Below are positions 1-27,858 of a stretch of 27,858 nucleotides of DNA, piece after piece. A program made the translations under genes and the position numbers. The stretch's first letter is position 1; each line of letters begins with the position of its first letter. Below the pieces are notes generated by a model, which was not told where the DNA came from, did no database searches, and saw only the letters and a program-made list of their open reading frames with translations. Source of the DNA: Actinomycetota bacterium (GTDB lineage Bacteria > Actinomycetota > Acidimicrobiia > IMCC26256 > JACDBD01); the NCBI GenBank assembly GCA_013695115.1, contig JACDBD010000284.1, positions 1 to 27,858 on the forward strand, given 5' to 3'.

Positions 1-666
1 GTCCGGGTGCGCGAGCAGGCGGCCGGCGGTGTCGATGCCGCGGCGCGCCGCCCCGAGGCTGTTGCGCACGTTGAACGTCAATGCGTCACTCAGGACATCG
101 AGTGGCGTCGTGCGATTGACGGGATCGACCGGCTCGTGCTCGGCGGCGTCGGCGGCAGCCTGCTGCGCGGGGCCGAGGGTGGGGCGCTCCGCCGGGGCGG
201 GGTCGGGCTCGAAGTCGACGAGGCTGAGCGAGAGCTTCAACCCCCCGACCCCGTCGGTCACGGCATGGTGCACCTTCTGGAGCAGCGCGCTGCGGCCGCC
301 CTCGAGTCCCTCGACGAGCGTGAACTCCCACAGCGGTCGCGAGCGGTCCAGCGGAGCGGCCGAGAACGCGGCCGCGACGTCGAGGAGCTCGCGGGTTCCG
401 CCGGGGGCGGGCGCCCCCACCTTGCGCAAGTGGTAGTCGAGGTCGAGCGTCGGGTCGTCGCGCCACTCGGGCGGGGCCAGTCGCAGGGGTGGGGAGACGA
501 CCCGCTGCGACAGCCGGGGGATCTCATCGAGGGCGGCGTCGAGCTTTGCCCGCACCCGCCCTTCGTCGGGGCGACCGTCGAGGACGGTGATGTTGGTGAA
601 GTCGGAGCGCAGGGCCGGATCCTTCTCGACCGCCCACATGATCGCCTCGGCGTCACTCATCCTCAT
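1..666 (-). CDS. WS/DGAT-family acyltransferase (wax ester synthase/diacylglycerol acyltransferase), N-terminal half
   Basis: Transfers an acyl group from acyl-CoA to an alcohol or diacylglycerol to make storage lipid (family knowledge). The frame is open from an ATG at 666 to the left window edge, giving 222 residues of a family usually about 450-480 long, so the C-terminal domain lies outside. The catalytic motif HHxxxDG is seen as HHAVTDG at residues 133-139, preceded by a P-L-W-E segment near residue 115, both typical of the condensing-type acyltransferase fold. The start at 666 is preferred over the in-frame ATG at 660 because an AGGAGG ribosome-binding site sits at 678-683, 11 nt upstream. 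The gene follows the DsbA-like gene after a 128-nt gap holding a repeat. Substrate preference cannot be read from this half; some members act in lipid degradation or unknown roles. Confidence 0.9.
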   Translation of the reverse strand, partial: MRMSDAEAIMWAVEKDPALRSDFTNITVLDGRPDEGRVRAKLDAALDEIPRLSQRVVSPPLRLAPPEWRDDPTLDLDYHLRKVGAPAPGGTRELLDVAAAFSAAPLDRSRPLWEFTLVEGLEGGRSALLQKVHHAVTDGVGGLKLSLSLVDFEPDPAPAERPTLGPAQQAAADAAEHEPVDPVNRTTPLDVLSDALTFNVRNSLGAARRGIDTAGRLLAHPD

Positions 667-693
667 GCGTGAGCCGCCTCCTTCCTGGTCGCA

Positions 694-753
694 CTCGCTC
701 GGCGGCAGGGTACCTGCCGCCGCCCTTCGGGACGCTCGCCGCTCCCGCGCAAT
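694..753. repeat. Intergenic hairpin repeat, copy A
   Basis: A perfect 10-bp inverted repeat (CGGCGGCAGG, 3-nt loop GTA, CCTGCCGCCG) at about 700-722 is followed by a 25-bp block at 729-753 that recurs identically at 23763-23787. The shared flank CTCGCTCGGCGGC (694-706) and GCCGCCGCCCT (716-726) also recur in copy B. The element lies between the DsbA-like gene and the acyltransferase gene. It resembles a REP-type dispersed element; a transcription-termination role on either strand is possible. Confidence 0.7.
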
Positions 754-774
754 CGCGGCGGTGCATCTCTCGAT

Positions 775-791
775 GGCAGCTCTGCGCTGCC
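775..791 (-). terminator. Possible terminator hairpin after the DsbA-like gene
   Basis: GGCAGC, loop TCTGC, GCTGCC forms a 6-bp GC-rich stem that ends 3 nt beyond the minus-strand stop codon at 795-797. There is no T-tract, so this is at best a weak intrinsic terminator or an RNA 3'-end stabiliser. Confidence 0.3.
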
Positions 792-794
792 GCG

Positions 795-1385
795 CTATCG
801 AGCGATTTGGGTGCGCTTGAACTCGTTGAGCCGGTCCCAGGAGAGCAGCTCGAGCATGCGCTCCAGGTCGTCGACCCGGTTGCGGTCCATGAACCGCACG
901 AAGACCGCCTGGTCGTCCTCGCAGAACGTGGGGACACCGAACATTGCCCACCGGTCGACCGCTTCGGTGTGTTCGGCGGCCAGCGTCTTGAGCGGTTGGC
1001 CGCTCGCCACCTCTTCGGCCACCGCGTCCACGTCGAGGCCGGCGGAGGCGGCCACATCGCGCACGACCTGCTCCTTGCCGGTCTTGCGACCGTCGTCGAA
1101 GCGAGCGGCGAACATCGCCACGTGGAAGTCGAAGAACCGATCGTTGAACGCGTCACGGATCGCGAGGCCCCATTCGAGGGAGAGCACGCCCGTGCCCCGC
1201 TCGAGGGGCGGGCGATCCCAGACCGGGGTCTCGCCTTCCTCCGCGTGGGCCTGATCGAGGGAGAAGGCGAGAAAGCGCCAGTCGACCCCGAGCTGGTCGT
1301 TCCTGATGGCGGTGACCACCGCCTCGTGCGCGTTGCGCGCAAACGGTCAGCGATAGTCCCAGCTGACCGTGATCTGGCGAGCCAC
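795..1385 (-). CDS. DsbA-like thioredoxin-fold oxidoreductase, predicted selenoprotein (in-frame TGA at codon 13)
   Basis: Thiol-disulfide-type oxidoreductase of the DsbA superfamily; the physiological substrate is unknown and there is no signal peptide, so it is probably cytoplasmic. Read from the GTG at 1385 it is 196 residues with one in-frame TGA at 1347-1349 (codon 13). The context is S-W-D-Y-R-[TGA]-P-F-A-R-N, and cysteine is the family residue at that point, so TGA is read as selenocysteine (Sec13). The frame stays fully coding on both sides. The cis-Pro loop G-V-P-T-F is at 150-154, followed by Cys155, the only cysteine. The start is supported by GGGAGG at 1391-1396, 5 nt before GTG, and by a TAGCGT -10-like box at 1415-1420. 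A start at 1319 would remove the first strand and the active site. Alternatives are a nonsense mutation or a sequencing error (TGC to TGA), but the SECIS-like hairpin at 1308-1323 argues against them. Confidence 0.82.
1308..1323 (-). promoter_or_regulatory. SECIS-like hairpin downstream of the UGA codon
   Basis: In the mRNA, GGCGGU (1323-1318) pairs perfectly with ACCGCC (1313-1308), leaving the tetraloop GGUC (1317-1314). Its first G lies 29 nt after the UGA. Bacterial SECIS elements lie just downstream of UGA inside the coding region and carry conserved G in a small apical loop; the E. coli fdhF element also shows GGUC in its loop. A second 6-bp hairpin (1341-1327, loop CAA) lies between it and the UGA. 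Binding by SelB is inferred, not shown. Confidence 0.7.
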
Positions 1386-1414
1386 GACGACCTCCCGTTG
1401 GCGAATGCGCCCTC

Positions 1415-1420
1415 ACGCTA
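1415..1420 (-). promoter_or_regulatory. -10-like box (TAGCGT) for the DsbA-like selenoprotein gene
   Basis: TAGCGT fits TANNNT and would start transcription about 22 nt before the GTG at 1385, leaving a short leader that carries the GGGAGG ribosome-binding site. It overlaps the end of the PAP2 gene (stop at 1418-1420). No convincing -35 box is visible. Confidence 0.4.
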
Positions 1421-2047
1421 CCCCGTGCCCGGCGGCCCCGATCGCGGGTGCATCGGCAACAGCCGCTTGGCGATCTGCCCGAACGCGAGGCCGAGCGCGG
1501 CGCCCGCGAGCACGTCGGACGCGTGGTGCATACGCGTGTACACGCGGCTCGAAGCCACTAGTCCGGCCAGACCGAAGTAGAGCGGACCGAGGTTGGTGCC
1601 CTGCGAGAGCAGCGTGGCCGCGGTGAACGCCGACGTCGCGTGCCCGGACGGAAACGCGCTCGTCCGGGGTCGGTGCATGCCGTACGGGAGCGGACCGTCG
1701 GGCTGGTGGGGTGGGCGGATGCGGCGGAAGCAGGCCTTGATCGGTCCGTTGGTGAGCGCGGACTCGATCCCCATCGCCGCGCCGAGCCGGAGCCCGGGTA
1801 CGGGATCACCCGCCCGAGCCGAGCGCAGCCCGCCGAGCGCGGTCCAGAGCAGTCCGTGGTCGGCTGCGCTCGACAGCCGGTAGAAGAACGGGTCGAGGCG
1901 GGGGTTGCGGTGGCGTTCGACCCAGTTGTCGACCCGGTCGTCGAGCGCGCGCACGGCCGCGAGCACGCGTCCGGCACGGGGCCACGGTGGAACCCAGCGC
2001 CGGCGCCCCGAGACCCGGCGCGCGGCCGGGAGCTCGGCGACGGCCAT
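1418..2047 (-). CDS. PAP2-superfamily phosphatase
   Basis: Membrane-associated lipid phosphate phosphatase of the PAP2/type-2 phosphatidic acid phosphatase superfamily, 209 residues. All three signature motifs are present: K-x6-R-P (Lys104 to Pro112), P-S-G-H (residues 133-136) and S-R-x5-H-x3-D (Ser167, Arg168, His174, Asp178). The middle and C-terminal parts contain small hydrophobic stretches, but the protein is less membrane-rich than classical six-span PAP2 enzymes. The ATG at 2047 is preferred because TACGCT lies 6 nt upstream (leaderless pattern); the frame stays open far upstream but that region is coding for the RecB-like gene in another frame. The substrate (phosphatidate, undecaprenyl pyrophosphate, or phosphorylated decaprenyl-ribose) cannot be decided from sequence. 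Confidence 0.9.
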   Translation of the reverse strand: MAVAELPAARRVSGRRRWVPPWPRAGRVLAAVRALDDRVDNWVERHRNPRLDPFFYRLSSAADHGLLWTALGGLRSARAGDPVPGLRLGAAMGIESALTNGPIKACFRRIRPPHQPDGPLPYGMHRPRTSAFPSGHATSAFTAATLLSQGTNLGPLYFGLAGLVASSRVYTRMHHASDVLAGAALGLAFGQIAKRLLPMHPRSGPPGTG

Positions 2048-2053
2048 CACGTC

Positions 2054-2059
2054 AGCGTA
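2054..2059 (-). promoter_or_regulatory. -10-like box TACGCT, leaderless position, PAP2 gene
   Basis: TACGCT followed by 6 nt and the ATG at 2047. The spacing would place the transcription start on or next to the start codon. Confidence 0.45.
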
Positions 2060-2085
2060 GTGAGGGCCCGTCGGCGGAACGGACG

Positions 2086-2934
2086 TCAGGGGGTGGCGAC
2101 GGGCGCGAGCGGGAGCTCGGTCTCGATCATCGTGCCCGGACCCCGCAGCTCGGCCGCCTGGGTCGGGTCGCCGCCCCACGCCGGGCAGTAGGGCTTGAAC
2201 GTGCACCAGTCGCACAGGGGACCGGGACTGGGCCGGAAGTCGTCGCGCTCGCACGCCCGGGCGATCGCGCTCCACACCGCGGTGGTCCGGCGCTCGACCC
2301 CCGCGACCGACTGCGCGCTCGGGGTCGCGATGATCGCTTCGGGTTTCGACAGGTAGTAGAGCTGGACCCGGGCGGGGCGGCGCCCGAGCATCCGCTCGCA
2401 CAGGAAGGCGTAGATGTGCACGCCCGCGAGCCGGGTGTTCTCGTACATCTCGGACGGCACCGAGCCGGTCTTGTAGTCGGTGATGACGAGCTCTCCGTCG
2501 GCGTCGAGCTCGAGGCGGTCGATGTAGCCCCGCAGCGTCACCCGTCCGACCTCGGCGCTGAGCTTGAGCTCGAGCCCGATGGGGCGCACCGACTGCGGGT
2601 CCTCGAGCTCGAAGTAGCGCCGTACCAACAGCTCGGCGTCGGCGTGGAACGCGGCCCACTCGGCGTCGCTCAACTCGAGGTCGGCGAAGTCGGGGTCGTC
2701 GGCCAGCTCGACCCGCGCGGTGTCGAGGTCGGCGAGGGCGGCGTCGATCGTGCGGTCGGCTGCGTCGCGGAGCATGAGGCGTTCGAGCGCCCGGTGCACG
2801 AGCGTCCCCTTGCTCGCCGGCCCCGACGGTGGCTCGGGCAGCCGGTCGATGTACGAGAAGCGGAACGCCTGAGGGCAGTCCTTGAATGCCGAGACCGAGC
2901 TCGGAGACAGCCGCACCGGTACCGCCAGACCCAT
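2086..2934 (-). CDS. RecB/Cas4-like PD-(D/E)XK nuclease with a 4Fe-4S cysteine set
   Basis: Stand-alone RecB-family nuclease domain (PDDEXK_1 type), 282 residues from the ATG at 2934. Seen features in order: the N-terminal S-P-S-S-V-S-A-F-K-D-C-P motif with Cys20; G-T-L-V-H with the core His; G-Y-I-D-R-L-E with the metal-binding Asp; I-T-D-Y-K-T-G with the catalytic D-x-K; then the C-terminal cysteines 241, 244 and 250 (C-D-W-C-x5-C). Cys20 plus these three match the 4Fe-4S arrangement of AddB, Cas4 and related nucleases. No helicase domain and no cas genes adjoin it, so it is probably a DNA-repair exonuclease of the actinobacterial RecB-like type rather than Cas4. The start is supported by TATGGT 6 nt upstream; an upstream in-frame extension to 3003 would overlap the divergent oxidoreductase start and looks non-conserved. 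Confidence 0.88.
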   Translation of the reverse strand: MGLAVPVRLSPSSVSAFKDCPQAFRFSYIDRLPEPPSGPASKGTLVHRALERLMLRDAADRTIDAALADLDTARVELADDPDFADLELSDAEWAAFHADAELLVRRYFELEDPQSVRPIGLELKLSAEVGRVTLRGYIDRLELDADGELVITDYKTGSVPSEMYENTRLAGVHIYAFLCERMLGRRPARVQLYYLSKPEAIIATPSAQSVAGVERRTTAVWSAIARACERDDFRPSPGPLCDWCTFKPYCPAWGGDPTQAAELRGPGTMIETELPLAPVATP

Positions 2935-2940
2935 ACCGGG

Positions 2941-2946
2941 ACCATA
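2941..2946 (-). promoter_or_regulatory. -10-like box TATGGT, leaderless position, RecB-like gene
   Basis: TATGGT then CCCGGT then the ATG at 2934. This fits TANNNT with 6-nt spacing and supports the chosen start. Confidence 0.45.
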
Positions 2947-2987
2947 CCGAGGGGGTGTGACAACTACGCGGATGTCGTGGAGCGGCT

Positions 2988-2993
2988 TAGCCT
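2988..2993 (+). promoter_or_regulatory. -10-like box TAGCCT, leaderless position, LLM oxidoreductase gene
   Basis: TAGCCT then 8 nt then the ATG at 3002. The 67-nt divergent gap to the RecB-like gene thus carries one such box for each direction. Confidence 0.45.
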
Positions 2994-3001
2994 GCGGCGT
3001 C

Positions 3002-4012
3002 ATGAAGGTCGACGGAGTGCTGGCGGGCGGACTGGTCGGGGCGGGCGAAGCCGCCCGGGAGCTGGAGGAGATCGGCTACGACGGCGTGTTCAGCGCCGAG
3101 ACCAGCCATGACCCCTTCTTCCCCCTGGTGCTGGCGGCCGATCATACCGACCGGCTCGAGCTCGGCACCGGCATCGCGGTGGCGTTCGCCCGCAACCCCA
3201 TGACGCTGGCGAACCAGGGCTACGACCTCCAGGCCTTCTCGCAGGGCCGGTTCATCCTCGGGCTCGGCAGCCAGATCAAGCCGCACATCGAGAAGCGGTT
3301 CGCGATGCAGTGGTCGCACCCGGCCGCCCGCATGCGCGAGCTCATCCTGGCCATCCGCGCCATCTGGGCGTGCTGGAACGACGGCGAGAAGCTCGACTTC
3401 CGCGGTGACTTCTACCGCCACACTCTGATGACGCCCATGTTCCATCCCGGCCCCAACCCCCACGGGACGCCGCGCGTGTTCCTGGCCGCGGTCGGCGCGC
3501 GGATGACGGAGGTGGCGGGGGAGGTCGCCGACGGTATGCAGCTCCACGGGTTCACCACCGGGCGGTACCTGCGCGAGGTCACGTTGCCCGCGCTCGAGCG
3601 GGGCTGGGCCCGCGCCGGGAAGCAACGCGGTGACTTCACGATCTCAGGACCGATGTTCGTGGTGACCGGCACTGACGAAGAGCAGTTCGACCGGGCGAAG
3701 CAGTCGACCAAGCAGCAGATCGCGTTCTACGGCTCGACCCCCTCGTACCGCCCCGTGCTCGACCTCCACGGTTGGGGCGACCTGCAGGACGAGCTCAACC
3801 GGCTCTCGAAGCTGGGTGAGTGGGTGAAGATGGCCGACGCCGTCGACGACGAGATCCTCGGCACGTTCGCGGTGGTGGCCGAGCCCGAGGCCGTGCCTGC
3901 CGGGCTGCAGGAGCGCTATGGCGACGTCGTCGACCGCATCAGTTTCCACGCGCCGTACAAGCGCGACCCCGAGCGCTGGTCGTCGGTGCTCGAGGGGATC
4001 CGCGCCAGTTGA
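3002..4012 (+). CDS. F420-dependent LLM-class oxidoreductase (TIGR03617-like)
   Basis: Luciferase-like TIM-barrel oxidoreductase, 336 residues, expected to use coenzyme F420 (or FMN in some relatives); the substrate is unknown. The N-terminus M-K-V-D-G-V-L and the segments G-Y-D-G-V-F-S-A-E-T, L-G-T-G-I-A-V-A-F-A-R-N-P and F-I-L-G-L-G-S-Q-I are characteristic of the actinobacterial TIGR03617 family. G-V-F-S-A-E-T lies on the first barrel strands, where F420 enzymes recognise cofactor and substrate. The ATG at 3002 is chosen because homologues begin with this segment and a TAGCCT box precedes it; an in-frame extension to 2882 would run through the divergent nuclease gene. It ends one base before the convergent hydrolase stop. 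Confidence 0.88.
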   Translation: MKVDGVLAGGLVGAGEAARELEEIGYDGVFSAETSHDPFFPLVLAADHTDRLELGTGIAVAFARNPMTLANQGYDLQAFSQGRFILGLGSQIKPHIEKRFAMQWSHPAARMRELILAIRAIWACWNDGEKLDFRGDFYRHTLMTPMFHPGPNPHGTPRVFLAAVGARMTEVAGEVADGMQLHGFTTGRYLREVTLPALERGWARAGKQRGDFTISGPMFVVTGTDEEQFDRAKQSTKQQIAFYGSTPSYRPVLDLHGWGDLQDELNRLSKLGEWVKMADAVDDEILGTFAVVAEPEAVPAGLQERYGDVVDRISFHAPYKRDPERWSSVLEGIRAS

Positions 4013-4013
4013 C

Positions 4014-4901
4014 TCAGTCGTCGACGCCGGCGAACCCGAGGATCGACGCCGCCACCGCCGCCGGGTCCTGCAGCGGGCCGAAGTGGCCGAGGCCGGGCAT
4101 GACCTCGAGGCGGCCGCGGGGGAGCCGCTCGACGATCATCGCAGCCAGCTTGGGCACGATGGCGTCGGTGTGCTCGCCGCAGGCCACGAGCACCGGGCGC
4201 CCGATCTCCCGCAATCGTTGGTACACGCCGTTGGCAACCCCCATCGCGTAGACGGCCGCCTCGTCCTCGGGCGCGCACTTCAGCTCGACGCTGCCGTCGT
4301 CGCGGTCGCGCAATCCGTGATCGATGTAGGCGCGTAGCGCGTCGGCGTCGAGCGCGTCGAACGGTGCGCGTGGGGCGTACGACTCGTGGGCGGCGGCGCG
4401 GGACGGCCACACCGCCCGGCGGCGGCGAGCGCCCTCGGCCATCGGATCGTCGTCGTCGGGCTCGAGTCGCTCGTCCGAAGCGAACAGCACCGGCTCGTAG
4501 CACCACAGCCGCGCGAACGTGCCGGGGCGCTCTTGCTCCGCCCGCAGGAGGGCGGCGGCCCCCTTCGAATGACCGGCGGCGAGCAACCGAGGATCGCCGG
4601 CGAGCCCGAGCTGCTCCACGACCGCGAGGATGTCCTCGGCGAACCGGTCCCAGTGATAGTCGAGCCCCGGTGACCGGTCGCTGTCGCCGTGACCGCGGAA
4701 GTCGAACGACCACACCCGCGGGCCCGCCGCCACCAGCCGCTCGGCTACCGGCGCCCAGACGAGACCGTGGAAGCCGGTTGCATGCGCCAGGAGCACCGGC
4801 GGGCCGTCACCGCCCCAGCCGTATGCCACCAACGTGATCGAGCCGGTGTCGACGCGGTGCGGCACCGGAGCAGAAGCAGGCACGGCCGCATGATGGCTCA
4901 C
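4014..4901 (-). CDS. Alpha/beta hydrolase
   Basis: Cytoplasmic serine hydrolase of the alpha/beta fold, about 295 residues from the GTG at 4901. The catalytic triad is readable: nucleophile Ser112 in G-H-S-K-G, acid near Asp246 in G-E-H-T-D, and His273 in G-L-G-H-F-G. The oxyanion region is H-A-T-G-F-H-G (residues 40-46), and F-R-G-H-G-D-S-D is the usual loop before the nucleophile. A charged insert (D-D-D-D) sits in the cap region. Substrate is unknown; it could be an esterase, lactonase or C-C bond hydrolase. The start is uncertain: an in-frame GTG at 4961 exists but would overlap the divergent DUF3566 gene, and no clear ribosome-binding site marks 4901. Confidence 0.85.
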   Translation of the reverse strand: MSHHAAVPASAPVPHRVDTGSITLVAYGWGGDGPPVLLAHATGFHGLVWAPVAERLVAAGPRVWSFDFRGHGDSDRSPGLDYHWDRFAEDILAVVEQLGLAGDPRLLAAGHSKGAAALLRAEQERPGTFARLWCYEPVLFASDERLEPDDDDPMAEGARRRRAVWPSRAAAHESYAPRAPFDALDADALRAYIDHGLRDRDDGSVELKCAPEDEAAVYAMGVANGVYQRLREIGRPVLVACGEHTDAIVPKLAAMIVERLPRGRLEVMPGLGHFGPLQDPAAVAASILGFAGVDD

Positions 4902-4954
4902 CCGGTGCCGGAGGCCGTTTGCCGACCGCACAGCTGGGGTATCCCCCGTTCCGC

Positions 4955-5482
4955 ATGGCACTTACCAGCGAGGCACTCACCAGCAAGAGACCCCCCACCG
5001 GCCGATCGACGCGGACCGGCCCGTTCGTACCGGCGCCGCCCGACGATCAGCGCGCTCCGGTCGAGCGGCGACGCGTGCGGGACATCCGACTGAGCTCGGT
5101 TGCCCGGGTTTCGGTGTGCTTCTACCTCTGCGGTCTCGTCGTGGCCCTGGTCGCGGCCTTGGTCCTCTGGATCGTGGCCAGCGCAGTCGGGGTCGTGGGC
5201 GAGCTCGAGAGCTTCATGGACGATCTCGGCTTTGAGGGCTTCCGATTCATCTCCGGCACCCTGCTCTGGGCGAGTCTCCTCATCGGGCTCGGCCTCACGG
5301 CCATTCTCGTGGTACTGACCGTCGTCGCCGCCGCGCTCTACAACCTCTTCGCCGATCTGGTCGGCGGACTCGAGGTCACCCTCGCCGCCGTCGACAACGA
5401 TGCCGCGATCGCTCCCGCCGAGCGCAACGGCAACGGGCACGGGAACGGCAACGGGAACGGCGACGGAGTGCGGCACCGCTGA
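4955..5482 (+). CDS. DUF3566 transmembrane protein
   Basis: Actinobacterial membrane protein of unknown function, about 175 residues. An N-terminal Pro/Arg-rich cytoplasmic tail is followed by a first membrane segment at about 53-76 (V-C-F-Y-L-C-G-L-V-V-A-L-V), a family-typical E-S-F-M-D-D-L-G-F linker with F-R-F, a second membrane segment at about 98-125, and the conserved Y-N-L-F-A-D-L-V-G-G-L-E-V-T-L end. The tail is an Asn-Gly repeat of low complexity (5424-5462). In many actinobacteria this gene lies beside gyrA; here it instead heads an envelope cluster with a PBP, starting 2 nt before the next ORF. The ATG at 4955 is preferred, but an in-frame ATG at 4919 is possible. Confidence 0.82.
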   Translation: MALTSEALTSKRPPTGRSTRTGPFVPAPPDDQRAPVERRRVRDIRLSSVARVSVCFYLCGLVVALVAALVLWIVASAVGVVGELESFMDDLGFEGFRFISGTLLWASLLIGLGLTAILVVLTVVAAALYNLFADLVGGLEVTLAAVDNDAAIAPAERNGNGHGNGNGNGDGVRHR

Positions 5483-5484
5483 CC

Positions 5485-5667
5485 ATGGACCGGCTGCGCC
5501 GACGTGGCGCGCAATTCGGCGCAGCCGTCGACCGCTGGTGGCGGGGTCGACGCCCGGACCTCGAGCGCTGGCTGCGCGATATCCCTCCCGCCACGCGGCA
5601 CACTCGCACCTCATTGGTAAGCATCCGACCAGTCGGGCGCTCACCCGGGTCGATGCGGCAACTGTGA
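5485..5667 (+). CDS. Small ORF between DUF3566 and PBP genes, hypothetical
   Basis: Sixty-codon ORF starting with ATG 2 nt after the DUF3566 stop and ending with a TGA that overlaps the GTG at 5664 (GTGA). The first part (M-D-R-L-R-R-R-G-A-Q-F-G, then W-W-R-G-R-R-P-D-L-E-R-W-L) is Arg/Trp-rich with good G/C third positions; the last third loses this bias. I recognise no family. It may be a real translationally coupled small basic protein, or the original N-terminal cytoplasmic tail of the PBP separated by a frameshift. Confidence 0.4.
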   Translation: MDRLRRRGAQFGAAVDRWWRGRRPDLERWLRDIPPATRHTRTSLVSIRPVGRSPGSMRQL

Positions 5668-7916
5668 TCGAGGCGGCCAGGTCGGTACGGGGAGCAGCGA
5701 GCCGCGGCTGGAAAAGCGCCCGCTCGCTGGTCCACTTCGAGCCTCGCTCGGGCCTGGCCACCCTGCGCTCACGCTTTGCCCGGCCGACGCCCCCCCGCCC
5801 CCGCCTCCCGCGCCGGGACCGGCCGCGGTGGCAGCGGATCGTCGCAGTGCCGCTGGTCGGCGGGGTAGCACTCGGCGTATCGGGCTCGCTCCTGATCCCG
5901 GGCGTCGCCACCCTCTTCGAGAGTGCCGACACCGACGACATCAGCGTCGCCGAGCGGCTCAGCATCCTTCCCGAGCGGTCGGTGGTGTTTGCCGCCGACG
6001 GCTCCGAACTCGAGAAGCTCGGGAGCCAGAACCGCGCCAGCGTGAGCGATCTCGATCAGATCCCGCGCGTGGTCATCGACGCGGTCATCGCGATCGAGGA
6101 CCGCACCTTTTGGGAGAACGCCGGCATCGACCTGCGAGCCGCCGCCCGCGCGTTGATGGCGAACCTCGACTCCGGCGAGGTCGAGCAGGGGGGCTCGACC
6201 ATCACTCAGCAGCTGGTCAAGAACCGGATCCTCACCCCTGAGCGTGACATCGGCCGCAAGATCCGGGAGGCCAACTACGCCTACCGGCTCAACCTCGAGT
6301 TGAGCAAGGAGGAGATCCTTCTTGCCTATCTGAACACGGTGTACTTCGGTGAGAACGCGTATGGCGTCCAGGCCGCGGCGGAGCGCATCGCGGGCAAGCC
6401 CCTCGACCAGCTCAACGCCGCCGACGCCGCCCTCCTCGCCGGTCTCATCGCCCGCCCCGCCGCCACCAACCCGTACGACTCTCCCGAGGTCGCGATCGAG
6501 CGTCGCAACGAGGTCCTCGACGCGATGGTCGACGAGGAGTACCTCACCAAGGCCGAAGCCGACCTCGCCCGGCAGGCCCCCCTCGTGCCTTCGATCTACC
6601 GCCCGCCGGCCGAGTTGCGTCCGGACAACTACTTCGTCGAGGAGGTGCAGCGCCGACTCCTCGCCGACGAACGTCTGGGGGCGACCGCCGAGGAGCGCGA
6701 GCAGAAGGTGCTCCAGGGCGGCCTGCGGATCCACACCACTCTCGACCCGCGGCTCCAAGAGCTGGCCCAATCGGCGGTCGACACGATCCTGCCGCCGTCG
6801 GAGTTCACCGCGTCGCTGGTGGCCATGGACCCCGCCACCGGGCAGGTCAAGGCGATCGTCGGCGGGCCCAACTTCGAGTTGGCCCAGTACAACTTGGCGA
6901 CCCAGGGAGCGCGCCAGCCCGGTTCGACGTTCAAGGTGATCACGCTGGCGACCGCGCTCGAGAACGGGTACTCACCCGAAGACCTGGTCGACGGGTCTGC
7001 CGGCTGTTCGTTCAAGATCTCCGGCTCCGAGGACTGGGCACCGGGTGGGACCGGCGCCGGGACCATGACCCTGCGCGCCGCGACCGAGAACTCGATCAAC
7101 TGCGCCTACGCCCGACTCATGATTGGCCTCGGACCCCAGAAGGCGGTCGACGTCGCCCACCAGATGGGCATCGAACGGGAGATCCCGGTGGTGCCCTCGA
7201 TCACCTTGGGAACCGCCGAGGCGTCACCGCTCGAGATGGCGAATGTCGTCGCGACCGTCGCGGCCGACGGTGTGCATCACGATCCGGTGTTCGTGACCAA
7301 GGTCGAAGCCCCCGACGGCACGGTCCTGTTCGAGAATCAGCCCGCCGGTGACCAGGCCATCAAGCAGGAGACCGCCCGCACCCTCATCGACGTGCTGAAG
7401 GGCGTGCTCGACCGCGGGACCGGCACGGCTGCGAAGCTGGACCGGGCCGCATTCGCCAAGACCGGCAGCACCGACGACAACGCCGACGCGTGGTTCGTCG
7501 GCGGCACACCGCAGCTGGTCGCGTCGGTCTGGATGGGGTCCCCGGTGGCTCGCGTTCCGATGACCAACGTCGGCGGCGTCGAGGTCTTCGGCGGCACGTA
7601 CCCCGCCCGCATCTGGAAGCAGTTCATGGCGACCGCGCTCCAGGATGTCGCGGCCACGGAGTTCTCTGCGCCGAACGGCTGGTTGTGGCCGCCGCCGGCC
7701 ACGGTGGGCGAGCTCGGCCGTCTCGACCCGCGGCTGTTCCCGCCGCGGCGGAATCCCACGGCCGCCCCTCTTCCGCCGGCCCCGGTCGAGCCGCCGCCGC
7801 CGGGCCCGGTCGAGGCGCCGCCACCGGTGCCGGTCGAGACGACTCCTCCGCCACCTCCACCGGACCCACCAGGCGGTGGAGGCGGCGGCCCGCCCGGTGA
7901 CGGAGGTGGCGACTAA
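5664..7916 (+). CDS. Bifunctional class A penicillin-binding protein (transglycosylase/transpeptidase)
   Basis: Peptidoglycan synthase that polymerises lipid II and cross-links stem peptides outside the membrane. About 750 residues from the GTG at 5664: a basic cytoplasmic tail, one membrane anchor (I-V-A-V-P-L-V-G-G-V-A-L-G, about 56-82), a GT51 domain with catalytic Glu145 in E-D-R-T-F, G-G-S-T-I-T-Q-Q-L-V-K-N, R-K-I-R-E and Y-F-G-E-N-A-Y-G-V-Q-A-A-A, then a transpeptidase domain with S-T-F-K (Ser421), S-I-N (Ser477) and K-T-G-S (Lys599). The C-terminus is Pro/Gly-rich and low complexity, as in actinobacterial PBP1a/PonA-type enzymes; no PASTA domain is seen. The residue five after the catalytic Glu region, usually His (E-H-x-G), is Asn here (E-N-A-G). 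The start is uncertain because the frame stays open back to 5400, inside the DUF3566 gene; the GTGA overlap with the small ORF favours 5664. Confidence 0.9.
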   Translation: MIEAARSVRGAASRGWKSARSLVHFEPRSGLATLRSRFARPTPPRPRLPRRDRPRWQRIVAVPLVGGVALGVSGSLLIPGVATLFESADTDDISVAERLSILPERSVVFAADGSELEKLGSQNRASVSDLDQIPRVVIDAVIAIEDRTFWENAGIDLRAAARALMANLDSGEVEQGGSTITQQLVKNRILTPERDIGRKIREANYAYRLNLELSKEEILLAYLNTVYFGENAYGVQAAAERIAGKPLDQLNAADAALLAGLIARPAATNPYDSPEVAIERRNEVLDAMVDEEYLTKAEADLARQAPLVPSIYRPPAELRPDNYFVEEVQRRLLADERLGATAEEREQKVLQGGLRIHTTLDPRLQELAQSAVDTILPPSEFTASLVAMDPATGQVKAIVGGPNFELAQYNLATQGARQPGSTFKVITLATALENGYSPEDLVDGSAGCSFKISGSEDWAPGGTGAGTMTLRAATENSINCAYARLMIGLGPQKAVDVAHQMGIEREIPVVPSITLGTAEASPLEMANVVATVAADGVHHDPVFVTKVEAPDGTVLFENQPAGDQAIKQETARTLIDVLKGVLDRGTGTAAKLDRAAFAKTGSTDDNADAWFVGGTPQLVASVWMGSPVARVPMTNVGGVEVFGGTYPARIWKQFMATALQDVAATEFSAPNGWLWPPPATVGELGRLDPRLFPPRRNPTAAPLPPAPVEPPPPGPVEAPPPVPVETTPPPPPPDPPGGGGGGPPGDGGGD

Positions 7917-7938
7917 CCGCACGCGCGACGATGGCGTG

Positions 7939-8385
7939 ATGTCCGACATGGTGGAGGCAGTGCGCGCCGCCAACTCGGCGTTCTACGCCGCGTTCGAGAC
8001 CCGCGACCTGGACGCGATGGCCGAGGTATGGGAACGGACCGACCGGGCGAGTGTCACCCACCCGGGATGGCCGCGGCTCTCGGGCTGGGGGAAGGTCGCG
8101 GGGTCGTGGGACGCCATCTTCCGGCACACCCCGTTCATCCAGTTCGTCCTCACCGACGAACGAGTCGATGTGGTCGGTGACACCGCCTGGGTCACGCTCG
8201 ACGAGAACATCCTCCAGGCCGCGGGCGCGGCCGACGACGGCGACGAGGGCGACGTGCCGCTGTCCGGGGCCCGCGTCGCCGCCACCAACGTGTTCGTGCG
8301 CGAGGGTGACCGCTGGCAGATGGTGATCCACCACGGCTCGCCGGTGGGCACGACCGACGACGACGCCGGCGACGAGGAGGAGTAG
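7939..8385 (+). CDS. SnoaL-like/NTF2-fold protein
   Basis: A 148-residue member of the NTF2-like superfamily (SnoaL_3 type). The start M-S-D-M-V-E-A-V-R-A-A-N-S-A-F-Y-A-A-F with R-D-L-D-A-M-A-E-V-W, then the S-V-T-H-P-G-W segment and R-W-Q-M-V-I-H-H-G-S near the end, are typical. Proteins of this group are small cone-shaped barrels that act as enzymes or binding proteins; no reaction can be assigned. It ends with an acidic tail. It begins 22 nt after the PBP stop and stops 4 nt before the following hydrolase start, so the two are probably co-transcribed. A weak -10-like GACGAT lies 6 nt before the ATG. Confidence 0.85.
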   Translation: MSDMVEAVRAANSAFYAAFETRDLDAMAEVWERTDRASVTHPGWPRLSGWGKVAGSWDAIFRHTPFIQFVLTDERVDVVGDTAWVTLDENILQAAGAADDGDEGDVPLSGARVAATNVFVREGDRWQMVIHHGSPVGTTDDDAGDEEE

Positions 8386-8389
8386 CGCG

Positions 8390-9262
8390 GTGGATGCGGT
8401 GGGGCAGTGGGAGCGGGCGGGCTCGTACCACGAGGTCGCGGGGGATCGGGTCTTCGTCGTCGACCGCGCCGCCGAGCGCGAGGAGCTCGAGCCCGCGCTC
8501 GTGCTCCACGGCTTTCCCACGTGCTCGTACGACTGGCGGGGCGCGCTCGAGACGCTGGCCCGCCGGCGCCGGGTGGTGATCCCCGACTACCCGGGTTTCG
8601 GGCTCTCGGCCAAGCCCGACCGGCGGTACTCGCTGTTCGAGCAGGCCGACGTGGTCGCCGCGGTCGTCGCCGAGCTCGGGCTTGCCGAGGTCGCGCTGGT
8701 GACGCACGACCTCGGCGATTCGGTCGGCGCCGAGCTCCTGGCCCGCAGCCTGGACGGCGACCTCGCGTGGGAGGTGTCGCGGCGGGTGATCACGAACGGG
8801 TCGATCTACATGGAGTTGGTCCAGCTGTCCGACGGCCAGCAACTCCTGCTTGCGCTACCGGACGAGATGTTGTCGGAGGAGCTGGCACCCGATCGCGGCG
8901 CCATTGCCGCCGCGTTGCGCGGCACCCTCGCTCCCGACGCATCCGTCGACGACGCCGAACTGGACGCGCTGGGGCAGCTCGTCGTCCACGACGGCGGCAG
9001 CCGTCTGCTCCCGCGGACGATCCGCTACATCGAGGAGCGCCGCCGGCACGAGAGCCGGTGGTACGGCGCCATCGAACGGCATGCTTCGCCGCTGACCATC
9101 GTGTGGGGTGACGCCGACCCGATCGCGGTGTGGCCGATGGCCGAACGCCTGCACGCCGCCCGCCCCGACGCCACCCTGGTGCGGCTCGAGGGCATCGGCC
9201 ACTACCCGATGCTCGAGGCGCCGGACGCGTTCAACGCCGCGCTGGAGCACGCCCTCGGCTGA
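8390..9262 (+). CDS. Alpha/beta hydrolase, MEST-like/epoxide hydrolase superfamily
   Basis: Alpha/beta-fold hydrolase of 290 residues with an aspartate nucleophile, as in epoxide hydrolases, haloalkane dehalogenases and MEST-like proteins. Asp107 lies in V-T-H-D-L-G-D-S-V-G; the H-D-x-G-D form with a later T-N-G-S-I-Y-M-E segment matches MEST-like members. Oxyanion motif H-G-F-P (40-43), D-Y-P-G-F-G before the nucleophile, acid in W-G-D-A-D-P, and catalytic His271 in G-I-G-H-Y-P. The GTG start at 8390 follows a purine-rich GAGGAGGAG in the end of the upstream gene, 4 nt away, implying coupling. The substrate is unknown. Confidence 0.87.
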   Translation: MDAVGQWERAGSYHEVAGDRVFVVDRAAEREELEPALVLHGFPTCSYDWRGALETLARRRRVVIPDYPGFGLSAKPDRRYSLFEQADVVAAVVAELGLAEVALVTHDLGDSVGAELLARSLDGDLAWEVSRRVITNGSIYMELVQLSDGQQLLLALPDEMLSEELAPDRGAIAAALRGTLAPDASVDDAELDALGQLVVHDGGSRLLPRTIRYIEERRRHESRWYGAIERHASPLTIVWGDADPIAVWPMAERLHAARPDATLVRLEGIGHYPMLEAPDAFNAALEHALG

Positions 9263-9272
9263 CGCGCCCCGC

Positions 9273-9278
9273 TACCGT
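9273..9278 (+). promoter_or_regulatory. -10-like box TACCGT, leaderless position, SDR gene
   Basis: TACCGT then 7 nt then the ATG at 9286, in the 23-nt gap after the hydrolase stop. This suggests that the SDR can be transcribed separately. Confidence 0.45.
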
Positions 9279-9285
9279 GCCCGGC

Positions 9286-10149
9286 ATGGCTGACCGCGAG
9301 ATCTCGAAAGCCGTGTTGGTGACGGGGTGCTCGTCGGGCATCGGCCGGGCGACCGCCGAGCGTCTCGCCCGCAAGGGCTGGACCGTCTACGCCTCTGCCC
9401 GCAAGCCCGACACGATCGCCGATCTGGGCGCGGCCGGCTGCAAGCTCCTCGCCTGCGATGTCAGCAGCGAGGAGTCGGTGCGGGGCGCGGTCGCCGAGGT
9501 GGAGGCGGCCGAGGGCGCGGTCGGAGCGCTGGTGAACAACGCCGGCTTCGGCCTCGAAGGCCCGGTCGAGGGCGTGCCGATCGACGAATGGCGTCGACAG
9601 TTCGACACCAACCTCTTCGGCATGGTCCGACTCATCCAGCTCGCGCTCCCGAAGATGCGCGCGCAGCGGTGGGGGCGGATCGTGAACGTGAGCTCGATCG
9701 GGGGTCGGCTCGTGTTTCCCGGTGGTGGCCCGTACCACGCGAGCAAGTGGGCGGTGGAGGCGATGAGCGACGCGCTGCGTTTCGAGGTGAAGCCGTTCGG
9801 CGTGCGCGTGTCGATCATCGAGCCGGGGATCATCCGCACGAAGTTCGGCGAGACCGCAGTAGCGACCGTGACCGAGCACGGTGGCGACGGCCCGTACGCC
9901 GAGCTCAGCAAGAGCGTCGCCGAGCGCACCGCCGGCGCGTACGAGGGCCCGATGGCGATGATGTCGGCGGGACCCGAGTCGGTGGCCCGGGTGATCGAGC
10001 GCGCCATCAAGCGCCGGTCGCCCCGGGCCCGGTACCGCGTGACGGTGGGCGGGCGCATGATCCTCGTGACGCGGGCGTTGCTGACCGACCGGGGATGGGA
10101 CCGGATGATGCGACTCGCGTACAAGCCGCCCAAGCCGCCGCCCGCCTGA
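9286..10149 (+). CDS. Short-chain dehydrogenase/reductase (SDR)
   Basis: Classical SDR of 287 residues, NAD(P)-dependent. The Rossmann glycine motif is G-C-S-S-G-I-G (14-20), then N-N-A-G, the catalytic serine near 137 (N-V-S-S-I-G-G) and Y-H-A-S-K (Tyr150, Lys154). An Arg after the first strand region (Y-A-S-A-R-K) favours NADP(H). The C-terminal tail is basic and Pro-rich (K-P-P-K-P-P-P-A). The family's closest relatives are retinol/steroid-type SDRs of actinobacteria; the substrate is not assignable. It ends 9 bases before the convergent uncharacterised gene. Confidence 0.9.
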   Translation: MADREISKAVLVTGCSSGIGRATAERLARKGWTVYASARKPDTIADLGAAGCKLLACDVSSEESVRGAVAEVEAAEGAVGALVNNAGFGLEGPVEGVPIDEWRRQFDTNLFGMVRLIQLALPKMRAQRWGRIVNVSSIGGRLVFPGGGPYHASKWAVEAMSDALRFEVKPFGVRVSIIEPGIIRTKFGETAVATVTEHGGDGPYAELSKSVAERTAGAYEGPMAMMSAGPESVARVIERAIKRRSPRARYRVTVGGRMILVTRALLTDRGWDRMMRLAYKPPKPPPA

Positions 10150-10158
10150 CGAGGCGGC

Positions 10159-10581
10159 TCAGGCAGCCCGCCGGTCCGCGTCCACCTTGGCTCCCGCGGT
10201 CAGGGCGGCCGCGATCATCTCGATGACATCCGGCCCGACCTGGTTGTACGCCCCGGCGGCGACGAAGCCGGGGCGCCGCCGGCCGGCGTAGCGCAGGCCG
10301 ACCTCCGATCGCGTGGTCGACCACGCGCTGAGCTCGATCTCGACTCGCGCGAACGCGAATGTGCGGGTACGCACCCAGCCGTACGCGCGGGCGACCGGCC
10401 CGAGGGCGTGGCCGGGGAACGCCGATCCGTTCGTTATGCGGTCGATGCGGAGCGAGCCAGAGACGACGTCGAGTCGGTCTCCGCGCGCGTCGCGTGTCCA
10501 CGCATGGAATGCGGCCGCCGCGTCGTCGACCGGGAGGTCGATGACCCGCGACATGTACTTGCACGTCGGTGTCGGATGCAT
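10159..10581 (-). CDS. Uncharacterised protein
   Basis: A 140-residue protein that I do not recognise. It opens M-H-P-T-P-T-C-K-Y-M-S-R-V-I-D-L-P-V and shows alternating beta-like segments (L-D-V-V-S-G-S-L-R-I-D, F-A-F-A-R-V-E-I-E-L) ending in an amphipathic helix (D-V-I-E-M-I-A-A-A-L-T-A-G-A). This would suit an SRPBCC-like lipid-binding fold, which is only a guess. The start is supported by TACGGT lying 6 nt upstream; an alternative in-frame ATG is at 10554. The gene lies between a convergent SDR and a P450 on the same strand, 91 nt away. Confidence 0.7.
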   Translation of the reverse strand: MHPTPTCKYMSRVIDLPVDDAAAAFHAWTRDARGDRLDVVSGSLRIDRITNGSAFPGHALGPVARAYGWVRTRTFAFARVEIELSAWSTTRSEVGLRYAGRRRPGFVAAGAYNQVGPDVIEMIAAALTAGAKVDADRRAA

Positions 10582-10587
10582 GGGACG

Positions 10588-10593
10588 ACCGTA
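10588..10593 (-). promoter_or_regulatory. -10-like box TACGGT, leaderless position, uncharacterised gene
   Basis: TACGGT then 6 nt then the ATG at 10581, so the gene probably has its own promoter downstream of the P450 gene. Confidence 0.42.
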
Positions 10594-10672
10594 ACGGCGG
10601 GAGGTGTGCGATCCGTCACCGGAGCATGTGCGACGCGCGAACAGCGGTTGACAGGACTGTTGGTGTCGCGCG

Positions 10673-11923
10673 TCACACTCCGTCGACCGCGACCGGCAGC
10701 CTTTCGAGGCCGCGCAAGGTGAACGTCTCCCGTCGCACCGGGTCGCCCGCGGGCTCGATGTGCGGGAACCGGCGCACGAGTGCGCCGATCGCGATCTGAC
10801 CCTCGAGGCGCGCCAGCGCCGCACCCAGGCAGAAGTGGTGGCCGCCACCGAACGCGAGGTGACGCCCGGCACCCTCCCGTCCCAGGTCGAGCCGGTCGGG
10901 GTCGGGGAAGGCTTCGGGGTCGCGGTTGGCCGCGCCCAGCAGCGGGATGATCTGCTGGTGGGCGGGGATCGTCGTGCCGCCGATCTCGTAGTCCTCCAAC
11001 GTGATCCGCTGGGTCAGCATCACCGGGCTGTCGAACCGCAACATCTCCTCCACCGCGTTGCGGTCGAGCGAGGGGTCGGAACGCAGACGGTCGAGCTGGT
11101 CCGGATGCCGCAGCAACGCGAGCGTCCCGTTGCCGATCAGGTTCACCGTCGTCTCGTGGCCGGCGATCAGCAGGAACAGGGCGGTGGCGAGCAGCTCGGG
11201 CTCGCTCAGGCGATCGCCTTCCTCTTCGGCAGCAATGAGCGCGCTGAGGAGGTCGTCAGCGGGCTCGCGTCGGCGGCGCTCGATGAGCTTCTCCAGATAC
11301 TCGACGAACGCCTCGGCGGCGGCGCGGATCTGCTCCTCCTGCTCGGGTGTTCGCAGGGGTTGCGGGTCGATGCTGGCGGCCAGGTCGTGCGACCACTGCT
11401 GGAAGGTGACGTGGTCGGCGGCGGGCACGCCCAGGAGCTCGCAGATGATCACCACCGGCAGCGGATAGGCGAGGTCGGCGACGACGTCCATTCGGCCGTC
11501 GCCCCGTTCCTCGACCGCGTCGAGCAGTCCGCTCACGAGCTCCTCGATCCGGGCCCGGAGCTGCTCGATGACCCTGGGCGTGAACGCCTTGCTCACCAGG
11601 CCGCGCAGGCGGGAGTGGTCGGGCGGGTCGAGGAAGAGGAGGACGGCCTGGCCCATCTCGTCGCCGAATATGCCGCGCGGCTCGCCGTTCTCCTCGATGA
11701 ACGCCTGGTAGAGGTCGGAATTCTGCTCGTCGTTGCTGAGCCGCGGGTCACGGGTGGCAACCGCGGCGTCGGCGTGGCGGGTCAGCAGGTAGACGCCGAA
11801 CGCGGTCTTGTGGACCGGCTCGTGCTCGCGTAGCAGCCGGAAGAACTGGTACGGGTCGTCCCGAAACTCCGGCGTTATCGCGGCGCTGATGAAGTCGAGA
11901 TCCGCTTCCTGCGACTGCGTCAT
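10673..11923 (-). CDS. Cytochrome P450 (bacterial class I)
   Basis: Haem-thiolate monooxygenase, 416 residues, soluble and dependent on a ferredoxin and reductase not found in this window. The I-helix oxygen-activation motif is A-G-H-E-T-T (254-259), the K-helix E-x-x-R appears in E-E-M-L-R-F, and the haem loop F-G-G-G-H-H-F-C-L-G carries the axial Cys365. The N-terminus F-R-D-D-P-Y-Q-F-F-R-L-L-R and S-K-A-F-T-P-R are typical of actinobacterial CYP107/CYP125-like families; substrate and subfamily cannot be fixed. The ATG at 11923 is preferred; a GTG at 11932 would add three residues. A G-run at 11932-11937 serves as the ribosome-binding site. It lies 70 nt downstream of the carboxylase gene on the same strand. 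Confidence 0.95.
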   Translation of the reverse strand: MTQSQEADLDFISAAITPEFRDDPYQFFRLLREHEPVHKTAFGVYLLTRHADAAVATRDPRLSNDEQNSDLYQAFIEENGEPRGIFGDEMGQAVLLFLDPPDHSRLRGLVSKAFTPRVIEQLRARIEELVSGLLDAVEERGDGRMDVVADLAYPLPVVIICELLGVPAADHVTFQQWSHDLAASIDPQPLRTPEQEEQIRAAAEAFVEYLEKLIERRRREPADDLLSALIAAEEEGDRLSEPELLATALFLLIAGHETTVNLIGNGTLALLRHPDQLDRLRSDPSLDRNAVEEMLRFDSPVMLTQRITLEDYEIGGTTIPAHQQIIPLLGAANRDPEAFPDPDRLDLGREGAGRHLAFGGGHHFCLGAALARLEGQIAIGALVRRFPHIEPAGDPVRRETFTLRGLERLPVAVDGV

Positions 11924-11993
11924 GAGCAGCACCCCCCGCTCGCTTCGTTCACCGTACGGGGGTTGGTCCGGTTCGTCTACGTGACGCGCGGCA

Positions 11994-13538
11994 CTACGGA
12001 CGCATCCCGCGCTCGGTGGGCCCGGGGAGGCGTCGCGGCGCGGCTAGCCCCGCGAACTCGCACAGCAACCGGCGGGTGTCACGCGGATCCACGATCTCCT
12101 CGATCATGAACGCCTCCGCGGTACGGAACGGCGAGCGGGCCGCCTCGAGCCGGGCTTCGATCTCGGCCCGCAGCGCAACCGGATCGTCGGCCAATTCGAG
12201 CTGGGCCTTGTACGCCGCCTCGATGCCGCCAGCCAGCGGCAGGCTGCCCCAGTCACCCGACGGCCACGCGAACCGGTAGGAGAACCGCGACGCGTTCTGG
12301 TGGGCGGCGCCGGCCACGCCGTACACCTTGCGCAGGATCACCGAGCACCACGGCACCGTCGCTTGATAGATAGCAGCGAGGGCGCGGGCACCGTGGCGAA
12401 TGGTCGCCGCCTTCTCGGCCTCGGTTCCGATCACGAAGCCGGGGTTGTCGACGAAGTGCACCACCGGCAGGTGGAAGGTGTCGGCGAGGTCGACGAACCG
12501 AGTCACCTTCTGCGACGCGTCGGCCGTCCAGCCGCCTCCGTAGTGGTAGGGGTCCCCGGCGAGGACGGCGACGGGCCAGCCGTCGAGCCGCGCGAGCCCC
12601 GTGACCGCGGGACCGCCGAACCGGCGCCCGAGCTCCAGGAACGATCCTTGATCGACGACGGCATCGACGATGTCGCGGACCTTGTAGACCTTGCGGGCGT
12701 CCTTCGGGATCGCCTCGTGCAGCCACTCCTCGCGGCGGCCCGGATCGTCATCGGTGGGGCCGCGGTCGGCCACGGCGTCGACCGACGCGGGGAGATAGGA
12801 GAGGAAGGCGCGGGCGCGTCCGAACGCCTCGTCCTCGGTCTCGACCTCGTCGTCCACCACCCCGTTGCGGGTATGGATGGGGCTGCCACCCAGTTCCTCT
12901 TTCTCGACGTCCTCACCCAGGCGCGCCACCACCGGTGGTCCCGCGACGAACAGCTGCGACGTGCCCCGCACCATGACGGCGTAGTGGCTGGTGACGACAC
13001 GCGCCGCCCCGAGGCCGGCGACGGATCCCAGGCACAACGCCACCACCGGCACGGTCGAGAGGTTGTCGACCACCCACTCCCACCCGGGGTTGAAGGGCAC
13101 AAAGCTGCGCCGCTCGGTCTCGAGCGACTTCACCGATCCCCCGCCACCGGACCCGTCCACCAGCCGCACGATCGGCAGGCGCAGCTCGTTGGCCATGCGC
13201 TCGGCGTAGACCTGCTTCTGGAAGATCGACGCATCGGCGGCGCCGCCCCGCACGGTGAAGTCGTCGCCGCCCACGACGACGGTTCGGCCGTCGATGCGCC
13301 CCCGGCCCATCACGAAGTTGGCGGGTCGGAAGTCGGCCATGTGCCCGTCCTCGTACGTGGCCCGGCCGGTGAGCGCGCCCACCTCGTGGAACGAGCCCGG
13401 GTCGAGGAGCCGGTCGATGCGCTCGCGCACGGTGAGCCGCCCGGCGGCGTGCTGGCGCTCCACCTTGTCGGGACCACCCATCCGCGCCGCCAGCTCGGTG
13501 CGCCGCTGCAGTTCCCCGAGCTCGGGATCCCAACTCAC
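11994..13538 (-). CDS. Acyl-CoA carboxylase, carboxyltransferase (beta) subunit
   Basis: Carboxyltransferase component of a biotin-dependent acyl-CoA carboxylase (propionyl-, methylcrotonyl- or acetyl-CoA type), 514 residues, matching the family's usual length. Seen: R-M-G-G-P-D-K-V-E-R-Q-H and R-L-T-V-R-E-R-I near the start; V-D-G-S-G-G-G-G-S-V in the N-terminal half; the G-S-V-A-G-L-G-A-A-R oxyanion region; and in the C-terminal half F-V-D-N-P-G-F-V-I-G with K-V-Y-G-V-A-G-A-A-H. The partner biotin carboxylase/BCCP subunit is not in the window. The GTG at 13538 is chosen as the first start that does not overlap the divergent phosphatase; the gap is 36 nt. A weak -10-like GACGCT lies 7 nt upstream. 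The acyl-chain specificity is uncertain. Confidence 0.92.
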   Translation of the reverse strand: MSWDPELGELQRRTELAARMGGPDKVERQHAAGRLTVRERIDRLLDPGSFHEVGALTGRATYEDGHMADFRPANFVMGRGRIDGRTVVVGGDDFTVRGGAADASIFQKQVYAERMANELRLPIVRLVDGSGGGGSVKSLETERRSFVPFNPGWEWVVDNLSTVPVVALCLGSVAGLGAARVVTSHYAVMVRGTSQLFVAGPPVVARLGEDVEKEELGGSPIHTRNGVVDDEVETEDEAFGRARAFLSYLPASVDAVADRGPTDDDPGRREEWLHEAIPKDARKVYKVRDIVDAVVDQGSFLELGRRFGGPAVTGLARLDGWPVAVLAGDPYHYGGGWTADASQKVTRFVDLADTFHLPVVHFVDNPGFVIGTEAEKAATIRHGARALAAIYQATVPWCSVILRKVYGVAGAAHQNASRFSYRFAWPSGDWGSLPLAGGIEAAYKAQLELADDPVALRAEIEARLEAARSPFRTAEAFMIEEIVDPRDTRRLLCEFAGLAAPRRLPGPTERGMRP

Positions 13539-13560
13539 AGAGGCCAGCGTCGCGCACGCG

Positions 13561-13566
13561 TAGCCT
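13561..13566 (+). promoter_or_regulatory. -10-like box TAGCCT, leaderless position, histidine phosphatase gene
   Basis: TAGCCT then 8 nt then GTG at 13575. This is the same hexamer and spacing as before the LLM oxidoreductase at 2988. Confidence 0.42.
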
Positions 13567-13574
13567 TCCCGCCC

Positions 13575-14267
13575 GTGGGCGAGACCGAATATCGGCAGCA
13601 CCGTTTCGTCGCACCACCGGGCGCCACCGAGATCCTGCTCGTGCGCCACGGCGAGTCGGCGCCGGCCGATCCCGACACGCCGTTTCCGCTCGTCGACGGC
13701 CACGGCGACCCGCCCCTCGATCCGGTAGGCATCGAGCAGGCCGAGCGCCTGGCCAACCGGTTGGCCGGCGAGCACGTCGACGCGATCTACGTCACCACGC
13801 TCTGCCGCACGGTCCAGACGGCGGCGCCACTGGCGCGTCGCCTCGGCATCGATCCCAGGGTCGAGCCCGACCTACGGGAGGTGTTCCTGGGCGAGTGGGA
13901 GGGTGGGTTGTTCCGGGTCAAAGCCGCCGAACAGGACCCGGCGTTCGTTCGGGCCATGGAGGAGGAGCGCTGGGACCACATCCCCGGCGCCGAGAACCAG
14001 GACGCGTTCGCCGCGCGAGTGGCAGGCGCGATCGGACGCATCGATGCCGCCCATCCGGACCAGCGGGTCGTCGCGGTCACCCATGGTGGGGTAATCGGTC
14101 AGGTGCTCGCCGCCGCCACCCGGTCGCGCCCGTTCGCGTTCGTGGGGCCCGACAACGCGTCCATCAGCCACATCGTCGTCGTCGGGGATCAGGTTGCGCT
14201 GCGCCGATACAACGACACGGCCCACCTGCACCCGCACTTCACGGTGGCGGCGCCACCGCCGACTTAG
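13575..14267 (+). CDS. Histidine phosphatase family protein (phosphoglycerate-mutase-like)
   Basis: Phosphoryl-transfer enzyme of the histidine phosphatase (branch 1) superfamily, 230 residues from GTG. The phospho-accepting His25 is in L-V-R-H-G-E-S; the second active-site His170 is in V-T-H-G-G-V-I; T-T-L-C-R-T-V-Q-T-A and V-F-L-G-E-W-E-G-G are the usual intermediate motifs carrying substrate-binding residues. An acidic linker after R-H-G-E-S (A-P-A-D-P-D-T-P-F) lengthens the first loop. The substrate is unknown. The gene is divergent from the carboxylase and is followed after 11 nt by a SnoaL-like gene. Confidence 0.9.
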   Translation: MGETEYRQHRFVAPPGATEILLVRHGESAPADPDTPFPLVDGHGDPPLDPVGIEQAERLANRLAGEHVDAIYVTTLCRTVQTAAPLARRLGIDPRVEPDLREVFLGEWEGGLFRVKAAEQDPAFVRAMEEERWDHIPGAENQDAFAARVAGAIGRIDAAHPDQRVVAVTHGGVIGQVLAAATRSRPFAFVGPDNASISHIVVVGDQVALRRYNDTAHLHPHFTVAAPPPT

Positions 14268-14278
14268 GGGGTCGCGAC

Positions 14279-14629
14279 ATGTCGCCACGCAAAGACGTCG
14301 TCGAAGCGTATTTCGAGGGGTTCCGGCGGAGCGATCACGAACAGATCCTGGCCTGCCTGACTGACGACGTCGCCTGGGACCTACCCGGACACGCCCATCT
14401 CACGGGCAAGGACGCATTCGATCAGGAGATCGAGAATGAGGAGTTCGTGGGCAGCCCGACGTTGACCGTCGATCGCCTGATCGAAGAGGCCGACGCCGTG
14501 GTCGCGATCGGCAACGGTGAGACCACCCACAAGAGCGGTGCGCTCCGTCGGTTCGGCTTCTGCGACGTCTTCACATTCGCGGGCGACAAGATTCGTCGGG
14601 TCGAGTCGTACCTCGTTCCGCTCCGGTAA
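14279..14629 (+). CDS. SnoaL-like protein (NTF2 superfamily)
   Basis: A 116-residue NTF2-fold protein. The opening M-S-P-R-K-D-V-V-E-A-Y-F-E-G-F-R-R-S-D-H and the following C-L-T-D-D-V-A-W-D-L-P-G-H, then the C-terminal F-C-D-V-F-T-F-A-G-D-K-I-R-R-V-E-S-Y, match the SnoaL/limonene-epoxide-hydrolase-like group. No catalytic assignment is possible. The ATG follows a G-run (14268-14272) acting as a ribosome-binding site and lies 11 nt after the phosphatase stop, so co-transcription is likely. It converges on the acyl-CoA dehydrogenase gene, 24 nt away. Confidence 0.85.
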   Translation: MSPRKDVVEAYFEGFRRSDHEQILACLTDDVAWDLPGHAHLTGKDAFDQEIENEEFVGSPTLTVDRLIEEADAVVAIGNGETTHKSGALRRFGFCDVFTFAGDKIRRVESYLVPLR

Positions 14630-14653
14630 GCGCGCCCCTACGGCGCGGGTTGT

Positions 14654-15898
14654 CTAGAAGTCGAAGTCTCCGGTGGCGCCGCGGGTGTCGCCGGTCTCGG
14701 CGTACACCTGACGCAGGTTCCTCGCGATCAGGGCCTGGTGCACTTCGTCGGCCCCGTCGACCAGGCGGGCCGAGCGGGCGTGGCGCAGCATCGACTCCAG
14801 CGGCGTGTCCGTCGAGTAACCCAGCGCGCCGTGCACCTGGATGGCGCGGTCGACCACCTTCCAGAGCATGTTCGCGACGTGGTGCTTGGCGAAGCTCACT
14901 TCCTGACGGAAGGGCTGCTTGTTCTCGATCTTGAACGCCGCGTGCAGCACCATCAGCTTGGCCGCGTACAGCTCCATGGCCGAGTCCGACATCATCCATT
15001 GGATCGCCTGCTTCTCGGCCAGCGGCGCGCCGTGCAGCTGCCGGCGCTCGGCCCGGTCGATGAGCATCTCGAGCGCCTGCTCGGTCTGGCCGATCCAGCG
15101 CATGCAGTGCGCGAGACGCGCCGGCCCGAGACGTGCCTGGCCGAGCAGGTGGCCGTGGCCGCGCTCGGCGAGCATCTGGCTCGACGGCAGCCGCAGATCG
15201 GTGATGCGAATCTCGCAGTGGTTGCCGTGCCCGGCCATGGTGTTGACGTCGCGCACGATCTCCCACCCTTCGGCGGGGAGGTCGACGATGAACGCCGAGT
15301 TCGACGCCTGGGGCGGGTCGGCGTCGGGGTCGGTCTTGGCGATGAGGATCGCGAACGACGCGCCCTTGGCGCCGCTGATGAACCACTTGTGGCCGTTGAT
15401 CACCCACTCGTCGTTGGCCTCGTCGAGGACGGCCATCGTGCGGATGCCGGTGGGATCGGAGCCGGCGACCTCGGGCTCGGTCATCGCGAAGCACGACCGA
15501 ACCCGTCCCTCGAGCAGCGGCTCGAGATATCGCTTCTTCTGGTCGTCGTTGGCGTGGTGCAGCAGCGTGTGCTGGTTGCCCTCGTCGGGCGCCTGGGCGT
15601 TGAGGATGAACGGCCCGAAGCGCGTGCGGGCCGCCTCCGCCGACACGAACGCCATCGCGGTGATCGAGAGCCCGAGCCCGCCCCACTCCTTGGGCATGTG
15701 GGGGAGCCACACCTCCCACTCGTGCGCCTTCTGACGGAGCTCGATGATCATCCGCACGATGTCGCCGCGGTCGGGCTCGCCGTCGGTGGCGTTGGCGTTG
15801 AGCTTCTCCTCGGCCGGGCGCACCTCCGCGTCCATGAAGTCGCGGACGCGCTTGCGGGTTGCTTCGACGTCGGGCGGCAGGGTGAAGTCGATGGCCAT
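14654..15898 (-). CDS. Acyl-CoA dehydrogenase (ACAD10/11-like)
   Basis: FAD-dependent alpha,beta-dehydrogenation of acyl-CoA, passing electrons to ETF (encoded at 18988-20743 here). 414 residues, full length. Motifs in order: N-terminal helical domain; C-F-A-M-T-E-P-E-V-A-G-S-D-P at the flavin/acyl pocket; W-F-I-S-G-A-K-G; then Q-V-H-G-A-L-G-Y-S-T-D-T-P-L and R-L-V-D-G-A-D-E-V-H, the last typical of the ACAD10/11 subgroup, where the Asp of D-G-x-D-E acts as catalytic base rather than the classical Glu. These enzymes often act on hydroxylated or long-chain acyl-CoA. The ATG at 15898 sits downstream of a well-formed promoter and operator. Confidence 0.93.
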   Translation of the reverse strand: MAIDFTLPPDVEATRKRVRDFMDAEVRPAEEKLNANATDGEPDRGDIVRMIIELRQKAHEWEVWLPHMPKEWGGLGLSITAMAFVSAEAARTRFGPFILNAQAPDEGNQHTLLHHANDDQKKRYLEPLLEGRVRSCFAMTEPEVAGSDPTGIRTMAVLDEANDEWVINGHKWFISGAKGASFAILIAKTDPDADPPQASNSAFIVDLPAEGWEIVRDVNTMAGHGNHCEIRITDLRLPSSQMLAERGHGHLLGQARLGPARLAHCMRWIGQTEQALEMLIDRAERRQLHGAPLAEKQAIQWMMSDSAMELYAAKLMVLHAAFKIENKQPFRQEVSFAKHHVANMLWKVVDRAIQVHGALGYSTDTPLESMLRHARSARLVDGADEVHQALIARNLRQVYAETGDTRGATGDFDF

Positions 15899-15905
15899 GC
15901 GCGCG

Positions 15906-15936
15906 AGTGTCCCCGTCCCTTGACCGCCTGGTCAAG
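15906..15936 (-). promoter_or_regulatory. Promoter with overlapping palindromic operator, acyl-CoA dehydrogenase gene
   Basis: On the minus strand, -35-like TTGACC (15935-15930), 18 nt, -10-like GACACT (15911-15906), then 7 nt to the ATG at 15898. A perfect inverted repeat CTTGACC-n4-GGTCAAG (15919-15936) covers the -35 box and the spacer, as expected for repression by a dimeric regulator of TetR or FadR type. The regulator is not identified. Confidence 0.6.
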
Positions 15937-15942
15937 TGACGC

Positions 15943-17148
15943 TCAGGCGGTGCGGTACGCGCCCGGGCCGGTGAACATGCCCCGCCGCCAGCGGCGCGGC
16001 GTGAGCAGCAGGGCGCGGGGGTAGTCCTCGTACATCCAGCGGGCGAAGTTGCGGCGGGTCCAGGGCGTGAGGTCGACCGTCCGCAACGCGGCCCGGGCCC
16101 AGAACGCGGAGCCCAGCACGCGTTGCAGACGAGCCGCGAGCCGGAGATCGGCGCCGAGGGTGCGTTCGACGGCCCGCCGGTAGCGAGCGCCGACCGCGGG
16201 CGCGTCGCCACCACCGGCGACCGCGGCACCGGCGGCGATCGCGGTCTCGAACGCCTGGGCGATCCCCTCCCCGGTCATCGGGTCGACGACCGAGGCGGCG
16301 TCACCCGCGAACAGCACGCGACCGTCGGTGAGGCGGGCGGGTTCGAGTTGTGCCGGGATGGGCCACGCCCGCTGCGGATCCTCCGGCTGAGCGTCCGGGC
16401 CCAGCACCGTGCGCAGCCGGTCGCGCTCGAGGAGGTCGAGCCACGTCGCCTTGAGGGTCTTGCCGTCGACCCCGGGCCCGCGGGGGATGCCGAAGCCGAC
16501 GTTGGCGCGCCCACCTGGCAGCGGGAAGACCCAGGCGTAGCCGGGCAGCAGGTCCTCCTCGAACAGCACCCACAGCCTCGGGTCGTCGACCCCGCGGAAG
16601 TACTGACGGAAGGCGTGCCAGCTGCCGAGGTCGGCGGGCGCGTCGGGGTGCAGGAGCCTGCGCACGGCGGAGAAGTGACCGTCAGCGGCGACGACGAACG
16701 GCGCTTCCGCCGCGCGGCCGTCGCTGAGCGTGACGGTCGCGTGGTCGGGACCGACGGACACCTCGTCCACGCCGGTGCCCTCGCGGACGGTCGCGCCGCG
16801 ACGGCGGGCGAGCTCGACGAGGGCGGCGTCGAGATCGGCGCGCGGTACGACACCGGCGTACTGGCCCGTCGGCGGGTGCGGCAGCGAGATCGTCCGTCCA
16901 CTCGGTGAGACGAGCACGGTCTCGCGCACTGTCGCATACGAGGGCAGCGCGTCCAGCTCGAGTCCGAGGTGCTCGAGCGAGCGGAGCGCGCCGGTGGTGA
17001 GCCCGTCACCGCAGGTCTTGTCGCGCGGAAACGTCGCCTTGTCGATCACGAGCACGTCGAGGCCACGATCACGGGCGCTGATCGCGGTCGCCGAGCCCGC
17101 GGGCCCGGCGCCCACAACGACGAGATCGAACCGCTCACGTGCGCACAT
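15943..17148 (-). CDS. Geranylgeranyl reductase-family FAD-dependent oxidoreductase
   Basis: Flavoprotein of 401 residues in the geranylgeranyl reductase / p-hydroxybenzoate hydroxylase-type fold, which reduces double bonds of isoprenoid chains or hydroxylates substrates. The dinucleotide-binding motif is V-V-V-G-A-G-P-A-G-S-A-T-A (9-21). K-T-C-G-D-G-L-T follows, as in geranylgeranyl reductases, then F-V-V-A-A-D-G-H-F-S-A-V-R-R and the second FAD motif L-F-A-G-D-A-A-S-V-V-D-P-M-T-G-E-G-I. In actinobacteria this family often reduces menaquinone side chains (MenJ-type), which is an option here. The ATG at 17148 starts M-C-A-R-E-R-F; TACCGT lies 10 nt upstream. It is divergent from the ABC exporter genes. 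Confidence 0.88.
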   Translation of the reverse strand: MCARERFDLVVVGAGPAGSATAISARDRGLDVLVIDKATFPRDKTCGDGLTTGALRSLEHLGLELDALPSYATVRETVLVSPSGRTISLPHPPTGQYAGVVPRADLDAALVELARRRGATVREGTGVDEVSVGPDHATVTLSDGRAAEAPFVVAADGHFSAVRRLLHPDAPADLGSWHAFRQYFRGVDDPRLWVLFEEDLLPGYAWVFPLPGGRANVGFGIPRGPGVDGKTLKATWLDLLERDRLRTVLGPDAQPEDPQRAWPIPAQLEPARLTDGRVLFAGDAASVVDPMTGEGIAQAFETAIAAGAAVAGGGDAPAVGARYRRAVERTLGADLRLAARLQRVLGSAFWARAALRTVDLTPWTRRNFARWMYEDYPRALLLTPRRWRRGMFTGPGAYRTA

Positions 17149-17178
17149 GTGCTTCCCGACGGTAGTGCGAGCACCTCC

Positions 17179-17184
17179 TAGGCT
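17179..17184 (+). promoter_or_regulatory. -10-like box TAGGCT, leaderless position, ABC transporter operon
   Basis: TAGGCT then 7 nt then the GTG at 17192, in the 43-nt divergent gap. Confidence 0.45.
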
Positions 17185-17191
17185 CCCCTTT

Positions 17192-18115
17192 GTGGCGGTC
17201 ATCGAGGTCGAGGGCTTACGCAAGGAGTACCGCCGCCTGCGTGGCGGGCCCACGCTCGCGCTCGACGGGCTCGACGTCAGCGTGCCCGAGGGTGGAGTGT
17301 TCGGGTTCCTCGGTCCCAACGGTTCGGGCAAGACGACCACCATCCGCTGCCTGCTCGGGCTCGTGCGTGCCAGCAGCGGGCGGAGCCGCCTGCTCGACGC
17401 CGGACCGCGCGAGTTGCACACGGTGATCGGCCGCGTCGGATCGATGGTGGAGACCCCGCAGTTCTTCCCGAACTTCTCCGGGCGTCGCAACCTCGAGCTG
17501 CTGGCGAGGCTCGATGGGATCGGGCGGGCGCGCGTGAACGAGACGCTCGACCTCGTCGGTCTCGGCTCGAGCGCGGGCTCGCCCTTCCGCACCTACTCCC
17601 TGGGGATGAAGCAGCGCCTCGGTCTGGCCGCGGCGTTGATCAAGGATCCCGAGTTGCTGATCCTCGACGAGCCCGCTAACGGGCTCGACCCCGCCGGCAT
17701 CAAGGAGATCCGAGACCTGGTCCGGCGGCTGGGATCGGAGGGTCGGACGATCTTCGTGTCGAGCCACCTGCTCGGCGAGGTGCAACAGATGTGCGACCGG
17801 GTGGCGATCCTCGCGCGCGGCCGCCTGGTGACCGAGGGCCCCGTCGCCGACGTGCTCGCGGGCGGTCGGGCGTCGCGGCTCGTGGTGCAGGTCGCGCCGC
17901 TCGAGGCCGCGCTCGAGACGCTGCGTTCCGCCGATCTCGACGCCACCCTCGACGGCCACCACATCCTGGTGCAGCTCCCGGCTGAGGACGCCGCCCGCGT
18001 GACCGAGGTCCTCGCTGACGCGCGCATGTACGTCAGCGAGCTCCGCCCCGAGGAGATCGACCTCGAGACCGTGTTCCTCGAGCTGACTCGCTCCGACGGG
18101 GATGCGACCGGGTGA
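17192..18115 (+). CDS. ABC transporter ATP-binding protein
   Basis: Nucleotide-binding subunit of an ABC-2-type exporter, 307 residues. Walker A G-P-N-G-S-G-K-T-T, Q-loop E-T-P-Q-F-F, signature S-L-G-M-K-Q-R-L (the variant common in BcrA/antibiotic and drug exporters), Walker B L-L-I-L-D-E-P, D-loop G-L-D-P and H-loop S-S-H-L. A C-terminal regulatory-like extension of about 90 residues follows. The start is GTG. Its stop TGA overlaps the permease GTG (GTGA), so the two are translationally coupled. The substrate is unknown. Confidence 0.94.
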   Translation: MAVIEVEGLRKEYRRLRGGPTLALDGLDVSVPEGGVFGFLGPNGSGKTTTIRCLLGLVRASSGRSRLLDAGPRELHTVIGRVGSMVETPQFFPNFSGRRNLELLARLDGIGRARVNETLDLVGLGSSAGSPFRTYSLGMKQRLGLAAALIKDPELLILDEPANGLDPAGIKEIRDLVRRLGSEGRTIFVSSHLLGEVQQMCDRVAILARGRLVTEGPVADVLAGGRASRLVVQVAPLEAALETLRSADLDATLDGHHILVQLPAEDAARVTEVLADARMYVSELRPEEIDLETVFLELTRSDGDATG

Positions 18116-18900
18116 CGGCGCTCATGGTGGTCGAGATTCGTCGGGCGCTCTCCCGCCGGCTCGTGCGCGTGCTCGTGCTCGTCGCCCTGCTCGGGATCGT
18201 GATCATCGCCATCGGCGCGTTCGCGACCTCCGATCCGGACGCGGCCGACGCCTTCTCTCCCGCCGACATCTGGACCCCTGAACTCGACCAGAGCAGCGAT
18301 GCCGCCATCGTCGGCGGCGTCTCCTTCCTCTTCCTGCTCATGGCATTGCTGGGGGGAGCGTCGGTCATCGGCGCCGAGTACAAGGCGGGGACGATCACCA
18401 CCCTGCTCACGTGGGAGCCCCGCCGGCTGCGGGTCATCGGGGCCAAGCTCGCCGCCGCCGCCATCGTCGCGGCCGTCCTCTTCCTCGTGCTCGAGGCTTT
18501 GCTGGCGGGTGCGCTCGCCCCCGCGGCGGTCGTCCGGGGCACGACCGAGGGCGCCGACGACGACTTCTACCGCAGCCTCGCCGGGTTCCTCGGGCGGGGC
18601 GCCCTGCTGACCGGTGGGTGCGCGGTGCTCGGTGGCGCCATCGCCACCGTCGGCAAGAACACGACCGCCGCCCTCGCGGTCGTGCTCGGCTACATCGTGA
18701 TCGTCGAGCAGATCCTGCGGGGCCTGCGGCCGGGCTGGAACGCCTGGTACCTCGGCGAGAACCTGGGGATCGTGCTCACGGGAGAGCGCCTGGACGACGT
18801 GGTCCGGTCGGTGCCGGGCGCCGCCGCCGTCCTCCTCTTCTATCTCGGGGTGTTCGTCGCGGTCACCCTGGTCGTGTTCGCCCGGCGGGACGTCACCTAG
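18112..18900 (+). CDS. ABC-2 type transporter permease
   Basis: Integral membrane subunit partnering the preceding ATPase, 262 residues. Hydrophobic segments are visible at about 18-40 (V-L-V-L-V-A-L-L-G-I-V-I-I), 64-88 (I-V-G-G-V-S-F-L-F-L-L-M-A-L-L-G-G-A-S-V), 111-135, 160-180, 185-200 and 238-257. A charged extracellular-type loop with W-T-P-E-L-D-Q-S-S-D follows the first segment. G-A-E-Y-K-A-G-T-I-T-T-L-L-T after the second is the usual ABC-2 coupling region. It starts with GTG overlapping the ATPase stop. Substrate not determinable. Confidence 0.9.
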   Translation: MTALMVVEIRRALSRRLVRVLVLVALLGIVIIAIGAFATSDPDAADAFSPADIWTPELDQSSDAAIVGGVSFLFLLMALLGGASVIGAEYKAGTITTLLTWEPRRLRVIGAKLAAAAIVAAVLFLVLEALLAGALAPAAVVRGTTEGADDDFYRSLAGFLGRGALLTGGCAVLGGAIATVGKNTTAALAVVLGYIVIVEQILRGLRPGWNAWYLGENLGIVLTGERLDDVVRSVPGAAAVLLFYLGVFVAVTLVVFARRDVT

Positions 18901-18923
18901 CCACCACGCCGTTTCGCCCTCCC

Positions 18924-18938
18924 GGCCCGATTCGGGCC
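18924..18938. other. Hairpin in the permease-etfB gap
   Basis: GGCCCG-ATT-CGGGCC forms a 6-bp stem in the 87-nt gap. It lacks a T-tract, so it may be a weak terminator for the ABC operon or a structured leader for etfB. Confidence 0.35.
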
Positions 18939-18987
18939 AGAATCGCTCGCCCGAATGGCGGGTGGCAGTTCTGGGAACAGGAGCGGC

Positions 18988-19770
18988 ATGAATGTCCTCG
19001 TCTGCGTCAAGCAGATCCCCGATCCGGCGGTTCCGGGGGAGCTCGACCCCGAGACCAAGACCCTCAAGCGCGAGGGCAAGCTCATCCTCGACGACTCCGA
19101 CGCCTACGGCGTCGAGATGTCGCTCCAGCTCGCCGAGAAGGCGGGCGGGGGTGAGGTCACGCTGGTCTCGATGGCGCCCAACGACGAGGTGTCGGGCCTG
19201 CGGACCGCGCTCGCGATGGGCGCCGCCAAAGCCATCCTCGTGTCCGATCCCGAGCTCCAGGGCTCCGACTCGCTGGCGACCGCCAAGGTCATTGCGAAGG
19301 CGGTCGAGCGGGCCGGCGACGTCGACCTCGTTGTCACCGCAACCGAGTCGACCGACGGGTACACCGGCACGATCCCGGCCCAGGTCGCGGAGCTGTTGGG
19401 CTGGCCGTCACTCACGTTCGCCAAGCACGTCGAGATCGGCGACGGCAAGGTCACGATCCAGCGCCAGACCGAGGCCGGCTACGACATGGTCGAGGCGCCC
19501 TTGCCCGCGGTGGTCAGCGTCACCGCCGGTGTCGTCGAACCCCGTTACCCGAGCTTCAAGGGGATCATGGCGGCGAAGAACAAGCCCGTCGACAACGCCA
19601 AGGTCGCCGACCTCGGCTTGTCGGGTGACCAGGTCGGCTGGGCCGGCGCACGACAGGAGATCGTGTCGATCGAGGCCGCGCCCGAGCGTCAGGCGGGCGA
19701 GAAGATCGAAGACGAGGGTGACGCCCACGAACGCATCGTTGCGTTCCTCGAGCAGCTGAAGGTGATCTGA
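18988..19770 (+). CDS. etfB: Electron transfer flavoprotein, beta subunit
   Basis: Beta subunit of the heterodimeric ETF, which carries electrons from acyl-CoA dehydrogenases to the quinone pool; it binds AMP. 260 residues, the usual length. N-terminus M-N-V-L-V-C-V-K-Q-I-P-D-P and the segment D-D-S-D-A-Y-G-V-E are family signatures; the conserved A-T-E-S-T-D-G-Y-T-G-T-I-P-A-Q-V-A and the C-terminal P-R-Y-P-S-F-K-G-I-M-A-A-K-N-K-P are also seen. Ribosome-binding site AGGAG is 5 nt before the ATG at 18988. The alpha subunit follows one nt after the stop, so they form one transcript. No ETF-quinone oxidoreductase is present in the window. Confidence 0.97.
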   Translation: MNVLVCVKQIPDPAVPGELDPETKTLKREGKLILDDSDAYGVEMSLQLAEKAGGGEVTLVSMAPNDEVSGLRTALAMGAAKAILVSDPELQGSDSLATAKVIAKAVERAGDVDLVVTATESTDGYTGTIPAQVAELLGWPSLTFAKHVEIGDGKVTIQRQTEAGYDMVEAPLPAVVSVTAGVVEPRYPSFKGIMAAKNKPVDNAKVADLGLSGDQVGWAGARQEIVSIEAAPERQAGEKIEDEGDAHERIVAFLEQLKVI

Positions 19771-19771
19771 G

Positions 19772-20743
19772 ATGCCGATCGGGAAGGTGTGGGTGTTCGC
19801 CGAGTCCGACGAGGGCAAGGCGTCGACCGCGAGCCTGGAGCTGCTCACCAAGGCGCGTGAGCTCGGCGATACCGTCGAGGCGGTGCTGGTCGACTCGAGC
19901 CCGGACGCGATCGCGCCCGAGCTGGGCGAGCACGGCGCGGCCAAGGTGTATGCGGCCGACCCGGGCACATCCCTGACCGGGGTCATGGGGGGCGCGGCGC
20001 TGGCGAAGCTGATCGAGGAACACAAGCCCGACCTCATCCTGTTCGACCAGAGCTACGACGGCCGTGACGCGCTGGCCCGCCTGTCGGCGAAGCTCGACCT
20101 GCCGACGCTGACCAACGGGTCGGCGATCGAGGTCGACGGTGACAGCGTGACCGTCGCCACCGCGATCTTCGGCGGGAACACCATCGTGAAGACGACGTTC
20201 AGTGGCCCGAAGCCCTTCCTCGCCTGCTTCCGCCCGAAGTCGTTCGCGGCCGAGGCCGGCGGTGGCGGCGCGGGTGAGGTCGTCAAGGTCGAGGGCGTCG
20301 ATGCAGGACGCGCCGGCGAAGCGCAGGTGACCGACCACCATGTCGAAGAGCGCGAGGGCCCGAAGCTCGAGGACGCCGAGGTGGTGGTATCGGGTGGGCG
20401 CGGGCTCGGCAGTGCCGAGAACTACGAGCCCCTGGTCGAGGAGCTGGCCAAGCTGCTCAAGGGCGCGTCGGGCGCGTCGCGCGCCATCGTCGACGCCGGC
20501 TGGGTGCCGTACGCCAAGCAAGTCGGTCAGACCGGTAAGACGGTGAAGCCGAAGGTCTACATCGCGATCGGCATCTCGGGCGCGACCCAGCACATGGTGG
20601 GCATGAAGGGCTCCGACAACATCGTCGCGATCAACAAGGACGCCGAGGCACCGATCTTCTCCATCGCCGACCTGGGGGTGGTCGGCGACGCGACCAAGGT
20701 CGTGCCCAAGCTGATCGAAGCGCTCAAGGCCAAGGGCGGATAG
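19772..20743 (+). CDS. etfA: Electron transfer flavoprotein, alpha subunit
   Basis: FAD-binding subunit of ETF, 323 residues. The N-terminal domain I opens with V-W-V-F-A-E-S; the C-terminal FAD domain shows [49 protein letters not shown] and [13 protein letters not shown], the standard FAD-contact blocks. ATG one nt after the etfB stop implies translational coupling. It converges on the SHOCT protein gene; a hairpin at 20762-20782 lies between. Confidence 0.97.
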
Positions 20744-20761
20744 GCGCGGCGCCCCGACCGC

Positions 20762-20782
20762 CGCGGTCGTGTCACAACCGCG
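20762..20782. terminator. Possible bidirectional terminator hairpin
   Basis: CGCGGT, 9-nt loop, ACCGCG in the 61-nt convergent gap between etfA and the SHOCT gene. No T-tract on either side, so the call is tentative. Confidence 0.4.
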
Positions 20783-20804
20783 CTTCATCGGCTGACTCGC
20801 TCGC

Positions 20805-21428
20805 CTAACTCTCGAGGACCTTCTTCTTCTCGGCCTCGAACTCCGCGTCGGAGAGCGCGCCGCTCTCGCGCAGCTTCGCCAGGCGTTCGAGACGCGCCAC
20901 CCGATCGGTGGGCTCGGCCGGCGCGCCGGGAGCGGCGCCGGCCTGGGCGGCGGCGAGTGCGTTCGGGTCGATGCCCAGCATCCGCAGCTTGGCCTTCTTC
21001 TCCTCGCTCAGCTGCGAGAGGTCCTGACCCGAGAGGTTGATGACGGTGGCACCGCCCGGCACCTGAGCGGAGATTCCCCCACCCTCCCCGCGCATCGTCG
21101 CCGCCAGCGCCTCGGCCGTCGTGCGGGCGGTGTCGGATGACGAAGCCACCTCGTCCCAGTGGATCTGCACGTTCTGCGGGTTGGAACGGTCCACGGTCAC
21201 CGGGAGCGTCATGCCCGGGCGCGGCCACCGGTCGTTGTGGGCGAGCTGGCTGACCTGCACCGCGGTGGCGGGGATGCCCTCGGCCTGGACGACGAGCTGC
21301 ATCTCGCACGACTGCCAGATGGCGTGGCCGCGGTACCCGGAGCACGAGACGACCTGAGCGGTGCCGCGCACGCCGTCCTGGATGGGAGGACTGCCGTCGC
21401 CGCCCAGGAGCTTCTTGAACAGGCCCAT
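20805..21428 (-). CDS. SHOCT-domain protein
   Basis: A 207-residue cytoplasmic protein of unknown role. The N-terminal part opens M-G-L-F-K-K-L-L-G and forms a beta-rich domain with paired cysteines (V-S-C-S-G-Y-R, then S-C-E-M-Q-L-V-V) seen in actinobacterial proteins; the middle is linker-like and Ala/Pro-rich. The C-terminus is a SHOCT module (short C-terminal domain: L-E-R-L-A-K-L-R-E-S-G-A-L-S-D-A-E-F-E), residues about 177-205, thought to mediate oligomerisation. The ATG at 21428 is preceded at 6 nt by TACCCT. Confidence 0.88.
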   Translation of the reverse strand: MGLFKKLLGGDGSPPIQDGVRGTAQVVSCSGYRGHAIWQSCEMQLVVQAEGIPATAVQVSQLAHNDRWPRPGMTLPVTVDRSNPQNVQIHWDEVASSSDTARTTAEALAATMRGEGGGISAQVPGGATVINLSGQDLSQLSEEKKAKLRMLGIDPNALAAAQAGAAPGAPAEPTDRVARLERLAKLRESGALSDAEFEAEKKKVLES

Positions 21429-21434
21429 CGGGGC

Positions 21435-21440
21435 AGGGTA
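21435..21440 (-). promoter_or_regulatory. -10-like box TACCCT, leaderless position, SHOCT gene
   Basis: TACCCT then GCCCCG then the ATG at 21428; lies in the 24-nt gap after the carotenoid oxygenase stop. Confidence 0.42.
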
Positions 21441-21452
21441 CCGACCCGATGG

Positions 21453-22826
21453 CTACCCGAGTGTGTCGTCGGCGGCCCACCAGCCGTGGAAGCCGTAGGG
21501 CACGCGCTGGGGCAGGTGCACCCGCGCGACCTCCGGTCCGGTGAAGTCGGTGGCGTCGAGGATCACCAGGTCGCTGGCGTCGCGGTCAGTGTCGTGCACC
21601 AGCGACAGCACGAACCCCTCGTCCTCACCCGCGTCGAGCGACCCGGGGACGAACACGGCCTCGCCCGCCGACTGACCCGCGCCGAAGGTGCGCTCGACGG
21701 TCGTGCCCGCGTGGAGGTCATGCTTGAGCAGCCCGCCGAATTGCACCCCGCCGCCGTCGCCGAGCGAGAAGCTCGGCGCGTACCCGTAGCGGTATGATCG
21801 ACCGACGAGGCGCTCGTCGACCCGCGGCAACTCCTGGGGATGGTCGTCCAGGCGTTCCTCGATGACCTTCCCGCCGTTGGATGCGTCGATCGTCCAGCGG
21901 TCGAGCGTCGGCAACGCGTCGCCGGGGCCGTACCGGTCGTCGGCGAACATCGTCTGGTGGCGCACAACGTCAACCGCGACCCGCCCGTCCTCGGTGTCGT
22001 AGGCGTTGAGCGGGTGGTAGACGTAGCAGAGCTCGACGTCGAGCCACTTCACGTCGGTATTGCCGCCGTCGCGGGGCATGACGCCGACCCGGGCGCCGTA
22101 GTCAGGCCGCCATTCGAACGGGAACGGCTGTTTGCCCACCAGCTCGAGGTCGAACACGACCGGCAGGTCGAAGAACACGACGTTGCGCTCGGTGATGGCG
22201 AAGTCGTGCACCATGGAGGGGCCCTGAATGTCGATGTCCTCGCTGCGCGTCAGCGTCCCGTCACGGTCGACGACGTGGTAGCGCAGGAACGGCGGCCCCG
22301 TGATGTCGTAGCCGAAGAACAGCATCTCGCCCGTAACCGGGTCGATCTTCGGGTGCGCGGTCATCGACGAGCGCAGCTTGCCGCCGAAGTCGTAGCGCCC
22401 GACGGTCGAGAGGTCGGGCCGCACCTCGGTGGGCAGGCACACCTCGACCAAGGCCAGGATCTTGCCGGCGTGGGCGACGACATGGGTGTTGGCGACGCTC
22501 GAGCCCCCGATGAACACGTCGTCGGGCTGCCCCGGGACCGGGTCCTCGCCCAGCGCCTCCGCTGCCCGGTCGGTGCGGACCCAGCGGTTGCGGTACGAGA
22601 CCGCCTCGCCGTCGCGCAGCTCGATCGCGTGGAGCATCCCGTCGCCGGTGAACCAGTGGTACATCGCCGGGTCGGGGTCGACGATCGGGTCGGGCCCGTT
22701 GCGCAGGTAGCGCCCCGCGAGCGCGGGTGGGACCGAGCCGGTCACGGGGAGGTCGGTGGCGGTGGCCTCGTCCCGGACCGGGGCGAAGTTGCCGGCGAGG
22801 TAGGCGTTCTCGGTGGCGGTGCTCAT
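21453..22826 (-). CDS. Carotenoid cleavage oxygenase (RPE65/lignostilbene dioxygenase family)
   Basis: Non-haem iron(II) dioxygenase that cleaves conjugated double bonds in carotenoids, apocarotenoids or stilbenes; 457 residues, normal length. The four iron-binding histidines are readable: His158 (T-A-H-P-K), His207 (M-V-H-D-F), His271 (V-Y-H-P-L-N) and His447 (G-F-H-G-W-W). G-R-Y-L-R-N-G-P-D and the H-W-F-T-G-D-G-M-L-H segment near the N-terminus are family marks. Its ATG at 22826 overlaps the TetR stop (ATGA), so it is translationally coupled to that regulator and probably under its control. Substrate choice cannot be decided; no carotenoid biosynthesis gene adjoins. Confidence 0.95.
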   Translation of the reverse strand: MSTATENAYLAGNFAPVRDEATATDLPVTGSVPPALAGRYLRNGPDPIVDPDPAMYHWFTGDGMLHAIELRDGEAVSYRNRWVRTDRAAEALGEDPVPGQPDDVFIGGSSVANTHVVAHAGKILALVEVCLPTEVRPDLSTVGRYDFGGKLRSSMTAHPKIDPVTGEMLFFGYDITGPPFLRYHVVDRDGTLTRSEDIDIQGPSMVHDFAITERNVVFFDLPVVFDLELVGKQPFPFEWRPDYGARVGVMPRDGGNTDVKWLDVELCYVYHPLNAYDTEDGRVAVDVVRHQTMFADDRYGPGDALPTLDRWTIDASNGGKVIEERLDDHPQELPRVDERLVGRSYRYGYAPSFSLGDGGGVQFGGLLKHDLHAGTTVERTFGAGQSAGEAVFVPGSLDAGEDEGFVLSLVHDTDRDASDLVILDATDFTGPEVARVHLPQRVPYGFHGWWAADDTLG

Positions 22827-23473
22827 GGTTGGGCCTGCTTTCTTTGGTCGGGGCGGCCGAGGCCGTACGTCATGGATTCGCACACGTGGTCGACGAGAGT
22901 GTCGACGTCGGGCCACGGGAACTCGGGCAGGGAGATCAGCAGCGATGTCATGCCGTGCGCGGCTGCCCACAGACCGGTGGCGACGAGGAAAGGCTCGAGC
23001 CCGGGACGAAGCAGGCCGGCGCCGATGGCGCGCTCGACCGCCTCGACGAGGTGCAGGAAGGCCAGGCTGCCGGGCATGTTCGAGAGGTCGATGGGGTCGG
23101 CAACGCCGGCCGCCTTGCCCATGAAGAGGATGCGGTACTGCTCGGGGTTGTCCAGCCCGAACTGGACGTAGGCGCGCGCCCGTCGGCGCAGCGACTCGAC
23201 CGGGTCGTCGGTGGTGTTGCCGGCCCGTTCCACGACCTCGTCGAAGGCGGCGAAGCTCCGCTCGCAGACCGCCCGGATGAGCGCCTCCTTGTCGGCGTAG
23301 TGGAGGTAGATCGACGGGGGAGTAACACCCACCGCGTCGGCAATGGCGCGCATCGAGACCGCGTCGGCGTCGCGCGCCTCGATGAGCAGGCGCTCGGCGG
23401 TATCGAGGATGACCTCGCGCAGCTTCGAGCCCTCGCCGCGGCGGGCCCTGGTGCGGGGGCGGACGGCCGTCAC
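22823..23473 (-). CDS. TetR/AcrR-family transcriptional regulator
   Basis: Dimeric one-component repressor, 216 residues. The N-terminal helix-turn-helix is typical: I-L-D-T-A-E-R-L-L, A-V-S-M-R-A-I-A-D-A-V-G-V-T-P-P-S-I-Y-L, then H-Y-A-D-K-E-A-L. The ligand-binding domain includes R-A-R-A-Y-V-Q-F-G-L-D-N-P-E-Q-Y-R-I-L-F, as in TetR proteins of the WHG/C-terminal type. GTG start at 23473 overlaps the stop of the upstream MMPL-like stub (GTGA), and its stop overlaps the carotenoid oxygenase ATG. The likely ligand and the regulated genes are unknown; the direct-repeat site at 23624-23644 is a candidate operator for autoregulation. Confidence 0.93.
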   Translation of the reverse strand: MTAVRPRTRARRGEGSKLREVILDTAERLLIEARDADAVSMRAIADAVGVTPPSIYLHYADKEALIRAVCERSFAAFDEVVERAGNTTDDPVESLRRRARAYVQFGLDNPEQYRILFMGKAAGVADPIDLSNMPGSLAFLHLVEAVERAIGAGLLRPGLEPFLVATGLWAAAHGMTSLLISLPEFPWPDVDTLVDHVCESMTYGLGRPDQRKQAQP

Positions 23474-23610
23474 GGCGCCCCCACGTCTTCGAGGACACGC
23501 CGGTCACTCACGCCCGACCCGAAGACCGCCGCCGCGATCAGGAACAGCGCCGTGCCGGCGAGGACGAGCTTCCGGCGGCGGACGGTGAACCGGCCGAGGC
23601 GTGAGAGCAC
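23470..23610 (-). pseudogene. MMPL/RND transporter N-terminal stub
   Basis: A 46-codon ORF from GTG at 23610 reads M-L-S-R-L-G-R-F-T-V-R-R-R-K-L-V-L-A-G-T, then A-L-F-L-I-A-A-A-V-F-G-S-G-V-S-D-R and nine more residues to a TGA. The first 36 residues look like the start of an MMPL-type lipid exporter (basic R-R-R before the first membrane helix, then G-S-G-V-S-D-R), whose full length is near 700-900. It ends where the large periplasmic domain would begin. AGGGG lies 8 nt before the GTG. It is coupled by GTGA to the TetR gene, so it may now serve as a leader peptide or small membrane protein rather than be silent. Confidence 0.5.
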
Positions 23611-23623
23611 GGGCGACCCCTGC

Positions 23624-23644
23624 TAAGTGAACGCCGTTAAGTGA
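23624..23644. promoter_or_regulatory. Candidate operator upstream of the TetR operon
   Basis: Two direct repeats TAAGTGA (23624-23630 and 23638-23644) flank ACGCCGT; the centre is the inverted repeat AACG-C-CGTT (23630-23638). It lies 13 nt before the first start codon of the operon, where an autoregulated TetR promoter would be expected. Confidence 0.4.
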
Positions 23645-23709
23645 CAGGGCCAGTCTGTGCCGGCCCGGGCCGGATTGCTAGATGACGTCGGTCACCTTCC
23701 TCGGTCGGG

Positions 23710-23787
23710 CTCGCTCGGCGGCCGGGCCATCCTCGACCGGGCTGGCCGGCCGCCGCCCTAGCGGGACGCTCGCCGCTCCCGCGCAAT
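23710..23787. repeat. Intergenic hairpin repeat, copy B
   Basis: Same element as at 694-753: CTCGCTCGGCGGC (23710-23722), a long imperfect stem CGGCGGCCGG with CCGGCCGCCG, then GCCGCCGCCCT (23749-23759) and the 25-bp block at 23763-23787. The loop is longer than in copy A, so the stem arms are conserved and the loop is not. It occupies most of the gap between the TetR operon and the nitrobindin-like gene. Confidence 0.7.
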
Positions 23788-23835
23788 TCACGGCTCGAGT
23801 CGCCGGATGGCGGGCCTTCCGGAAAGACTCGACGC

Positions 23836-24312
23836 GTGCCCACTGCTCCTGTGCTGCATCCCGATCTCGAGGCGCTGGCGGTGCTGCTGGGGGAATGGCA
23901 GGGCGTCGGTCGGGGCGGGTTCCCGACGATCGACGACTTCGAGTACCGGGAGGAGACCAGGTTCGGGCACTTGGGGAAGCCGTATCTCACGTACTCGCAG
24001 AGCACGTGGCGCCTACCGGCGGGGGAGGTCGTTCACGGCGAGGTGGGTTTCTGGCGTCCGCAGCCCGGCGGCCGGGTCGAACTCGTGGTGGCCCACCCGA
24101 GCGGCGTGGTCGAGGTCGGTGAAGGCACGGTGCGCGCCGGCCACATCGAGCTCGCCAGCACGACTGTCGCCGGGACCGGATCGGCCAAGGAGGTCACCGA
24201 GATCCGCCGAGTGGTCGACGTCTCGGAGGACACGCTGCGCTACCGCCTCGAGATGGCGGCAGTCGGCCAGAGCCTCGGCTTCCACCTCGAAGCCGAGTTG
24301 TACCGCACCTAG
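23836..24312 (+). CDS. Nitrobindin-like haem-binding beta-barrel protein (THAP4/FABP-like)
   Basis: A 158-residue all-beta protein of the nitrobindin family, which binds ferric haem in a lipocalin-like ten-stranded barrel and reacts with nitric oxide/peroxynitrite. The N-terminal signature G-E-W-Q-G-V-G-R-G-G-F-P-T-I (19-32) and E-E-T-R-F-G-H, the segment G-F-W-R-P, and the C-terminal G-F-H-L-E-A-E-L-Y-R with the presumed proximal His150 are seen. The GTG start has only a weak GGAAAG 9 nt upstream and a poor -10-like AAGACT 6 nt upstream. It is followed by an SDR gene 22 nt later. Confidence 0.9.
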   Translation: MPTAPVLHPDLEALAVLLGEWQGVGRGGFPTIDDFEYREETRFGHLGKPYLTYSQSTWRLPAGEVVHGEVGFWRPQPGGRVELVVAHPSGVVEVGEGTVRAGHIELASTTVAGTGSAKEVTEIRRVVDVSEDTLRYRLEMAAVGQSLGFHLEAELYRT

Positions 24313-24334
24313 AGTCCGCGCCGGGAGGTACCGC

Positions 24335-25183
24335 ATGGAACAGCTGGAGGGCAAGGTCGCGGTCGTCACCGGCGGCGCGAGCGGGATCGGGCGCGCCCTG
24401 GCTGAGCGGTTCGCGGCCGAGGGCATGAAGCTCGTGCTCGCCGACGTCGAGGAAGGCGCGCTCGCGGCCACGGCGAAGGAGCTGGCCGACGGCGGCGCGG
24501 ACACGCGCGGGGTCGTCACCGACGTCGCCGACAGGGGCTCGGTCGACGCGCTCGCGACGCGCACGCTCGAGGAGTTCGGCGCGGTCCACGTCGTGTGCAA
24601 CAACGCCGGCGTCGGTGGTCTCGGCCACCCGACCTGGGACGGCCCGCTGAGCGCGTGGGAGTGGGTCCTGGGCGTGAATCTCTGGGGCGTGATCCACGGG
24701 ATTCGGGCGTTCGTGCCCGCCCTTGTCGAGCAGGACGAGGGCCATGTGGTCAACACCGCGTCGATGGCGGGGCTGGCGGCGATGCCCTTCATGGGTCCGT
24801 ACACCACGACCAAGCACGCGGTGGTCGGGCTCTCCGAGGTGCTGTTCCACGAGCTCGGGGTGCGGGGGTCGGCGGTCGGGGTCTCGGTGCTGTGCCCGAA
24901 CTTCCTCCGGACCAACATCTTCGACTCCGATCGCAACTGGCCCAGCCGGCTGGGCGAGTCGCCCGGGCGTCCCGACGAGCCCGGGGCGCAGTTCATCTTC
25001 GACGCCGGTCAGGCCCTGCTCGAGTCGAGCCCCAACCCGTCGATGCTCGCCGAGGCCACCGTGGACGCGATCCGCGGGCGGCGGTTCGTGGTGCTCAGCG
25101 ACTCGGACGCGGCCGCGCAGGCGATGGCGACGCGTCGCGACGTCGTCGTGGATGGCGTGGCGCCGACGCTCGGTTTCGGATGA
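24335..25183 (+). CDS. Short-chain dehydrogenase/reductase (SDR)
   Basis: Classical NAD(P)-dependent SDR of 282 residues. Glycine motif G-G-A-S-G-I-G (13-19), acidic D-V-E after the second strand (favours NAD), N-N-A-G, catalytic serine in N-T-A-S-M-A-G and Y-T-T-T-K (Tyr156, Lys160). The ATG is preceded by GGGAGG with 6 nt spacing. Its TGA overlaps the next ATG (ATGA), so it is coupled to the Gfo/Idh/MocA gene. Substrate unknown. Confidence 0.92.
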   Translation: MEQLEGKVAVVTGGASGIGRALAERFAAEGMKLVLADVEEGALAATAKELADGGADTRGVVTDVADRGSVDALATRTLEEFGAVHVVCNNAGVGGLGHPTWDGPLSAWEWVLGVNLWGVIHGIRAFVPALVEQDEGHVVNTASMAGLAAMPFMGPYTTTKHAVVGLSEVLFHELGVRGSAVGVSVLCPNFLRTNIFDSDRNWPSRLGESPGRPDEPGAQFIFDAGQALLESSPNPSMLAEATVDAIRGRRFVVLSDSDAAAQAMATRRDVVVDGVAPTLGFG

Positions 25184-26178
25184 GCGAGCGGCCGCTGCGC
25201 ATCGGGACACTCGGCGCGGCTCGGATCGCCCCGGCCGCCATTGTCAAGCCGGCACGCGACGTCGACGACGCCGAGCTGTTCGCGGTCGCCGCCCGCGACC
25301 CGGCCAAGGCGGCGAAGTTCGCCCGCAAGCACGGTGTTCCACGCGTCCACGACACCTACGACGCGCTGCTCGCCGACGACGAGATCGACGCGGTGTACAA
25401 CCCGCTGCCGAACGGTTTGCACGGTGTGTGGACGCTGCGGGCGATCGCCGCCGGCAAGCCCGTGCTGTGCGAGAAGCCCCTCACCGCCAACGCGGCCGAG
25501 GCCGAGCAGGTAGCCGCGGCCGCCGAGGAGGCTGGCCTCGTGGTGATGGAGGCGTTCCACTACCGCTACCACCCGCTGGCGGCGCGCATGAAGGAGATCG
25601 TCGACTCGGGCGAGCTCGGCTCCGTGCGTCGCCTCGAGTCGTGGATGTGCATCCCGCTCCCGTTGTTCAAGGACATCCGTTACCGGCTCGACCTCGCCGG
25701 CGGCGCGGTGATGGACGTCGGCTGTTATGGAATCCACCAGCTGCGGGTCCTTGCCGGCGCCGAGCCCACTGTGACCGCCGCCCGCGCCCGGCTGCGGTCC
25801 CCGCAGGTGGACCGGTGGATGCAGGCCGATTTCGAGTGGGCCGACGGCCGAACCGGTCAGATGACCTGCGCGCTGTGGTCGGCCTCTCTGCTCAAGGTGG
25901 CCGTCCGGGTGACCGGCGCGGAGGGCGAGATGCGCGTGCTCAATCCGGCGCGACCCCAGTCGTTCCACCGCCTGACGGTGCGCACGAAGGCGGGGAAGCG
26001 CCGCGAGCGCGTCAAGGGCGACGCGACGTACACGTACCAGCTGCGGGCGTTCGTCGCCGCCGCCCGTGACGGCGCGCCGGTCCTGACCCCGCTGTCCGAC
26101 TCGGTGGCCAACATGCGCGTCATCGACGATGTCTACCGGAAGGCGGGCCTCGAGCCGCGCTCGCCCTCCGCGGCCTGA
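25180..26178 (+). CDS. Gfo/Idh/MocA-family oxidoreductase
   Basis: NAD(P)-dependent oxidoreductase of the glucose-fructose oxidoreductase / inositol dehydrogenase family, 332 residues. Rossmann start R-I-G-T-L-G-A-A-R-I-A; D-A-V-Y-N-P-L-P-N-G-L-H; the C-E-K-P-L motif with Lys99; E-A-F-H-Y-R-Y-H-P-L; and G-G-A-V-M-D-V-G-C-Y-G-I-H-Q-L-R, the region with the catalytic Asp and His. The F-H-Y-R-H-P pattern resembles dihydrodiol/D-xylose dehydrogenases. It is co-transcribed with the SDR, consistent with oxidation or epimerisation of a polyol or sugar-like substrate, which is inference. Confidence 0.92.
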   Translation: MSERPLRIGTLGAARIAPAAIVKPARDVDDAELFAVAARDPAKAAKFARKHGVPRVHDTYDALLADDEIDAVYNPLPNGLHGVWTLRAIAAGKPVLCEKPLTANAAEAEQVAAAAEEAGLVVMEAFHYRYHPLAARMKEIVDSGELGSVRRLESWMCIPLPLFKDIRYRLDLAGGAVMDVGCYGIHQLRVLAGAEPTVTAARARLRSPQVDRWMQADFEWADGRTGQMTCALWSASLLKVAVRVTGAEGEMRVLNPARPQSFHRLTVRTKAGKRRERVKGDATYTYQLRAFVAAARDGAPVLTPLSDSVANMRVIDDVYRKAGLEPRSPSAA

Positions 26179-26181
26179 CCG

Positions 26182-26967
26182 CTACAGGTCGACGTCGACG
26201 ACCAAGGGCGCGTGGTCGGAGGGCAGCTTGCCCTTGCGGGCGTTGCGGTCGACCAGCGCCCAGGTGACGCGGTCGGCGAGCGGTTGGGTCACGAGCACGA
26301 GGTCGATGCGCATGCCCCGGTGCTCATGGAAGTCGCCCCGCCGGTAGTCCCAGTACGTGAAGAGCCGGTCCTGGTCGTAGAGAACGCGGAACGCATCCAC
26401 CAAGCCCCAGTCGCGGAGACGGGCCACCGCGTCGCGCTCGGGGCCGGTGACGTGCGTCGAGTTCTTGAACGCGGCGGGCTTCCAGACGTCGCGATCCTCG
26501 GGCGCGACGTTGAAGTCCCCGAGGATCGCGAGGGCCTCGGTGGTCTCGCTCGTCGCCGCCAGCCAGGTGCGCAGGCACTCGAGCCAGGCGAGCTTGCGGT
26601 CGTAGAACTCGGTGCCGACCTCCCGCCCGTTGGGCACGTACACGTTCACGATGCGCACGCCGCCGCACGTCGCGGCCAGCAGACGGGCGTCACCCTCGTA
26701 GGGGTCGACCATCTCGTCCGACCCCTCGAACCCCGTGGTCACCTTCTCGATCCCGCCCTTCGAGAGGATCGCCACGCCGTTCCACCGGCCCGGCCCGTGG
26801 TGCACGGAGTCGTAGCCGAGGGCGGAGAACGCGAGCTGCGGGAACGTCTCGTCCGAGAGCTTGGTCTCCTGGAGGCAGAGGACATCGGGCTGCGCGTACT
26901 CGAGCCACTCCTCGACGCGCGGGAGGCGGGCCTTGAGCGAGTTGACGTTCCAGGTCGCGAGCCGCAT
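26182..26967 (-). CDS. xth: Exodeoxyribonuclease III (AP endonuclease)
   Basis: Mg-dependent 3'-5' exonuclease and AP endonuclease of the EEP superfamily for base-excision repair, 261 residues. The N-terminal M-R-L-A-T-W-N-V-N-S-L-K motif, L-C-L-Q-E-T-K-L with catalytic Glu34, N-V-Y-V-P-N-G, I-L-G-D-F-N-V-A-P-E-D (Asp/Asn of the active site), F-T-Y-W-D-Y-R and the C-terminal S-D-H-A-P-L-V (catalytic His) are all present. The ATG at 26967 has a TAGGTT box 10 nt upstream. It ends 3 nt after the convergent oxidoreductase stop. Confidence 0.96.
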   Translation of the reverse strand: MRLATWNVNSLKARLPRVEEWLEYAQPDVLCLQETKLSDETFPQLAFSALGYDSVHHGPGRWNGVAILSKGGIEKVTTGFEGSDEMVDPYEGDARLLAATCGGVRIVNVYVPNGREVGTEFYDRKLAWLECLRTWLAATSETTEALAILGDFNVAPEDRDVWKPAAFKNSTHVTGPERDAVARLRDWGLVDAFRVLYDQDRLFTYWDYRRGDFHEHRGMRIDLVLVTQPLADRVTWALVDRNARKGKLPSDHAPLVVDVDL

Positions 26968-26991
26968 CGGGGAATCGAACCTACCGGACGG

Positions 26992-27357
26992 TCAGGCCTC
27001 GACGTACCGGGGGTTCGCAACCAGGAGCTTTGCCCGCACCGACTCGCGAACGACCGCGGTGACCTCGTCGCGGCGCTCGTCGAGCGAGCCGTCGCGGACG
27101 GCCCGGGCGAGCTCGGCGGTCAGGGCGTCGGCCTCTCCGTCGTGTCCGAGCAACTCGCACAGACGCGTCCGCTCGGCTGCCTCGAGCTCGGGTCCCAGCG
27201 TGAGCTCACGCTCCACCATCCCGAGCACGTTGACCGCGACGCGAGCATGGAACGAGACCCGACCGGGCAGCTCCTCGCGTCCGACCACGTCGCGCTCGAG
27301 GAACTCCCCGACCGCCTCCACGAGCTCGGCCGCGGTCGGGCGGGGCCGGAGGGTCAT
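26992..27357 (-). CDS. DUF6285-family protein
   Basis: A 121-residue protein of the DUF6285 family, mostly helical: R-P-T-A-A-E-L-V-E-A-V-G-E-F-L-E-R-D-V, then R-V-S-F-H-A-R-V-A-V-N-V-L-G-M-V-E-R-E-L, ending V-R-A-K-L-L-V-A-N-P-R-Y. The role is unknown, but in actinobacteria and proteobacteria it is regularly found with an APH-fold phosphotransferase and acyl-CoA dehydrogenases, suggesting a shared lipid or acyl-CoA function. The ATG at 27357 overlaps the stop of the upstream phosphotransferase (ATGA). Confidence 0.85.
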   Translation of the reverse strand: MTLRPRPTAAELVEAVGEFLERDVVGREELPGRVSFHARVAVNVLGMVERELTLGPELEAAERTRLCELLGHDGEADALTAELARAVRDGSLDERRDEVTAVVRESVRAKLLVANPRYVEA

Positions 27358-27858
27358 GCGATGAGCTCCAGGAGATCCCATTCGGTCTCGGGTACCCGGC
27401 GGCCGATGGCCGCCAGCTCCACCGACCGCACCATCCCGTGCAGGTGGGTGTAGGCCTGCACCTTGCAGATCACGCCCCACTTCAGGTTGCCGAACGCCTC
27501 CCAGTACCGCAGGCGTTCGAGGTCGACGTCGGCGCCGCCGGCGTTGCGGTAGCCCTCGAGGAGATCGTCGGTCTCTCCGAAACCGCCTACGCGACGGTCC
27601 GTGATGCCGAACCGCCACGACTTCACGCACAACCACCCGAGGTCCTCGACCGGATCGCCGAGGTGGGCCAGCTCCCAATCGAGCACGGCCCGGATGCCGT
27701 CCGGTCCCACCACGAAGTTCCCGTTGCGGAAATCGCCGTGGACGAGCGCGGGAGGGCCGTCGTCAGTTGCGCGATCCTCCAGCCACCGCAACCCGAGCTC
27801 GAATGCCGGATGAGGCTGGGGGAGCGCGGGGAGCGTGCCCGGGTCGAGAGCGTGGATG
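27354..27858 (-). CDS. APH-fold phosphotransferase family protein, C-terminal part
   Basis: Kinase-like phosphotransferase (aminoglycoside phosphotransferase fold, ACAD10/11-kinase type), of which 167 residues lie in the window; the N-lobe is beyond the right edge. The catalytic loop V-H-G-D-F-R-N-G-N-F and the metal-binding A-V-L-D-W-E-L-A-H-L-G-D-P are clear. It does not indicate aminoglycoside resistance: this subgroup in association with DUF6285 and acyl-CoA dehydrogenases is thought to phosphorylate hydroxyacyl-CoA or similar substrates. The stop overlaps the DUF6285 start by 4 nt. Confidence 0.9.
   Translation of the reverse strand, partial: IHALDPGTLPALPQPHPAFELGLRWLEDRATDDGPPALVHGDFRNGNFVVGPDGIRAVLDWELAHLGDPVEDLGWLCVKSWRFGITDRRVGGFGETDDLLEGYRNAGGADVDLERLRYWEAFGNLKWGVICKVQAYTHLHGMVRSVELAAIGRRVPETEWDLLELIA

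Follow-up and report, generated by a model that had tools for sequence, protein, structure and literature searches.

The window analysed here is a 27,858-nt stretch of DNA, equal to contig C389 in a draft Actinomycetota genome of 2.65 Mb (454 contigs, 87.9% complete), and it carries on the minus strand a frame that is open throughout apart from a single TGA at codon 13 (Table 1). A search of the draft genome found this gene once. A PAP2-family gene (1418–2659, minus) ends 32 bases ahead of its GTG. Downstream lies a WS/DGAT gene, also on the minus strand, which starts at 666 and runs off the window; these neighbours provide no clear hint of function. We also noted a short, almost perfect inverted repeat (GCGGCAGG-TACC-CTGCCGCC, 701–720, minus) between the predicted selenoprotein gene and the WS/DGAT gene which, given that no T run follows it, is not a typical terminator. 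Elsewhere in the window, an RPE65-type carotenoid oxygenase domain (21456–23507, minus; E 7e-129) does not start until residue 241 of its 684-codon frame, which makes it probable that translation truly begins within the listed ORF.

Table 1. Coordinates of the predicted selenoprotein gene, its elements, and the TGA-ended frames with a Pfam domain in the window.
Feature	Position	Strand	Basis
Predicted DsbA-like selenoprotein CDS, 196 residues, GTG start, TAG stop	795..1385	-	Frame; Pfam DSBA; homologues equally long
Start codon GTG	1385-1383	-	Sequence
Stop codon TAG	797-795	-	Sequence
In-frame TGA, codon 13, predicted Sec	1347..1349	-	Cys in 106/107 full-length listed relatives
GGGAGG, likely ribosome-binding site, 5 bases ahead of GTG	1391..1396	-	Sequence
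SECIS-like hairpin GGCGGU-GGUC-ACCGCC	1308..1323	-	Modest significance vs. synonymous recoding
Table-11 ORF, shortened form, 174 aa, GTG start, without active-site residue	795..1319	-	ORF list; 13 listed relatives of the same length
Cys155 codon TGC, in VPTFC, 3 residues past predicted cis-proline; candidate resolving residue	921..923	-	
TGA-ended frame, P450 domain	10673-11932		
TGA-ended frame, FAD-binding domain	15943-17592		
TGA-ended frame, GFO/IDH domain	24595-26178		

An earlier, sequence-only reading of this DNA had placed the TGA at codon 13 of a frame otherwise unbroken from the GTG with its GGGAGG to the TAG, and our inspection agrees with it on both points, as the TGA is present at that codon and no second stop occurs. 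It had also anticipated that a gene caller would start past the TGA and drop the active site, which is indeed what is seen in the table-11 ORF, where the first 22 residues of the full frame are missing. The TGA could be taken as a real stop, in which case the locus would be a pseudogene or only the 174-residue protein would be made, given that table-11 gene callers yield exactly this form and that 13 listed database entries have it. However, the 12 codons ahead of the TGA match the family (VARQITVSWDYR vs. MAREIAVTWDYR), the remaining frame has no further stop, and 83–90% identity is kept past the TGA in the 13 listed related clusters. In the shortened form, the predicted thioredoxin fold would moreover be missing its strand 1 as well as the active-site residue, and we therefore consider a genuine stop at codon 13 very unlikely.

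The database search returned 5170 hits, of which 120 are listed (107 full-length and 13 of 174 aa). Whether Cys aligns at codon 13 had been proposed as a check, and among the full-length listed relatives it does so in 106 of 107, within the motif DY.CPFA, with the remaining one lacking the motif; in 100 of the 107, Cys13 is the sole Cys. The 13 listed relatives of 174 aa are 83–90% identical to the window protein and begin at an internal start past the TGA, from which we infer that they too carry TGA at codon 13. Cys155 is present in all 13 of these shortened proteins and in 2 of the 107 full-length ones listed.

Searches across the class gave a match in 150 of 395 genomes, and across the order in 41 of 58 (44 match rows). 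An in-frame stop occurs in only three of the 44 order rows (the window and genomes G186 and G029), each time as one TGA at the codon that encodes Cys in the relatives, a placement not put down to chance, and genomes of the same genus have Cys there (G183 and G025 for G186; G045 for G029). Scanning the species-genome collection for the pattern retrieved nine stretches, comprising the G029 and G186 genes, five loci from SAR202 Chloroflexota (L059, L061, L062, L063, and L064), and two chance matches (L056 and L060) whose frames are full of stops. TGA homologues at the same codon, whose absence together with that of Cys homologues would have counted against the sequence-only reading, are thus found in two further genomes of the order and at the five SAR202 loci, where the surrounding residues read HDYIUPFAYN. 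Four of the SAR202 proteins are 23–25% identical to the window protein, while the fifth (L063) is cut off by the end of its stretch. These five loci are distant homologues and make up a separate predicted selenoprotein group sharing one hairpin after the TGA. The plasmid and phage collections contained no match at E 1e-5.

This distribution also bears on sequencing or assembly error, by which the true codon would be TGC or TGT and the product an ordinary Cys protein. The sequence of the window is that of a draft metagenomic contig, and a single base is enough to convert Cys to TGA; however, this codon is TGA in other genomes too, on different contigs, 13 close listed relatives are shortened at the same place, and the only stops among the 44 order rows fall at codon 13. 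Such an error appears extremely improbable.

The genome itself encodes the machinery for selenocysteine incorporation. We identified a tRNA-Sec with anticodon UCA (66.2 bits; cut-off 47), the UCA tRNA also being called as tRNA-Sec by ARAGORN, together with selA on contig C371 (471 bits; cut-off 267.9), an adjoining selB (329.9 bits for the joined frame; cut-off 242.25), and selD on contig C274 (402 bits; cut-off 125), so that all four components, whose absence would have spoken against selenocysteine, exceed their curated cut-offs. A suppressor or an altered code could instead have UGA read as another amino acid, and the frame would be open under any such reading. Yet TGA closes 7 of the 18 window frames for which the stop was read, three of these with a Pfam domain, indicating that UGA is not reassigned throughout and that the code is unchanged; the UCA tRNA is a tRNA-Sec in a genome with the Sec genes, and the residue in the relatives is Cys, the usual counterpart of Sec. 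We find this explanation hardly credible, and conclude, with a probability of roughly 0.9, that frame 1385–795 encodes a DsbA-like selenoprotein in which UGA is read as Sec via the genome's own tRNA-Sec, selA, selB, and selD. Selenium insertion at codon 13 would accord with the codon, the homology, and the genes observed.

A second selenoprotein was found neither in a formate dehydrogenase search of the genome nor in the three stretches around selA/selB, selD, and tRNA-Sec, a small scope. The formate dehydrogenase model gave four matches, all below cut-off and without stops, and in the three stretches TGA lies inside 6 of the 14 frames passing a length and composition filter; in the three of those six that were scanned, each Pfam domain lies wholly on one side of the TGA.

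Across the genomes compared, selA exceeded its cut-off in 42 of 63 (38 of 58 in the order and four of five in SAR202), and on this basis selenocysteine use looks common in the order. The tRNA-Sec exceeded its cut-off in 12 of 21 genomes, including G000, G186, G029, and four of the five SAR202 genomes. Two genomes count against the Sec reading: G186 (79% complete) gave no selA match, though it has the TGA gene and tRNA-Sec, and the SAR202 genome G398 has neither a full selA nor a tRNA-Sec over cut-off. Both selA and tRNA-Sec also occur in genomes with the Cys form (G183, G025, and G045 among them), indicating that Sec-capable genomes carry either form.

A hairpin follows the TGA, as the sequence-only reading had noted. 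The published bacterial SECIS model describes a G at loop position 1 or 2 and a loop 16–37 nt past the UGA (PMC13188914), and the hairpin in the window, with its loop starting 29 nt after the UGA, fits this description. The gene in G186 (L028) has GGCCGU-GGUC-ACGGCC at the same place, with one pair altered on both sides via synonymous codons, while that in G029 (L051) pairs only three of the six positions by Watson–Crick rules and so lacks the shared hairpin. None of the 31 Cys homologues has six Watson–Crick pairs there (best 5), although two of them (L027 and L054) pair all six positions if G–U is counted, and a more stable hairpin occurs in range in 4 of the 31. On its own, however, the hairpin carries modest weight: upon synonymous recoding, an equally good hairpin arose in 338 of 5000 sequences for the window, 325 of 5000 for L028, and 2178 of 5000 for L051, and one as good in the fixed place in 842 of 5000 (window) and 839 of 5000 (L028). 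An Rfam search of positions 700–1500 gave one chance match (15.2 bits; cut-off 65.3).

All five SAR202 genes have CAGCC-GUGU-GGCUG with the loop at 21 nt, and in the four tested, 261, 218, 87, and 262 of 5000 recodings were as good. Across these four genes, the third position varies in 1 of 8 hairpin codons vs. 93 of 181 codons further on (Fisher p 0.065), and in 2 of the 12 codons that come directly after the UGA (p 0.033). The window and SAR202 hairpins both fit the published model, and we treat them as supporting evidence only.

PF01323 (Pfam DSBA) matches residues 90–178 of the product (E 7.9e-13, 49 bits; cut-off 25.6), with the active-site strand outside the match, while neither this protein nor four relatives matched NCBIfam at E values up to 0.01. 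The DsbA-like assignment of the sequence-only reading is borne out by the Pfam match, but the protein is of a single-Cys type (U-P-F-A) and is no CXXC DsbA: the CXXC/UXXC pair of classical DsbA and FrnE is absent, and C-P-F-A stands at this place in 106 of the 107 full-length listed relatives. Structures of FrnE, Rv2466c, and kappa-class glutathione transferase are among the closest known systems. Rv2466c has a CXXC pair, unlike the window protein. A CXXC pair with no equivalent in the window protein is also described in FrnE (PMC8945050). The DR2335 protein of Deinococcus radiodurans (PDB 7dk9 and 7dka), a single-Cys DsbA-like protein, was the first match by both profile and fold; it is the closest fold at ~21% identity, with Cys where the window protein has Sec. 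In the account given in PMC8945050, no function is reported for this solved Cys relative.

DsbA-like selenoproteins have been described before. The main text of Peng et al. noted 45 of them in 41 organisms (PMC5029168), and Table 1 of PMC13188914 lists a 'DsbA-like protein form 2' (PF01323, motif DxxUP, MDP6049977.1), credited there to Peng et al. 2016. The window protein shares both the Pfam family and the motif (D10-Y-R-U13-P14), and the SAR202 D-Y-I-U-P likewise fits the motif. Matched by motif and Pfam description only, the window family is likely this catalogued DxxUP family. The additional label given to form 2 in that table, crotonase/enoyl-CoA hydratase family protein, is unsuited to the window protein. 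The 'DsbA-like protein form 1' listed in PMC13188914 (motif UxxC) and the Sargasso and GOS selenoproteins, including GOS DsbA 1–3 (UxxC and UxxV; PMC1088965, PMC2398784), also have a DsbA domain in which Sec occupies the first position of the active site; however, the window motif is UxxA (U-P-F-A), without a second Cys. Given that DsbA-like selenoproteins, including DxxUP, are already catalogued (PMC13188914), the gene is less new than the sequence-only reading implied. In the open-licence main texts searched, we found no description of a Sec form of the single-Cys DsbA-like type. The points of interest are the single-residue U-P-F-A site, the association with Cys155, and the occurrence of Cys and Sec forms scattered through a single order.

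The scatter is apparent in a tree of 156 proteins, from which the short or incomplete L052, L054, and L063 were left out. A single clade (100/98) unites the window protein with the 13 shortened rows, and it is nested in a larger set of 41 rows (96/87), 27 of which are Cys proteins. The G186 protein (L028) groups with the Cys proteins L044 and L045 (100/97), and the G029 protein (L051) stands apart, its nearest Cys kin (L054) being one of the three omitted proteins. Within the order, Sec forms are thus interspersed with Cys forms, implying repeated gain or repeated loss, and the tree fits both.

A possible course of synthesis and catalysis can be outlined from these features. The hairpin 3′ of the UGA is predicted to recruit SelB and Sec-tRNA, and the product would be a cytoplasmic thioredoxin-fold protein with Sec13 immediately ahead of the first helix. 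Sec13 may then attack its substrate, either a disulfide or a mixed disulfide. Because a CXXC partner is absent, resolution of the resulting selenium intermediate would fall to a low-molecular-weight thiol, for which mycothiol is one possibility, or in the window clade to Cys155. Going further, the window clade might have acquired a new redox pair, in which Sec13 and Cys155 by the cis-proline loop form a cross-strand selenenylsulfide, within a family that would have changed repeatedly from one of Cys and Sec to the other in one actinobacterial order; we offer this combined proposal tentatively and regard it as rather doubtful.

Given that gene callers start past the UGA, database copies of such genes are likely to lack the active site, and the 13 listed clusters of one clade have the shortened form that likely misses it. 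The presence of Cys and Sec neighbours within single genera offers a way to test what selenium adds, and its contribution could be tested here at a single-residue DsbA-like centre.
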